Shown here: piece by piece, positions 1-57,350 of the stretch
Position numbering within the stretch: position 1 is the stretch's first letter
How the letters are laid out: each line of letters starts with the position of its first letter
Assembly (NCBI GenBank): GCA_013388755.1
Contig: JACAEQ010000091.1
Coordinates: forward strand, 1 to 57,350
Reading direction: 5' to 3'
Length of the DNA: 57,350 bases
From: Chloroflexota bacterium
Lineage (GTDB): Bacteria; Chloroflexota; Chloroflexia; Chloroflexales; Roseiflexaceae
Translations under genes and position numbers: made by a program
The notes under the pieces: model-generated
Told to the model about the DNA's origin: nothing
Database searches by the model: none
The model's input: only the letters and a program-made list of their open reading frames with translations

Positions 1-2046
1 CTCGGCTGGCTGCTGCGCCGCCTTCCGCGGCGTTATGGTTGGGTGACGTTGGGCGCGCTGCCCCTGCTGGCTTCGGCTTACCTGACGCTACCCCTGGCGT
101 ATGGCTTGCTGGCGCTGCTGGTCGGGCTGATTCTGACCGTCTCATTGCTTGGCGCGGCGCTTGCCAGCCTGCTCCGTCCGGGTCTTCTCCCCCGCCAACG
201 CCGAACAGCCATCGTCATGCTCATCATCAGCCTGACGGCGCTCCTCGGCGGCGGAGCGTTCCTGCTCGATGACGGTTACTCCATTCAGCCGCCCGTCAAC
301 GCCGCCGCCCTCTCCGCCCAAAACGTCATCCCATTGACCCTGCCCGACCCATCCCTGCCCGGCAAGTACCCGGTCCGCACGCTGACCTACGGCAGCGGCA
401 GCGACCACCGCCCCGAATACGGCGCGCAAGCCGCTTTGCTTACCGCCCCGGTGGACGGCTCGCAACTGCTCGAAGGCTGGTCTGCCATCCGCCGCGCCTG
501 GTGGGGCTTTGGTCCCGACTCCCTGCCGCTCAATGCCCGTGTCTGGCTTCCCGATGGCGAAGGAGCGTTCCCGCTCATTCTCATCGCGCACGGCAATCAT
601 CCGATGGAAGACTCTTCGGAAAACGGTTACGACTATCTGGCGGAACTGCTCGCCAGCCGGGGGTTCATCGTCGCTTCGATAGACGAAAACTTCCTCAACC
701 TTTCGCTGGCTGCCGATTTCGGCATGTTTGCCCAGCTGAAAGATGAAAACGACGCCCGCGCCTGGCTGATTCTGGAACACCTGCGGCAGTGGCGTGATTG
801 GAGCGTCACCCCCGGCAACCCATTCTACGGACGGGTCAATCTCGATGGCATTGGGCTGATGGGTCACTCGCGCGGGGGCGAAGCGGTGGCAATTGCCGCC
901 GCCTTCAACCGCCTGCCCTGTCACCCTGAAAACGCTGCCCTGCGCTTCGATTACCACTTCAACATCCGCGCTATCGCCGCCCTTGCCCCGGTGGATGGTC
1001 AATTCCTGCCCGGCGAGCGTCCCCTTCCGTTGAGCGATGTCAACTACCTCGTTCTGCACGGCGCGCACGATATGGACGTAGTCAGTTTTGGCGGATTGCG
1101 GCAATACAACCGCCTGCAATTCCTGGACGGCAAACCCTGGTTCAAAACCGCGCTCTACCTCTACGGTGCCAATCACGGACAGTTCAACCGCAACTGGGGG
1201 CGGCGCGACATGCTCGGACCCGCCCGCCAGTTGTTCAACCTGGGCGCGCTACTGCCTGCTGAGGAACAAGAACAGGCTGCGAAAGTCTTCATCTCTGCTT
1301 TTATGGAAGCCGCCCTGCGTGACCAGTCGGGCTACCGCGCCCTGTTCCGCGATCCGCGCACCGCCCGCGCCTGGCTGCCGGAGACGATTTACCTGAGCCA
1401 GTATGAGGATTCCAGCGCAATTCGCCTTGCCGCTTTTGAAGAAGATATTAACCTCGAAACCGCCAGCCTGCCTGGCGTCTCCCTGCATGGCGATGGACTG
1501 ACCCTGTGGCGGGAGCAGGTCGTCCCCCTGCGCTGGGGCGATTCACACAACAGTGCAGTCTATCTCGGCTGGGATACCGCCTCTGCGCCGGGGCTGCCCC
1601 AATTCATCCTGACCCTGCCCGAAGGCGGCCTCGCCCTTTCGTCGCAATCTGCGCTGACGTTTGCCCTTGCCGCCGCGGATGAAACACCCCAACTCAGAGG
1701 GGATCGCCTTCCAGCAGACAACCCTGTCCCACTCGACCTGACCCTGGAACTGGTGGACCGCACCGGGGAGTCTGCCCGCCTGCCACTCAGTCATTTTTCT
1801 CTGCTCCAGCCGCCTATCCAGGTTCATCTGGGCAAAGCGGCCTGGATGAGCGTCCTGCCTGCCTCGGAGCCTATGTTTCAAACTTTTGAATTTCACCTGA
1901 ACGATTTTGCTGCGCAAAACCCGCGCTTCAACCCGTCCCGACTGTCCGAAATTCGCTTCCTGTTCAACCGATCCCCGGCAGGTGTGGTTGTTCTGGACGA
2001 GGTACATCTAGCAGAAGTCGGAGTGAACAGGCGAGCAGGTCCTTAA
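1..2046 (+). CDS. Membrane-anchored alpha/beta hydrolase, 5' end outside the window
   Basis: The reading frame is open from the first base, so the gene probably begins upstream; a GTG at 43 is the first start-like codon inside. About 681 codons are visible. Three or so hydrophobic segments fill the first 90 codons, followed by a large extracytoplasmic or cytosolic domain. That domain has the nucleophile elbow GHSRGG (Ser codon at 868), an acid in HGAHD (Asp codon 1069) and a histidine in GANHG (codon 1174), which is a complete hydrolase triad of the dienelactone hydrolase/chlorophyllase-like type. The last 200 residues look all-beta. The substrate is unknown. No gene follows closely, and the gene ends in a degraded intergenic region. 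The family call is solid; the specific activity cannot be given. Confidence 0.8.
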   Translation, partial: LGWLLRRLPRRYGWVTLGALPLLASAYLTLPLAYGLLALLVGLILTVSLLGAALASLLRPGLLPRQRRTAIVMLIISLTALLGGGAFLLDDGYSIQPPVNAAALSAQNVIPLTLPDPSLPGKYPVRTLTYGSGSDHRPEYGAQAALLTAPVDGSQLLEGWSAIRRAWWGFGPDSLPLNARVWLPDGEGAFPLILIAHGNHPMEDSSENGYDYLAELLASRGFIVASIDENFLNLSLAADFGMFAQLKDENDARAWLILEHLRQWRDWSVTPGNPFYGRVNLDGIGLMGHSRGGEAVAIAAAFNRLPCHPENAALRFDYHFNIRAIAALAPVDGQFLPGERPLPLSDVNYLVLHGAHDMDVVSFGGLRQYNRLQFLDGKPWFKTALYLYGANHGQFNRNWGRRDMLGPARQLFNLGALLPAEEQEQAAKVFISAFMEAALRDQSGYRALFRDPRTARAWLPETIYLSQYEDSSAIRLAAFEEDINLETASLPGVSLHGDGLTLWREQVVPLRWGDSHNSAVYLGWDTASAPGLPQFILTLPEGGLALSSQSALTFALAAADETPQLRGDRLPADNPVPLDLTLELVDRTGESARLPLSHFSLLQPPIQVHLGKAAWMSVLPASEPMFQTFEFHLNDFAAQNPRFNPSRLSEIRFLFNRSPAGVVVLDEVHLAEVGVNRRAGP

Positions 2047-2330
2047 ACGCTTAACACACGAGCCGTACCGCCCAACAAGCCGCTGTAGCTGACGCCGCTG
2101 CTCGTCGAGAGCAAGGTCGGGCCGATTGTGACCGCTGGTTTCCACTCAACGGCCTTCCCGATCTAGCGGTGCGCCGCCGCTGAGGCCCACACCACCGGGT
2201 GACACGACGTAGCCGGGGGGACGGCTTCAATTGACTCGCGTGCTATCCTCAATGTGGAGCACTTCATCGAGCACGCGTTCGGAGCAGTTCTGTCACCCTG
2301 TGCTCCAGATATCGCTAGAGGAGGCCGGAG
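2047..2330. other. Intergenic region, possible degraded repeat
   Basis: No convincing gene is seen. Bases 2069-2092 (CCCAACAAGCCGCTG followed by a GACGCC core) resemble the left half of attC-like or dispersed repeats that start with a CCCAACAAG core. No matching right half with a TTGGGC core is found before 2330, so this is at most a decayed copy. A short stem GCTC/GAGC lies at about 2099-2111. Confidence 0.25.
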
Positions 2331-2543
2331 ATGCGAACTGATCTGCGGACTTCGCGCTGGTTTGGTTGGGTGTATGCGATTCGCGATCTTGTTCGTCAGT
2401 CAGGCATGCTGCGATCGCCTCGTCGCCAGCGCCCACCAGAACTCAGTGAGCTGGAAGCTCGTTTCAACAAGGATGTGGCAATAGACCCGGAACAGGTTCG
2501 GAATCGCCAGGTGGCGGCTTCTATTCGGTCGGGACGCGGTTGA
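2331..2543 (+). CDS. Small basic hypothetical protein
   Basis: This 70-codon ORF starts with ATG preceded at 6 nt by an excellent ribosome binding site (AGAGGAGG, 2317-2324), which is the main reason to list it. The product is Arg-rich, has no membrane segment or recognisable motif, and ends in a Ser-Gly-Arg-Gly tail. It lies alone between a hydrolase and a membrane protein. I do not recognise the family. It could be a remnant of a longer decayed gene, or a chance ORF behind a chance Shine-Dalgarno. Confidence 0.35.
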   Translation: MRTDLRTSRWFGWVYAIRDLVRQSGMLRSPRRQRPPELSELEARFNKDVAIDPEQVRNRQVAASIRSGRG

Positions 2544-2796
2544 GTGTGTTCAGCCGGCGCGTGATCGCTTGAGCAATCGAGGATCATTGCCGGGCGCCGG
2601 CCCAGCCCACGCCGGCACGATCGGGCGCATTGTAGCAACCTGTTCCGGCTCGACATGCATCCCGACATCAATGCTGCTCCTGCTCGCCACACGCCCTACC
2701 AGGATGCAAGGTTGTTGCACTTTGCTATAATGTCCAGGCCGTTCACGGCCCCCTTAACCTCGAATGTGAACGGTTACGTCGAGCGAGGCAACTCTC
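2544..2796. other. Intergenic region upstream of the DUF2142-like gene
   Basis: No gene is seen. It carries the extended -10 promoter at 2723-2731 and the ribosome binding site of the next gene (GAGG, 2785-2788). Confidence 0.5.
2723..2731 (+). promoter_or_regulatory. Extended -10 promoter of the DUF2142-like gene
   Basis: TGCTATAAT is a perfect extended -10 element, with no good -35 box 17 nt upstream. Transcription would begin near 2738, giving a leader of about 60 nt before the GTG at 2797. Confidence 0.6.
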
Positions 2797-5448
2797 GTGA
2801 TCGATACCCGGTCGCCACACGCAAGCGCGCAACCTGCATCGATTGTCACTGCACGGCACCGCACAGCCTGGGCATGGGCACTGGCATGTTTGATGGTAGC
2901 GGCCCTCGCCGCCAGCTTTGCCTTCGCCCCGGCAACCCTCCGCTTCAACGCCGCCGATCCGGCGGCTGCGCGCTACCTGGTCGCGTTCAGCGCCACCGAG
3001 TCGAACGAACGCGAGTCGTTCCGCTGGTCAGAACGCGACGCCACCCTGCGCCTGTTCGGTCTGACGCGCCGCCCGCTGATCGTGGAACTGCGCCTGGCGT
3101 CGCCCCGCCCGTCGGGCGCGGCACCTGCTGAGACGCGCCTTGCGCTGGGATCGTGGACCAGCAACCCATTCACGATCGCCAGCGACTGGCGGCGTTATAT
3201 GCTGATGCTTCCGCCGCGTCCCGGCGCGCCCGATCTGCAGCTCAACATCCGCACGTTTCGCCCGGCCAGGCCGGGTGATACGCGCCGCCTGGGCGCGGCC
3301 TTGAGTCAGGCGGCAATCTTCCCGGCCGATGGATTACCTGCCCCGGCTGGCTCAATCGCCACCCTCGGTGCGGTACGCGCCACAATTCTGATCCTCTTGC
3401 CGATTGCGGCGTTCGCCGCCACCGCCCGCCTGACACATAGCGCCGCGCGGTGGGTGGCTGCTGCAATCACTGCCCTGATGGCTGCCGCGGCAACCGCATG
3501 GCCGGTCGAGGCGATCGCGCTGCTGCCCGATCTCTGGCTGATCCCTGCCGGTGTCGCTACTGCCATCGGATTATACGTAGGCGCCCGGCCACGGTTCATG
3601 CCGATTCTGGCGCCCCTCTCCTGTCTCCTCGCAAGCGACGGAGCACGCCTCGGCGCGGTCCTTGCCATCGCCTGCATGCAAGGAATGATCTTCCTTCTCC
3701 TCGTACCGCCCTGGCAACACTACGATGAGCCGGCGCATTTTGAGTACGCCTGGTTGCTGGCGTTCCACCCTTCCTGGCCGAATCCCACGACGATCGACCC
3801 GGCCATTGCCGTGATCGGCGGTGAAGGTCGCGCGCTGTCACATCCGCCAGCATATCACCTGCTGGTCAGCCTGCCGCTCCGTGCCACCCGCGGGCTCGAC
3901 ATCGTTACACAGCTCTACCTCGCGCGGGGGGTGTCGTTTGCGCTCTTCATCGCCACCATTGCCGTAACTGGCGCGATCGCACGAACGATCACGTCGCCGG
4001 GGCATCCGCTCCGCTGGCGCGTACCGCTGGTTGCTGCCCTCGTTCCACCATTTGCCGACATTATGACATCGGTAAACAACGATGTCGGCGCAGTTTTCGC
4101 ATTCTCACTCTTCCTCTGGAGCGCAGTGCGGGCCATCATATCCGGCCTCACGGCCAGCCGCGCCACCTGGGTGATCGCGGCGGCGTTGCTGGCCGCCGCA
4201 ATGAAGAATGTCACGCTCGTTGCAGTGCCACTCGCGCCGGTCGTGCTGCTGGTCGCTCATGGCCTCAGGCGTCGCTGGCGCTGGCGCCGCCTGGTGGCCG
4301 GGGGAATGGCAACACTCATCGCCGTCGCGGCAGGCGCGATCGCCTGGGGCGATCCGGCGGCGTGGTATCGTTATGGGGCAGTCACTGCCAGTGGCCCGGC
4401 ACGCATCATGCTCCCCGAAGCGGTACATGGGCAATCCGCATTACATCTGAGCGCCGGCTTCTCACCCTATGAACCATCGGGGCTCGCAACGCCTGTGGCA
4501 TCCGGCGATCTGCCGTCGCTCGCAGGCGGCCCGGTCACAGTTGGCGCATGGGTCTGGGCATCGCGCCCCGCCAGCGTTGCCGGCCCCGGTGTGCTGTATA
4601 ACGACGGCACGAGCGACGTGCAACTCATCGCCCCACCCATTGACGCCACCACAACACCACGTTTCGCCGCCTGGACGTTCGATGCGCCGCGCGGGTTGAG
4701 TTCGCTGCAACTATTTCTTCCCGCACCGCCACTTGTTCCCGGCGAGCCGCCCCTCGAACTGTTTGTTGATGGCGTGGTTCTGGCGCGCGGATCATTTTCC
4801 GCCACCACACCGCCACGCCTCGATGAGATGGCCACAGGCGGAACCTGGGAAGGGAACCCTTTCACCAATCTTGTTCGCAATGCTTCGGCAGAACGGTCAT
4901 GGCCCTATGTGAGGCCGTCGGTAGAGCGCGCGTCATTCGCAATAGTGCGTCGTTCACCATCACGTATCGTTACCTCGTTACTCGATATCGGCCGCACGGG
5001 ACCGATCATCCTGTTCGAGGTCGCACCAGATCTGATCTACCGCTCATTTGCCACGTTTGGCTGGGGAGAGGTCGCCCTGCCAGGGTCAACCTGGCGAATC
5101 ATTGTTCCAGCCAGTCTGCTGCTGGCGCTGGCGGGTTGTGCCCGGCTGACCATGTCCTGCAATGTACGCGAACCACGCGCTGTGGCCGCGATTACTCTGA
5201 TGGCGATCGGAGCACTGGTATGGGGGAATGCCGCACTCCGCATCCTGCCTGCGCTGATCGCGCAACCGCCGCCATTCCCGCGCTACGGGTTTCCCGCCGT
5301 TACGTCACTGGCGCTGCTGCTGGCCGCCGGCTGGCCGGCACTCTGGCCGTTGCACCGGCGTGCCATTGCTGCAGCGACACTTGTGATCGGGTTGCTGATG
5401 CTCAATCTGCTGGCGTATGCCACAATCTGGTGGCGCTGGTATGTGTGA
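2797..5448 (+). CDS. Large polytopic membrane protein, DUF2142/glycosyltransferase-like
   Basis: An 883-residue protein with a GTG start and GAGG at 2785-2788, 8 nt upstream. An N-terminal membrane helix (residues about 25-45) is followed by a beta-rich soluble domain, then many membrane helices from about residue 185. The loop motif HYDEPAHF (D310, E311) resembles the acidic first-loop motif of DUF2142 and GT-C mannosyltransferase-like proteins. A second soluble, probably periplasmic, insertion lies at about residues 540-700, and helices return at the C-terminus. The likely role is transfer of a lipid-linked sugar or polymer assembly at the outer face of the membrane. It stands alone with its own extended -10 promoter. 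Substrate and exact family are uncertain. Confidence 0.7.
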   Translation: MIDTRSPHASAQPASIVTARHRTAWAWALACLMVAALAASFAFAPATLRFNAADPAAARYLVAFSATESNERESFRWSERDATLRLFGLTRRPLIVELRLASPRPSGAAPAETRLALGSWTSNPFTIASDWRRYMLMLPPRPGAPDLQLNIRTFRPARPGDTRRLGAALSQAAIFPADGLPAPAGSIATLGAVRATILILLPIAAFAATARLTHSAARWVAAAITALMAAAATAWPVEAIALLPDLWLIPAGVATAIGLYVGARPRFMPILAPLSCLLASDGARLGAVLAIACMQGMIFLLLVPPWQHYDEPAHFEYAWLLAFHPSWPNPTTIDPAIAVIGGEGRALSHPPAYHLLVSLPLRATRGLDIVTQLYLARGVSFALFIATIAVTGAIARTITSPGHPLRWRVPLVAALVPPFADIMTSVNNDVGAVFAFSLFLWSAVRAIISGLTASRATWVIAAALLAAAMKNVTLVAVPLAPVVLLVAHGLRRRWRWRRLVAGGMATLIAVAAGAIAWGDPAAWYRYGAVTASGPARIMLPEAVHGQSALHLSAGFSPYEPSGLATPVASGDLPSLAGGPVTVGAWVWASRPASVAGPGVLYNDGTSDVQLIAPPIDATTTPRFAAWTFDAPRGLSSLQLFLPAPPLVPGEPPLELFVDGVVLARGSFSATTPPRLDEMATGGTWEGNPFTNLVRNASAERSWPYVRPSVERASFAIVRRSPSRIVTSLLDIGRTGPIILFEVAPDLIYRSFATFGWGEVALPGSTWRIIVPASLLLALAGCARLTMSCNVREPRAVAAITLMAIGALVWGNAALRILPALIAQPPPFPRYGFPAVTSLALLLAAGWPALWPLHRRAIAAATLVIGLLMLNLLAYATIWWRWYV

Positions 5449-5500
5449 GGTCAGGGGTTAAGGCAGTCATCCACGGCAACAAAGAATCGAACCCCTGACC
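5449..5500. repeat. Inverted repeat around the 3' end of the DUF2142-like gene
   Basis: GGTCAGGGGTT (5449-5459) is exactly complementary to AACCCCTGACC (5490-5500), leaving a 30-nt loop. It may form a terminator-like stem just after the stop codon, but has no T-tract. The same CCCCTGAC unit recurs in tandem at 5660-5692. Confidence 0.5.
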
Positions 5501-5521
5501 TCTGCCCCGACCTCTAACCCC

Positions 5522-5654
5522 AATACCTTTCAAATAAGGCGTTATGCACCGCACAGCCCCCACCCGATCTCCCCCGCTGGGGGGCGGAGCCGCACTCCCT
5601 CCCCCGGCGGGGGAGGGCCGGAGTGGGGGGTGACGGGCGTATGTGAAAGGTATT
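5522..5654. repeat. Small palindromic element between convergent genes
   Basis: AATACCTTTCA (5522-5532) and its exact complement TGAAAGGTATT (5644-5654) bound a 133-bp GC-rich segment. Inside lies a strong stem (5597-5617) and CACCC/GGGGTG-type complementary flanks. The arrangement resembles a MITE or REP-type insertion in the convergent gap. Confidence 0.5.
5597..5617. terminator. GC hairpin between convergent genes
   Basis: A perfect 9-bp stem (CCCTCCCCC / GGGGGAGGG) closes a 3-nt GGC loop. It has no following T-run in either direction. Its place between convergent genes suggests it could stop transcription from both sides, but it may simply belong to the palindromic element. Confidence 0.45.
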
Positions 5655-5658
5655 GCCT

Positions 5659-7032
5659 CTAACCCCTGACCCCTGACCCCTGGCCCCTGACCACCGCCTG
5701 TACCGACTCGCCGATAATCGCGACGATCCGGTCCACCTGTTCTTCGGTCGTCACCAGCGGCGGTGCCAGCAGAATCATGTCGCCCAGCACTCGCGTATAC
5801 AGGCCGCGTTGCATCATTTCCTGATACACCCGCGCGCCGACGTTCGCCTCAACCGGATAGGCCTGCTTCGTCGCTTTGTCAGCCACCAGTTCGACCGCCG
5901 CCATCATTCCTTTGCCACGCACGTCGCCCACGCCGTCGAGTGTATACAGGGTGTGCAACCCCTGCAACAATCGTTCGCCCAGCGCCGCCCCACGCGCAAC
6001 AAGCCCTTCCTCCTCGATAATTTGCAGGTTGCGGAGCGCCACCGCGCAGCAAGTCGGATGCCCTGAATAGGTATAGGCATGCATATAGCGCTTATCCGGC
6101 GGCGCACTGTGGATCGCCTCGCGGATGCGGTCGGAAACGCCAATCCCACCCAGCGGCACATACCCGCTGGTGATACCCTTCGCAAACTGCACAATGTCCG
6201 GCTCGATGCCATAATGCTCGAGCGCAAACCAGCGCCCCGTACGGCCAAAACCGGTGATCACCTCGTCGGCAATCAACAGCACCTCATACCGGTCACAGAT
6301 CTCGCGAATGCGGGCGAAATAGTCGTCCTGCGGCGGGATGACCCCACCGGCGCCCTGCACCGGCTCGGCAATGAACGCCGCCACCGTCTCCGGCCCCTCG
6401 CGCAGGATCGCGTCCTCCAGCAGATTTGCCGCCGCCACGCCATCGCTTACCTCAGGCGTCCGGTTCACAAAGCGATATGGGTACGGCGACTCAATATGCA
6501 CAATACCTGGAACGCGCGGCTCAAACATCGGCCAGTACATCGGCAGGCCGGTTGCGCTCATCGCCGCCATGGTTACGCCATGATAGCCGCGCATGCGCGA
6601 GATGAACTTGACCTTGTCCGGCTTACCGGCCAGTTTCCAGTAGTAGCGCGCCGTCTTGAACGACGTCTCGGTCGATTCTGCGCCACCGCTGGTGAAGAAG
6701 AAGGTATTGATCGACGGGTACATCAACTCGCTGAGCCGCTCGGCCAGTTCAATCGCCGGCAGGTTCGACGAACCAGTGTACGACGAACAATAGGCCAGCG
6801 TCTCCATCTGCTCCGCCGCCGCCGCCGCCAGTTCGCGCCGGCCATGGCCAACGTTCACGTTCCACAGGCCGCTCAGGCCGTCAATATATTCGTGACCCTC
6901 AATATCGATCACGATCGCGCCGCGCCCCTTCACCCAGATCTTCGGCGCCTGGTGGCCACTGGGGTGATACAGCGGATGCAACAGGTGAGCCAGATCGCTC
7001 CGTGTCCGATCGGCGACGTCGATGGCGGTCAT
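5659..7032 (-). CDS. Class III (omega-amino acid) pyridoxal-phosphate aminotransferase
   Basis: A 457-residue cytosolic enzyme that probably transfers the amino group of an omega-amino acid or amine to pyruvate or another oxo acid. The ATG at 7032 is preferred over upstream codons because GGAGGG (7037-7042) lies 4 nt before it. Class III features are clear: the SGGAE cofactor loop, ADEVITGFGRTG with the cofactor-contacting Asp, and the Schiff-base lysine in QFAKGITSG (about K285). It is the last gene of the ABC transporter operon, 159 nt after the ATPase gene, so its substrate is probably the imported compound. Beta-alanine, GABA, putrescine or taurine are family options; the sequence does not decide. 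The C-terminal RGQGSGVRG tail is repeat-encoded and probably not functional. Confidence 0.88.
   Translation of the reverse strand: MTAIDVADRTRSDLAHLLHPLYHPSGHQAPKIWVKGRGAIVIDIEGHEYIDGLSGLWNVNVGHGRRELAAAAAEQMETLAYCSSYTGSSNLPAIELAERLSELMYPSINTFFFTSGGAESTETSFKTARYYWKLAGKPDKVKFISRMRGYHGVTMAAMSATGLPMYWPMFEPRVPGIVHIESPYPYRFVNRTPEVSDGVAAANLLEDAILREGPETVAAFIAEPVQGAGGVIPPQDDYFARIREICDRYEVLLIADEVITGFGRTGRWFALEHYGIEPDIVQFAKGITSGYVPLGGIGVSDRIREAIHSAPPDKRYMHAYTYSGHPTCCAVALRNLQIIEEEGLVARGAALGERLLQGLHTLYTLDGVGDVRGKGMMAAVELVADKATKQAYPVEANVGARVYQEMMQRGLYTRVLGDMILLAPPLVTTEEQVDRIVAIIGESVQAVVRGQGSGVRG
5660..5692. repeat. Tandem CCCCTGAC-type repeat overlapping a gene end
   Basis: About four copies of a 7-8 nt CCCCTGA(C) unit run in tandem. 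They overlap the last codons of the aminotransferase gene, whose C-terminal Gly/Arg-rich tail is translated from this repeat. Confidence 0.6.
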
Positions 7033-7191
7033 GTGTCCCTCCGTGTACTGGCGTGCGGTCATCCGTTGCGCTTGCAATGGCGCGCATGATACCACAGGTG
7101 GCGATGGTACACCGGCGCGGACTCGTTGCGCCTGCATGCCTTCCAGCAATCTGCATGGTCACCTGCATCAGGAACGACGCCCGCCCCGGCC

Positions 7192-8259
7192 CTATGCATC
7201 ATCGAGCACCAGGCACGCATCCGGCGCAAATCGCACCGTGATCGGCGCGCCCGGTTGGGGTGGGCGCAACTGGGGATTGTTGAAAATATCAATGTGCAGC
7301 ACGTCGCCGGACAGGTGCATCTGCACACGTACAATCGGGCCGAGAAAGGTCACGTCTGCGACGGTGCCGCTGAGGCGATTGGCATCATGACCGGCCTGGC
7401 CGTCGAGGCTGATCAACTCCGGACGAATAGCGACACCAACCGATGCGCCGGGCGCGTGCTCGGGCAACGGGCGTGCCACCCGGATCTCCTGCCCCTGTAC
7501 AGACAGGCGACCAGTTGCCGCATCGGCCACAGTTGCCTGCAGCACATTGAGCGTCCCCACGAACGAGGCAACAAAGCGCGTCGCGGGGAAATTGTACACT
7601 TCGAACGGTGTGCCGACCTGCTCAATCCGCCCCCGGCTCATCACCACGATCCGGTCGGAGAGCGCCATCGCCTCTTCCTGGTCATGCGTGACATAGATTG
7701 TCGTGATACCGAGCTGGCGCTGGATGTCGCGGATCTCCTGGCGCAACGAAGCGCGAATCTTGGCATCCAGCGCCGAAAGCGGCTCATCGAGCAGCAGTAG
7801 TTTGGGCTGGATGGCAAGCGCCCGCGCCAGCGCGACACGCTGTTGCTGACCGCCCGAGAGCTGATACGGGTAACTGCGCCCATACTCCGGCATGTGAATA
7901 ATACGCAACAGCTCCGTGACCCGCTCCTGAATCTCGCCTGCCGGGCGACGCGCAACCTTCAGGCCGAACCCGATATTGTCGGCTACGGTCATATTCGGGA
8001 ACAACGCATACGACTGAAACACCATGCCGACATTGCGCCGGTTTGGCGGTGTATCCGTAACATCAACGCCATCAATTACGATCCGTCCGCTGGTCGGTTT
8101 CTCGAAACCCGCCACCATGCGCAGCGTCGTCGTTTTGCCGCAACCGGAAGGGCCAAGGAACGACACAAACTCGCCCCGCGCAACGGCAAGATGAAAGCTT
8201 TCGACTGCCACGGAGGCGCCAAAGCTCTTGCGAACACCGGTAATCTCAAGAAATGCCAT
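7192..8259 (-). CDS. ABC transporter ATP-binding protein, PotA/FbpC type
   Basis: A 355-residue ATPase that powers the two permeases encoded just upstream. Walker A GPSGCGKT (36-43), signature LSGGQQQR (134-141), Walker B LLLLDE (154-159) and the H-loop THDQEEA are all intact. About 120 C-terminal residues form the TOBE regulatory region typical of spermidine, iron and 2-aminoethylphosphonate importers. The start is ATG at 8259; a TTG at 8271 lies directly after the upstream stop and would add four residues. Fourth gene of the operon, 12 nt after the permease. Confidence 0.9.
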   Translation of the reverse strand: MAFLEITGVRKSFGASVAVESFHLAVARGEFVSFLGPSGCGKTTTLRMVAGFEKPTSGRIVIDGVDVTDTPPNRRNVGMVFQSYALFPNMTVADNIGFGLKVARRPAGEIQERVTELLRIIHMPEYGRSYPYQLSGGQQQRVALARALAIQPKLLLLDEPLSALDAKIRASLRQEIRDIQRQLGITTIYVTHDQEEAMALSDRIVVMSRGRIEQVGTPFEVYNFPATRFVASFVGTLNVLQATVADAATGRLSVQGQEIRVARPLPEHAPGASVGVAIRPELISLDGQAGHDANRLSGTVADVTFLGPIVRVQMHLSGDVLHIDIFNNPQLRPPQPGAPITVRFAPDACLVLDDA

Positions 8260-8271
8260 ACGGTTACTCAA

Positions 8272-9051
8272 TCAGCGTGGCCCCACCAGGCGCGCCTGCG
8301 TCCCCTGACCGATCCACTGGATCGCGGCGATTGCCGCCCACGTCAACCCAAAACTGATGATCGCCAGCGCCGACGGTTCATACACCTTGCTGCTGGCAAG
8401 CAGGTTCATATATGGCCCGAACGCCGGCTGGGCCAGCAATGCCGCAATCGTAAACTCGCCCATCACAATGGCGAAGGTAATGAATGCGCCGCTCAACAGC
8501 GACACATAGACATTCGGAAATATAACGCGCATCAAAATGGTGGGCCAGCCTGCCCCCAGGCTCTGCGCCGCCTCCGTGAGATCGTGAATGTTGATTGACC
8601 GCAGGCCGGTGTCTACGGCACGGTACATATAGGGAAACGACAGCACAACATACGACCCGACGAGCAGCACCCACAACCCCTCACGGCTGTCGGTCAGCGG
8701 GGTGCGACTGTAGGTGCGCGCAAGACTGAAGACCAGCACGACAGCCGGCACAACAAACGGCAGCAGCGTGAAGAACTCAACGACCGGCCGCAGACGCGGC
8801 AGACGCAGCTGCACCCAGTAGGCAGTCGGCACAATCACCAGCGCACTGACCACAATCGTTGCCAGTGCCGTCTGAAGCGAGAAGGAGAAACTCTCAACGA
8901 ATTTGATGTCGCGCAGAACATTGGCGTACGCGGCAAAGGTCAACTCACCGCGCCGCGCGCGCAACGAGAAATCGAACGTCGCGTACAACGGCACAAGAAA
9001 GTAGCTCGCGCCGAGCAGGAACCACAGCCAGGGCCAGAATCGTTTTCCCAT
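8272..9051 (-). CDS. ABC transporter permease, inner membrane subunit 2
   Basis: A 259-residue protein with six predicted membrane helices and the EAA loop (EAAQSLGAGWPTILMRV), which docks on the ATPase. It resembles PotC/FbpB-second-half permeases (BPD_transp_1). It begins 3 nt after the stop of the first permease gene, so the two are translationally close and probably form a heterodimeric channel for an amine, amino acid or metal-chelate substrate. Confidence 0.88.
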   Translation of the reverse strand: MGKRFWPWLWFLLGASYFLVPLYATFDFSLRARRGELTFAAYANVLRDIKFVESFSFSLQTALATIVVSALVIVPTAYWVQLRLPRLRPVVEFFTLLPFVVPAVVLVFSLARTYSRTPLTDSREGLWVLLVGSYVVLSFPYMYRAVDTGLRSINIHDLTEAAQSLGAGWPTILMRVIFPNVYVSLLSGAFITFAIVMGEFTIAALLAQPAFGPYMNLLASSKVYEPSALAIISFGLTWAAIAAIQWIGQGTQARLVGPR

Positions 9052-9054
9052 AGC

Positions 9055-9951
9055 TTACGAGCGCAACCAGCGCGCGGATCGGCGCTGGAGCCAGGTATAC
9101 AGGCCGATGGTCACACCCATGATGACGATCATCCCGAGTGCCAGCGCATTACCGAGACCAGGGTTGGACAGCGCATCACTGCTGATCTGCGCCCCGATCA
9201 AGATCGTGACGACATTGCCCTGGCTACCGCCACCGGTCAGTTGAAATGCCGTCGCGTGAGCGCCGAACGCATTACCGAACAGGAGCACCATTGTGCCCAG
9301 GATGGATGGCAGCAGGATCGGCAGGCCAACATAGCGCCAGAACTGGCGGGTGCTTGCTCCCAGGCTCTCGGATGCTTCGCGCCACTCGCGCCGCATGCCC
9401 TCCAGCGCCGGCGCCATGATCAACACCATGAGCGGGATCTGAAAGTAGATATAGACGATACTCAAGCCCCAGAAACTGTAGAGACTGAAGGCCGGGTACA
9501 GGTTGACGCCAACCGACCGCAACCACTGGGTGACAATGCCGAGTTGCCCCAGTGTTGCGATGAATGCAAATGCCAGCGGTACACCGGCGAAATTTGAGGC
9601 TACCCCCGAGAAGCTCATCACCGCCGATCGCAGCGGCCGCGGCAACCCGCCGATTGTGACTGCATAGGCCAGCAACCCGCCGAGCAATCCGCCACCAAGT
9701 GCCGTGACGGCACTTAACTGCAGGCTGTAGACATATGCAGCAACGATAAATGGCTGGCCAAGCTGCAAGATATTCTGCAGCGTCAGGTTACGTTGCTGGT
9801 CAAGAAAACTCTGCCCGATGATCGAAAGCGTCGGCCAGATCAGAAAAGCGGCAACAAACGCGAAGAATGGCACAACGCCAAGCCACCGCCACGACACGCC
9901 ACGTCGCCCGGAGAATGGCTGGCCGGTTTTAGCGCGGGTCAGCAGTGCCAT
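9055..9951 (-). CDS. ABC transporter permease, inner membrane subunit 1
   Basis: A 298-residue PotB-like permease. The start chosen is the ATG at 9951 (MALLTRAKTG), because GAGG lies 9 nt upstream and the N-terminus then leads directly into the first membrane helix; the longer frame to 10170 adds 73 low-complexity basic residues. Six helices are visible, with an EAA loop (REASESLGASTRQFWRYVGLP). It pairs with the second permease and is preceded by the binding-protein gene with a 130-nt gap. Confidence 0.87.
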   Translation of the reverse strand: MALLTRAKTGQPFSGRRGVSWRWLGVVPFFAFVAAFLIWPTLSIIGQSFLDQQRNLTLQNILQLGQPFIVAAYVYSLQLSAVTALGGGLLGGLLAYAVTIGGLPRPLRSAVMSFSGVASNFAGVPLAFAFIATLGQLGIVTQWLRSVGVNLYPAFSLYSFWGLSIVYIYFQIPLMVLIMAPALEGMRREWREASESLGASTRQFWRYVGLPILLPSILGTMVLLFGNAFGAHATAFQLTGGGSQGNVVTILIGAQISSDALSNPGLGNALALGMIVIMGVTIGLYTWLQRRSARWLRS

Positions 9952-10081
9952 CTTTATCCTCGTTCCGCCTTCTTCTGCCTTTAACTGGGGAGAACCATCA
10001 TCGCTGAAACGACGGCGACGGAGCATTCCAGCCAGCTGACATGCCCCGCCGCCACCCTGGTGTGATCGTATCGGTCGAACG

Positions 10082-11335
10082 CTACTGCACGGTCGTGCCG
10101 ACAATCGTTGGCCAGCCGGTCTTAATCTTTTCGAACGCTGCATCGATCTGCACTCCGGTCGGGAAGGCAACCGGCGCCTCGGTCTTCGGCAGCTTGTCGA
10201 GCAGATCCTGCGGAATCAGGCCCGCTGCTCTCATTGCCTCGAAGCGCGCCGGCGTGGCATATCCCTTGAGCCAGATCAGTTGCCCCTCATCTGAATAGAG
10301 AAACTCCATCCAGAGCCGCGCCGCGTTGGGGCGTGGCGCATAGGCGCTGATCGCCTGCACATAGACACCTGCCAGCGAGCCGGTCTTCGGGATGACCACC
10401 GCGATATCAATGTTCCCCGCGTTCTGATCGCGATTGGCCAGCGCATTATAATCCCAGCGCAATGCGATCGGCGTCTCGCCCTTGGCAATCGTCGCCGGCT
10501 TGGCCACAACCGGCAACAGGTTGCCGGCTTCGTTGAGTTTCTTGAAGAACTCCAGACCCGGGGTCGGATCATCGAGCGAACCGCCGTTGCCGAGTGCGGC
10601 AGCCCACACGGCATTGATCGCCTGGCCTGAGCCGGTCGGGTCGCCGGCAAGGGCGATCTGGCCTTTGTACTCCGGCTTGAGCAGATCCGACCAGTCCTGC
10701 GGTACGTTCTGCACGACCTGTGTATTCACCTCAAAGGACATCACGCCGTAATAGTCGGCGTACCAGTAGCCTTCCGGATCCTTCAGGCTATCGGGAATCT
10801 GATCCCAGGTTGCGACCTTGTACGGCTGGAGCAAGCCATCCTTTTTGGCAATGTTCCCCCACGTGAAACCGACGTCAATCACGTCCGGGGCCTGGGGGCC
10901 CTGGCTGCCCGCGTTGGCCTTGATCGCCTCGATCTCCTGGGCAGAACTGGCATCAGGGTTAAGATCTTCGTGCGTGATGAACGGGTATTTCGCAAGGAAC
11001 GCCTTCTTCATCTCACCATAATTCGCCCAGTCGTCAGGAAGGGCGATGGTTGAGAGATTACCCTCGGCACGGGCGGCTTCGATCAGTTTCTCAATTCCAC
11101 CGGCATCCGCTGCGGTCAGTGGGCCGGGCGCAGGGGCGGCGGGGAGCTGTGCCGGTGCGGCAGGCGCGCTGGTCGCAGCAGGCGCGCTGGTCGCAGCAGG
11201 CGCGCTGGTCGCGGCAGGCGCTGCCGGGCTCGCTGCCTGGCCACAGGCGGCGAGAATGGCGCCAGCGCCAGCGCTCACAGCAACCCGGAGGAACGCCCGG
11301 CGGGATGTGCGCCGGCGGTCGGATTCACTACTCAC
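10082..11335 (-). CDS. Tat-type lipoprotein extracellular solute-binding protein
   Basis: A 417-residue family 1 binding protein (PotD/AfuA-like) that captures the substrate outside the membrane. The GTG at 11335 is supported by AAGGAG (11342-11347) at 6 nt. The N-terminus has a twin-arginine motif SRRAFLRV (11-18), a short hydrophobic stretch and a lipobox LAAC with Cys31, so it is probably exported folded by Tat and lipidated. A repeated Ala/Thr/Ser/Pro linker (APAATS repeats) follows, then the ligand domain. First gene of the transporter-aminotransferase operon. The ligand cannot be assigned. Confidence 0.88.
   Translation of the reverse strand: MSSESDRRRTSRRAFLRVAVSAGAGAILAACGQAASPAAPAATSAPAATSAPAATSAPAAPAQLPAAPAPGPLTAADAGGIEKLIEAARAEGNLSTIALPDDWANYGEMKKAFLAKYPFITHEDLNPDASSAQEIEAIKANAGSQGPQAPDVIDVGFTWGNIAKKDGLLQPYKVATWDQIPDSLKDPEGYWYADYYGVMSFEVNTQVVQNVPQDWSDLLKPEYKGQIALAGDPTGSGQAINAVWAAALGNGGSLDDPTPGLEFFKKLNEAGNLLPVVAKPATIAKGETPIALRWDYNALANRDQNAGNIDIAVVIPKTGSLAGVYVQAISAYAPRPNAARLWMEFLYSDEGQLIWLKGYATPARFEAMRAAGLIPQDLLDKLPKTEAPVAFPTGVQIDAAFEKIKTGWPTIVGTTVQ
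11160..11221. repeat. 18-bp tandem repeat in the binding-protein linker
   Basis: About three and a half copies of an 18-bp unit (GGTCGCAGCAGGCGCGCT on the plus strand) encode the ATSAPA linker of the lipoprotein. In-frame slippage would change linker length without breaking the gene. Confidence 0.7.
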
Positions 11336-11483
11336 TCGTTTCTCCTTCTGGTGAGACGGCAAAAGAATCTGGACCATGCATCGGGGCAGACTGCACGATC
11401 AATCCATGCACTTCATGCACAACTCCTGTGCGCAACACGGCACTCGCATCTCGATGCTCTGGACCGCCGTATCATAACCATGC

Positions 11484-11513
11484 TTCATAAAGCCGGGGTG
11501 ATGCACCTGTAAA
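11484..11513 (-). promoter_or_regulatory. Possible promoter of the ABC transporter operon
   Basis: Read on the minus strand, TTTACA (11508-11513) and TATGAA (11484-11489) are 18 nt apart. Transcription would start near 11477, giving a 140-nt leader. Both boxes are only partial matches. Confidence 0.35.
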
Positions 11514-11728
11514 GAAAAGATTAAGCAACCCGGCTGGTCATCACCAGGGGTGTCACGAACTGTCCTGCACGAACGCGCCGCGAGCAAGCGTCCGGAAGCT
11601 CCGCCTGCCGGGCGGGTGGGCTGGATGGTGCGCTGAGCGTCAGTGAGCCGGATGGCGCCGCATCGTCCGCTTCACCGAAGCTCTGTTGCGCAGAACGTTC
11701 CGTGACATACCGCGTTGCCGGCACCCTC

Positions 11729-11757
11729 TTTACGTCTTGCCGCAGAGTCGTTATACT
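11729..11757 (+). promoter_or_regulatory. Promoter of the response regulator
   Basis: TTTACG (11729-11734) and TATACT (11752-11757) are separated by 17 nt. The start site near 11764 leaves a 28-nt leader with no clear ribosome binding site. Confidence 0.5.
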
Positions 11758-11791
11758 GCACCTGATACGAACATGCCTGGTACTAACTACT

Positions 11792-12529
11792 ATGCGACTC
11801 ATACGCCGAACCAGTGACCGCGCGCACGACGAAGGTGCCAGCCCGCGCCGCATTCTGATCGCCGACGACGATCCATCAATCGCCACCCTGATCCAGGTGA
11901 CGCTCAAAGATCCACGCTACGAGATTATCGCCGTCAAGAATGGGCTCGAGGCGCTCAAAGCTTTTGAAGAGGCTACTTTCGACGTTGTGATCCTTGACGT
12001 GATGATGCCGTACGTTGATGGCTTTGAGGCCTGCCAGCGCATTCGCGAGCGATCTGACGTGCCAATCGTCATTCTCACGTCACGCGACGGCACCGACGAT
12101 ATTGTCCACGGCTTTGAACTTGGCGCCGACGACTATATCACCAAGCCGTTCAAAACGGCCGAGTTGATGGCGCGTGTTGATGCGATCCTGCGCCGCGTCG
12201 AGGGGTACAAGCACCGCGTGGCACCGCCGATTGTGCGAGTCGGCGATCTCGAAATCGACGAACCACGCCACCGTGTCAGCGTTCGCGGCAATGAAGTCAA
12301 TCTCACGCCTATGGAGTTCGAGTTGCTCTACTTCCTTGCCGCCAACGCTGGCCATGTCTTCGATCGCGAAACGCTCTTCCGCGAAGTCTGGGGGTATGAT
12401 TACGTGGGGGAAACCAACCTGGTCGATGTGTGCGTGCGCCGCCTGCGCGAGAAAGTCGAGGTCGAACCCTCACGCCCGCGCATGATCCTCACGGTGCGCG
12501 GCGTCGGGTACAAAATGGCCGAGCCGTAA
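11792..12529 (+). CDS. OmpR/PhoB-family response regulator
   Basis: A 245-residue cytosolic two-component regulator. The receiver domain (about 19-132) has the acidic pocket DDD (25-27), phospho-acceptor D69 in VVILDVMMP, switch residue T96 and K118 in DYITKPF. The C-terminal winged helix (about 145-240) carries the typical RRLREKVE recognition-helix region and ends in GVGYKM. No histidine kinase gene is adjacent, so the partner must be elsewhere. The ATG at 11792 is preferred over the frame extension to 11702, which runs through the promoter. Confidence 0.92.
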   Translation: MRLIRRTSDRAHDEGASPRRILIADDDPSIATLIQVTLKDPRYEIIAVKNGLEALKAFEEATFDVVILDVMMPYVDGFEACQRIRERSDVPIVILTSRDGTDDIVHGFELGADDYITKPFKTAELMARVDAILRRVEGYKHRVAPPIVRVGDLEIDEPRHRVSVRGNEVNLTPMEFELLYFLAANAGHVFDRETLFREVWGYDYVGETNLVDVCVRRLREKVEVEPSRPRMILTVRGVGYKMAEP

Positions 12530-12547
12530 TGTCAGGCGTTCTCAGGG

Positions 12548-13804
12548 CTACGTGCCGCGCATAAGCTTCAAAAAACCGCGCCGCTCTCCACCCCCCTGGT
12601 GCGCCTTCTTCCCGTCGCCCTTGCCGCGCGAGTTCTCAAGCGAGATCATGCTCACGCTGTCACCCGATACATATGCAGCCAGGCGCAGCAGGCTCTGGCT
12701 GGCCCAGCTATGCGGCTGCGCCATCACAATCGGTACGCCGCGGTTGACGCTGTGCGTAATCGACTGGCCCTCACTCGGTATGTTGGCACTCACCGGGTAG
12801 CGCAAATGCTTTTGCACATCCTGAAGAGCAATGCCATTCACGCTGGGAAATCGGTTCAGCACCAGCGTCACCCGCCCGCTCGTCATCGCATTCTGTGATA
12901 CATATTCGAGAAAGCCCTTGGTGTTCCGCAACGCCGGTACCTCCGGCGTTGTCACCACCAGCACCTCATCCGCCTGTTGCAGTAATGTCTCGGTTACCTC
13001 GTCAAGAAACGACCACGTATCGCATACCACATACGTGTGTCGCTCCAGCAAGCCATTGAGCAGTGCGTCAAGCTGCCGGCTTCCGATCTCGCCGGCTGCC
13101 TCCGGCTCGTTGGGCGCCAGAAGTACCTTGATCCCTGAACTGTGCGGCTGCAGGACCTTTTCAAAAAGCGCGTCATCCAGGTCGTCGGCGTGTTCGGCCA
13201 GATCGCGTATCGTGTGCCGCGACCAGACGTTCAGCTGCACGCCGACATCGCCGAATTGCAGCCCCATATCGGCCAGGACCACGTGCGTATTTGTAATCTG
13301 GCGCAACGCCACTGCCAGGTTCGTTGCGATGGTCGTTGTACCGACCCCGCCTTTAGGCGCAACAACCGCGACCAGCCGCCCGCGACGTCGGGCAGCATCG
13401 CCATTCACGGATGCATAGGTCGCACGCCCGCGTTCAGCTGTCACAACCGCGCGAACACTGCTCACCAGATCGCTGTAGTTCACTGGCCGCCCAATCACAT
13501 CACGTGCACCAGCGGTCACCAGGCGCCGTAATGTCGCCACATCCGATGACGACGCGATAGCGATACAGAGAGCGGAAGGGATCTCGGTGAAGATCTGCCG
13601 GATGGCGGTTTCGGCAACGTCTACGTCGCGATCGACAATCACCACGTCAGGACGGATCTGTTGCACGAGGGTCACACCCGCGGCAATACCACCCACACGC
13701 TCAACACTCTCGATATCTGCCTCGCGCGCCAGGCGATTGATCCATTCCTGGTCGAACTGGTCAGGTGATGTAAGCGCCACAACGCGGATCGATCTGGTCG
13801 TCAC
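12548..13804 (-). CDS. TadZ/CpaE-like MinD-family ATPase
   Basis: A 418-residue protein with a receiver-like N-terminal domain (about 1-125, a possible acceptor in VVIVDRD) and a ParA/MinD-type ATPase domain carrying a deviant Walker A, KGGVGTTT (about 152-159). This is the layout of CpaE/TadZ proteins, which position the Flp/Tad pilus secretion machine at the cell pole. GTG start with AAGGA about 8 nt upstream. No other tad or cpa gene is in the window, so it may serve a pilus locus elsewhere or another polar complex. The basic C-terminal tail may bind membrane. Convergent with the response regulator. Confidence 0.82.
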   Translation of the reverse strand: MTTRSIRVVALTSPDQFDQEWINRLAREADIESVERVGGIAAGVTLVQQIRPDVVIVDRDVDVAETAIRQIFTEIPSALCIAIASSSDVATLRRLVTAGARDVIGRPVNYSDLVSSVRAVVTAERGRATYASVNGDAARRRGRLVAVVAPKGGVGTTTIATNLAVALRQITNTHVVLADMGLQFGDVGVQLNVWSRHTIRDLAEHADDLDDALFEKVLQPHSSGIKVLLAPNEPEAAGEIGSRQLDALLNGLLERHTYVVCDTWSFLDEVTETLLQQADEVLVVTTPEVPALRNTKGFLEYVSQNAMTSGRVTLVLNRFPSVNGIALQDVQKHLRYPVSANIPSEGQSITHSVNRGVPIVMAQPHSWASQSLLRLAAYVSGDSVSMISLENSRGKGDGKKAHQGGGERRGFLKLMRGT

Positions 13805-14241
13805 CGGAATGTCCTTTCTGCATGATGCAGTTGAACGGTTTGCTCTCTTCTGGCTTTGTGCTCCGGCCGGGCAAGGCGAAAGCTGGCAGATGGTATACCT
13901 GCCTGTTGCCTGTCCTTTGACCGGCTTTATCTAGTACAACCGCTGCCGGCACTTGCCGGTCACGCCTGGTCAATGACACCTTGTTCATACATCACGAAGA
14001 ACGAAGCTGCATCGTAGAACGCACGGCCAGATCGCGGCGCATCCCCGCGACATGCATATATTGCCGGTGCAGCTCCAGAAGAGCCGTATAGGCATCAGCA
14101 CGATGCCGACCACATCCAGATGCACCGCTGTCGATGTCACCCGGTACTTTAGTCATACTGTTTTGAGGAAGCGCTTCCTGCTATGATGATCGGTAGCATG
14201 AGGCTGACATCCCACACCAACATCACATCAGGAGGCGTCTC
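13805..14241. other. Divergent intergenic region with operator-like palindrome
   Basis: No gene is seen. It holds the palindrome at 14166-14179, a -10-like TATGAT at 14182-14187 and the AGGAGG ribosome binding site (14231-14236) of the FG-GAP gene. A short stem CCGGC/GCCGG lies at about 13949-13962. Confidence 0.5.
14166..14187 (+). promoter_or_regulatory. LacI-type operator and -10 box of the FG-GAP gene
   Basis: AGGAAGCGCTTCCT (14166-14179) is a perfect 14-bp palindrome with the central CG and AAGCGCTT core common among LacI/GalR operators. TATGAT (14182-14187) follows 2 nt later, so a bound repressor would block the promoter. No LacI-family gene is in the window. The -35 box is unclear. 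Confidence 0.5.
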
Positions 14242-16317
14242 ATGCAATCGAGAAGACTCGCAGGCGCGCCCCTGTTTGGCGTCGTCATTGCATTGCTGGC
14301 ATTGCTCCTGCCGGCCTCGCCGGCAGTGACTCAATCGTCGCTGGCGTTTGCTCAAACAAAACTGATCGCCTCGGATGCTGCGCCGTATGATTATTTCGGC
14401 CTGTCGGTCGCGCTTACCGGCGACACGGCAGTTGTCGGAGCCTATGGCAAATCCGATCGCGCCTCCGCCGCCGGCACTGCGTACATATTTATGCGTACCG
14501 GCACGGACTGGTCCCAGCGGGCCAGACTGGGCACACCCTCGGCAATGGCCGGCGCGTATTTCGGCGCCTCGGTTGCTCTTAATGAGTCGCTGGTTGTTGT
14601 CGGCGCACCGTATGCCAGTGTTGCAGCGCGTGACGCGGGCGCCGTCTATATCTTTGCAAATGCCGCCCCATCCTGGCCACTGCAGGCAGAAATACTCCCA
14701 CGCGATCCCGAGTCGCTGGCGCAGTTCGGCAATGCGCTCGCCATTGATCAGAATACTGTCGTGGTCGGTTCCCCAACCAACGATGGCTATGGCGTCGATG
14801 CCGGCGCGGTCTACATCTTCTCGTTTGACGGCACAACCTGGGTGCAGCAACAGAAACTCGTCGCCGCCGATACCGCCCCCGGCGACCGCTTCGGTAGCGC
14901 GCTCGCGCTCGACGATGGGCGCGTGGCTGTCGGTGCACCGTTGCACAATGCCAGCGGCGCGGTCTACATCTTCTCGTTCGATGGCACAACCTGGGTGCAG
15001 CAGCAGAAACTCGTCGCCGCCGATACTGCCCCCGGCGATCGCTTCGGTAGCGCACTCTCGCTCGACGATGGGCGCGTGGCTATCGGCGCGCCATTGCATA
15101 ACGCCACCGGCGACGCCAGTGGCGCGGTCTCTATCTTCGACCTTCGCGACTCACAATGGGTTGAACGCGCGAAACTGGTGGGGAGTGATACCGATGCCGG
15201 CGACCGTCTTGGATGGGCAGTAGACTTGAGCTATGGTGACGTCATCGCCGGGGCATATGGCGATTCCGTATCCGGTCCGGCATCCGGCGCAGCATACGTC
15301 TTTACCGATGTGACGGCGCAAAGCACACCGGTTACGCCAACCAGCACACCGTCGCCGTCAGCCACACCGTCAGCCACACCATCCCTGACGCCGTCAGCCA
15401 CGCCGTCCATGACGCCGTCGGCCACACCATCCCTGACGCCGTCAGCCACACCATCCCTGACGCCGTCAGCCACACCATCCCTGACGCCATCAGCCACACC
15501 ATCCCTGACGCCATCAGCCACACCATCCCTGACGCCGTCAGCCACACCATCCCTGACGCCGTCAGCCACACCATCCCTGACTCCGTCAGCCACGCCGTCC
15601 ATGACGCCATCAGCCACACCATCCCTGACGCCGTCAGCCACACCATCCCTGACGCCGTCAGCCACGCCATCGGCCACACCGTCGGCCACACCATCCCTGA
15701 CGCCGTCAGCCACACCGATAGCGACGCCACCCGTGAATGGCGATGTGCGCCCATACGTATCCTGTATCGTGCGGCGCTCAGCAGCAAGCTACGTGGCACT
15801 GTTTGGTTACGAGGTGCGTGGTTCCACACCGATTCGACTGCCAGTCGGCGCCGACAACCGCTTCACCCGTTACCAGGATAACCTTGGCCAGCCAACGACG
15901 TTTGTGCCGGGACAGAATCAGGCCGCTTTTGGTGTCGTATTCGACGGCCGCCCGTTGAGCTGGAAACTGGCGGGGCAGGAAGTCACGGTATCGGCGACAT
16001 ACCCGATTCGCTGCGCCGATAGCCGGGTTGTTCCCTTGCGACCTGTTGCAGCATGCGTCGTTCAAAACGAAGATGGAGATTACATCGCGCGATTCGGCTA
16101 TCGCAACGATAATGCATTCAATGTGGCGATACCGCTACTGCGGCGCAATTTCATTATGCCACACCCGGTGCAGCGTGGTCAGCCGGTTGTGTTTGCACCC
16201 GGGCGGCACGATGAGGCGGTCATTGCTACGTTCTCACGTGGCGGACTGGTGTGGTTCCTGGATCGACATATTGCGGTTGCATCAAGCGCGCCGATCCAGC
16301 GCTGTCGTTTCAACTGA
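14242..16317 (+). CDS. Secreted FG-GAP repeat protein with Thr/Pro/Ser linker
   Basis: A 691-residue protein with AGGAGG 5 nt before the ATG. A signal peptide (about 1-38: RR, long hydrophobic core, then AFAQ) is followed by about six FG-GAP/integrin-like beta-propeller repeats (about 40-355) with GDRFG and AVYIF signatures; two of them are near-identical and come from a 153-bp duplication. A TPSLTPSA-rich linker (about 364-497) joins a C-terminal tail made of two homologous copies (about 502-595 and 597-691) with the pattern FGY...N.F...GQP..F.PG...F...L.W.L. It is probably cell-surface or released, with an adhesive or binding role. Its last 8 bases overlap the end of the convergent ATPase gene. 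Confidence 0.85.
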   Translation: MQSRRLAGAPLFGVVIALLALLLPASPAVTQSSLAFAQTKLIASDAAPYDYFGLSVALTGDTAVVGAYGKSDRASAAGTAYIFMRTGTDWSQRARLGTPSAMAGAYFGASVALNESLVVVGAPYASVAARDAGAVYIFANAAPSWPLQAEILPRDPESLAQFGNALAIDQNTVVVGSPTNDGYGVDAGAVYIFSFDGTTWVQQQKLVAADTAPGDRFGSALALDDGRVAVGAPLHNASGAVYIFSFDGTTWVQQQKLVAADTAPGDRFGSALSLDDGRVAIGAPLHNATGDASGAVSIFDLRDSQWVERAKLVGSDTDAGDRLGWAVDLSYGDVIAGAYGDSVSGPASGAAYVFTDVTAQSTPVTPTSTPSPSATPSATPSLTPSATPSMTPSATPSLTPSATPSLTPSATPSLTPSATPSLTPSATPSLTPSATPSLTPSATPSLTPSATPSMTPSATPSLTPSATPSLTPSATPSATPSATPSLTPSATPIATPPVNGDVRPYVSCIVRRSAASYVALFGYEVRGSTPIRLPVGADNRFTRYQDNLGQPTTFVPGQNQAAFGVVFDGRPLSWKLAGQEVTVSATYPIRCADSRVVPLRPVAACVVQNEDGDYIARFGYRNDNAFNVAIPLLRRNFIMPHPVQRGQPVVFAPGRHDEAVIATFSRGGLVWFLDRHIAVASSAPIQRCRFN
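14803..15120 (+). repeat. Near-identical tandem duplication of FG-GAP units
   Basis: Segments beginning GGCGCGGTC at 14803, 14956 and 15121 repeat the same 51-residue unit. The first two are nearly identical at DNA level, which implies recent duplication; the third has diverged and carries a 12-bp insertion before it. Confidence 0.75.
15332..15733 (+). repeat. 24-bp tandem repeat encoding the TPSLTPSA linker
   Basis: About 15 copies of a 24-bp unit, with some shortened to 12 bp, encode alternating TPSL/TPSM and TPSA steps. Third-position differences are scattered, so the array has been shuffled by slippage or unequal crossing over. The linker is probably extended and possibly O-glycosylated. 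Confidence 0.85.
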
Positions 16318-17302
16318 TGTTGCGGCGATACAGCCATGCTGCGGTCACAACGCACCCGAATGCGGCCAGCAAGAAGGCGCCGGTCATGTTCCCGGTAGCC
16401 AAGAAGAGCAACATGGCCGCCATAGGCGCGACGAGGAGCAGCAGCCCACGGGGCAATTCAGGCAGCGGCAAATGAGCCGGATCACGCTGTAAACCGGTCA
16501 CAGATGATGTGACGGCCCCTGGACGCATCATTTCGTCCTCACCTTCACCTTCAAAGGCTGCTGGAGGCAACGGTGCGCCGGGAACGGGGCGGTTGCGCAC
16601 GTCGGCGAGAAACCGTGCCCGCCAGTCACCGCCGTTCCGCCGGCTTTCAAACAGGTGGTAGGCAGCACGCTGCAGGTAGGCAGGATGGCCGGCGCTTACA
16701 TCGGTCAGGGCGCGGAGTTCTGAGGGTGTGAAGATGACATCTGTGCCCTCAAGATAGCTCTCCGCCAGCAATCGCACCTCGCTGGGTGCAAAGGCGCCAA
16801 GTCGTACCACCGCGAACCGTTCGCCAGTCAACGGCGCATCTCCCTCCAGTGCTGCCACCAGGATCAGGAGACCATCGCGCGCGATCCGCGCCAGTGTATC
16901 GAGCAGGAGCCCACCCCAACCCGCCGCAAATGCCCGATGCACATCGTCAAGACAGAGGAGCACTGGTATGTCCAGTTGCAGCAGTGCTACCTCCAGCGCG
17001 GCCGCAGTAGTTCCTGGTTCGCTCAACGCCTGTAGCACCGTGTGGTAGACGTCGTCCGGGGTTGCCTGCTCGTGGAGCGCGAGGTAAAATGCCGCAAGCG
17101 ACGGCTCTTCAAGGTTGACGGCGGCAGACGCAACGATATGGGTCAGCAGCGAAGACTTGCCGATACCTGGTGGACCTGTCACCAGGACGGGGCGGCGAGA
17201 CTCGATAGCGTCAAAAATGATCGAGAGCTCGCGCCAGCGCCCGGCAAAGCGAGACGCCTCAACAATGCGTGAGCGCTCAGTAAATGGATTGTGGATTGTC
17301 AT
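16310..17302 (-). CDS. AAA/STAND-like ATPase with C-terminal membrane hairpin
   Basis: A 330-residue protein. Walker A GPPGIGKS (43-50) and Walker B VLLCLDD (114-120) define an AAA_16/STAND-like P-loop ATPase. There are no TPR or WD repeats; instead the protein ends in two hydrophobic helices (about 284-303 and 307-325) that should anchor it to the membrane. It starts 21 nt after the CHAT gene stop, so the two are almost certainly co-transcribed and likely act together, with the ATPase as sensor, scaffold or membrane tether. Homology beyond the P-loop class is not recognisable by eye. Confidence 0.75.
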   Translation of the reverse strand: MTIHNPFTERSRIVEASRFAGRWRELSIIFDAIESRRPVLVTGPPGIGKSSLLTHIVASAAVNLEEPSLAAFYLALHEQATPDDVYHTVLQALSEPGTTAAALEVALLQLDIPVLLCLDDVHRAFAAGWGGLLLDTLARIARDGLLILVAALEGDAPLTGERFAVVRLGAFAPSEVRLLAESYLEGTDVIFTPSELRALTDVSAGHPAYLQRAAYHLFESRRNGGDWRARFLADVRNRPVPGAPLPPAAFEGEGEDEMMRPGAVTSSVTGLQRDPAHLPLPELPRGLLLLVAPMAAMLLFLATGNMTGAFLLAAFGCVVTAAWLYRRNIS

Positions 17303-17323
17303 GCGTCAGCAGCCGGCGCACCT

Positions 17324-19678
17324 CTAACCACGCTTCACAATCAGCTCGGAATTGCTGTAGAGCGCGTAGATCAACGGTAGCACATTGTTCTTGTCGCGCA
17401 GGTACTCGCGGCGCATGTCGCGCAGCAGGTCCCCGAGGCGTATGCCGCCGGAGGCAAAGCGGCGTAAGAGCGCTGGCGCAAACTCGGCGGCGAAATGGGC
17501 CGGCATCAACACCTCCGTGCCGATTACGCCGCGCGCACCACGCCCGACCAGGTAGGGCATCAACCCATTGTACAGCTCAGGCGATAATTCAGCGCTTTCG
17601 CAGGCGTTAAGCACCACAAGTGGCGCACTATCGAAGTGGGCGAGATCGAGCCCCGCGGTCATGTTCATCTCGTCAAGGGTTATGACCTCACCATTGACCG
17701 TCAGGTAGGAGTCGCCCGGACCATACTCCATGCCGGTGTCCGGATCCTTCTCCCCTGGCTGGCGGCTGATAGCATGGCCGTAGAAGTAGATGATCTGCGG
17801 TGTGTGCGTCGAACCACTCAACAGGTCAAGGAACTCGTCACGAGTGTCGTACTCACTGATTGCCAGGTCGCCGATACCCGGCAGTATCTGGCGCTGTTCA
17901 CTGATGATCGGTGCGCCGAACTGCGTATCGATCGTCTCGTCGAACACAAAACCGAGTTGCAGGCGATCTGCCACCTGGATCTCGGGCGCGAACGCCGCAG
18001 GTTGTGTGGCGCTGAACTGCGGTGTGTACTCGATAATATGGCGGTAGCCCCAGAACCCCATCGGATCTACCGGGTCCGATGGCCGGTATGAGAGCGCATA
18101 GATCAGCGACCAGGGAAATGCGAAACGCTCGGCGATCACCCGAATGCGCAGTTCGCGCTCTCTGGTAACCTGGCGCAACAACTGACCCATCGCTTTGCCC
18201 TGGTCGCCGCTACCCGGCGCAAAAAACAGGGCGCGGAACAACCGATCGCCAATCTGGCGCAAATCCTTGAGGACTTCCTGGTGCACCGGCGCAGGAATCG
18301 TGGTGTCCTTCTGCTGGTAGGCGTAGACGTTGCGGCTCGGGTCAATCCTCCTGACAACCTTTTCAAGGAAATCCTCACGCGCCTTCCTGACCGCATCGGC
18401 CACCTCTCGCTCACCAAGGTTCAGCCTGGCGACCGTGAAACCGCTGCCAACATGGAGCATAAAGGTGTAGCCGGTCGTCTCGCGAATGATCGTCAGGCTG
18501 GCATCGGTCTCGGCAGGATAGGCGAGCGGCCCGCCCGACGCCGTCACCGCAGCCGCCAGGGTCATACCACTGGCGCGCACCGGTTCACCACGCAGTTCTG
18601 CCAGTGCCGCGTCACCAACGGCCAGTTGCACCACGATTTTCTGAAACGGCTTGTTATTGATGGAGAGGAGCGCAGTGACTTCCCCTACACCCTGCTTGAG
18701 CGGCTCGATGGTAAAGCTGGCTATGTTCTTCGAGTTGCCGCCGCGCGGAAAGATGACCTTCTGGGTGGGAAAACCGTAGAGCTTGAAAAACGCGCTGTCC
18801 ACGGTCAGGCGCACATCAACCTCGATCTGTGCCGCCGCGGTAAGCTCCTCGGCCTTGCTGGCCGAACCGGCGGCAGCCTGAGCGCTGGCGAGCGGCGGCG
18901 CGACATTCACATTGACGGTATACATCCCGCCGAGCGCCAGCGGTGTACCAGGTGGCACAACGCGCGTGAGGGTCTGCCCGCCGCCGACGATCTCCGCTTC
19001 CTTCACCAGGCGTTGCTCCACCCAGAGGTTGAACACCCGGTCATCCTGCGCCGTCGTTTTCGCTACCTCGCTCAACAACGCTGAGGTGGGCGGCGCCACT
19101 TCGCTCTCGGCCAGCGAAGCCGCTTCATCCGGCATCGCCGAGGCCATGCGGGGCACTGGCCTCGGCACATCGAACGGGTCGGTGGTGCGCTCGCCTGACG
19201 CAAGCAGTTCACGGAATAACAGGCCATGGATCGCGCCATCTGCCAGCACGACGATCCGACCGCCAGGATGGCGGTCGCGCGCAGTCTGCGCCTCATGGGT
19301 CGTTGTCGCCTGATCATCCATACCGACCGTCGGTGTCAGGTTTTGCAACAGCCGCTCCAGCGGGATCTCGGCCAGTTTCGAGGCGACATGATCCGCCGGC
19401 TCGGTATAGCCCACCGGCAGCGTCACCTGCGCCAGTTCCTCGACGGTGAGCGTTCGCGGATCGCCGTATGGCAACAACCGATAAACAATCTCTTCGATCT
19501 CGCACCAGCGCGCGGTGATATAGTGCCCATCAGGCAGCGGCACGATGATGAACTTGTACAGGCGTTCGTCGCGTACGGCGGGAAGCTGGTCGCGCACTTC
19601 CTGCAGCGTCAGATCCGCGTCGATGATGACACACTCGTTGAGGCGGATCAGCGTCAAGCGGTCAAAATTGATTGGCAT
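17324..19678 (-). CDS. CHAT-domain (caspase-like) protein with CBS-like N-terminus
   Basis: A 784-residue protein. The ATG at 19678 is chosen because GAGGAG directly precedes it and the conserved fold begins there. The N-terminal 160 residues look like a pair of CBS-type ligand-sensing repeats (FIIVPLPDGHYITA and IVVLADGAIHGLL). The middle (about 240-360) is beta-rich. Residues about 470-784 form a CHAT peptidase-like domain with the dyad His635 (YFYGHA) and Cys693 (LNACES), both present, so it is probably an active cysteine protease. Known CHAT proteins take part in regulated proteolysis and cell-suicide or anti-phage responses. It precedes the membrane ATPase gene by 21 nt. Target and trigger are unknown. 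Confidence 0.82.
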   Translation of the reverse strand: MPINFDRLTLIRLNECVIIDADLTLQEVRDQLPAVRDERLYKFIIVPLPDGHYITARWCEIEEIVYRLLPYGDPRTLTVEELAQVTLPVGYTEPADHVASKLAEIPLERLLQNLTPTVGMDDQATTTHEAQTARDRHPGGRIVVLADGAIHGLLFRELLASGERTTDPFDVPRPVPRMASAMPDEAASLAESEVAPPTSALLSEVAKTTAQDDRVFNLWVEQRLVKEAEIVGGGQTLTRVVPPGTPLALGGMYTVNVNVAPPLASAQAAAGSASKAEELTAAAQIEVDVRLTVDSAFFKLYGFPTQKVIFPRGGNSKNIASFTIEPLKQGVGEVTALLSINNKPFQKIVVQLAVGDAALAELRGEPVRASGMTLAAAVTASGGPLAYPAETDASLTIIRETTGYTFMLHVGSGFTVARLNLGEREVADAVRKAREDFLEKVVRRIDPSRNVYAYQQKDTTIPAPVHQEVLKDLRQIGDRLFRALFFAPGSGDQGKAMGQLLRQVTRERELRIRVIAERFAFPWSLIYALSYRPSDPVDPMGFWGYRHIIEYTPQFSATQPAAFAPEIQVADRLQLGFVFDETIDTQFGAPIISEQRQILPGIGDLAISEYDTRDEFLDLLSGSTHTPQIIYFYGHAISRQPGEKDPDTGMEYGPGDSYLTVNGEVITLDEMNMTAGLDLAHFDSAPLVVLNACESAELSPELYNGLMPYLVGRGARGVIGTEVLMPAHFAAEFAPALLRRFASGGIRLGDLLRDMRREYLRDKNNVLPLIYALYSNSELIVKRG

Positions 19679-19864
19679 ACGCTCCTCGCTGGCAAGCTCT
19701 GTCTGCCGTGGATAACCGTTCACCCTTCTCCTGGAAAGAGTGTTTTTCCATTGGCAGGGCGACGTGAACTGGCATGCGCAGTAGTTCTCCCGCCGCCTCG
19801 CATGGACGACCTGGCGGGGCATCTATGCGAGGTATCCCCCGAACCTTCGACACGCAACCGGGTG

Positions 19865-21769
19865 TTACTGTCGTGGCCGGAGTCGTTCCGGTGGCAGATC
19901 AGCGAGGTCGGACGCAGCGGAAGACGACAACTCGCCCCAGCGCATCACGCCCGACACCGGGATGCCATGCCGGGCGCGCAGCGTTTCGATCAGCCAGGCC
20001 AGTGCCTGGAGCGTGCCAGAAGTATACCCGTTCTGCGGGCGCTCAATGGTCACGCCGAGACTGATACGATTGATGTTCCGCCGCGCGCCGGACCAGACCG
20101 CCAGGCCGCTATGGAAGGCAGCAAAGCGGTCGTCAAGCAGTTGATAGACCGCACCGTCGGCAGCCACATAATAATGGGACATGCGAGCGGCGCCGGGGAT
20201 CGCCATCTGTTCCAGGGTTCTCAACGCCGGGCCAGTATCGCCATGCAGTACGATCAGATGAATCTTCGATCCATCACGGCTACCGAAAGCGGTTGGCGCC
20301 TTGCCGGCGACGCTATAACGCTGAATATGGAAGCGCCCCCAATCAGGCACCAGCACCGCATCACGCAAGAGCAAGGCCGCGGGCGGCGCGTGGGCGGCAA
20401 GGACGGCCTGCTTTGGGGCGAAGATGGCGCTCAGGCGTTTGACATCGCTCCAGTTCGGCACCACATTGTAGAGCGTATCGGTTGCGTAGACCTGGAAGTT
20501 GTACTGCTTGCCGCCAACGGTCACCGGGTCGGTTTTGCCGAGTGGCGCACCAAGGTTCCATGTACGCGCCAGCTGGTGGAAGGCCCAGTCGGGGCGATAC
20601 TGCTGCCCGGCAGCTGCGTACGTCGCGGTGAGCAAGGCGTCGCGCAACTTCACCTGTGCCGGATTCGAGGTATTGGCAAGGGCGCTGAGGCGCTGAATGT
20701 TCTGCCAGTCGGTTCCCTTATTAAAGATAGTATCAACAGCAAACACCTGGTAGCTGTACGAGACGCCATCAACCGTCACCGTTTTGCTGGCCTCCAGTGG
20801 CGGGCCGAGGGTCTGGCCGGCAATGGCATACTGGTGAAAGGCCCAGTCGGGGCGAAACGCCGAGCCGCCGGTGGCGTACGCGGCGTCGAGCAGGGCGCGA
20901 CCGAGCGTGCCGGCGGGCGGAATGGAGCCCGAGAGAAGTTCCGAGAGGCGCTGTACATCGCCCCAGTTGGGAACCTCGCAATAGAGGGTATCGCGCGCGA
21001 ACGGCTGGAAATTATAGGTCTTGCCGCCATGTTGAAGGCGCTGGCTCCGGGCCGTTGGGTAGCCCAGGTTTTTATCAACGGCAAACTGATGGAAGGCCCA
21101 GCTGCTATTATATCCTTCGCTCCTGCGGCCATAACTCTGGTCCAGCAGCGCCTCGCCCAGTTCCTCGACTTCCGGCGTAATCGGGCCAACCGGGCCCGGT
21201 GGAGGCGGAGGCGGGGGTGGAACATTGCCCAGCCAGGCCTTGACTTCGCCAGACACCCATTCTTTGGTAACGGCCCAGCCCGGGCAGCTCTTGGAGCTAT
21301 AGTCGCGATGGAAGGCAATCAGCATCTCGGGAGCGATCGCCAGGCGCCTGGAAAGACCGCCAAGCACCGCCTTTGTCGCCTCCCAGATCGCGCCCGACGG
21401 GCGTTCGCGATCATAGTCTCCCACCATTTCGACGCCGATCGAGTACCATCCCGCCTTGAAGCTACCATTGCCAGCGCCGGCATGAATGCCGATGTCTTTC
21501 ATTGGCGTAAACAACCAGATACCATCGGGGGCAACATAGATGTGCGGCGCGGAGGCCCATCCTTTGCTGGCATAATAGCGCTGCATCCCCTGCATCGAAG
21601 CAAGACCGCGCCACTGCTGCACGGTCGGGCGCCATGTGTGATGCAACACGACTTTCGACGGTTTGATCTGGCCGAACTGATACCTGGCGACATAATCGAG
21701 CCACTGCGGTATCGTGAGGTTACGTCCAATCATCGGCGGCATGCCGGTTGCGACGTCTTGACTGGTCAC
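19865..21769 (-). CDS. Peptidoglycan amidase/PGRP protein with two amidase_2 domains
   Basis: A 634-residue protein. The GTG at 21769 is supported by AGAGGTG just upstream and a promoter 55 nt further up. The first amidase_2 domain (about 35-175) keeps the zinc ligands expected for N-acetylmuramoyl-L-alanine amidases: H43 in VLHHT, then H154 and C162 in HRDYSSKSCPG. A proline stretch leads to three repeats of about 85 residues, each with WAFHQ. A second amidase-like domain (about 480-634) has VLHGDT and FHSG but lacks the final His-x7-Cys/Asp pair, so it probably binds rather than cuts. No signal peptide is visible. It precedes the CHAT gene by 186 nt. Confidence 0.82.
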   Translation of the reverse strand: MTSQDVATGMPPMIGRNLTIPQWLDYVARYQFGQIKPSKVVLHHTWRPTVQQWRGLASMQGMQRYYASKGWASAPHIYVAPDGIWLFTPMKDIGIHAGAGNGSFKAGWYSIGVEMVGDYDRERPSGAIWEATKAVLGGLSRRLAIAPEMLIAFHRDYSSKSCPGWAVTKEWVSGEVKAWLGNVPPPPPPPPGPVGPITPEVEELGEALLDQSYGRRSEGYNSSWAFHQFAVDKNLGYPTARSQRLQHGGKTYNFQPFARDTLYCEVPNWGDVQRLSELLSGSIPPAGTLGRALLDAAYATGGSAFRPDWAFHQYAIAGQTLGPPLEASKTVTVDGVSYSYQVFAVDTIFNKGTDWQNIQRLSALANTSNPAQVKLRDALLTATYAAAGQQYRPDWAFHQLARTWNLGAPLGKTDPVTVGGKQYNFQVYATDTLYNVVPNWSDVKRLSAIFAPKQAVLAAHAPPAALLLRDAVLVPDWGRFHIQRYSVAGKAPTAFGSRDGSKIHLIVLHGDTGPALRTLEQMAIPGAARMSHYYVAADGAVYQLLDDRFAAFHSGLAVWSGARRNINRISLGVTIERPQNGYTSGTLQALAWLIETLRARHGIPVSGVMRWGELSSSAASDLADLPPERLRPRQ

Positions 21770-21830
21770 ACGGCACCTCTGGTACACAGGCGATGGGCAA
21801 CAGGCGAGAAGGAATACGGAGTGCTGCTGC

Positions 21831-21859
21831 ATCGTAGCACGGGCGAATGGGCACGTCAA
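21831..21859 (-). promoter_or_regulatory. Promoter of the amidase gene
   Basis: On the minus strand TTGACG (21854-21859), a 17-nt spacer and TACGAT (21831-21836) with an extended TGC. The start site near 21824 gives a 55-nt leader to the GTG at 21769 and excludes longer N-terminal extensions. Confidence 0.6.
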
Positions 21860-21870
21860 GAGGACGTGCC
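21850..21870. promoter_or_regulatory. Inverted repeat over the amidase -35 box
   Basis: GGCACGTC (21850-21857) and GACGTGCC (21863-21870) are exact inverted copies 5 nt apart. The left arm covers the -35 box of the amidase promoter, so this is an operator candidate for the amidase/CHAT/ATPase cassette. Confidence 0.45.
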
Positions 21871-21896
21871 ATATTCCGCGCCAGCATCGGCTATCC

Positions 21897-21925
21897 TTGA
21901 CATATACACGCCGGTGTGCTACCAT
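21897..21925 (+). promoter_or_regulatory. Promoter of the tRNA gene
   Basis: A consensus TTGACA (21897-21902), 17-nt spacer and TACCAT (21920-21925) with extended TGC. Transcription would start near 21932, about 15 nt before the mature tRNA. Confidence 0.65.
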
Positions 21926-21946
21926 TCACGGCGCAACGGGCCATCC

Positions 21947-22022
<76 letters not shown>

Positions 22023-22065
22023 TTATGTTGCAGGCCCGGTCATACGTCTCGCACAGGCAGGCATA

Positions 22066-23262
22066 CTACCGCGCCCGTTGCCGCGCGATGATGATGAGCA
22101 TCACAACCGCAAGCGCCTGAAGCCCCACCGAAACCGCAATAAGCGCCGGCAACGAGATGTCATAGAGCAGGCCGAGGACGGCGCTACCGGCAAACCACGA
22201 CAGCCCGTAACCCGTGTTGAACAGGCCATACGCCGCACCGCGGCGTTCAACCGGCGCAAGGGCCGCCACGGCGGCGCGCAGGATTGACTCCTGCGCACCA
22301 AGCCCAGTTCCCCACAGCACCATGCCGCACACCGCGAGGAGCGCATTGCCGGCAAAGGCCAGCGGCGCGAAGAACGTCGAGAGGAGTGCCGCTATCAGCA
22401 GCGCGCCATAGCCAATGCGGTCGAACAGCGCACCGAAGAGCAACGCGGCGCCCGCATCCACCGCCATGGCCAGCGCATACAACGCCGGTATCCAGGCCGC
22501 AGGCATCACCGCTGTGCGTTCGAGGTGGAACGCGATCAGCGGAAAGTCGGCAAATCCGGCGGCTATCAGGCCGACACTGACCAGGTAGAGCCAGAACCGG
22601 CGGTCAAATCCTCGTGTCGTGAGCGCCGGCGTCAATCCGGCCAGGTCGGCAGGTTGTGGGAACCTGGCGCGAGCAACAAGGAGCGTCACGATCGTCAGCA
22701 TACCCGGGATCAGCAGCAGCGCAAATGCAACCCGATAATTGCCCTGCCAGGCAACCACCGCGGCAAGCAGCAGCGGCGCCGCCACGGCGCCAACCTGATC
22801 GAGCGCCTCGTGCAATCCGAACCCTTTGCCGTGACCGATCGACTTTGTCGCGTAGGAGAGTAACGTATCCTTTGCCGGGCTGCGCAGCGCCTTGCTGATG
22901 CGCTCCAGGGTCAGGAACACCACGGCGACGTGCCAGTTGCCGGCCAGGGCCAGCGCCGGCACCACCAGGGCGGTCAACGCATAACCGGCGATCGTGAAGG
23001 CCCAGTAGCGACGGGTACGGTCACTCAGGTAGCCGAAAACCAGTCGCATACCATGGGCGATCAGTTCACCCGCACCTGCCGCCAGGCCCACCACCGTGCC
23101 GCTGGCGCCCAGAAGCGCCAGATACGGGCCACTGATACTACGCCCGCCTTCATACACCATGTCGGCAAGCAGACTGACCACCCCCATGAGCAGGACGAAC
23201 GACAGGGCGCGCCGCTGGAGCGCGGTCGCTGGCACGGATGCCGGGGTGGCAGATGATTTCAT
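22066..23262 (-). CDS. MFS transporter
   Basis: A 398-residue protein with about twelve membrane helices in two halves. The loop between helices 2 and 3 carries a motif A variant (GYLSDRTRRYW), and the N-half segment ERISKALRSPAKDTLLSYA resembles a subgroup of uncharacterised MFS efflux proteins. It sits 18 nt after the epimerase gene stop and may be co-transcribed with it. The substrate is unknown. Confidence 0.85.
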   Translation of the reverse strand: MKSSATPASVPATALQRRALSFVLLMGVVSLLADMVYEGGRSISGPYLALLGASGTVVGLAAGAGELIAHGMRLVFGYLSDRTRRYWAFTIAGYALTALVVPALALAGNWHVAVVFLTLERISKALRSPAKDTLLSYATKSIGHGKGFGLHEALDQVGAVAAPLLLAAVVAWQGNYRVAFALLLIPGMLTIVTLLVARARFPQPADLAGLTPALTTRGFDRRFWLYLVSVGLIAAGFADFPLIAFHLERTAVMPAAWIPALYALAMAVDAGAALLFGALFDRIGYGALLIAALLSTFFAPLAFAGNALLAVCGMVLWGTGLGAQESILRAAVAALAPVERRGAAYGLFNTGYGLSWFAGSAVLGLLYDISLPALIAVSVGLQALAVVMLIIIARQRAR

Positions 23263-23280
23263 GCTATGGTCTACGCCTCG

Positions 23281-24285
23281 TCAGGCAAGCATGGCGTCGG
23301 GCGCCATGGCGCCACTCGCGACGCATTCGCGAAACAGGGCTATCGTGTCGGCGACGGCCTGAGGCAGCGGCGTGAACGGTGGCGGACCGATCAGGCGCTC
23401 CAGTGGCGCAGCGTCATATGCTTCGGGAAAGGGCAGCGACCGATCATCGAATGTGATCGTGCCGCGCGCGTCAGGGGCGGCAGCCTCGATCGCGCCAACG
23501 ATCTCGGCCATGGTCGCCACACTGCCGCGCAGATTGAAGATCTCGGCGCCCTGAAACGGCGCGCGCGCGCAGGCAATGAATGTACGCGCCACATCGTCGG
23601 CGTACTGGTAGGCACCGCGCCCGCCATATGGGATATGGTACGGCTTGCCGACCGCGGCTGCAAACATCGCCCGCGTCGGCCCGGATGTCATCCCCTGGTC
23701 GCGCCCCGGGCCATAGACAATATATGGTCGCAAGCCGATACTGGGAACCCGGGCGTCCTGCCAGTAGACGCGCGCCGTTCCCTCGTTCGCTTGCTTGAAC
23801 ACACCGTACAGCGTGGTCGGGTGACCGACCGCGCCATGCGGTACCGCGCCCGCCTCATCGGCATCGGCAGCATCGTACACGGCGGCCGACGAGGCGTAGA
23901 CCACGCTGCCGATCCGGTCGCGTCGCCGCGCCGCAGCTTCAAACACATGTACGGTGCCGACGACATTGACTCGCGCACCGAGCGGTGGGTTCGCGCGCAC
24001 GAACGGCACCTGCAACGCCGCCAGGTGAATGATGCGGTTGATTGCATGGGTATCCAGCGCACGTTCGAGCGCCGCCAGATCGGTGATGTCGCCTGCGACG
24101 AATGTCACCTGCGCCAGTTCTTCAGCGGTCATGATCAACTTCAGGCGCCGGGGGTCGCTCGCCAGGTCGAAGACGACGACCGGCGCGCCATCGCGGACCA
24201 GGTTCCGTACCGTCCAGGCGCCAATACATCCGAGGGCGCCGGTGATCAGAAAACGCTCGTCGTGCATAGCAGGTATGAGACTCAT
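23281..24285 (-). CDS. NAD-dependent epimerase/dehydratase (extended SDR)
   Basis: A 334-residue enzyme that probably acts on a nucleotide sugar. It has the Rossmann motif FLITGALGCIGAW near the N-terminus and the SDR catalytic set: a serine in VVYASSAAVY and the YGVFK (YxxxK) motif, followed by RPYIVYGPGR. An ATG at 24267 is an equally likely start, since neither ATG has a clear ribosome binding site. The gene reads from an extended -10 promoter about 140 nt upstream, and the MFS gene follows at 18 nt. Confidence 0.85.
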   Translation of the reverse strand: MSLIPAMHDERFLITGALGCIGAWTVRNLVRDGAPVVVFDLASDPRRLKLIMTAEELAQVTFVAGDITDLAALERALDTHAINRIIHLAALQVPFVRANPPLGARVNVVGTVHVFEAAARRRDRIGSVVYASSAAVYDAADADEAGAVPHGAVGHPTTLYGVFKQANEGTARVYWQDARVPSIGLRPYIVYGPGRDQGMTSGPTRAMFAAAVGKPYHIPYGGRGAYQYADDVARTFIACARAPFQGAEIFNLRGSVATMAEIVGAIEAAAPDARGTITFDDRSLPFPEAYDAAPLERLIGPPPFTPLPQAVADTIALFRECVASGAMAPDAMLA

Positions 24286-24426
24286 TCATGTTCAGTGAAA
24301 GGAAGGGAGCAACCACGCAGCAGCGGAGAAGGAACGACATCGTGCAGCACAGGCGGACAGCAGCACCCCGCGCCGATGATGGTTATTCAGGCGCCTCTCA
24401 CCACTCAGAGCAGTTGATCGCGCGCC

Positions 24427-24435
24427 ATTATAGCA
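24427..24435 (-). promoter_or_regulatory. Extended -10 promoter of the epimerase gene
   Basis: On the minus strand TGCTATAAT is a perfect extended -10 box; the -35 region is weak. The leader would be about 135 nt. Confidence 0.5.
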
Positions 24436-24447
24436 CGGGATAGGGCG

Positions 24448-25020
24448 TCAAGGCAGAGGCGGGGCAACACGGCAGTAGATACCGTTATCGCGCCGCATGA
24501 GCTTTGCGGCGACAAGTTCCCGTCGCAGCGTGGCCGTATCAGGATGATGGCGCTTGATGATCGCATTCACTTCAAGTTCGGTATACGCCCGATCAACCTC
24601 GAACCGTTCCACCAGCCATTTCAGCACCACGGCGCGCTTCTTATGCTGCTCCGGGATCCTGATGAGTCGCTCGCCGTCGAGGAAGGTCCGCAGCACCTTG
24701 CGCTCCCAGGAGTCACTGGCGATATCAGCCGCCAGATCAGCTACCCGCTCCGGCTGGAACAGGTCGCGGTTCAGGCGCTGCAGCATGGCGCCGTTCAGTG
24801 AGTAGAGATGGGTCGTGCCCACCGGGCGCATACACACCAGCTCGGCCTCACGCAGCTTTGTCAGGTGATGGGAAATCGTCGGCTCGGTCAGATCAAGGAG
24901 TTCGGCCAGTTCGCGCACGCTCCACTCCCCGTCGGCAACGATTCCCAGCAATCGCAGGCGGGTCTCGTGCGCCATGGCCTTCAGGTACCGCAGCGTTGTT
25001 TCGATCGTCGTTTCGTTCAT
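24448..25020 (-). CDS. ArsR-family regulator with DUF2087 domain
   Basis: A 190-residue transcription factor. An N-terminal winged helix-turn-helix (about 10-85; VRELAELLDLTEPTISHHL) of the ArsR type is joined to a DUF2087 domain (about 110-185; FLDGERLIRIP ... KRAVVLKWLVERF). No metal-binding cysteine pair is visible in the recognition helix, so the signal is unlikely to be classical arsenite sensing. The ATG at 25020 has GGAG and AAAGG upstream. It is followed on the same strand by the epimerase gene after 162 nt. Confidence 0.85.
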   Translation of the reverse strand: MNETTIETTLRYLKAMAHETRLRLLGIVADGEWSVRELAELLDLTEPTISHHLTKLREAELVCMRPVGTTHLYSLNGAMLQRLNRDLFQPERVADLAADIASDSWERKVLRTFLDGERLIRIPEQHKKRAVVLKWLVERFEVDRAYTELEVNAIIKRHHPDTATLRRELVAAKLMRRDNGIYCRVAPPLP

Positions 25021-25163
25021 GGCTCCAGCCTTTCTTTGATATGTGTCTAATAAACCAGAGAAAGGCACGGCGCGCATCGGCCTTTTGCAGGATCAGGCAG
25101 GAGGAGGAGACCAGCGCGTACCGGAGAACGATACCGGCAGCGAGGGGGCTGCCAGCCATTTCG

Positions 25164-25502
25164 TCACTCGATCTTCCGCGAACGAATGATCAACGCAGCC
25201 TGCGCGACAAGCCCGGCAAGCGCCAGGCCATAACAGACCGAGGCGACAAGCTGGGCCGGCACAGCCGGCAGGTTGAGCAGCGGGCCGGCACCAGAAATGA
25301 GGAATCCGGTGCCCATGGCGCCGAGCGACCCCTGGGCCAGACGTTCCTGCAGGAGCGCGATTCGTCGCAGTCGTTCATCGCGGAACACCCGGTCCCACGG
25401 CTGCCCGCCGAACCGCAACCTGAGCCGGGGCATCAGCACGGCGACACCGATCATCACCACGCCGCCGAGCGCAGTGATCCACAATGTCATGGTATCGTTC
25501 AT
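25164..25502 (-). CDS. Small membrane protein, last gene of flippase operon
   Basis: A 112-residue protein of unknown function. One membrane helix lies at the N-terminus (about 5-25) and two toward the C-terminus (about 58-105), with an Arg-rich cytosolic loop between. The ATG overlaps the TGA of the oxidoreductase gene (ATGA), so it is translated by coupling. Confidence 0.7.
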   Translation of the reverse strand: MNDTMTLWITALGGVVMIGVAVLMPRLRLRFGGQPWDRVFRDERLRRIALLQERLAQGSLGAMGTGFLISGAGPLLNLPAVPAQLVASVCYGLALAGLVAQAALIIRSRKIE

Positions 25503-26848
25503 AGATGTTCGCGCAACACCACACCGCCGCCGCGCATGCGCAGCTCGGCGGCGTAGCGATCGATCTCGCTGGCGACGCGACGCCCCAGTTCGACCGCATA
25601 GTTTGTGCCGCGATCCCATGGATAGACCTGGCTCATACTTGCCCAGTATAACCCGCGCAACGGCGTCGCCAGCGGCGGAATGTTGCGCCCGTGGTTGACC
25701 GGCACGATCGGCTGGGCATAGGGCTCGCGGTGGAGCCAGTATGCCCGCACCCACGACGGCTCGAAGTGCGGGTTGACGCGTGCCAGCGCTGGCAGAAAGC
25801 GCTGGAGGAGTTCATCAGGGGTCAGGCGAAAGTACTCGTGGTCGGGGTCGAGGTAGTCGCCACAGTAGATCAGGTGGTCACCGCCATAGTGTGCCGCCTC
25901 GATGAAGTTGGTATGCTCGACCAGCGCCAGAAAGGGAAACTCGCGCTTGGGCGGCATGAGCCAGTAGGTACCGTCGGTGAGCAATCGCTGCCTGAGGGCA
26001 ATGGTCATCACGACTGCGCCCATGGAACGGAGCCGGCGCAGGTGGCCCAGGTAATCATTCGGCAGGTGCGGTGCCAGGCGGGCCAGTAATCCGGGCGATC
26101 CGGTAACGATCACCGCATCCACATCTTCGGCTGCGCCGGCTCGCTCACCGCCGGCCATGATCTGCCAGACATCGTTTGCAAGCGCGTTCAATGCCGCCAC
26201 CGGTGCAGCGGTATACACAACCGCACCAAGCCGGCGCACGCGTTCGAGCAGCGCATCGCAGAACGCCTGAAAGCCGCCGACGAAATAGCCGAGGCGAAAG
26301 CTGCGCGCTTTCAGACGCGCCCACAGCCATGCCATATTGACCTCATCGGCGTGCGGGCCGAACTTACCTTCGAGCAGCGGGCGCCAGATTTCGCGGTAAA
26401 TATGCGGCCCACCCCAGCGCGACGTCCATTCAGCCGCCGTCACCCGTTCAAGCGCCTGCCAGTTATTCGTCGCATACTTCAGATACGCCGCCAGCAGACC
26501 GAACCGGAGCCGATCGACGAACGGCACCGCCGGAAAGCGCAGGATCGGCAGGACCCCGTCGAGGGCATAGGCACGACCATTCCACCACTGAGCCGTGATC
26601 GGGCGGCGGAAGAACAACCTGTCACTGAAGCCAATCTCGCGGACCAGCACCTTCATGGCGGTATCGGTTTCGAACAGGTGGTGGTAGAAACGCTCGAGTG
26701 GCCAGTCCCAGTGTTGATCGCGAAACCCTGATGCCAGGCCGCCAGCGACCGGCGCAGCCTCGTACACTGTAACAGCGTGGCCGGTGCGCGCCAGGTCGTA
26801 GGCGGCCGTCAACCCGGCAACGCCCGCGCCAATGATTGCAACCTTCAT
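25499..26848 (-). CDS. FAD-dependent oxidoreductase, amine oxidase/protoporphyrinogen oxidase-like
   Basis: A 449-residue flavoprotein. The N-terminus has the FAD-binding beta-alpha-beta motif IIGAGVAGLTAAYDLA, an acidic residue ending the second strand (VYEAAPVAGGLAS), and a C-terminal flavin loop near LRGLYWASMSQVYPWDRG. Members of this family act as dehydrogenases, desaturases or mutases on lipids and sugars. It overlaps both neighbours by ATGA, with the flippase-like protein before and a small membrane protein after, which suggests modification of a membrane lipid or lipid-linked glycan. ATG at 26848; the longer frame to 26884 runs into the upstream gene. Confidence 0.82.
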   Translation of the reverse strand: MKVAIIGAGVAGLTAAYDLARTGHAVTVYEAAPVAGGLASGFRDQHWDWPLERFYHHLFETDTAMKVLVREIGFSDRLFFRRPITAQWWNGRAYALDGVLPILRFPAVPFVDRLRFGLLAAYLKYATNNWQALERVTAAEWTSRWGGPHIYREIWRPLLEGKFGPHADEVNMAWLWARLKARSFRLGYFVGGFQAFCDALLERVRRLGAVVYTAAPVAALNALANDVWQIMAGGERAGAAEDVDAVIVTGSPGLLARLAPHLPNDYLGHLRRLRSMGAVVMTIALRQRLLTDGTYWLMPPKREFPFLALVEHTNFIEAAHYGGDHLIYCGDYLDPDHEYFRLTPDELLQRFLPALARVNPHFEPSWVRAYWLHREPYAQPIVPVNHGRNIPPLATPLRGLYWASMSQVYPWDRGTNYAVELGRRVASEIDRYAAELRMRGGGVVLREHL

Positions 26849-27834
26849 TGCACCGCCTCCGTCGCCTGGCCGAAATCGCGCCATCCCATGTGCTCACTGA
26901 GCATATACCAGGCACCAAGGGCAGTAATCGGTAACCAGAGCGCCACGTGCAGCACCACGGTATAGCCGGTGGCGACGGCCTGATCGATACCGAATGCCAT
27001 CAATACGGCAATACCGGGGACATGGAAGGTACCGATGTACCCGGGAGTTGACGGCAGGGTGGTAAACAGGTTGACAACGGCCGTCATCAACATCAGCACC
27101 AGAAACGATGTTTCGAACGGGAACGCGTGCATCACGAACCAGTACTTACCCGTCTCGGTCAGCCAGATAAGGGTTGACGAAAGGAAGATCAGCGCCAGTT
27201 CGCGCGGGCTGCGGAGCGACTGGAGGCCCTCAACGAAGCGGTCGAACAACCCGTGAACGGAAGGCCGGAAACGCACCGGTACGAGTCGCCCGACGAGCCA
27301 GGTGTAAGCGCGGCTCATCCGTGCGGGGCGGGCAGCGATAGCGAGGAACAGTGCCGTTGCCGCCAGAAACAGCGCGCTCAGAACCGTAATCAACGACGCA
27401 TACACCGGCGGCAACGGCGCAAACGGCAGCGTCACAAACACAAAGAGCAGCATCACCAGGCCATCGAACAGGCGCTCAAGCACAACCGTCGCCAGGGAGG
27501 CAGTAATCGGCACATGCTCCTTGCGTTTGAGCACATACGAGCGCAGCACCTCGCCAGCGCGTGCCGGATAGACATTATTCCCCATGTAGCCTATCACAAC
27601 GATCGGGAACAGGCGTGAGAGCGGGACAGCGGCCAGGTGGCGCAGCATATAGTGCCAGCGCCAGGTGCGCGCCCAGACGGCGAGGAAATAGACCCCAATG
27701 CCCGGCACGAGCCACCAGTAGTTAGCCTCGCGCACGACCATCCAGAACGTGTGGAAGTCGAGGCCACGCAGTGCGATCCAGAGACATACGGCGCTGACGA
27801 CGACACCCAGCCACAACTTCCAGTTGCGTACCAA
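26845..27834 (-). CDS. Flippase-like membrane protein (LPG synthase TM domain/UPF0104)
   Basis: A 329-residue protein with about eight membrane helices. Motifs such as GYMGNNVYPARAGEVLRSYVL and TLPSTPGYIGTFHVPG are typical of the lysylphosphatidylglycerol-synthase transmembrane family and AglD-like proteins. It lacks the soluble aminoacyl-transfer domain. The TTG at 27834 is chosen because AAGGAG (27843-27848) is 8 nt upstream; the ORF beyond it overlaps the promoter. First gene of a three-gene operon with ATGA junctions. The likely role is lipid or glycolipid translocation. Confidence 0.82.
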   Translation of the reverse strand: MVRNWKLWLGVVVSAVCLWIALRGLDFHTFWMVVREANYWWLVPGIGVYFLAVWARTWRWHYMLRHLAAVPLSRLFPIVVIGYMGNNVYPARAGEVLRSYVLKRKEHVPITASLATVVLERLFDGLVMLLFVFVTLPFAPLPPVYASLITVLSALFLAATALFLAIAARPARMSRAYTWLVGRLVPVRFRPSVHGLFDRFVEGLQSLRSPRELALIFLSSTLIWLTETGKYWFVMHAFPFETSFLVLMLMTAVVNLFTTLPSTPGYIGTFHVPGIAVLMAFGIDQAVATGYTVVLHVALWLPITALGAWYMLSEHMGWRDFGQATEAVQ

Positions 27835-27923
27835 CAGTGTTTCTCCTTGGGGGACGCAGGCCCCGGCCCGCGCACTGGTGACCGATCGACATTCGTGGCG
27901 CGCTGTTGCTGCACCGAAGAGGT

Positions 27924-27952
27924 ATGATACCCGCCGCTGCATTCCCTGTCAA
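27924..27952 (-). promoter_or_regulatory. Promoter of the flippase-FAD operon
   Basis: On the minus strand a consensus TTGACA (27947-27952), 17-nt spacer and TATCAT (27924-27929). It gives a leader of about 85 nt. Confidence 0.65.
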
Positions 27953-28238
27953 CGAGAGTGAAGCGAGACGCTGGTACCGCTCTGTGACGGCGCCCGGGTT
28001 TCCCTGGAATACAACTTCCCGGCAGTTCGCACGTTGCTGGCTCCGCCGCTATGATCATGCCGTCATGCCATCACCGGCCGGTTCATACCCTTTCACAAAC
28101 GTCCGGGAGGCGCGAACCAGAACTTCTTGCACACATGCAGGAAGCTGTACTAGCATGGGAACCGGTGTATCACGCTGATCTTTGCACCGTCCGGCATGAT
28201 CCCGTAACCAGACGGGCGGTCAGGCGGTTATGTGGAGA

Positions 28239-28260
28239 GGATGTGAAACGGATCACATCC
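28239..28260. promoter_or_regulatory. CRP/FNR-type binding site
   Basis: GGATGTGA-N6-TCACATCC is a perfect 8-bp inverted repeat that matches the TGTGA-N6-TCACA consensus of CRP-family regulators. It ends 17 nt before the ATG at 28278, so a bound regulator would probably repress that gene, or activate from a start site inside the coding region. No crp gene lies in the window. Confidence 0.55.
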
Positions 28261-28277
28261 GGCCACGTCGAAATGTC

Positions 28278-28475
28278 ATGGCACTGACAACACTGCTTGG
28301 AGTTATCGTCTGCCTGATCATCGCGATCATCGTTATCGGAGCGACCGGCTTTGTTGTTGCACTCAAACTCGGCATCATTGTTCGAGAAGCCACGAAGCCG
28401 GGCCACCTTGACTCTGGCAACTACACGCTCGACCAGGGGCATGAAGTTCGCCCCGAGGAGGAGCGTCGCGAATAG
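28278..28475 (+). CDS. Small single-span membrane protein
   Basis: A 65-residue protein with a long hydrophobic helix (about 4-30) and a polar C-terminal tail rich in Glu and Arg. No Shine-Dalgarno is visible before the ATG at 28278. It follows the CRP-like palindrome directly, and the next small membrane gene starts 8 nt after its stop. I do not recognise the family. Confidence 0.55.
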   Translation: MALTTLLGVIVCLIIAIIVIGATGFVVALKLGIIVREATKPGHLDSGNYTLDQGHEVRPEEERRE

Positions 28476-28483
28476 ACGATCGG

Positions 28484-28870
28484 GTGGGCGCAGCCGCACT
28501 GCCGGCGGAAACAACGCGTATGCGTAGCGTCCTGAGAGAGGCGGTCATTATCGGTGTCGGCATTGCCGTCGCCGTACTATTGATTCACAGATCGCTCAGC
28601 GACGTGTCGCCCCGGCTCGAACTTGCTGCACTCTTTGCGGCCGGCATCGCGCTTGGCGCGATCCAGCCCATACTGTCGCGGCGACGGACGCTGCGTCGCC
28701 GTCGCGCCAGGCCCCAGCCGCTGCTGCCGCCAGAGCCGGTGCAGGCGCACCCGGCCTGGACCGGGTTGCACCCACCGGCGTCACGCCCCGATGCAAATCT
28801 CAACGCTGCAGCGCCCGATGAGTCACCCATCTCCGAGCCTGCTGCAACCGAGCGCGATACGACAGGCTAG
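28484..28870 (+). CDS. Small two-span membrane protein with proline-rich tail
   Basis: A 128-residue protein if GTG 28484 is used, or 116 residues from the ATG at 28520; no strong ribosome binding site marks either. Two membrane helices (about 20-35 and 46-62) are followed by an Arg cluster and a Pro/Ala-rich cytosolic tail. It probably forms a unit with the preceding small membrane gene. Function unknown. Confidence 0.55.
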   Translation: MGAAALPAETTRMRSVLREAVIIGVGIAVAVLLIHRSLSDVSPRLELAALFAAGIALGAIQPILSRRRTLRRRRARPQPLLPPEPVQAHPAWTGLHPPASRPDANLNAAAPDESPISEPAATERDTTG

Positions 28871-28873
28871 GTG

Positions 28874-29030
28874 CCTATCCGGATAACGCTACGCCGCCTG
28901 TCATTGCGCGGAGCGCGAGCGACAGCCTGCAGCGAGCGCAGCGTGGCTGAAGCAATCTCCGCTCGCGCCGCTCGATTGCTTCGCCTGGCTCGCAATGATA
29001 TCCAACCATCCGTTCCGTTATTCGGATAGG
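28874..29030. repeat. MITE-like palindromic element, copy A
   Basis: CCTATCCGGATAACG (28874-28888) and CGTTATTCGGATAGG (29016-29030) are terminal inverted repeats with one mismatch in 15. Inside, a TCATTGCGCGG...GAAGCAATC arm and a GATTGCTTCG...CTCGCAATGA arm form a second inverted pair. A related diverged copy lies at 32472-32589 and a half copy at 56831-56857. It is non-coding. Confidence 0.65.
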
Positions 29031-29147
29031 TTCTCATTCCCTGATTGCGCCTGTGCCATCGTATCGACCAGGCGTCTCCGATTGGTCATCACAGTGATCA
29101 TACGGGATCGGTTGATTGACTCATTGCGTATACGGCGCTACTCGCAT

Positions 29148-29174
29148 TTGAGACGCGCCCGCCTGTGCTATAAT
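29148..29174 (+). promoter_or_regulatory. Promoter of the uracil-DNA glycosylase gene
   Basis: TTGAGA (29148-29153) and a perfect TATAAT (29169-29174) with extended TGC, 15 nt apart. The start site near 29181 leaves a leader of about 100 nt that contains the repeat at 29190-29268. A weaker TATAAC at 29267-29272 could instead produce a nearly leaderless mRNA. Confidence 0.55.
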
Positions 29175-29189
29175 GGGATATGATGACAA

Positions 29190-29268
29190 CATCCTGAGAA
29201 GCCGTGCAGCGGCGTAGCGAAGGGTGCAGCCCATCGCCACCGATCATTGTTCTGAATGCAACCGGGTA
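29190..29268 (+). repeat. Dispersed repeat CATCCTGAG...CGAAGGGTGCA, copy 1
   Basis: The segment from CATCCTGAG through GCAGCGGCGTAGCGAAGGGTG to ATGCAACCGGGTAT is repeated at 56044-56127 with a few changes. It is non-coding and lies in the leader of the glycosylase gene. Confidence 0.6.
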
Positions 29269-29284
29269 TAACTCGTGTACCATT

Positions 29285-29959
29285 ATGACAGGAAGTGCGC
29301 AGTATTCCAGGGTGGCGCTATTGAACGTAGCCGATATTCTTCAACAAATCGCCAGTGACGTACGCGCGTGTACGGCGTGTAAATTGCATCAGGCCGCCAT
29401 GAAGGCCGTTCCGGGTGAAGGGCCGCCTGATGCCAGGATCATGTTCATTGGCGAGGCGCCCGGCTTCAACGAAGATCGGCAGGGCCGCCCGTTTGTCGGC
29501 GCCGCCGGGCAGTTTCTCGAGGAATTGCTTGGTCTTGCCGGGTTGCGCCGCGCCGATGTCTTTATCGCGAATGTCGTGAAGCACCGGCCGCCGAACAATC
29601 GTGATCCCGAGCCGGATGAAATTGCCGCGTGCAGCCAGTTCCTTGAACGGCAGATCGCAGCGATCAATCCGCCGGTGATCGTGACGCTTGGCCGCTACTC
29701 GATGGCCCGCTGGTTTCCGGGCGAGAAGATCTCACGCATCCATGGCCAGCCGCGCTGGATTGGTGAGCGGATGATTGTTCCGATGATGCACCCGGCTGCG
29801 GCGCTGCATCAGCCGCAGTACCGCACGCTGATCGAGGCCGATTTCCGTCGCCTGCCCGAGTTCGTCGCTCAGGCCGAGGCCCGGATCGCACAGCGCAGCG
29901 CCACCGCTGCGCCCGATAAACCCGATGAGCCCGAGGTTCAGCAATTGTCGCTCTTCTGA
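29285..29959 (+). CDS. Family 4-type uracil-DNA glycosylase
   Basis: A 224-residue DNA repair enzyme that removes uracil from DNA. It has the family 4 motifs GEAPGFNEDRQGRPFVG (57-73), NVVKHRPPNNRDP and the C-terminal HPAA. Iron-sulfur ligands C29, C32 and C116 are present, but the usual cysteine of VKCRPP is a histidine (H100). The ATG at 29285 is preferred, because the frame further upstream to 29204 is the dispersed repeat. A GTG at 29312 is possible. The C-terminal QQLSLF could be a sliding-clamp-binding peptide. Confidence 0.85.
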   Translation: MTGSAQYSRVALLNVADILQQIASDVRACTACKLHQAAMKAVPGEGPPDARIMFIGEAPGFNEDRQGRPFVGAAGQFLEELLGLAGLRRADVFIANVVKHRPPNNRDPEPDEIAACSQFLERQIAAINPPVIVTLGRYSMARWFPGEKISRIHGQPRWIGERMIVPMMHPAAALHQPQYRTLIEADFRRLPEFVAQAEARIAQRSATAAPDKPDEPEVQQLSLF

Positions 29960-29989
29960 TGCGTCGGGTGAGCACTATTCAATCAGCTT

Positions 29990-30565
29990 ATGAAAACGTA
30001 TCGGCTTTCATCCGCCGGGCGGCGCACCGCAGTGATTCTCCTGATAGGCGCGCTCATTATCTGGGTATTTGCCCTGTGGAACTTCCGCAATACGATTGCG
30101 ACCAGTAGCGATCCGAACGCGGGTTTGCTCGATGCGCTGCGTGCGAATCTTGATCGCGGCCTGTCCATCGGCCAGGTCATTCCGGCACTGCTGATGCTGG
30201 TCCTGATCATCGCGACGCCACTGGTTGTGTGGAACATCCTTGAGGAATGGGGCGCCAGTTATACGCCGACCGACGATGGACTCCGGTTCACATCCCTTGG
30301 CATCACGCTGACGTATCCATGGAATGGAATTATCGGCATTCGCCGGCTCGACGACGATACTGATGAACCGCTGGACGAAGTGCTGCTGGACGCCGACCAC
30401 ACGACGCAGATCAAGAACCCGTTGCTCCGCTGGCTCCATGGCCAGGCCTATGGCCGCCGTCGCCTGCCGCTCTATGCCGGCCTGGAAGATCGCGACGCGC
30501 TTCTGGAGGAAATTCGCCTTCGCAGCGGTTTGCATGACATCGAGCCAACCGCATCACAACAGTGA
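29990..30565 (+). CDS. Membrane protein with PH-like domain
   Basis: A 191-residue protein. Two membrane helices (about 12-32 and 60-82) precede a soluble beta-rich domain (about 90-175) whose pattern (LRFTSLGITLTYPWNGIIGIRRLD) resembles bacterial PH-like domains. It begins 30 nt after the glycosylase gene and may be in the same transcript; RNase J follows. Function unknown. Confidence 0.65.
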   Translation: MKTYRLSSAGRRTAVILLIGALIIWVFALWNFRNTIATSSDPNAGLLDALRANLDRGLSIGQVIPALLMLVLIIATPLVVWNILEEWGASYTPTDDGLRFTSLGITLTYPWNGIIGIRRLDDDTDEPLDEVLLDADHTTQIKNPLLRWLHGQAYGRRRLPLYAGLEDRDALLEEIRLRSGLHDIEPTASQQ

Positions 30566-30731
30566 TCCAGGCCGTGCATGAGGCGCGGTCTGACCGATAT
30601 CCGATTGTATGTTGGCCGCCAACCCGCGGCCCGTGAGGAAAGGAGCGAAGTACGAGCCGGCCGGGCCCGTTGTGGCGCGAGGTGAAACGTGCACCGGCCC
30701 GATGTTCCGGCTGCCGGCTTCACATGGATCT

Positions 30732-32417
30732 ATGGCAAAAAACAGAATACGCGCGATCCCTCTTGGCGGCGCCGGTGAAGTCGGGCGCAACATGTGGGTG
30801 CTGGAGCAGAATGACGAGATTCTGTTGCTCGACTGCGGCGTGATGTTCCCCGAAGCCGACATGCTCGGTGTTGATCTGGTGCTTCCCGATATCACCTACC
30901 TGCGTGAACAAAAGGACAAGATCAAGGCCATCATTCTGACCCATGGTCACGAGGATCATATCGGCGCCGTGCCGTATGTTCTGCCAGAACTTGACTTTCC
31001 GCCGGTGTATGGCACGCCGTTAACACTGGGCATCCTCACCGGCAAACTGAAAGAACATCGCTTACTTGACCGTGCGAATCTTGTGCGCTTCCAGGCCGGT
31101 GACAAACTGACCATCGGCTCCTTTACGGTCGAACCATTCCATGTTGCTCACTCGATCCCCGATACTGTGGGCCTGGCGATCGACACGCCCGTCGGCCTGG
31201 CGATCTATCTGACCGACTGGAAGTTCGATCATACGCCGGTGGATGGCCGGCCGACCGATCTGGTCAAGCTGTCGGAATTGGGCCAGCGATCACCGTTACT
31301 CCTGATCACCGACTGCGTGCGGGTCGAGTCGAAGGGGTATACGCCGAGCGAACAGGCCGTCGGCGAAGCGTTCGACTCAATATTTGCCACAGCGCCCGGC
31401 CGTATCATCATTGCAACATTCGCATCGAATATTTCGCGCGTGCAGCAGGTGATCGACTCGGCCGAAGCATATGGGCGCAAGGTCGTCGTCGCCGGGCGCA
31501 GTATGGAAAACAACAGCCGCATCGCCCTCGACCTCGGGTACCTGCGCGCCCAGCAGGGGACGCTGATCCGCCCGCAGGAAGCGGCCGGCCTGGCTGATGA
31601 CCAGGTTGCGGTCATCTGTACCGGTAGCCAGGGCGAACCGATGTCTGCGCTGGCTCGCATGGCAAACCGTGATTATCCGCACGTCAAGATCAAGGAGGGG
31701 GATACGGTCGTTGTATCGGCGACGCCGATCCCTGGCAACGAAGTGTCGGTCAACCGGGTGATCAACAACCTCTTCCGCCTTGGCGCCGATGTCATCTACG
31801 GCGGCGGGCCGGCAGGAGCCGCCGTTCATGTCTCCGGCCACGCGGCGCAGGAAGAACTCAAAATGGTGCTCGCTATTCTGCGCCCGGAATTTGTGGTGCC
31901 GTTCCATGGCGACTACCGCCACATGATGCTGTACCGCAAACTGGCGCTCGGTATGGGCGGGATGTTCGCCGAAACGAATGTGATCATTCCTGAGAATGGC
32001 GCCGTCATGGAGTTTAGCCGCAACTATGTGAAAACCACCGGCAAGGCACCCGTCGGCTACGTGTATGTGGACGGAACGACCGTGGGCGATGTCGGCCACG
32101 TGGTCGTGCGTGACCGGCAACTCCTGGCGCGCGATGGCATTTTGATGGTTGTCGTGAGCATCGACCGGACGACCGGCGAACTTGTTGCCGGCCCTGATGT
32201 GGTCTCACGCGGTTTTGTCTACATGCGCCAATCGGACGACTTGATCGAGTCGACAAAGGGGATCGTGCGCGATGCGTTGCTGAAACGCAACGGCGGCGGC
32301 AGAACCGAAACGGATAGCGCCTTTGTCAATCGCAAGATCAAAGATGTCGTCAGTGAATATCTCTACGGCCAGACCCGCCGCCGCCCGATGGTGTTGCCGG
32401 TGGTTATGGAAGTCTAA
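30732..32417 (+). CDS. rnj: Ribonuclease J
   Basis: A 561-residue metallo-beta-lactamase/beta-CASP nuclease with 5'-to-3' exo- and endonuclease activity in mRNA decay and rRNA maturation. The zinc motif HGHEDH (71-76) is intact, as are FHVAHSIPD, the beta-CASP segment IATFASNISRVQQ and VPFHGDYRHM. Length matches the family. ATG 30732 starts the conserved core (MAKNRIRAIPLGG); the frame opens to 30609 and also has an ATG at 30702, but neither has better support. Its presence with PNPase at 51.7 kb shows an RNase J-based decay system. Confidence 0.95.
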   Translation: MAKNRIRAIPLGGAGEVGRNMWVLEQNDEILLLDCGVMFPEADMLGVDLVLPDITYLREQKDKIKAIILTHGHEDHIGAVPYVLPELDFPPVYGTPLTLGILTGKLKEHRLLDRANLVRFQAGDKLTIGSFTVEPFHVAHSIPDTVGLAIDTPVGLAIYLTDWKFDHTPVDGRPTDLVKLSELGQRSPLLLITDCVRVESKGYTPSEQAVGEAFDSIFATAPGRIIIATFASNISRVQQVIDSAEAYGRKVVVAGRSMENNSRIALDLGYLRAQQGTLIRPQEAAGLADDQVAVICTGSQGEPMSALARMANRDYPHVKIKEGDTVVVSATPIPGNEVSVNRVINNLFRLGADVIYGGGPAGAAVHVSGHAAQEELKMVLAILRPEFVVPFHGDYRHMMLYRKLALGMGGMFAETNVIIPENGAVMEFSRNYVKTTGKAPVGYVYVDGTTVGDVGHVVVRDRQLLARDGILMVVVSIDRTTGELVAGPDVVSRGFVYMRQSDDLIESTKGIVRDALLKRNGGGRTETDSAFVNRKIKDVVSEYLYGQTRRRPMVLPVVMEV

Positions 32418-32471
32418 ATGCTTCCAGAGTGATTCTGCGGCATGACGGCACGCATGTGCGGGCGCATAAAC

Positions 32472-32589
32472 GAACGGATGCGGTCAGTGCGCGGAGCGAC
32501 AACGACCACGTGCAGCGAACGACGCGTGGCTGACGCACGCCCCGCTCGATGGCGTCGCGTCGCGCGCACTGCCATCCAGCCATCCGTTC
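32472..32589. repeat. Palindromic element, copy B
   Basis: Perfect 9-bp inverted ends GAACGGATG (32472-32480) and CATCCGTTC (32581-32589) enclose a sequence clearly related to copy A at 28874-29030, including GTCAGTGCGCGGAGCGA, the CAGCG...GCGTGGCTGA block and CATCCAGCCATCCGTT. It fills most of the 269-nt gap between RNase J and RimI. Confidence 0.6.
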
Positions 32590-32686
32590 TGCCGATCGGC
32601 ACGCAGTGCGATTGCAGGTTCCGGCATCTGGACGCGGCCGGTGTCGCGCTGATGCTGGAACAGGACGTCTGGAACTGCGCCGGCAG

Positions 32687-33349
32687 TTACGCAGGAGGCG
32701 TGGCATTTCGCGTTGCTGCAGGTTCGCCCGCCTCTTCGCGCAAGCGTGCAAACAGCCGCTCACGTAACTGGCGTAACTGCTCCTGATATGCCGGGTTGCG
32801 GATCGGATCGGTCCACATGATCAGGGCATCTTCGCCATTGTCGGTATAATAGCGCGGGCGCGTCCCGGCCGGGCGAAAGCCATACTTCAGATAGAGTTGC
32901 TGAGCGACGACATTGCTGACGCGCACCTCCAGCGTCAACACATCGGCGTGCATGTCTATAGCCTGGTCGATCAGGCCATTGAGCAACAGCTCACCAATAC
33001 CACGCCCGCGGTAGTCGGGGGCGACGGCAATGGTTGTGATGTGCCCTTCGTCAACACTCAACCAGACGCCGCCGTAGCCGACGATCGGGTAGGTGCTGGA
33101 AGGAGGGGTGGTATGGCCAAAGAGCGCAGGGATCAGAGCAGCGAAGATGCTGCGGCGGGGGGCAGGTCGTTCATAGCGCGGCGGCGGCAGCGTGGGAGAT
33201 GCGCGTGCCACGATATAGCGGCTCATTGCCGGGTTGCGCAGTTCATGGCGATAGGTATTGGCCGACCAGGGCGTACTGAAGCTGGCGCGCTCGATCACCT
33301 GCACCTGCTCGATATCAGCCTCGGTCATTCGCTCAACGAAGTAGTACAC
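32687..33349 (-). CDS. rimI: Ribosomal protein S18-alanine N-acetyltransferase-like (RimI)
   Basis: A 220-residue GNAT acetyltransferase. The acetyl-CoA loop YRGRGIG, ITTIAVAPD strand and YLKYGFRPAGTRPRYY end are those of RimI. It differs by a basic, proline-rich insertion of about 30 residues (about 50-85) and a C-terminal extension. GTG start at 33349; an ATG at 33328 is possible. It is followed by the 118-bp palindromic element and lies downstream of the lipoprotein gene on the same strand, so it may be co-transcribed from the consensus promoter at 34349-34377. The true acceptor could be another protein. Confidence 0.8.
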   Translation of the reverse strand: MYYFVERMTEADIEQVQVIERASFSTPWSANTYRHELRNPAMSRYIVARASPTLPPPRYERPAPRRSIFAALIPALFGHTTPPSSTYPIVGYGGVWLSVDEGHITTIAVAPDYRGRGIGELLLNGLIDQAIDMHADVLTLEVRVSNVVAQQLYLKYGFRPAGTRPRYYTDNGEDALIMWTDPIRNPAYQEQLRQLRERLFARLREEAGEPAATRNATPPA

Positions 33350-33369
33350 CGTGGCGCTCAGTACTCGCG

Positions 33370-34197
33370 TTATTTCTTCGGGTCGAGTGCGCGTGCGCTG
33401 GCAGGGTTTTCTGGATCAAGCAGGAGTTGCGCAGGGTAGGCACCATCTTTGCCAAAGTTACCCCCACCCTGGAATTGACCGGTAACTTCAACCCTTCCCC
33501 AGACGAAACTGGTATTCGGGCCAACGTTCAAGTCACCAGAGACGGCCGGCGGGAACCCTTCCATCCAGATCATCACACCGATCGGCTGCGGGCTGCTCCC
33601 GTCTTCCTCGGTTGAGACGCCTTCGGCAAGGACATAGATCACAGAGTTCCAGAAGTAATACCCCTGCGTGGTAACCGTCTGGCCGTTGTAGCGTGTCGGG
33701 TCAGCCGCCAGATCAAACAGGCTGGTCTTGCCTTCGCCGAGCGGGCGCTTCTCGATACGAAACTCCTCGCGACGTACCCGTTCGATCGGCTCGGCGGCAG
33801 AGACGATGATCCGGTGCTGATAGGCACTCTCCGGGCCAAATGCACCGCCCGTCTCGAACCGGCCGTTCACGCGCACGAACCCATACACGGCATCGCCAGG
33901 GCGATGGAGGTCGGTCGTAGCCGCCTGGGGAAATCCTTCCAGCCAGATGGGATCACCAAGCGGCTGCGCATCGAGACCATTATCCAGCGTGCTGACACCC
34001 AGCGCCAGCACCTGCCTGCCGTCGCGATCAAGGTACGCGCCCGACACAGTAATCTCTTTACCATTAAATTCCTGTGCACGCGCCAGCAGATCGGGGACAT
34101 ACAGCGTATCGGCGCCAGCGCACGCTGCCAGCACCACCGCCAGACACAGCATCGCAAGAGAGCGGACGATGCGCCGGATATGAAGACGTACAGACAC
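33370..34197 (-). CDS. Lipoprotein with two copies of an OB-like domain
   Basis: A 275-residue secreted lipoprotein. The GTG at 34197 follows AAGGTGA; the signal peptide ends in a lipobox LAAC with Cys26. The mature protein is an internal duplication: two segments of about 95 residues (about 40-140 and 165-265) share the pattern F/YNG..VT..G, GVST...PQP(I/L)G, IW(L/M)EGFP, and GxFxxGGxFG. OB-like beta barrels are likely. The function is unknown. Followed 20 nt later by rimI. Confidence 0.78.
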   Translation of the reverse strand: MSVRLHIRRIVRSLAMLCLAVVLAACAGADTLYVPDLLARAQEFNGKEITVSGAYLDRDGRQVLALGVSTLDNGLDAQPLGDPIWLEGFPQAATTDLHRPGDAVYGFVRVNGRFETGGAFGPESAYQHRIIVSAAEPIERVRREEFRIEKRPLGEGKTSLFDLAADPTRYNGQTVTTQGYYFWNSVIYVLAEGVSTEEDGSSPQPIGVMIWMEGFPPAVSGDLNVGPNTSFVWGRVEVTGQFQGGGNFGKDGAYPAQLLLDPENPASARALDPKK

Positions 34198-34348
34198 GTT
34201 CACCTTCGTTCGAGACGCTACATTGAGGTATGAACACATGTGCCGGGCGCCCGCCTGACGACTGGCGCCAGTGCCACACCACCGGGAGACGGACGCGGCA
34301 CGATCACTGGCCGACTCTTGCGCATTCTTGTGAACAACCACGCGTCGC

Positions 34349-34377
34349 ATTATAGAAGCCAGCGCACAACTTGTCAA
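34349..34377 (-). promoter_or_regulatory. Perfect consensus sigma-A promoter for the lipoprotein gene
   Basis: On the minus strand TTGACA (34372-34377), exactly 17 nt, TATAAT (34349-34354). Start near 34342, leader about 145 nt. Confidence 0.8.
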
Positions 34378-34419
34378 AGCTGGTGTAATCCACATGTCAT
34401 CCATTATTGGCCGGAATCG

Positions 34420-34449
34420 TTGACCCTCGTAAGCGGCTGCCCGTATAAT
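34420..34449 (+). promoter_or_regulatory. Promoter of the coiled-coil membrane protein gene
   Basis: TTGACC (34420-34425), 18-nt spacer, TATAAT (34444-34449). Start near 34456, leader about 24 nt. It is divergent from, and 43 nt away from, the lipoprotein promoter. Confidence 0.75.
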
Positions 34450-34479
34450 GATCAGCGGGCATGAGTGAGGAGAACCGCG

Positions 34480-35124
34480 ATGTCTGTTCTGTTTGTAGCC
34501 CTCGGAATCATGGTGCTGGCACTCCTCGCACTATTACTATGGTTCGTGCCACACCTGCTGCACCAGCAATCGGCGCGTGTCGCGAGTGAGACCGCGCAAC
34601 TGCGCGAGATGCTTCTCGACCTGCTCAATGAGCAGGAAGCTGTAGCAATGCGCCAGGCGCAACTCGGCTCCTCACTTTCGACGTTGCAGGGTCGCATCGA
34701 ACTCCTGGCCCAGAATGGCAGTGTGACCCGCCCCGCGCCGGAGATGGTGGCGACCATCAATCAACTGGAGGCACGCCTGAGTGATGTGCAGAATCAGATT
34801 CAGCACTGGCTCGACGGGAGACAGCAGGGGGCGCAGGCGCGCGCCATGCAAGACAACGAAGCATGGGCGAATCTGATGGGGTTACTGGCGGCGATCCAGG
34901 AACGCCTGGGCATCCTCTCGCGCGATCGGGCCAGCGCGATGGCCGCCCTGCAGGCGAGCCAGTTACTCGACGATCTCGAACGCGAGATGCAGCATTTGCG
35001 CACTATCTCTGAGGATATTGCCACCCTGCAGCGCCGGTTGCGCCGCTCGCTCAGTGAACGCGAGCCTGGCCCGGTAGCGGTACGAACGAGAATCTCCAGC
35101 AACCTTCCAACAGCGGGGGTATAA
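34480..35124 (+). CDS. Membrane-anchored coiled-coil protein
   Basis: A 214-residue protein. The ATG at 34480 has GAGGAG at 7 nt. One N-terminal helix (about 3-25) anchors a long, mostly helical domain with heptad-like spacing of Leu, Ile and Gln (about 30-190). The layout resembles RmuC N-termini or cell-envelope spacer proteins, but no catalytic domain follows. Function unknown. Confidence 0.7.
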   Translation: MSVLFVALGIMVLALLALLLWFVPHLLHQQSARVASETAQLREMLLDLLNEQEAVAMRQAQLGSSLSTLQGRIELLAQNGSVTRPAPEMVATINQLEARLSDVQNQIQHWLDGRQQGAQARAMQDNEAWANLMGLLAAIQERLGILSRDRASAMAALQASQLLDDLEREMQHLRTISEDIATLQRRLRRSLSEREPGPVAVRTRISSNLPTAGV

Positions 35125-35252
35125 TTCGCACGGAATCAGGTCGTTGCGGCCAGTGTTGTGTCCGGTCCGCTCCGGCAGGCAACAGACGTACGCATCGGAG
35201 GCAGGACCAGATTCCTGATGACGGCTGGCGTTTGCAACGTTATGATACAACT

Positions 35253-36086
35253 ATGAGCATTATTGTCATTGACAATCAGGTCGTCCATTACGAGGTTCTG
35301 GGTCGCGGGCGCCCCGTGCTCTTTTTGCATGGCTGGATGGGTAGCTGGCGTTACTGGTTCCCGACGATGGAACAGGTCGCCGAGCAGTACCGTACCTACT
35401 CATTCGATTTCTGGGGCTTTGGCGAGTCGCGACGAAAGAACACACCGGAGAGCATTCATAACTACTCGCAGCAGGTTATTCGTTTTCTCGACGAGCTGGG
35501 TATTGATCGCGTGCTGCTGGTCGGGCACTCGATGGGTGGCATGGTGGCACTGAAGACCGCGATCGACCATCCCGGTCGCATCGTGCGTGTGGCGGCTGTC
35601 GGGGCGCCAATTGTTGGTGACTCGCTATCATGGTTCCTGAAGCTGACCAATCGGCCGCTGATCGCCAATACCTTTGCACGTGCATCGTGGCTGCGCCGCT
35701 TCATGTTTCGCTATTTCCTCGGCGAGACGAACGATCCTGCAGTGAACGAGATCCTTGATGATAGCCTGAAATCGTCCTCGGTAACACTGCAACGTTCGAT
35801 CTCGTCCATGTGGCGCACCGATCTGCGCCCGGAACTGAACCGCCTCACCGTGCCGACGCTGATTGTTCACGGTGGTCGTGATGAGATCGTCAATCCGAAC
35901 CAGGCTACCCTCTTCCGAGACGTTCCGGTCGCCAGCGTGGTGGTCATGCCGGAAAGTCGCCATTTCCCGTTCCTCGACGAAGCCGATCGTTTCAACCAGA
36001 CGCTCCTCCGTTTCCTGGCAAACGATCAGTCTGCGGTATCCCTGCCCGTCCAGGCGGCAGTGATGCAGCATCCTGTGGCATCCTGA
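35253..36086 (+). CDS. Alpha/beta hydrolase
   Basis: A 277-residue hydrolase with the complete triad: S93 in GHSMGG, D210 in HGGRDEIV and H237 in ESRHFPF. The oxyanion motif FLHGW precedes. A lid domain lies at about 125-195. The ATG at 35253 (MSIIVIDNQ) lacks a ribosome binding site, and TATGAT at 35241-35246 lies 6 nt before it, so the mRNA may be leaderless. The substrate is unknown; esters or epoxides are typical in the family. Confidence 0.88.
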   Translation: MSIIVIDNQVVHYEVLGRGRPVLFLHGWMGSWRYWFPTMEQVAEQYRTYSFDFWGFGESRRKNTPESIHNYSQQVIRFLDELGIDRVLLVGHSMGGMVALKTAIDHPGRIVRVAAVGAPIVGDSLSWFLKLTNRPLIANTFARASWLRRFMFRYFLGETNDPAVNEILDDSLKSSSVTLQRSISSMWRTDLRPELNRLTVPTLIVHGGRDEIVNPNQATLFRDVPVASVVVMPESRHFPFLDEADRFNQTLLRFLANDQSAVSLPVQAAVMQHPVAS

Positions 36087-36112
36087 GCAGTTGCAGAACC
36101 CGCGCCACCACG

Positions 36113-36124
36113 TAACATCTGTTA
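36113..36124. promoter_or_regulatory. Short inverted repeat before nucleotidyltransferase promoter
   Basis: TAACATCTGTTA is a 5-bp inverted repeat with a 2-nt centre, directly upstream of the extended -10 box. A weak operator candidate. Confidence 0.25.
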
Positions 36125-36133
36125 ACGTGAGCA

Positions 36134-36142
36134 TGCTATAAT
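36134..36142 (+). promoter_or_regulatory. Extended -10 promoter of the nucleotidyltransferase gene
   Basis: TGCTATAAT, perfect extended -10; no clear -35. The leader is about 125 nt. Confidence 0.55.
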
Positions 36143-36273
36143 CGTGATGGCTACGCGAGGTGCGTGGTCACGCACGTCGATTCGTTGCTCCGTGATTGTG
36201 CCGAGCATCTGCGCCTGCGGTCCGTGAGTGGCCGGTTGTGGCCATCGCCGCAGGCGAGAGACACAGGATCAGT

Positions 36274-37263
36274 ATGAAAGTCATTATTCCGACCGCCGGG
36301 CTCGGCACGCGGCTGCGCCCACATACCTACAGCAAACCCAAACCGCTCGTTTCGGTTGCCGGAAAGCCGGTGCTCGGACACATCCTCGACAAACTGGCGC
36401 AGTTGCCGATCAGCGAGTTGGTCTTCATTACGGGCTATCTGGGAAGCCAGATTGCCGACTATGTGACGACCAACTACAAGATACCGGCGCGATTTATCGA
36501 GCAAACCGAGCTCAAGGGCCAGGCACACGCCGTGTATCTGGCACGCGAGGTCGTGAACGGGCCGACCATCATTCTGTTTGTTGACACGATCTTTGAGGCT
36601 GACCTGAGCGGCCTGGCCGAGCAGGATATTGATGGCGCCATCTTCTGTAAAGAAGTGGACGATCCGCGCCGCTTTGGCGTGGCGTTTACCGAACATGGCC
36701 TGATTACACGCCTGGTAGAAAAGCCAGACACTGACATCTCGAAACTCGCGATGATCGGCCTCTACTACATTCGCGACATCCAGTGGTTGATGCGCGCCAT
36801 CGAGGTATTGATGCTGCGCAATATTCAGACCAGGGGCGAGTTCTTCCTGACCGATGCGTTGCAACTCATGATCGAGAATGGTGCGCGTTTCACCGCACCA
36901 ACCGTTGATGTCTGGGAAGATTGTGGCAAACCTGAGACCGTTCTGCGGACGAACCGTTACCTGCTCGACCATGGGCGGGATCATGCCGGCCATATCTGTG
37001 GCTCGATCGTTGTTCCGCCTGTCTATATTGATGACACGGCGCAGGTGATCAACTCGATCGTCGGGCCGTATGTATCGATCGCCGCTGGCGCCGTCGTCAA
37101 AGACTCGATCATTCGCGATTCGATCATTAATCGTGATGCCCAGATTTTCTCCGCGACCTTGCAGTCCAGCCTGGTAGGTGATCACGCAATCGTCCAGGGT
37201 GATTTCCGCGAACTCAATGTGGGCGATTCGTCAGAGATCCGGTACGGCCGACCTGCAAACTGA
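36274..37263 (+). CDS. Sugar-1-phosphate nucleotidyltransferase
   Basis: A 329-residue enzyme that makes an NDP-sugar from a sugar phosphate and NTP. The signature GLGTRLRPHTYSKPKPLV (10-27) is complete, and the catalytic Asp lies in VDTIFEADL. The C-terminal 90 residues form a left-handed beta-helix with hexapeptide-like repeats (IVGPYVSIAAGAVVKDSI), as in RmlA/GlmU-type enzymes. ATG 36274 has AGGAT 6-7 nt upstream. The base and sugar cannot be assigned; RmlA-long or GalU-like activities are alternatives. Confidence 0.87.
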   Translation: MKVIIPTAGLGTRLRPHTYSKPKPLVSVAGKPVLGHILDKLAQLPISELVFITGYLGSQIADYVTTNYKIPARFIEQTELKGQAHAVYLAREVVNGPTIILFVDTIFEADLSGLAEQDIDGAIFCKEVDDPRRFGVAFTEHGLITRLVEKPDTDISKLAMIGLYYIRDIQWLMRAIEVLMLRNIQTRGEFFLTDALQLMIENGARFTAPTVDVWEDCGKPETVLRTNRYLLDHGRDHAGHICGSIVVPPVYIDDTAQVINSIVGPYVSIAAGAVVKDSIIRDSIINRDAQIFSATLQSSLVGDHAIVQGDFRELNVGDSSEIRYGRPAN

Positions 37264-37283
37264 ACTCGCCAGGGGTACAACAC

Positions 37284-38420
37284 ATGTCGCACTTCCCGCA
37301 TCCCACCGGCGATGCCGCGGTGGGAACGGCCAGCGTGGGCCGCAGGAAGACAACGTACCATCCTTCGCGCCCGCCATTCCTGCGCCTCGGTTGCCGCGAT
37401 AACTGGGATGCCTCGTTTGGCGAACAGGACCTCATTGATCGCATGGTGGTGCTTGGGCACACTGCAGGCCTCCCATTTTCGCGCACCCTGCTCGTGACGT
37501 ACTACGTTTCGCTGAAGACGAACCCGTTTGTTATTCTGACCGGCATCGAAGGGTCGGGGAAGACGGAGCTCGTCACACTGTTTGCCACGGCGGTGCTGGG
37601 ACGCGGTAGCCCGCAATATGCCTTGATTAACGGCGACACCTCGTGGCTGAACGCAACCGGTGATCAGCATTCATTTCGCTCGTTGCTCGATCATTTCACG
37701 TCATTGCGGTTCCTGGAACTGCTGCAAGAAGCTGCCGATCCGGGCAGCGCCGGCAAAGCGTTCCTGGTCTGTTTTGACGGGATGCGCCCGGCAGAGGTGA
37801 ACTATTACTTCGCAACTCTGTTGAGCGTTGATGATGCAGGCCGCAAACGACTCAATCTGCCCGGCGTCGCTGATGATGAGCGTCCGGTTGTGCCGCCCAA
37901 CGTATCAATCACGGCGACGGTCAATACAGCCGAATATGCGGGTGCGCTCAGTGCCGCCGTGCTCCGCCGCGCCGGGGTGATCGCATTTCGCCCGACGAAG
38001 TGCGACGCGCCGGTTCCGTATTCGCCGCAGCCGGCCCCGGTCGGCATGCAACGCCTGTGGCTACGCGCCAGCCAGCGTGACGAAGCCGCCGCGCGCGCGC
38101 AACTTGTGCAGCATATTGGCGTGACGGCGCTGAACCGGCTGAACTGTTCGGAGGCGCTGGCAGGCATGTTGCGGCGCGCCGGCATCCCTCTCACGCAACG
38201 CACACGCCAGGAACTGACGCTGTATGTCGCCAACAGTTTCGATGAGCACGGGCAAGGGTTATTCGATGCCGAGGATGCATTACGCAATGCCCAGATTGCG
38301 TTCGACTGTCAGGTTGCGCAACGGGTGCTCTGGCGATTGCGCGATACACCTGATGACCAGGTGCGTGTGTTCCTGACCAGTTATCTGGACGCGCTACCAC
38401 CACTGGCATGGGCAGGATGA
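37284..38420 (+). CDS. McrB-like AAA+ ATPase with altered Walker B
   Basis: A 378-residue protein. Walker A GIEGSGKTE (87-95) and the segment CFDGMRPAEVNYYF followed by TATVNTAEYAG match the McrB-type GTPase/ATPase subfamily, where the Walker B region reads LDEMN...VE.YF. Here the catalytic Glu is replaced by Gly (DG instead of DE), so hydrolysis may be slow or absent. No McrC partner is adjacent. It starts 20 nt after the nucleotidyltransferase and converges with the ChlI-like gene, 10 nt between the stops. Role unknown; a stress or defence function is possible. Confidence 0.7.
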   Translation: MSHFPHPTGDAAVGTASVGRRKTTYHPSRPPFLRLGCRDNWDASFGEQDLIDRMVVLGHTAGLPFSRTLLVTYYVSLKTNPFVILTGIEGSGKTELVTLFATAVLGRGSPQYALINGDTSWLNATGDQHSFRSLLDHFTSLRFLELLQEAADPGSAGKAFLVCFDGMRPAEVNYYFATLLSVDDAGRKRLNLPGVADDERPVVPPNVSITATVNTAEYAGALSAAVLRRAGVIAFRPTKCDAPVPYSPQPAPVGMQRLWLRASQRDEAAARAQLVQHIGVTALNRLNCSEALAGMLRRAGIPLTQRTRQELTLYVANSFDEHGQGLFDAEDALRNAQIAFDCQVAQRVLWRLRDTPDDQVRVFLTSYLDALPPLAWAG

Positions 38421-38430
38421 TGATTGCCCG

Positions 38431-39489
38431 TCAGCCGGCGTCGACTGTCGGCGGCGTGGTACGGGCGCGCCGTGTCGCGCGCCGGCGGCGTGACTTCTGG
38501 CCGCTGGCTGCCTCGATCACCCGGGTAATCACGGCATCCTCAGTTGCAATGGTTTCGGCGTAGGCGTCAATCTGCACGCTGCGACGCTGGCGCAATGCCA
38601 GAATCGCCACACGACGAATATCTTCGATGCCGGCGCTGATCCGAAAGTCGGCAGCCGCACGGGCGCGCGCCGCCTCGAACAACGCAATCTCGGCGCGGTG
38701 GGATGGGATGGCGAGTTGCTGGATGCACTCGATGGCAAAGCGCTCAGCATCAGGATCAATGGTAACGTATGGCAGGATCTCGCGCGCCGCAACGATCTCC
38801 TGTTTCAGCTTCCCGGTTTCCTCCGCATATGCGGCGCGAAATGTCTCCGCGTTTTCGCGGAAGCTGCGCGCACGGCGGTAAATCTCCAGGCGATGCTCGC
38901 GTTCCATGAGAGGTGCGACCCATACCCGCAGACCGAAACGATCGAGGATCTGTGGCCGCAGAACGCCTTCCTGCGGATTCATCGAGCCGACGAGCACGAA
39001 CTGCGACGGGTACAGGCGCGTCATCGGGCCGCGCCGGACGAAGGTGCGACCCTGTGCGGCGGCATCGAGGATGGCGTCAACCACCCGCGCATCGAGCAAA
39101 TTGACTTCGTCAATATAGAGCAGATTCCGGTGTGCCCGCGCCAGCACACCCTCGTCGAGCATGACCCGCTGTTGCTCGATTGCCACGCGCTCGTTAATGC
39201 CACCAACGACGTCTTCCATGCGAGCATTGAGCGGCAGTTCGATAATCCGCATCGGGCGCCGGTGAGTTGTGGCGTTTCCTTCGGCGTCGGTCTCCTCTAC
39301 ATCAACCAGCGGCATCACGTCGATCAGCCCACGGACCGCAGTCGTCTTCCCGACGCCATACGGGCCAATCAGCAACACGCCGCCAATCTGCGGGTTGACC
39401 AGCGCCAGTACCAGCGCCGTCTTCAGTTCAGGCTGGCCGACGAGCGCAAGGAAGGGAAAAGGCTGCAACTCGTCCATGTTTGCTTTCAC
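38431..39489 (-). CDS. Magnesium-chelatase subunit I-like AAA+ ATPase
   Basis: A 352-residue AAA+ protein of the ChlI/BchI-MoxR group: Walker A IGPYGVGKTT, Walker B LLYIDEVN, NPQEG sensor loop and arginine-containing LRPQILDRFGLRV. The GTG at 39489 overlaps the TGA of ylxP (GTGA) with GAGG just upstream; the ATG at 39477 is the alternative. The last 20 residues are very basic. No BchD/BchH or VWA partner is in the window, so a role in bacteriochlorophyll synthesis is possible but unproven. Last gene of the long minus-strand array. Confidence 0.82.
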   Translation of the reverse strand: MKANMDELQPFPFLALVGQPELKTALVLALVNPQIGGVLLIGPYGVGKTTAVRGLIDVMPLVDVEETDAEGNATTHRRPMRIIELPLNARMEDVVGGINERVAIEQQRVMLDEGVLARAHRNLLYIDEVNLLDARVVDAILDAAAQGRTFVRRGPMTRLYPSQFVLVGSMNPQEGVLRPQILDRFGLRVWVAPLMEREHRLEIYRRARSFRENAETFRAAYAEETGKLKQEIVAAREILPYVTIDPDAERFAIECIQQLAIPSHRAEIALFEAARARAAADFRISAGIEDIRRVAILALRQRRSVQIDAYAETIATEDAVITRVIEAASGQKSRRRRATRRARTTPPTVDAG

Positions 39490-39770
39490 AGGACCTCGAT
39501 GTCGGCGTCGAGGATCTCGAGGTCGGGGCGCTCTTCTTCGATCCAGCGTAATACCGCCTGGATCTGACCTTCGACGTACTCGCCCGACCCCGAGACACAC
39601 GCAATGCCGAGCACGGCGCGCCCATGATTATCATGCGCGTCGATCTCGGCCGCCGAGACGTTGAATCGGTTCCGCATGCGACCAAGCAGCGATTTCACGA
39701 TGCTGCGCTTCTCTTTCAGCGAACGGATGCCGGGCAGGCGAAGCGTAATCATGCAGGCGCCAATGATCAT
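39486..39770 (-). CDS. ylxP: YlxP/DUF503 family protein
   Basis: A 94-residue protein matching DUF503 (LPGIRSLKEKRSIVKSLLGRMRNRFNVSAAE; D.H..A.LGIA.VS). In many bacteria the family lies near nusA-infB-rbfA and is linked to ribosome assembly; here it sits between a Lon-substrate-domain gene and the ChlI-like gene. ATG 39770, with a GTG at 39782 as alternative. It overlaps the next gene by GTGA. Confidence 0.88.
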   Translation of the reverse strand: MIIGACMITLRLPGIRSLKEKRSIVKSLLGRMRNRFNVSAAEIDAHDNHGRAVLGIACVSGSGEYVEGQIQAVLRWIEEERPDLEILDADIEVL

Positions 39771-39785
39771 AGCTGATGGCACAGT

Positions 39786-40478
39786 TCAGTTCCATGACCA
39801 CGGGCCGGCCGTCGTTCCACGATCCGGACCAGCCGAAGGAAGCATGGCCAGTTCCGCCTGCAAGGCATCGGTCATCTCGTGGATGCGCGTTGCCACATCG
39901 CTCTCCAGCCAGTGTTGCTTGCGCAGGTTGTCGACGCGCATGCGATGCGCCAGCCAGTAAGTCAACTCGATCGCGTCATCGGGTGGTTCTTCGCGTTCAT
40001 ATCGTCGCCCGGTGACATTCTCGATCGTCTCCCAGTAACGCTCGTGGATCCGGCGCAACTCCGCGACGGCTGTGGCAGACAGCGCCGACGTCTGTTCCGC
40101 CGGGAGCGTCACAGAAGCGACAACATACGGTTTACGCTGAACAATATACTGAATGCGGAAACGACGCTGCCCCTGGGCGACAAGGACGTAACGCCCATCT
40201 TCGAGACGCTGGCTTTCGGTAATCCGGGCCACGGTGCCGACTTCGAACGGTACCGGCTCGTCGAGTGGTTGGTCATCGCCAAGTTGTTCGCGCAGGCTGC
40301 GGACAAACGGATCATCCGCACTGACCTCGCTGCCCGATCGGAGCAGCACGACGCCGAACGGTGCGTTCTGTTCCAGACAATGGCCGATCATGAGGCGATA
40401 GCGCTCTTCAAAGATATGGAGCGAGATGGGCGCGCCGGGGAAGAGAACCGTATTCAATGGGAAGAGGGGCAGTTTCAT
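39786..40478 (-). CDS. Lon N-terminal (substrate-binding) domain protein
   Basis: A 230-residue stand-alone Lon-substrate-binding protein (LPLFPLNTVLFPGAPISLHIFEERYRLM near the N-terminus), with no ATPase or protease part. Such proteins are of unclear role; they may bind unfolded or regulatory peptides. ATG 40478 overlaps the stop of the argJ-like gene (ATGA), with GGAG upstream. Followed by ylxP after 15 nt. Confidence 0.88.
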   Translation of the reverse strand: MKLPLFPLNTVLFPGAPISLHIFEERYRLMIGHCLEQNAPFGVVLLRSGSEVSADDPFVRSLREQLGDDQPLDEPVPFEVGTVARITESQRLEDGRYVLVAQGQRRFRIQYIVQRKPYVVASVTLPAEQTSALSATAVAELRRIHERYWETIENVTGRRYEREEPPDDAIELTYWLAHRMRVDNLRKQHWLESDVATRIHEMTDALQAELAMLPSAGPDRGTTAGPWSWN

Positions 40479-41674
40479 GGATGTTGCTCCACAGGGGTGG
40501 TACAGGTCCACACGGTTGCTGTGCCGGCGCCCATATGCAGATCGATGGCAAGATCGATCTCGGGGCCGGAGAGCGCCTGCACCAGGGCGGCGCTTTCAAA
40601 GCGCACCGGCAGACCATCGCGCAGTACGGGTACCGTGCCGATACGTAACTCCAGGATTTCCGGGCGCAATTCTACGCCGCTGGCGCCAGTTGCGACAAGC
40701 ATCCCCCCCCACTCAGGCAATCCGCGGGCACACATGGTGCGCACGGCAGTCGAACGAGCAACAGCCTGCGCTACCTGACGTGCGGCAGCATCGGTTGAGG
40801 CGCCGCGCGCCGTGATCTGGATGTGCTTTCCCCCAGCGGCGGCATCGCGCAACACCTGCTGCGCAAGGTCGGTGCAGAGGGCATCGAGCCCTTCCTGCCA
40901 GGCACCAAGCTCCCACGAACCATCAACAATCGGAGCACCGCCAGCGGCACCGTTTGCCAGCACCAGCACCGCATCATTCGGGCTGATGTCGCCATCAATA
41001 TACAACCGGCCAAAGGAACGGCTCACACTCTGATCAAGCGCACGCATCAACAGGCGTGACTCGATCGGCGCATCCGTGGTAATGACGCACAGGAGCGTGG
41101 CAAGGTGCGGGCTTATCATACGCCCTCCCTTGGCCATCCCGGCGAGGGTGACGGCACGCCCCTCGCGCAACAACACGCGCAGCGCCCGATCTTTCGGGCG
41201 TGGAGCACTTGTCAGGATGGCCGTCGCCGCGCGGCGACCACCACTACTGTCAAGCTCGGATGCTGCGCGACGAATCCCTTCTCGCATCCGATCGATCGGC
41301 GGTGCTACGCCAATCTGCCCGGTCGACAGCATGAGTACGCTATCGCGCGGCACTTCAAGTTCGTCGGCAGCAATCTTGGCGCACTCGACGACCGTTGCCA
41401 GGCCAGGCTGGCCGGTGCCGGCGTTGGCGTGCCCGGCGTTGATGACGACGGCGCGGATGTTCTCGCGGCTGCGCGCCAGGATCGCCTGGCTGAAATATGT
41501 CGGCGCGGCAATGATGACGTTCGTTGTGAAGAGCGCCGCGATCCGGCAGGGCAATTGAGAGTAGACGATCGCCAGATCGCGCGCCCGGATCTCTTTCAGC
41601 CCACACGACACGCCGGTGGCACGAAATCCCGCCGGGCTTGAAACATGGCCGTCTTCGATAATATTGTAGCTCAT
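40475..41674 (-). CDS. argJ: Divergent ArgJ-family (glutamate N-acetyltransferase-like) protein
   Basis: A 399-residue Ntn-hydrolase fold protein. ArgJ makes N-acetylglutamate in arginine synthesis after cleaving itself before a Thr. Conserved here are STGQIG (T118), K182 in AKGGRMISP and the cleavage/nucleophile Thr193 in LATLL, plus SPNDAVLVLANG. Not conserved are the GEGATK segment (here AAAGGK, about 278-283, no Glu) and the C-terminal Asn...Thr tail; the protein stops about 10-15 residues early. It may be an altered-specificity paralogue or a self-processing protein that lost catalysis. No other arg gene is near. Starts 6 nt after rlmI-like stop. Confidence 0.75.
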   Translation of the reverse strand: MSYNIIEDGHVSSPAGFRATGVSCGLKEIRARDLAIVYSQLPCRIAALFTTNVIIAAPTYFSQAILARSRENIRAVVINAGHANAGTGQPGLATVVECAKIAADELEVPRDSVLMLSTGQIGVAPPIDRMREGIRRAASELDSSGGRRAATAILTSAPRPKDRALRVLLREGRAVTLAGMAKGGRMISPHLATLLCVITTDAPIESRLLMRALDQSVSRSFGRLYIDGDISPNDAVLVLANGAAGGAPIVDGSWELGAWQEGLDALCTDLAQQVLRDAAAGGKHIQITARGASTDAAARQVAQAVARSTAVRTMCARGLPEWGGMLVATGASGVELRPEILELRIGTVPVLRDGLPVRFESAALVQALSGPEIDLAIDLHMGAGTATVWTCTTPVEQHP

Positions 41675-41680
41675 CGCGAT

Positions 41681-42868
41681 CTACCAGACACGACAGATCA
41701 GACCTTTCAGATAGTCACTCTCGGGAAAGGTAAGCAGCACCGGGTGATCAGGGCTTTGCGCCAGACGTTCGATCACCTGTGCCTCGCGCCGGGCATCGAG
41801 CGCGGCGCCGAAGATGACTTTCTGGAACAGTTCAGCCGGAACCAGGCCGGAGCATGAGAAGGTTGCCAGGATGCCGCCAGGGCGCAGGAGCTGCATCGCA
41901 AGCAGGTTGATGTCCTTATAGCCACGCGTGGCCCGTTCCACCTGCGATTGTGCATGGGCAAACTTGGGCGGGTCGAGAATGATACTGTCGAAGCGACGCC
42001 CTTCCTCGCGGTAGCGCCGCAAGAGGCGGAACACGTCGGCGGATACGATCTCCACCGGCGTCGTGACATTGCTGGCTGCAAGCCCGACACGCAGCATCTC
42101 AAGCGCTGGCTCGCTGCTATCAACGGCAGTGATGACCCCTGCGCCGGCATGGGCTGCGGCCAGGGTAAAGCCGCCGGTATAACAGAAGCAATCGAGCACG
42201 TCGGCGCCGGTACAGTAGGCTGCGACCCGCAACCGGTTGAACGCCTGGTCAAGGTAGGCACCGGTCTTCTGGCCACCGCGAAGATCAACCTCCTGCCACA
42301 CATTGCCGGGCAGGCGCACCTTGAGCCGTTCAGGCGGCGCTTCGCCCCACAGGACGCCAGATGCCGACGGCAGACCTTCCTTGTCGCGAATGTCGGCATC
42401 GCTCCGCTCGTACACCCCGCGCGGCGCCAGCACGGTGATAAGCGTCTGCACCACATCGGCGGCGCGCGCGGTCATGGCCTGGGTGAGCAACTGCACCACC
42501 AGAAAGCCGGCGTAGTGATCGACAACCAGGCCTGGCAGGCCGTCGGATTCGGCATACACCAGGCGGCAGGCACCGTCTTCCGCCAGCAGACGGAGCCGGC
42601 GACGCCCCTCAACCGCGCGCTCAATGCGCCGGCGAAGCAGCGCGCCATCAACCGGCTCATCCGGATTCCAGGTGAACAGGCGGGCGCGTATCTGCGATCC
42701 GGCGCTCCAGCAACCTCGCGCGAGCCATTCGCCGCTCGCGGCATGTACCTCAACGACTGCACCACGCTCAGGGCGCCCCTGGACGCGATCGATCGCGCCG
42801 GAGAACACCCATGGATGGTGTTGCAGGACAGGTCGCTCTTTCCCGGGCCGCAAAGTGATGGTTGCCAT
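41681..42868 (-). CDS. rlmI: RlmI-like rRNA (cytosine-C5) methyltransferase
   Basis: A 395-residue SAM-dependent methyltransferase. An N-terminal PUA-like RNA-binding domain (about 1-75) is joined to a Rossmann methyltransferase with VLDCFCYTGGFTLAAA (SAM motif), LDPPKF and FSCSG, which supplies a catalytic cysteine. This matches RlmI, which modifies 23S rRNA. ATG 42868 (MATITLRPG) starts the conserved domain; the frame extends to 42940 without better support. Confidence 0.88.
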   Translation of the reverse strand: MATITLRPGKERPVLQHHPWVFSGAIDRVQGRPERGAVVEVHAASGEWLARGCWSAGSQIRARLFTWNPDEPVDGALLRRRIERAVEGRRRLRLLAEDGACRLVYAESDGLPGLVVDHYAGFLVVQLLTQAMTARAADVVQTLITVLAPRGVYERSDADIRDKEGLPSASGVLWGEAPPERLKVRLPGNVWQEVDLRGGQKTGAYLDQAFNRLRVAAYCTGADVLDCFCYTGGFTLAAAHAGAGVITAVDSSEPALEMLRVGLAASNVTTPVEIVSADVFRLLRRYREEGRRFDSIILDPPKFAHAQSQVERATRGYKDINLLAMQLLRPGGILATFSCSGLVPAELFQKVIFGAALDARREAQVIERLAQSPDHPVLLTFPESDYLKGLICRVW

Positions 42869-42983
42869 CAGCATATGATGCACTGTCGCAGATTCGCGCA
42901 TACTGTAACACGCTGATGGGGGATGGTCAAGGCTTGTCACCTTGATTTAGCGACCAGCAGGCTATGGATAACCGCGGAACGGT

Positions 42984-43670
42984 TTACACCTGTGTCTGGT
43001 AATAACGCTCATAGTCGTTGCAGAGTAGATAGCGCGGCGGCTCATCCTCCTCAATCGCCGGGAAGCGACCGACAGGCTGGTAGAAGCGGTTATCGGTCGT
43101 ATCATCATTGACCGAGGAGACCTCGCCGACGAGCACCCGGCCGCCTTCGCCCCAGAACTCATGGTACAGGTAGGGTGGCAGGGTAATGCTTTCGCCCGGG
43201 CGTAACCGGACCACACCGCCCGGCCCGATCGTACAGCGAACGCCATCGAGCGACACCTCTACCGGGTGTAATGCATCACATTGCTCGTCGGGCGTTGCGG
43301 CATACAGCCTGACAGCAAGGGTACCACCGCCACGATTGATAATGTCTTCCATCTTTTTCCAATGAAAATGGAGCGGCGTCAACTGGCCTTCGTCAACAAT
43401 CAGGAGCTTTTCGGCATAGGGCTTACCGGCCGGATCGCACAGGTTACCGTTCCGGATTGTAAACAGAAACAGGCCGGAACGGGCGAAATCACCCAGGCCA
43501 AAATCGGTCACGTCCCAGCCGAGGCGGTTGGTGACGATCTCAGCGCACTCCGGGCCGCGCATCCGCCAGTCGTCAGGCGTCCAGTAAGCGAATGGCGGCA
43601 GCATAAATCCGCTCTTGCGAATGAACACATCGGCGGCGCGCATAATGGCATTGATCTCGGATCGTTTCAT
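42984..43670 (-). CDS. D-lyxose ketol-isomerase-like cupin
   Basis: A 228-residue cupin that probably interconverts D-lyxose and D-xylulose or a related aldose/ketose pair. Metal ligands are visible as H101, H103, E108 (PLHFHWKKMEDI) and H170 (YLYHEFW). The length matches the family. Its ATG overlaps the TGA of the SUMF1-like gene (ATGA). No sugar kinase or transporter is adjacent. Confidence 0.85.
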   Translation of the reverse strand: MKRSEINAIMRAADVFIRKSGFMLPPFAYWTPDDWRMRGPECAEIVTNRLGWDVTDFGLGDFARSGLFLFTIRNGNLCDPAGKPYAEKLLIVDEGQLTPLHFHWKKMEDIINRGGGTLAVRLYAATPDEQCDALHPVEVSLDGVRCTIGPGGVVRLRPGESITLPPYLYHEFWGEGGRVLVGEVSSVNDDTTDNRFYQPVGRFPAIEEDEPPRYLLCNDYERYYQTQV

Positions 43671-44416
43671 AAATCTACTCCTCGCGCCAGTCTGAACCCC
43701 AGGAACTCATTACGGGCCGCCGGCGGCAGGCGAAACCGGCAGGCGCAACGGGCAAACCCGTGCGGATTGGCGTACGAACCACCACGAAGGACCCGCCTGC
43801 CGGGTGCAGCCGGATCCTCGCGACCATCGTCAGGACGGTAGGGATAGGGTGCATCGAGTGAGGCGGTCCATTCCCAGACATTACCGGCCATGTCGAGACA
43901 ACCATGCGGGCTTGCTCCTGCCGGGTACGACTCGACCGGCGTGAGCCGGCCCGGGCCACCATCACGCGTGTTCGCGCATGCCGGGTCCCAGGTATCACCC
44001 CAGGGGAACCGCCGCCCGTCCACACCGCGGGCAGCATATTCCCATTCGGCCTCGGTAGGAAGGCGGTACCCGGTTGTACCACTGATCCATGCACAGAACT
44101 GCATGGCATCGTCCCAGCTGACATTGGTCACCGGGCACGCGCGTAAATCGGCGGGTGGGGCCGGTCCGTGCCAGTGCAGCGGCGGGCTGGCGCCGGTGGC
44201 TACGACGAACGCAGCATACAGGGCATTCGTAACCGGTGTCCGCGCAATCGCGAAGGGTGGGAGAGTGAGAGTATGTTGCGGCGACTCCTCGCGGTACGAC
44301 TCGCGTGTGCCGCCGTAGGCCCTTGCCAGAGCGCCAAGCTCGCGTTCCGGCGTCCCGATGCGAAAGGGGGCCGCAGGTAGCACCACGAAATGCGGTAACG
44401 GTTCGGGCAGGTTCAT
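43667..44416 (-). CDS. SUMF1/formylglycine-generating-enzyme-like protein
   Basis: A 249-residue FGE-sulfatase fold protein: PVTNALYAAF, PVTNVSWDDAMQFCAW, RLPTEAEWEYAARG, GNVWEW and RVLRGGSY are all present. True formylglycine-generating enzymes have two cysteines near the C-terminus with a C-x4-C spacing; here only a CAC pair is found in FARCACRFR. The enzymatic activity is therefore doubtful and a C-type-lectin-like binding role is likely. Starts 38 nt after sbcC and is coupled to the isomerase gene. Confidence 0.8.
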   Translation of the reverse strand: MNLPEPLPHFVVLPAAPFRIGTPERELGALARAYGGTRESYREESPQHTLTLPPFAIARTPVTNALYAAFVVATGASPPLHWHGPAPPADLRACPVTNVSWDDAMQFCAWISGTTGYRLPTEAEWEYAARGVDGRRFPWGDTWDPACANTRDGGPGRLTPVESYPAGASPHGCLDMAGNVWEWTASLDAPYPYRPDDGREDPAAPGRRVLRGGSYANPHGFARCACRFRLPPAARNEFLGFRLARGVDL

Positions 44417-44454
44417 TGATGAAACATCAGCCTGGTGAGCGCCGGGTTATGTTG

Positions 44455-47400
44455 TCAGACGATGGTCCAGACGCTGCCGCCAGGTGTTTTGGTAATTTCG
44501 ATCTGCACCGGGAAGAGATCCTTCAGTTCCTGGATGTGGGTAATCACCAGGATGCGGCGGAAGTCGTTCTGCACCGACGTAATCGCCTCCACCAGGCGTT
44601 CGCGGCCGCGTGCATCCTGCGAGCCGAACCCTTCGTCAATCACCAGGGTTTCAAGGCGCGCGCCAGCGCGACGCGCCAGCAACTTGGAGAGCGCAATACG
44701 GATGGCAAAATCGAGGCGGAACGCTTCACCGCCGCTGTAGGCGTCATAGACACGCGTGCCGAGGGCATCGGCGATTTTGATGTCAAGTGTTTCGGCGACC
44801 TCACCTTTCCTGGTATCGCGTTGTGTTTCGAACGTGAGGTGGAGCTGATTATCGGTCATACGGGCAAGGAGGCGATTCGCTTCGCGCTCAAGTTCAGGAA
44901 TGGCCGTCTCAATCAGCATGGCCTGCAGTCCCTTCTTGCCGAACGCCTGAGCCAGTTCATCGAACAGGCCTTTTCGTTCGACGAGCGCCACGCGCTGTAC
45001 GTCGGCTTCGGCGAGATCGGCGCCTGCCTGTTGCGCGCGGCGCAAGTCGGCCTGGCGTTCACCAAGCTCCTTCTGGCGTACCTGGACCTCGCGATTGAGC
45101 TCATCGAGGGCAGCCGTGGCCACTTCACGGTCGCGGGTTGCGGATGTCAGGGCGCGCACTTCCTCGTCGAGGCGACGCAATTCCTGCTCATCGGCAGCGA
45201 TCTGCGCATCAGCCTGGGCAAGGCGATCGGCTTCACGTACCAGTTCGTCGTAGTGTTCGGCAAGCCATTCTTCCGCGCGTTGCAAGCGCGACAGCTCATG
45301 TTCCCACATGCGCAGCCGTTCGGCGTCGCCGCGCGCGGCATCATACTGTTCGCGGCTATAGCCAAGTGCCACAACCTGCTCATCGACCTCGGCAAGCGCC
45401 GTACGATCGGCATGGCCATAGTCGGCGTGGGCCAGGCGCCCGGCGAGTGTGGCGGCCAGTTGCTCCTGTTCATGGAGGGCCGGGTCCGCATCATCAATAT
45501 GCTGGATGTCACGCTGTAGCGCATCTGCGCGCGCGCGCAGGTTCGCCTGTTCCGCCGTGCGCCCTTCAATCTGCACAACACGCCGTTCCACGGCGGCAAT
45601 CTCGCGCTCAAGCGAATCAACCGTGCCGATCGCAGTCATCTCGGCTTCGACGCGGGTCAACTCGGCACGCACCGCCGGCTCGTAATCCTGTTTCATCAGC
45701 CGCAACGCGACGTCGTCATGGATACGCTGGGCATTGATCTGCTGCTGGCGCAACATCTCGCAGCTGGCAAGCTCGCTTTCGAGGCGGGCGATACGCGCAC
45801 TCAGCTCGGCCAGACCGGCGACACGTTGTTCGGTGGCGCCGAGGTCGGCGCGCAGGCGCTTGAGTTGAGCGTCAAGCTCGTCGGTTGCGCGTTTTGCCGC
45901 CGCGTACCGCACCCGCAGATCCTGGCGTTCGCGTTCATACTCGGCATGAATATGCGCAATGCCATCATGGCCAAGCTCGCTGTTGCAGAGCGGGCAGACC
46001 TGAGTATCAGGGCCGAGCAGCTTGAGCTTCTCATTGATACGGTCACCCTGCGCCTTGATGGTACCGCACTCAGCGCGCAGGGCACCGGTGCGCTCCACAA
46101 GATCATGTTCCTCGCGGCGGAGTTCCTCGAGGCGCGCCGCATCTGATTCCAGCCGGTCGCGATCGGCCATTGCCGCGGCCAGGTCGGCGCGCCAGCGCGA
46201 CTCATGTTTCAGGCGTTCGGCCAGGTCGCGCAGCGTGCGTTTCTGCTCCTCGCGTGTAGCGACAAGCGAGTCGTGCTTGAGTTTGATCTGGCTCTGCAAC
46301 TCGGTACGGCGCTGCAGCAGCGCATTGACCTGGCTCAGTTGTTCCGTCAATGTGGCGCGCCGTTCGCGGGCCGTTGCCAGTTCCCGGGCAACGGGCGGGA
46401 GCGTGGCAATCTGAGCGTTCAGGCGTTCGAGTTCGGCAACCAGCGCAGGGCGGCGGGCGGCGCGCTCACGGAGCATCTGCGCCTGGCTCTCGGCAACGCG
46501 CAGATCGGCACGCAGGGCATTCTCAGCATCGCGCAGCGCCTGGACGTGCGACGCGCGCTGTAGTTGCAGTTCATCATACCGGTCGCGCAGGGCGGCGAGA
46601 CGGTCACGTTCCGTTTCGGCGGCGCGAAGCCGGGTGATGCCGGCGAGGATCTCGTCACGGCGCGCGACCAGTTCTTCGGCGCGCGCCTGTGTTGCGCGCC
46701 GTTGTTCCAGGGCGGCGGCAATCGCATCGCGGGTGGTGCGGTTACGCGCCGCCTGATGGTGGCGTTCGTCGCGCAGCAGGCGGGCGCGCTCAAGCGCCTG
46801 CTCCCTGACGATGGCAGCATCGAGCGCCTGCCGGGCCGCATCAGCGCGCCTGCCGGCATCGGCAGCGCGTTGTTCAGCGGCGCGTACCTCCTCGGCGTAC
46901 TGGTCGCAGCGTTCAGCCTGGCGGCGAAGTTCCGCGATCCGGCCGTCGAGACCGATCAACTGCCCATCCAGCAGCCGCGCACGCTCCTTCGCCCGGGCTT
47001 CCAGGTCCTCATAGGCGCTCAAGCCGAGAATATCGGCAAGCACCTGTTTGCGCCGGGCAGGCTCCTTGCGCGTGAACTCATCGGCGCGACCCTGGCGCAA
47101 ATACGCCGAATTCGCGAAGATCTCATAATCCATGCGCAGCGTGCGAATGATGAGTTGCTGCGTCTCACGAATGCCGCCGGGCGCGAGTGAGCGCCAGCCT
47201 TGTTCAGCGCGCACCTGAAAGTCGAGCTGGCTCTGGCCGGCGCGTTTGCCTCGAATCCGGCGGCGGATCACGCGGTAATCCTGGCCATCGAGGGAAAACG
47301 CCAGATCCACGACCATTTCGGTGGCGCCAAGTGCAATCAGATCGTCATCACTTTTGAGGCGCGACTCACCCCACAGCGCCCAGGTGATTGCGTCGAGCAG

Positions 47401-47523
47401 CGCCGATTTGCCGGCGCCATTCTCGCCCGCCAGGCATGCAATCGCAATGCCGTCGAGATCGAGCGGCGGCAGGCCCTCGCGGTAGCACATAAAGTTTTGC
47501 AGGGCCAGGGTGCGAGGAATCAT
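44455..47523 (-). CDS. sbcC: SbcC/Rad50-type SMC nuclease ATPase
   Basis: A 1022-residue DNA repair ATPase. The N-terminal P-loop GENGAGKSALLDAI (34-47), two long coiled coils, the zinc hook C510-P-L-C513, and a C-terminal ABC signature YSGGEAFRLDFAIRIALS with Walker B LVIDEGFGS are all in order. It partners with the SbcD/Mre11 nuclease, which is not encoded next to it here. Own promoter candidate at 47664-47692 inside the end of the upstream GNAT gene. Confidence 0.93.
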   Translation of the reverse strand: MIPRTLALQNFMCYREGLPPLDLDGIAIACLAGENGAGKSALLDAITWALWGESRLKSDDDLIALGATEMVVDLAFSLDGQDYRVIRRRIRGKRAGQSQLDFQVRAEQGWRSLAPGGIRETQQLIIRTLRMDYEIFANSAYLRQGRADEFTRKEPARRKQVLADILGLSAYEDLEARAKERARLLDGQLIGLDGRIAELRRQAERCDQYAEEVRAAEQRAADAGRRADAARQALDAAIVREQALERARLLRDERHHQAARNRTTRDAIAAALEQRRATQARAEELVARRDEILAGITRLRAAETERDRLAALRDRYDELQLQRASHVQALRDAENALRADLRVAESQAQMLRERAARRPALVAELERLNAQIATLPPVARELATARERRATLTEQLSQVNALLQRRTELQSQIKLKHDSLVATREEQKRTLRDLAERLKHESRWRADLAAAMADRDRLESDAARLEELRREEHDLVERTGALRAECGTIKAQGDRINEKLKLLGPDTQVCPLCNSELGHDGIAHIHAEYERERQDLRVRYAAAKRATDELDAQLKRLRADLGATEQRVAGLAELSARIARLESELASCEMLRQQQINAQRIHDDVALRLMKQDYEPAVRAELTRVEAEMTAIGTVDSLEREIAAVERRVVQIEGRTAEQANLRARADALQRDIQHIDDADPALHEQEQLAATLAGRLAHADYGHADRTALAEVDEQVVALGYSREQYDAARGDAERLRMWEHELSRLQRAEEWLAEHYDELVREADRLAQADAQIAADEQELRRLDEEVRALTSATRDREVATAALDELNREVQVRQKELGERQADLRRAQQAGADLAEADVQRVALVERKGLFDELAQAFGKKGLQAMLIETAIPELEREANRLLARMTDNQLHLTFETQRDTRKGEVAETLDIKIADALGTRVYDAYSGGEAFRLDFAIRIALSKLLARRAGARLETLVIDEGFGSQDARGRERLVEAITSVQNDFRRILVITHIQELKDLFPVQIEITKTPGGSVWTIV

Positions 47524-47663
47524 AGCGCAAACGTATTGCCGCTACAGCGGCGAGCAGCAACCGTGATCCACCGACGCGCCGCCGTGCCTGCTCGCCGCGC
47601 GCCCCTGTGGGGCGCAAGGTTATTGCACGTTGTCATAGAACATATTTGTTGCATTGCGCAGCC

Positions 47664-47692
47664 ATTATACGGCCAGGAGGCGTGTCGTGCAA
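47664..47692 (-). promoter_or_regulatory. Promoter of sbcC inside the end of the GNAT gene
   Basis: On the minus strand TTGCAC (47687-47692), 17 nt, TATAAT (47664-47669). The -10 box overlaps the TAA stop of the GNAT gene. Leader about 135 nt. Confidence 0.55.
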
Positions 47693-48456
47693 GGAAACTG
47701 GCCGGCAAATGTGCAGAGGGTCGCCACGCGCCGGAAGCCGGCGCGTTCATAGAGCCGGCAGGCGCGCTCGTCGGCGGCGCTCAGCAGAGCATACTCTGCG
47801 CCGGCGTCGAAGGCCGCGCGCGTCATGGCGGTAGTAAGCACGGCGGCGATACCGCGGCGGCGAAAACGCGGCAGCGTGGTAATGCCCGCCAGTTCCACGA
47901 GCCCATCGGCAGGGCAGGCAAGCGTTCCTGCCGCCACCGGGACATCATCGAGCCATGCGAGAAATGGCCGGGCGCCACTCGTCATGTCGGTCCGCAATCC
48001 CGCAATGTCACCCCCGGTCACCGGCAGAGCCGCCGGATCGAAGCCGCGCGCGCCGGTTTCGAGTTGCAGACGCAGGAGCACATCTGGCGACGCGGCAGTC
48101 GCCTCGCCGATAATCAGGCCAGCGACCGGAGGCGCAGGGCGCAGAGAGTCCGCGCTGCAGAGCATCAGCGGGGTGCGCGATTCGGCGACGAAACCGTGCC
48201 TCGTGAGCGTCGCGGGCAGATCCGGCGCAAACTCGGCGACGAACTCGAAACGTGGCAATCGCTCACGTTCGGCACACAGCCGGCGGAACGTAACAAGCGC
48301 AGCGGCGATCGCATGACCGGCGGATGTGTTGGGGATCGCATAGTTAAAGAACGGCACGGCGCTGGTGGAAAAGTACACCGTGAACGGCGGAACGGCGATC
48401 ACCTCGTACTGGCTCGCAGCCACCTGGTGAAGATAGTGCTGGATCCTGGCAATCAT
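47665..48456 (-). CDS. GNAT-family N-acetyltransferase
   Basis: A 263-residue protein. The C-terminal half is a GNAT domain with LAGITTLPRFRRRGIAAVLT (acetyl-CoA loop RRRGIA) and LYERAGFRRV. The N-terminal half resembles a degenerate second GNAT fold. Its ATG shares one base with the TGA of the CHAD gene (TGATG), so it is translationally coupled. The substrate is unknown. Confidence 0.85.
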   Translation of the reverse strand: MIARIQHYLHQVAASQYEVIAVPPFTVYFSTSAVPFFNYAIPNTSAGHAIAAALVTFRRLCAERERLPRFEFVAEFAPDLPATLTRHGFVAESRTPLMLCSADSLRPAPPVAGLIIGEATAASPDVLLRLQLETGARGFDPAALPVTGGDIAGLRTDMTSGARPFLAWLDDVPVAAGTLACPADGLVELAGITTLPRFRRRGIAAVLTTAMTRAAFDAGAEYALLSAADERACRLYERAGFRRVATLCTFAGQFPCTTRLLAV

Positions 48457-49937
48457 CAGACGCGAATAATCAGTTCGAACAGGCGGCGCCGGTAGGTTGC
48501 GCTATCAACCCTGGCCCACGCGCGCGGGAACTCCGCCAGCAGGCGCTCGTGCTCGGCATCGAGCACGGCCAGATACGCCTGCGCGCCAGGGTCATCGCCA
48601 AGGCCGAGGGCGCGTATGTATTCGCGCGCCACGACGGCATCCTGCAAGCTGCCAAGCAACTCCTGGAGCGTCATCAGCGGGCTGAGCGCCTGTTGCGCGC
48701 CGGGGCCGAGGGCATCGGCAAAGAACTCGATCGTATAGCGCAGTCGTTTTCCCGCAATGCGCGCCAGGTGACGCACCTCGTCGGGCGCGCCGTCGAGTAC
48801 GGCGTCGAACGCGCGCCACTGCTCATAACGACGCCAGATCGCGCTCCCTGCGAAGTCACGCACGCGCCCGGGCGCGCCGGTTTCGCTCTGCTCGACCATC
48901 CCCGCGCCGGGTGTGGTCAGGAAGGCGGCGAAGCGCTGCACAAAACGACCAGAGCGTTTCGACTCCAGCTCGACCAGCAGGTGTGCACCCGCTGGCGCGC
49001 GAGCAGCGGCGATCGCCACGAGCAGCGGCTCCATCATCGCCTGGCGTTCAGCCGCCGCATCATGAGAAAACCTGCGTACCGACTCGAGAAAGACATCATA
49101 ATCACGCACGGCGCCCAGCGAACGAGCCACGCGTCGCAGGCCACGGCGAAAACCCTCCATCAACTCGACATCAAACACACCTTCGACGATCTGGAGCGAT
49201 GCGCGCAACCGGCGCGTGGCAACACGCATGTCGTGGACATCCTCCGGGTCCTCATCCTTTTCGACGGCATCGGTGCGCGCGAGGAAGCGTTCAAAGGTAC
49301 GCCGCAGCATCCGGCGGGCACCCTCGGCCAGCGGCTCATCGCCCTGCAAGCCATCACGCAACGTGAGCCGGGCGACTGCCGGATCGAGCGGCTCATCGGG
49401 CAGCGGCGCCAGCGGCTCATCACCGGCGAGGCGGATCTCGAGCCGGCCGATCGTATCGCGCCAGAACTCGCCGCGGCCGCCGGCTTCAGCCAGTGCCTCG
49501 GTGTTTTGCCCGGCGATCGTGAGAACCGTAGCGACGCCAGAATGGTCCGCGGCGAGCGCGGTGACGCCGGAGTCGGCGAGTGCCGCCGCCAGGCGAAGCA
49601 GCGCGCCGAGGCGCAATGCCGCCGCCTGGTTGCGATCATTCAGGCAGACGAAGGCTGGTTCGCGCTGTGGGCGAACCCTGGTACGCAGCATCGCAGTTGA
49701 CGCAGCGATGGCCGTCTGTTGTTCAGCGTCGAGACCATCCAGGCGCGCTGAGAGCAGCATGTCGCGCGCGGCGCGTTCAGGCGCTTCGACACCGGCGGCT
49801 CGGGCGGCATCGTAACACGCAGAGGCAAGGCCGATCGAACGACGGTATGTCGCAGGCAACTGGTGAGCTTCGCGAGTCTGGTCGAACAACACCAGCGCCA
49901 GCGGGCGCGTCGGCGCACTGCCGGATTCGTTTGCCAT
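48456..49937 (-). CDS. CHAD-domain protein
   Basis: A 493-residue protein. The ATG at 49937 has GGGAG 6 nt upstream. Residues about 190-490 form a CHAD alpha-helical domain with two histidine-rich helices (HDMRVATRRLRASL and HLARIAGKRLRYTIEFF) that bind polyphosphate. The first 170 residues look like a helical domain related to the C-terminal part of Ppx/GppA phosphatases, but no catalytic core is present. It lies between CYTH and GNAT genes; CYTH and CHAD often occur together, so a polyphosphate or triphosphate function is likely. Confidence 0.85.
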   Translation of the reverse strand: MANESGSAPTRPLALVLFDQTREAHQLPATYRRSIGLASACYDAARAAGVEAPERAARDMLLSARLDGLDAEQQTAIAASTAMLRTRVRPQREPAFVCLNDRNQAAALRLGALLRLAAALADSGVTALAADHSGVATVLTIAGQNTEALAEAGGRGEFWRDTIGRLEIRLAGDEPLAPLPDEPLDPAVARLTLRDGLQGDEPLAEGARRMLRRTFERFLARTDAVEKDEDPEDVHDMRVATRRLRASLQIVEGVFDVELMEGFRRGLRRVARSLGAVRDYDVFLESVRRFSHDAAAERQAMMEPLLVAIAAARAPAGAHLLVELESKRSGRFVQRFAAFLTTPGAGMVEQSETGAPGRVRDFAGSAIWRRYEQWRAFDAVLDGAPDEVRHLARIAGKRLRYTIEFFADALGPGAQQALSPLMTLQELLGSLQDAVVAREYIRALGLGDDPGAQAYLAVLDAEHERLLAEFPRAWARVDSATYRRRLFELIIRV

Positions 49938-50047
49938 GGCGAACTCCCGTATGGGCAAAACAAACGGACACAGCCTGGAACGCACGCGTCATCCGCGCCA
50001 TGCGCAGGCATCACGAGACCCGCGGACCAGAACCCCCCTGTACAGCT

Positions 50048-50689
50048 TCACAAAGCTGGACGACCTTCCAGTAGCGCCATGCCACGCGCCAGTTTGCTGC
50101 GGTCATCGGGTTGCAGGCCGAAGTGCTGCCGCAACAACGACCCCAGCGCATCAAGATCGGCGCGTTCGCCACCGGCGAGCAGTTCGACCTCAAGCTCACG
50201 AAACGCCTGCTCGTGGCCGGCGGCGCGGATCACACCGTCGTCGAGCGCGATCTCGGCAATGCGCCGCGAGCCGCGCCAGGCATACACATGCCGGCGCGTC
50301 GTCTGAATGACCAGGATCGGCTGGAGTGGCGCATCGCCCGCCAGCGCAAACGCGCGATCACGCGCCTCGCCGGCTGGCCATTGCAGCGGATCATCACTCT
50401 CAACCGGCATTTCCCACTCGGCACGCTGGTGCAACCCATCGCGCGCCTGCGTCTCGCCTTTGAGTGTAACGATGCGGCGCGCCCCAAGCTGGCGCAGGCG
50501 CAGGCCGAAGCGGCGGGCGCGCAGGCGAAAATCAGGCGTATCGAAGTAGATATTGTACTGCTGCTCGACGTCTTCGGCCGGCTGCAGATGGAAATCGCCG
50601 AGCACGAGTGGTTGCGCCAGCGCGATGAAAGCGTCCGGCTCCTCGACGCGGAACTTCAGTTCGATTTCAAGCGGCGTTGGATCTACCAT
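50048..50689 (-). CDS. CYTH-domain protein (triphosphatase/CyaB-like)
   Basis: A 213-residue enzyme with the CYTH signature EIELKFRV at the N-terminus, then basic and acidic strands of the triphosphate tunnel. Known CYTH enzymes cleave inorganic triphosphate or thiamine triphosphate, or act as adenylate cyclases. The ATG at 50689 coincides with the expected start site of an extended -10 promoter, so the mRNA is probably leaderless. The CHAD gene follows after 110 nt. Confidence 0.88.
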   Translation of the reverse strand: MVDPTPLEIELKFRVEEPDAFIALAQPLVLGDFHLQPAEDVEQQYNIYFDTPDFRLRARRFGLRLRQLGARRIVTLKGETQARDGLHQRAEWEMPVESDDPLQWPAGEARDRAFALAGDAPLQPILVIQTTRRHVYAWRGSRRIAEIALDDGVIRAAGHEQAFRELEVELLAGGERADLDALGSLLRQHFGLQPDDRSKLARGMALLEGRPAL

Positions 50690-50695
50690 GCTTCT

Positions 50696-50704
50696 ACTAT
50701 AGCA
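50696..50704 (-). promoter_or_regulatory. Leaderless extended -10 promoter of the CYTH gene
   Basis: On the minus strand TGCTATAGT; the TATAGT (50696-50701) ends 6 nt before the ATG at 50689, so transcription would start at or next to the start codon. Confidence 0.6.
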
Positions 50705-50735
50705 CGTCTGGGTAATGATTCACACGATGGCTTAT

Positions 50736-50940
50736 TGACTGGAGCGACGCAGTCACGCGCGCAATCGGCCAGCCGGGCGCATACCAATGCCCCTCCGCCG
50801 GCGGGACGGCGTTCTTTTCCGTGTTGCGACCGTCTTCCCGCCGCCGGATGCTTGACCCTGGAGGGCGTGCGGCCCGCCAGGCCACCCTGCTGGTACACCA
50901 CCGCGTACGTCCTGTCAGTGACTGGAGTGACGCGGTCGCT
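50736..50940. repeat. Pair of imperfect 23-bp direct repeats
   Basis: TGACTGGAG(C/T)GACGC(A/G)GTC at 50736 and 50918 share about 19 of 23 bases, 182 nt apart. Each can form a short stem (TGACTG/CAGTCA in the first). Confidence 0.45.
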
Positions 50941-51100
50941 CTGGTGGACGACTCGCAACAATGCTCTTGCTTTCGGCAGAGCGGCACAGGCGGATCGCAA
51001 GTCTCTCGTGCCGCTTGCAAGCCGCCCCTCCACCGAAGTACCACGCTGCCGTGTAACCGTGTCACCGGCAATGTGGCAATGTGCGCGAACGTATATCTTA

Positions 51101-51109
51101 TGGTATACT
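51101..51109 (+). promoter_or_regulatory. Extended -10 promoter of rpsO
   Basis: TGGTATACT; no good -35. Start near 51116, leader about 65 nt. Confidence 0.55.
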
Positions 51110-51180
51110 TTTCTACGGCTTGCAACAGGCAAACGACAGGCTGCGCCGGCCTGATCGCGATTAGTGTAAGGAGTTTCTCC

Positions 51181-51450
51181 GTGGCGCTGGAAAAAGACGA
51201 AAAGACGACGATCATCGCTGATTATCAGGTGCACAGCACCGATACCGGCTCACCACAGGTGCAGGTCGCATTACTGACGGAACGGATCAACGGCCTGATC
51301 GAGCACCTGAAGATCCACGCGCACGATCATCACTCACGACGCGGGTTGCTGAAACTGGTCGGGCGGCGCCGGCGATTGCTGGCGTATCTTGCCGGTAAGG
51401 ATAAAGAAAGCTACCGGAAGTTGATCGAGAGTCTGGGGTTGCGCCGGTAA
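51181..51450 (+). CDS. rpsO: 30S ribosomal protein S15
   Basis: An 89-residue protein of exact family length. It contains the S15 hallmarks [22 protein letters not shown] and [18 protein letters not shown] ending in [13 protein letters not shown]15 binds 16S rRNA early in small-subunit assembly. GTG start with AAGGAG at 7 nt. Followed by a terminator-like stem and pnp, the same order as in many bacteria. Confidence 0.97.
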
Positions 51451-51523
51451 CACCATGCAGGGTGTCACACTATCTGATCCCGTCAGAGCGCCGGAAGGCA
51501 ACGAAGGTCGTATTGCATGATAC

Positions 51524-51555
51524 CGCGGACCCGGGGCGCGTTCCCTGGGTCCGCG
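51524..51555 (+). terminator. Hairpin between rpsO and pnp
   Basis: CGCGGACCC (51524-51532) pairs perfectly with GGGTCCGCG (51547-51555); the loop has a further short GGGG/CCC complement. Only a weak T-rich tail (CTTGTTG) follows, so termination may be partial and allow read-through into pnp. Confidence 0.6.
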
Positions 51556-51581
51556 CTTGTTGCAGGCAGGTTGTCAGGTTG

Positions 51582-51651
51582 CGGGTCGTTAGGGATTGGA
51601 GCTTGTGGTTGAATCATCATTCAAACACAGCCTCCAGTACCTAACGTCCCG
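51582..51651 (+). promoter_or_regulatory. Long imperfect hairpin in the pnp leader
   Basis: A symmetric 70-nt stem: CGGG/CCCG, CGTTAGG/CCTAACG, GGAG/CTCC, TGTG/CACA and TTGAAT/ATTCAA pair in order, separated by symmetric internal loops of 1, 4, 2 and 1 nt, around a CATC tetraloop. It ends 37 nt before the pnp ATG. Long irregular stems at this place are cut by RNase III in E. coli to allow PNPase autoregulation; the same role is inferred here. Confidence 0.65.
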
Positions 51652-51688
51652 TGTTGGGTCGGGTAAGACCCACATGTAAGGAAGGAAC

Positions 51689-53941
51689 ATGTCAGAACGT
51701 CAGGTACACGCGGTGAGCGCCGAGATCGCTGGCCGCACGCTAACACTGGAGACGGGCCGGCTCGCTGAACAGGCCGATGGTGCGGTAACCGTCCGGTACG
51801 GCGATACGGTCTTGCTGGCAACGGTCGTCGCCTCGAAGGAACCTCGCCCGGGGGTTGACTTCTTCCCGCTGACCGTTGATTACGAAGAGAAGATGTATGC
51901 CGCCGGCAAGATTCCCGGCAGCTTCTTCAAGCGCGAGGGGAAGCCCACAGAGAACGCCATCCTCACCGCCCGCCTCACCGATCGCCCACTCCGCCCGCTG
52001 TTTCCCGAAGGGTATCGTAACGAGGTTCAGGTCATCGTCACCACATTTTCGATCGATATGGTGAATGACCCCGGCCCGCTGGCGATTATCGGCGCCTCGG
52101 CGGCGCTGGCAATCTCCGATATCCCGTTCCTTGGCCCGGTCGGCGCGGTACAGGTCGGCTATATTGATGGCCAGTTGCAGGTCAACCCGACCATGTCCGA
52201 CATGGTCAACAGCCGGCTTGACCTGGTGGTTGCCGGTACGCGCGACGCGGTGCTGATGGTCGAGGCTGGAGCGAAAGAACTGTCCGAGGAGGTGATGCTT
52301 GAGGCAGTCATTCAGGGCCATGCTGTCTGCAAGCAACTCTGCGATTTGCAGAATGAACTGGTGCGGCTGGCCGGGCGTCCGAAACGGGAGTTTACGCCGC
52401 CGCCAGTTGACACGTCGCTTGAGCAGGCGATTGCAGCCTGGATGGGCAACCGGCTGTACGAAGCGATCACCGACTCGAACAAGACGATACGCGATCAACA
52501 GACCCAGGCGCTCAAGCAGGAAGTGATCGCCCACTTTACCGCCGATGAGCCGGAGGAAGAAGTGGCAGCACGCACTGCCGCGGTTTCCGAGGCTTTCGAG
52601 AATCTGCTCTACGAGCAAGTGCGCCGCATGATCCTCGATAGCGGCGAGCGTGTTGACGGGCGTGGGCCAAAGGACATCCGGCCAATCTCCGTCGAGGTGG
52701 GCCTCATCCCGCGGGTCCATGGCTCCGGTCTGTTTACTCGCGGCCAGACCCAGGTGCTCACGATTGCGACCCTCGGTTCGCCGGGCGATGAACAGCGCCT
52801 CGATGACCTGGGGATTGAGACGACCAAGCGCTATATTCACCATTATAACTTCCCACCATTCAGCACCGGTGAAGTGAAGCGGCTTGGCTCGCCACGCCGG
52901 CGCGACATTGGGCACGGCGCGCTGGCCGAGCGCTCCTTGCTGGCCGTGCTACCACCAAAGGAAGAGTTCGCCTATACGATGCGCCTCGTGTCCGAGACGC
53001 TGTCGTCCAATGGCTCTTCATCAATGGCATCGGTCTGTGGCTCGACGCTGGCGCTGATGGATGCCGGCGTTCCGATCAAAGCGCCGGTGGCCGGCGTCGC
53101 GATGGGCCTGATTACTGCCAGCGACGGTCGCTGGCGCGTGCTGACCGATATTCAGGGTATTGAGGATCACCTCGGCGACATGGATTTCAAGGTCGCCGGG
53201 ACAGCCGATGGCATTACCGGTCTACAGATGGACATCAAAACGACCGGGATCACATATGACATCATGCGTGAAGCGTTTGCCCAGACGCGCGAAGGCCGGT
53301 TATACATCCTCGATAAGATGAATGCGGTGATTAACGCGCCGCGCCGTGAGATGTCGCCATATGCACCGCGAATCATCACGCTGCAGATCAACCCCGACAA
53401 GATCGGCGCATTGATTGGTCCGGGTGGCAAGACGATCCGCGGTATCACGGAAGCCACCGGGGCACAGATTGATGTTGAAGATGATGGGCGGGTCTTCGTT
53501 TCAACTGCCGACGGCGAGGCGGCGCAACAGGCTGTTGCAATGATTGAGGCGCTGACACGCGAGATCAAGGTCGGTGACATCTTCCTGGGCAAGGTCGTGC
53601 GCATCATGCCGTTTGGCGCCTTCGTGAACCTTGTACCGGGCAAGGATGGTATGGTGCACGTCTCCGAACTCGATGTCAGCCGGGTCGAGAACGTCGAAGA
53701 CGTCGTCAAAATGGGCGATGAGATCAATGTGATGGTGATCGGGATCGAGCCCGGCACCGGTAAGGTGAGCCTGTCGCGCCGCGCGCTGCTGACAGGTGAG
53801 ACGGCGGAGGACCGGCGGGCGGCGGGCGCCGGGCGTGGCCTGCGTGATGGTGGGGCGCGTGGCAGCGATCGTGGCTCGCGCGGCGACGGCGATCGTGGCC
53901 CACGCGGCGATGGCGATCGCCAGCGCCCCCGACGGCGGTAA
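51689..53941 (+). CDS. pnp: Polyribonucleotide nucleotidyltransferase (PNPase)
   Basis: A 750-residue trimeric 3'-to-5' phosphorolytic exoribonuclease. Two RNase PH domains flank a helical linker; the second carries RRRDIGHGALAERSL and the catalytic DIQGIEDHLGDMDFK. A KH domain (GALIGPGGKTI, about 570) and an S1 domain (about 629-700, MPFGAFVNLVPGKDGMVHVSEL) follow. The last 35 residues are Arg/Gly/Asp-rich and probably disordered. ATG 51689 has AAGGAAGG upstream. Confidence 0.97.
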   Translation: MSERQVHAVSAEIAGRTLTLETGRLAEQADGAVTVRYGDTVLLATVVASKEPRPGVDFFPLTVDYEEKMYAAGKIPGSFFKREGKPTENAILTARLTDRPLRPLFPEGYRNEVQVIVTTFSIDMVNDPGPLAIIGASAALAISDIPFLGPVGAVQVGYIDGQLQVNPTMSDMVNSRLDLVVAGTRDAVLMVEAGAKELSEEVMLEAVIQGHAVCKQLCDLQNELVRLAGRPKREFTPPPVDTSLEQAIAAWMGNRLYEAITDSNKTIRDQQTQALKQEVIAHFTADEPEEEVAARTAAVSEAFENLLYEQVRRMILDSGERVDGRGPKDIRPISVEVGLIPRVHGSGLFTRGQTQVLTIATLGSPGDEQRLDDLGIETTKRYIHHYNFPPFSTGEVKRLGSPRRRDIGHGALAERSLLAVLPPKEEFAYTMRLVSETLSSNGSSSMASVCGSTLALMDAGVPIKAPVAGVAMGLITASDGRWRVLTDIQGIEDHLGDMDFKVAGTADGITGLQMDIKTTGITYDIMREAFAQTREGRLYILDKMNAVINAPRREMSPYAPRIITLQINPDKIGALIGPGGKTIRGITEATGAQIDVEDDGRVFVSTADGEAAQQAVAMIEALTREIKVGDIFLGKVVRIMPFGAFVNLVPGKDGMVHVSELDVSRVENVEDVVKMGDEINVMVIGIEPGTGKVSLSRRALLTGETAEDRRAAGAGRGLRDGGARGSDRGSRGDGDRGPRGDGDRQRPRRR

Positions 53942-54027
53942 CACCGGCCCATACCACTGGATGCATGGGGTCCATAGGGAGCGATGCAGCACGCTGCACC
54001 GCTCCTTGCATCTGCGAGATGCTCCGT

Positions 54028-54495
54028 ATGTTGGGATTGAACGTGACGATTGTGCCTGAACGCCCGGATCAGCCGGACGTCGTGCAACTCCTTGCCGAAC
54101 TGGATGCCTACCAGTCCGCCCTCTATCCGCCGGAGAGCAACCACCTGCTCAGCATTGCGGAACTACTGGATCCAGGGATTCACTTTCTCGTCGCTCGCCG
54201 GGCCGGTGTGGCCACTGGTTGTGGCGCGTTACGTTTCGCCGACGGTTATGCCGAGATCAAGCGAATGTACGTCCGCCCGGATCAGCGTGGCGCCGGTATC
54301 GGGCGCGCCATTCTCGACGCCCTGTGCCTGGCAGCCGCTGCGCGCGGGGTCGGTCTCGTCCGTCTCGAAACAGGCATTGCCCAGCCGGAGGCCATACAAC
54401 TCTATGAACGGGCCGGCTTCTCTCGTATCGGATCATTCGGCGCCTATCCCGACGACCCCTTGAGCCTGTTTTATGAACGCCGGTTGGAGCTATGA
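54028..54495 (+). CDS. GNAT-family N-acetyltransferase
   Basis: A 155-residue acetyltransferase with YVRPDQRGAGIGRAIL (acetyl-CoA loop) and LYERAGFSRIGSFG. The start is uncertain: ATG 54028, ATG 54019 and GTG 54043 all lack a clear ribosome binding site. Its stop overlaps the ATG of the permease gene (ATGA), so the two are coupled. The substrate is unknown. Confidence 0.85.
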   Translation: MLGLNVTIVPERPDQPDVVQLLAELDAYQSALYPPESNHLLSIAELLDPGIHFLVARRAGVATGCGALRFADGYAEIKRMYVRPDQRGAGIGRAILDALCLAAAARGVGLVRLETGIAQPEAIQLYERAGFSRIGSFGAYPDDPLSLFYERRLEL

Positions 54496-55706
54496 CCTGG
54501 CTTTCCTGGCTGACCGTAGCAATTGTCATTGCCACGATCGCCGGCATTGCTGCTGGACGCTGGCCGTGGGTGCGCGCGGATCGCGCCACGATCGTGCTGA
54601 TCGGCGCGGCGGCCCTGTTCGCCTGTGGTGCGCTGACGCTCGAACAGGCATTCGAGGCGCTCGATCTCGATACACTCCTGCTATTGTTCAGTATGATGGT
54701 GCTCAATGGCCAGCTCTATATCGCTGTCTTCTTCGGCATCGTCGCGCAACGTGTCGTGCGGGTGGCGCGCGGGCCGCGCACATTGCTGGCGCTGGTTATC
54801 GTCGCATCTGGTGTACTCTCAGCACTCTTCCTCAACGACACCATCGTCCTGATGCTCACACCCCTGGTTATCGACACGACACGCGCGCTCCGGCGCGACC
54901 CGATACCGTACCTGGTCGGCCTGGCCACTGCCGCAAACGTTGGCTCTACGGCAACGATCACCGGTAATCCACAGAACATGATTATCGGCAGCGCTTCCGG
55001 CATTTCGTACACGGCGTTCGCGGCGGCACTTGCGCCGACGGCGCTGATTGGCCTGGCGATCTGCTGGCTGGTGCTGGTGCTGATCTATCGTACGGAGTTT
55101 CAACCGGTTCGCTTCGAGGTGCCGGTGGTCGGCCGGGTGCGCGTCTATCCCCCGTTGTTGCGCAAAACCGCGATCGTCATTCCGACAATGCTTGTACTGT
55201 TGCTGCTTGGTACCCCTGTGCCACTGGCATCGTTTCTCGCGGCTGCCATCCTGCTTGCCACGCGTCGGTTACGGCCGGATCGGATCTGGAAGATGGTTGA
55301 CTGGCCGCTGCTGATCTTTTTCAGCGGCCTCTTCGTGGTGACAGGTAGCCTGCAGGCGCGGGGGATCACCACGCAACTCTTCGCTCTGACCGCACCACTG
55401 ACCGGCGGCAGCCTGATAGTCTTCGGGCTGGTGGCAGTTCTGCTGTCGAACCTGATCAGCAACGTCCCGGCGGTGCTGGTCCTGCAGGGTCTGATCCCCG
55501 CGCTGGCGGAACCTGAACGGGGCTGGTTGATGCTGGCGGCGGCTTCGACGCTGGCAGGGAACCTGACATTACTTGGTTCGGTGGCGAACCTGATCGTCGC
55601 CGAACTTGCGGCACGCTGGGGCATACGCCTTACCTTCGGCGCCTACCTGCGCGCCGGTGTGCCAATTACGATCCTGACGCTGCTTGTTGCATTTCTGCTC
55701 GTGTAA
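54492..55706 (+). CDS. ArsB/NhaD-superfamily (SLC13-like) anion permease
   Basis: A 404-residue protein with about eleven membrane helices. The re-entrant motifs FLNDTIVLMLTPLVI and NVGSTATITGNPQNMIIGSASGI in the first half and NLISNVPAVLVL with GNLTLLGSVANLIV in the second half are those of the ion transporter superfamily that includes ArsB, NhaD and citrate/sulfate carriers. No arsenic genes are adjacent. Coupled to the GNAT gene by an ATGA overlap. Confidence 0.87.
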   Translation: MTWLSWLTVAIVIATIAGIAAGRWPWVRADRATIVLIGAAALFACGALTLEQAFEALDLDTLLLLFSMMVLNGQLYIAVFFGIVAQRVVRVARGPRTLLALVIVASGVLSALFLNDTIVLMLTPLVIDTTRALRRDPIPYLVGLATAANVGSTATITGNPQNMIIGSASGISYTAFAAALAPTALIGLAICWLVLVLIYRTEFQPVRFEVPVVGRVRVYPPLLRKTAIVIPTMLVLLLLGTPVPLASFLAAAILLATRRLRPDRIWKMVDWPLLIFFSGLFVVTGSLQARGITTQLFALTAPLTGGSLIVFGLVAVLLSNLISNVPAVLVLQGLIPALAEPERGWLMLAAASTLAGNLTLLGSVANLIVAELAARWGIRLTFGAYLRAGVPITILTLLVAFLLV

Positions 55707-55771
55707 CCTGGTGCCGGTGCCATGCATCATAGCAACGGAACGAAGAACAGTGCTGATACCGGGAGGTTCCC

Positions 55772-55975
55772 TTGCCACTGTACGAGTACGTCTGCCAGGA
55801 GTGCAGCGCGCGCTTCGAGAAACTGGTGCGCGCCAGCCAGGATGATGCGAGCGTTGTGTGTCCGTCGTGCGGTGCAACGCACGCCACACGCGCATTCTCA
55901 ACGTTTGCCACGAGCGGCACAGCGCGCAGCGCCGCGCCAGCTCCCAGCAGCGCCGCCTGCGGCCCGGTTGGCTGA
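55772..55975 (+). CDS. FmdB-type zinc ribbon protein
   Basis: A 67-residue protein with a TTG start and GGGAGG 5 nt upstream. Cysteine pairs C8-x2-C11 and C30-x2-C33 form a zinc ribbon of the FmdB/CxxC family; the start PLYEYVCQECSARFE is typical. The Ala/Ser-rich tail is disordered. Role unknown, perhaps regulatory. Confidence 0.88.
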   Translation: MPLYEYVCQECSARFEKLVRASQDDASVVCPSCGATHATRAFSTFATSGTARSAAPAPSSAACGPVG

Positions 55976-56043
55976 GCACCCCGGCCACGGCGACCGTGAG
56001 TCGCCCCTCACAGCAGAGAGCATTCGATCGTACCGGATGACAG

Positions 56044-56127
56044 CACCCTGAGGAGCCGTGGAGCGGCGTACCGAAGGGTGCATGCCGTTTCTCCTGTTCC
56101 TTCTGTGTCTGCATGCAACCGGGTATC
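56044..56127 (+). repeat. Dispersed repeat CACCCTGAG...CGAAGGGTGCA, copy 2
   Basis: Related to 29190-29268: CACCCTGAGGAGCCGTG, GAGCGGCGTACCGAAGGGTG and ATGCAACCGGGTAT in the same order. It lies in the convergent gap between the FmdB-like gene and the phosphatase gene. Confidence 0.6.
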
Positions 56128-56707
56128 AGTCGTTCCGCTGCTCAATAATAGTGACCCCGGCATTGCGCAGATCGCGCGTCACAACACGCCAGTGGTGATC
56201 GCGCCGCAACGCCAGCAGGATCATGGAGATGATCCAGGCGTGCGACACGGCGGCAATGGCGCCGGCCGGTTCAGCAGTGATCCGCAACCAGGCGCTTCTG
56301 GCGCGACGGTATTCTGCGCCCCAGCTCGGGCCATGACCATGCGGGCGCGCCATGGCCGCAAATGAACGAATCCAGTGCCGTCGCAACGATGATGTGCGGC
56401 GGCGTTCGCTGGCCAGGCCTGGCACCACTTCACGCAGTTCCTCGATAATCACCGGCTCCAATCCCAGGCCCGCGCCAATGACTCGCGCCGTATGCAATGC
56501 GCGCACGAACGGGCTACTGTAGAGCCGGTCGATCCCCACACCGGCCAGTTGCTCGGCGAGCACACGCGCCTGGCGTTCGCCTTCAGCCGTCAGCGGAAGA
56601 TCAGGCATACGGCGCAATAACGTATTAAACTCCGCCACCGTGGTTGCCGCGCGCAGATTCATCACATTACCTTCGCTCTGTGCGTGGCGGATCAGATAGA
56701 CGCGCAT
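56126..56707 (-). CDS. Histidine phosphatase superfamily protein
   Basis: A 193-residue phosphoglycerate-mutase-like phosphatase. The N-terminal LIRHAQSEGN holds the phospho-accepting His8, YSSPFVRALHTA is the substrate loop, and the second histidine lies in AAVSHAWII. The acidic proton donor may lie in EELREV. Substrates vary widely in the family, from sugar phosphates to cobalamin intermediates. Confidence 0.87.
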   Translation of the reverse strand: MRVYLIRHAQSEGNVMNLRAATTVAEFNTLLRRMPDLPLTAEGERQARVLAEQLAGVGIDRLYSSPFVRALHTARVIGAGLGLEPVIIEELREVVPGLASERRRTSSLRRHWIRSFAAMARPHGHGPSWGAEYRRARSAWLRITAEPAGAIAAVSHAWIISMILLALRRDHHWRVVTRDLRNAGVTIIEQRND

Positions 56708-56995
56708 ACTCCTCCGCTGCTAATAGACGGTATGAACCGTACCAATCATACCCAACCTGGCCTGGACCGCGCAAGCGGCGCAATGGCTACATGTACTGCT
56801 TCGGAACGTGAGCACACCTTGTGTCCTCCAGGTCATTGCGCGCGAAGCGAAGCAATCCCCTCAAACACTGAACAGTTACTGTCAAGCACCCGGGTGCGGA
56901 GGTATCTCTTCCTGTGTGCCGGGCGGCGATACGTCTGAAGCATCGTATTCCTGCAACGCCTGTACTATGCTTGCAGCCAGCGAAAGGAGAACACC
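56708..56995. other. Intergenic region with partial dispersed repeat
   Basis: No gene is seen. Bases 56831-56857 (GTCATTGCGCGCGAAGCGAAGCAATCC as two blocks) are a half copy of the element at 28874-29030. The ribosome binding site of the next gene (AAAGGAG) ends about 6 nt before 56996. Confidence 0.5.
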
Positions 56996-57232
56996 ATGGA
57001 CGGTATCTTAATGACGATTGCATCAATTGGCGCCGCCGCGCTTGGTCGTGGGCTCACCGGGCGCGACATGCTCGACCCGCGCACACTCCTGGTAGGCGTA
57101 CTTGCCGCTTTTGCCGGGTTGAGTTTCGGTGCTGTACTGGGAACCGAGTGGGCACCATTGCTGGCATGCGCACTCGCGCTTGGTCTGAGTGCGTATCCGG
57201 CAGTTGAAGAGCCAGTGGATAGCGGCCACTAA
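56996..57232 (+). CDS. Small two-span membrane protein
   Basis: A 78-residue protein with AAAGGAG 6 nt before the ATG. Two hydrophobic segments (about 29-47 and 51-66) are joined by a short turn, and the C-terminus is acidic. It has no recognisable family. Translated with a strong ribosome binding site, so it is probably real. Confidence 0.65.
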   Translation: MDGILMTIASIGAAALGRGLTGRDMLDPRTLLVGVLAAFAGLSFGAVLGTEWAPLLACALALGLSAYPAVEEPVDSGH

Positions 57233-57261
57233 GTACAGGCTATCATATATTTGATCCGAGT

Positions 57262-57290
57262 TTGACATGATCCGTTTGGCATCGTATCCT
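57262..57290 (+). promoter_or_regulatory. Promoter of the transposase gene at the edge
   Basis: A consensus TTGACA (57262-57267), 17 nt, TATCCT (57285-57290). Start near 57297, just before the GGAGG ribosome binding site. Confidence 0.55.
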
Positions 57291-57310
57291 GGGTGATGGA
57301 GGTATCAGGT

Positions 57311-57350
57311 ATGCGTGGCCCAAAGCCCTTGTATCCCATTCACTTATCGA
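57311..57350 (+). CDS. IS630-type transposase, 5' fragment cut by window end
   Basis: Thirteen codons (MRGPKPLYPIHLS) are visible, with GGAGG (57298-57302) 8 nt upstream. The MRGPKP...I.LS start is typical of IS630-family transposases that begin with a helix-turn-helix domain. The rest lies outside, so neither integrity nor terminal repeats can be judged. Confidence 0.5.
   Translation, partial: MRGPKPLYPIHLS

What the first reader, a model, noticed from the sequence alone, without database searches (positions are those of the whole stretch)
51582..51651. Symmetric 70-nt hairpin in the pnp leader
Twenty-five base pairs in five blocks with only symmetric internal loops lie between the rpsO terminator stem and the pnp start codon. 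In E. coli a long leader stem at the same place is cut by RNase III and controls PNPase autoregulation. Seeing an equivalent structure in an RNase J-containing lineage suggests independent or ancient conservation.
Basis: partly seen in the sequence, partly recalled or inferred. Interest (0 to 1): 0.62.

Follow-up and report, generated by a model that had tools for sequence, protein, structure and literature searches.

The report
Conserved RNA hairpin before pnp gene
The hairpin in front of the gene for the RNA-degrading enzyme PNPase is real and is kept, through compensating mutations, in many bacteria of the phylum Chloroflexota, so it is very probably a control element setting how much PNPase the cell makes, as comparable hairpins do in E. 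coli and Streptomyces.

Summary
The hairpin is real: 28 base pairs in five blocks, -39.3 kcal/mol, z -9.6, single copy in its genome. The core GGRAUUGG...CCAGURCC precedes pnp in 55 of 57 relatives of the same order. It covaries strongly: 20 of 26 pairs show two-sided compensatory changes, no shuffle of 500 reaches the observed score, and the signal collapses when the register is slid. A covariance model finds it in 87 of 400 Chloroflexota genomes; of 20 outlying hits inspected, 19 adjoin pnp. It stays with pnp in two genomes without rpsO directly upstream. The core has two odd, apparently selected features: a U.G wobble that is never replaced and, two pairs below it, a 1x1 mismatch kept unpaired (2 standard pairs seen, 16.8 expected). 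It matches no Rfam family and no pnp leader tested outside the phylum. Best explanation: a cis-acting pnp leader element cut by RNase III and feeding PNPase autoregulation, as in E. coli and Streptomyces. The genome has RNase III and RNase J and no RNase E/G match. Cleavage and autoregulation are inferred, not shown. An added anti-Shine-Dalgarno switch is supported only in one family, not in this genome. New RNA family of a known kind.

The parts
51181..51450 (+). rpsO (ribosomal protein S15), GTG start; upstream gene of the operon
   Evidence: ORF; tblastn of this protein finds it upstream of pnp in nearly all relatives
51581..51652 (+). pnp leader hairpin, 28-29 bp, with symmetric internal loops; covarying RNA element
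51592..51599 (+). 5' half of the conserved core, GGGATTGG; G51594 is the 5' side of the kept 1x1 mismatch, U51596 the 5' side of the invariant U.G pair
51634..51641 (+). 3' half of the conserved core, CCAGTACC; A51639 is the 3' side of the mismatch, G51637 the partner of U51596
   Evidence: mismatch avoidance
51655..51672 (+). small second hairpin between the large hairpin and the ribosome-binding site; a short hairpin recurs at this position in relatives with different sequence
   Evidence: folds; covariation not established
51678..51686 (+). Shine-Dalgarno region AAGGAAGGA of pnp
   Evidence: sequence; positions in relatives
51689..53941 (+). pnp (polynucleotide phosphorylase), the gene the element precedes
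   Evidence: ORF; relatives

Best explanation
This is a cis-acting structured RNA element in the pnp mRNA leader, conserved in much of the phylum Chloroflexota. Most likely RNase III cuts the stem in or near the conserved core. That leaves the 5' arm fragment annealed to the new 5' end of the pnp mRNA. PNPase then removes that fragment 3' to 5', which exposes the leader to decay or to a translational block, so that PNPase limits its own synthesis. Shown here: the structure, its covariation, a conserved core with a kept mismatch and an invariant wobble, linkage to pnp, uniqueness in the genome, and presence of an RNase III gene. Inferred from E. coli and Streptomyces: cleavage by RNase III, removal by PNPase, and feedback.
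For: Hairpin far more stable than shuffles and better on the sense strand. 20 of 26 pairs with two-sided changes, covariation score 0.524 against 0.176 in shuffles, 0/500, and 0.09-0.16 in slid registers; again 0.514 against 0.188 on a phylum-wide set. Core upstream of pnp in 54 of 57 relatives by pattern and in one more by model. In 87 of 400 phylum genomes; 19 of 20 inspected outlying hits adjoin pnp, two of them without rpsO in about 1 kb upstream. Constant mid-stem with free apex fits an enzyme that reads a helix. RNase III present here and in 45 of 46 good-quality relatives. Precedent: RNase III cuts the rpsO-pnp hairpin in E. coli and S. coelicolor, and PNPase activity rises 2-4 fold in the S. 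coelicolor rnc mutant (PMC10126417).
Against: No cleavage, transcript or mutant data for any Chloroflexota. No sequence match to the E. coli leader or to Actino-pnp. Some relatives with RNase III lack the hairpin (G051), so it is not indispensable. The near-invariant core is more than an RNase III stem in E. coli seems to need, which leaves room for another reader of the core. Sequences were partly found through the core, so its invariance is overstated.
Confidence: 0.62

Rival explanations
1. The conserved core is the binding site of another protein (PNPase itself through its KH/S1 domains, S15, or an unknown factor) that controls pnp translation or stability without cutting by RNase III.
For: Invariant core with a U.G wobble never replaced and a mismatch kept unpaired looks like sequence-specific reading, which bacterial RNase III is not known to need.
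Against: A stem of this length would be expected to be an RNase III substrate in any case. The S15 leader family does not match the region, there is no three-way junction, and the hairpin stays with pnp where rpsO is not directly upstream.
Confidence: 0.22
2. The hairpin is an RNA switch for translation: when the 5' arm is removed, the freed basal 3' arm acts as an anti-Shine-Dalgarno and blocks pnp translation (an extension of the best explanation rather than its opposite).
For: In family f4 the basal 3' arm pairs with the Shine-Dalgarno far better than chance (-11.6 against -6.9 kcal/mol shuffled and -5.5 for arms of other families, 4 of 4 genera), e.g. CCTCCGG with CCGGAGG in genus g12. Over 46 leaders predicted Shine-Dalgarno accessibility falls from 0.55 to 0.45 when the 5' arm is removed.
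Against: In the stricter genus-level test there is no signal against other families overall (p 0.44), none in f3, and none in the window's own leader (p 0.47). Relatedness was only partly controlled.
Confidence: 0.15
3. The hairpin is an rpsO 3'-end structure (terminator or barrier to exonucleases) and has no role in pnp control.
For: It is a strong stem between two genes of one operon, and a second GC-rich stem lies just upstream.
Against: No T-run and no terminator-like site scored. It stays with pnp where rpsO is not directly upstream. A barrier would not need an invariant mid-stem core.
Confidence: 0.06
4. It is a mobile or dispersed palindrome that happens to lie before pnp.
For: Some genomes of genus g12 do hold dispersed palindromes that score weakly with the model.
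Against: Single copy in this genome; same place in 55 of 57 relatives; the dispersed palindromes score on both strands, mostly lack the core and are not near pnp.
Confidence: 0.01

Closest known systems
E. coli pnp leader hairpin (RNase III processing and PNPase autocontrol; Jarrige et al. 2001, cited in PMC2864571 and PMC3997798)
   Same: Long imperfect stem between rpsO and pnp, upstream of the pnp start; RNase III encoded in the genome.
   Different: No detectable sequence or model similarity (E. coli leader L206 not matched by R2); here there is a near-invariant core with a kept mismatch; the genome has RNase J and no RNase E/G match.
Streptomyces rpsO-pnp intergenic hairpin (RNase III cuts at an internal loop; PMC10126417)
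   Same: Same operon position; internal loops in the stem; RNase J-bearing lineage; RNase III lowers PNPase there.
   Different: Cut at a 4/4 internal loop there; here the loops are 1x1 and 2x2. No cleavage data here.
Actino-pnp RNA motif, Rfam RF01688 (Weinberg et al. 2010, PMC2864571)
   Same: Conserved structured RNA upstream of pnp in one bacterial group, classed there as cis-regulatory.
   Different: The RF01688 model does not match this hairpin: best in the genome 17.5 bits at another place, cut-off 47.7, and no match in the region.

Membership tests
RNase III-processed, PNPase-autoregulated pnp leader (E. coli type) | Long stem in the leader between rpsO and the pnp start codon | tested here: met
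RNase III-processed, PNPase-autoregulated pnp leader (E. coli type) | RNase III encoded in the genome | tested here: met
   TIGR02191 over cut-off, G000:C33:16866-17528
RNase III-processed, PNPase-autoregulated pnp leader (E. coli type) | Mapped RNase III cuts in the stem | not testable with these tools
   needs in vitro cleavage or 5'-end mapping
RNase III-processed, PNPase-autoregulated pnp leader (E. coli type) | pnp expression rises in rnc or pnp mutants | not testable with these tools
   no expression data
RNase III-processed, PNPase-autoregulated pnp leader (E. coli type) | Common descent with the E. coli leader element | tested here: not met
   R2 does not match the E. coli leader L206 at E <= 5
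Actino-pnp (RF01688) | Model score above 47.7 bits | tested here: not met
   17.5 bits at an unrelated place; no match in 51000-52000
S15 leader (RF00114) | Match to the S15 leader model | tested here: not met
   no match at E <= 5 in 51000-52000, while E. coli rpsO is matched
Intrinsic terminator | GC-rich stem followed by a run of T | tested here: not met
Dispersed palindromic repeat | Further copies in the genome | tested here: not met

The most novel reading that the evidence does not exclude
The core, with its mismatch kept unpaired and its irreplaceable U.G wobble, is a sequence-specific recognition signal for RNase III (or PNPase) in Chloroflexota; and in f4-type leaders removal of the 5' arm frees an anti-Shine-Dalgarno that shuts off pnp translation, so that PNPase acts as the sensor of an RNA switch.
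Probability: 0.15. Interest if true: 0.72.

Novelty: new member of a known kind. Interest (0 to 1): 0.5.

Why it matters
It adds a covariation-supported RNA family, absent from Rfam 15, to the small set of pnp leader elements, in a deep-branching phylum whose RNA decay is little studied. If it works as inferred, PNPase feedback through an RNase III hairpin exists with unrelated sequences in E. coli, Actinobacteria and Chloroflexota, which points to repeated invention or constant rebuilding. The kept mismatch beside an invariant wobble gives an exact, mutable handle on how a bacterial RNase III, or another reader, picks its site.

Tried and rejected
Mobile palindrome: rejected. Intrinsic terminator: rejected. 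Rfam: only chance miRNA and snoRNA hits. Actino-pnp: no match; Actino-pnp examples could not be fetched for a direct comparison. Spread to other phyla: none with R1 or R2 on the pnp contigs held from Bacillota, Pseudomonadota, Cloacimonadota, Armatimonadota, Actinomycetota and E. coli. By eye, leaders L084, L102 and L103 have long stems with a mismatch near AGUC, but the models give no support for kinship. Anti-Shine-Dalgarno switch: looked general at first, but a stricter genus-level test left it only in family f4. Small second hairpin: its position recurs, but MAFFT did not bring the stems into register, so no covariation claim is made. Own promoter for pnp: no sigma-70-like site found. Literature: no study of a Chloroflexota pnp leader found in the held library. 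In the first extraction loci of minus-strand matches were read in the wrong orientation; this was corrected.

Full report
Observation. Window 51582-51651 folds into one hairpin of 28 pairs in five blocks with three 1x1 loops and one 2x2 loop, -39.3 kcal/mol, z -9.57, no shuffle as stable; flanks add a G.U pair. The sense strand is the better folder. A sweep of the window in steps of 5 finds 51 of 11,456 70-nt stretches at least as stable; the best eight of these fall at two places, near 5561 and 11201. The hairpin begins 131 nt after rpsO and ends 37 nt before the pnp ATG.

Uniqueness. BLAST finds only this copy in the genome, and a covariance model built from relatives finds only this site, on both strands.

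Relatives. pnp was found in 57 of 60 genomes drawn from the same family and order. The leaders were fetched and oriented. A core GGRATTGG...CCAGTRCC lies upstream of pnp in 54 of the 57. Of the other three, G026 carries it with a long apex, G008 is cut by the contig end, and G051 lacks it. The apex varies in length while the mid-stem stays. L032, Herpetosiphon llansteffanensis, lies on a contig of the same length as that of G030, which with the other named hits places the set in Chloroflexota.

Covariation. On 34 sequences RNAalifold predicts the same stem, with 20 of 26 pairs showing compensatory changes. Counted against controls: 90.3% of cells paired, covariation score 0.524 against 0.176 in shuffles, 0/500 reaching it, and 0.09-0.16 when the register is slid by 1-3 columns. 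A second, phylum-wide set of 36 gives 88.3% and 0.514 against 0.188, again 0/500. The invariant core pairs say nothing by covariation. Most sequences were found through the core, so its invariance is partly a product of the search.

Core anatomy. In 54 sequences the core reads GG-N-AUUG-R ... Y-CAGU-N-CC, with one or two exceptions. R-Y switches between G-C and A-U. The U.G pair is U.G in all 36 sequences of the phylum-wide set. The N.N position takes nine combinations but forms a standard pair in only 2 of 54, against 16.8 expected from the same letters shuffled (0/5000; relatedness is not corrected for). So the mismatch seems to be kept as a mismatch, and the wobble as a wobble. In the window these are G51594/A51639 and U51596.G51637.

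Distribution. R1 finds the element in 79 (E <= 0.01), and R2 in 87 (E <= 0.001), of 400 genomes drawn evenly from the phylum; these searches use strict filters and are lower bounds. Of 20 outlying hits fetched, 19 lie just before pnp. In G319 and G269 no rpsO lies in the about 1 kb fetched upstream, and the hairpin is still before pnp, so it goes with pnp rather than with rpsO. Weak extra hits in G031, G037 and G055 score on both strands, almost all lack the core, and are not near pnp. Outside Chloroflexota nothing convincing matches among the pnp contigs held, E. coli included.

Enzymes. The genome has RNase III over the curated cut-off, RNase J inside the window at 30750-32408, and no match to RNase E/G.

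Mechanism. Precedent: in E. coli and S. coelicolor the rpsO-pnp hairpin is cut by RNase III, and PNPase activity rises 2-4 fold in the S. coelicolor rnc mutant (PMC10126417). In E. [quoted passage not shown] 2001, in the reference list of PMC2864571; the detail of the arm-removal step is from my own knowledge). The same steps are inferred here by analogy. A fixed mid-stem core with a free apex fits an enzyme that reads a helix. None of the biochemical steps is shown.

Anti-Shine-Dalgarno test. Some leaders could pair the freed basal 3' arm with the Shine-Dalgarno. A first test over 46 leaders was positive. A stricter one over 19 genera left a clear signal only in family f4 (own -11.6, shuffled -6.9, other families -5.5 kcal/mol) and none in the window's own leader. 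I treat it as a possible lineage-specific addition.

Known families. No Rfam match, not Actino-pnp, not an intrinsic terminator. I file it as a new RNA family of a known kind: pnp leader hairpins. It works like the E. coli and Streptomyces elements by inference; it is not shown to be related to either.

Noticed in passing
window 5543-5641: Very long GC-rich hairpin (-80 kcal/mol over 111 nt, z -6.4) between a + strand ORF ending at 5448 and a - strand ORF ending at 5659, i.e. between convergent gene ends.
   Followed up: no
window 30750-32408: RNase J gene in the same window as rpsO-pnp; whether the two RNase loci are linked in other Chloroflexota was not tested.
   Followed up: no
L169-L176 (genomes G031, G037 and G055): Dispersed palindromic repeats of GGGGTTGGGG/CCCCAACCCC type near murG-like and aceA-like genes; they score weakly with the model on both strands.
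   Followed up: partly
L206 328-499: The E. coli rpsO-pnp spacer carries the antisense small RNA SraG (RF00082) over its own hairpin. Whether Chloroflexota have an antisense transcript here is unknown.
   Followed up: no
L084, L102, L103: Cloacimonadota and Armatimonadota pnp leaders hold long stems with a single mismatch next to AGUC on the 3' arm, resembling the core by eye only; the models do not match them.
   Followed up: partly
G043, G049, G053 (family f4, genus g17): The hairpin sits about 190-250 nt from the pnp start instead of about 45-100 nt, so extra sequence lies between hairpin and gene.
   Followed up: no
window 51655-51672: A short second hairpin recurs at the same place before the ribosome-binding site in relatives, with different sequences.
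   Followed up: partly
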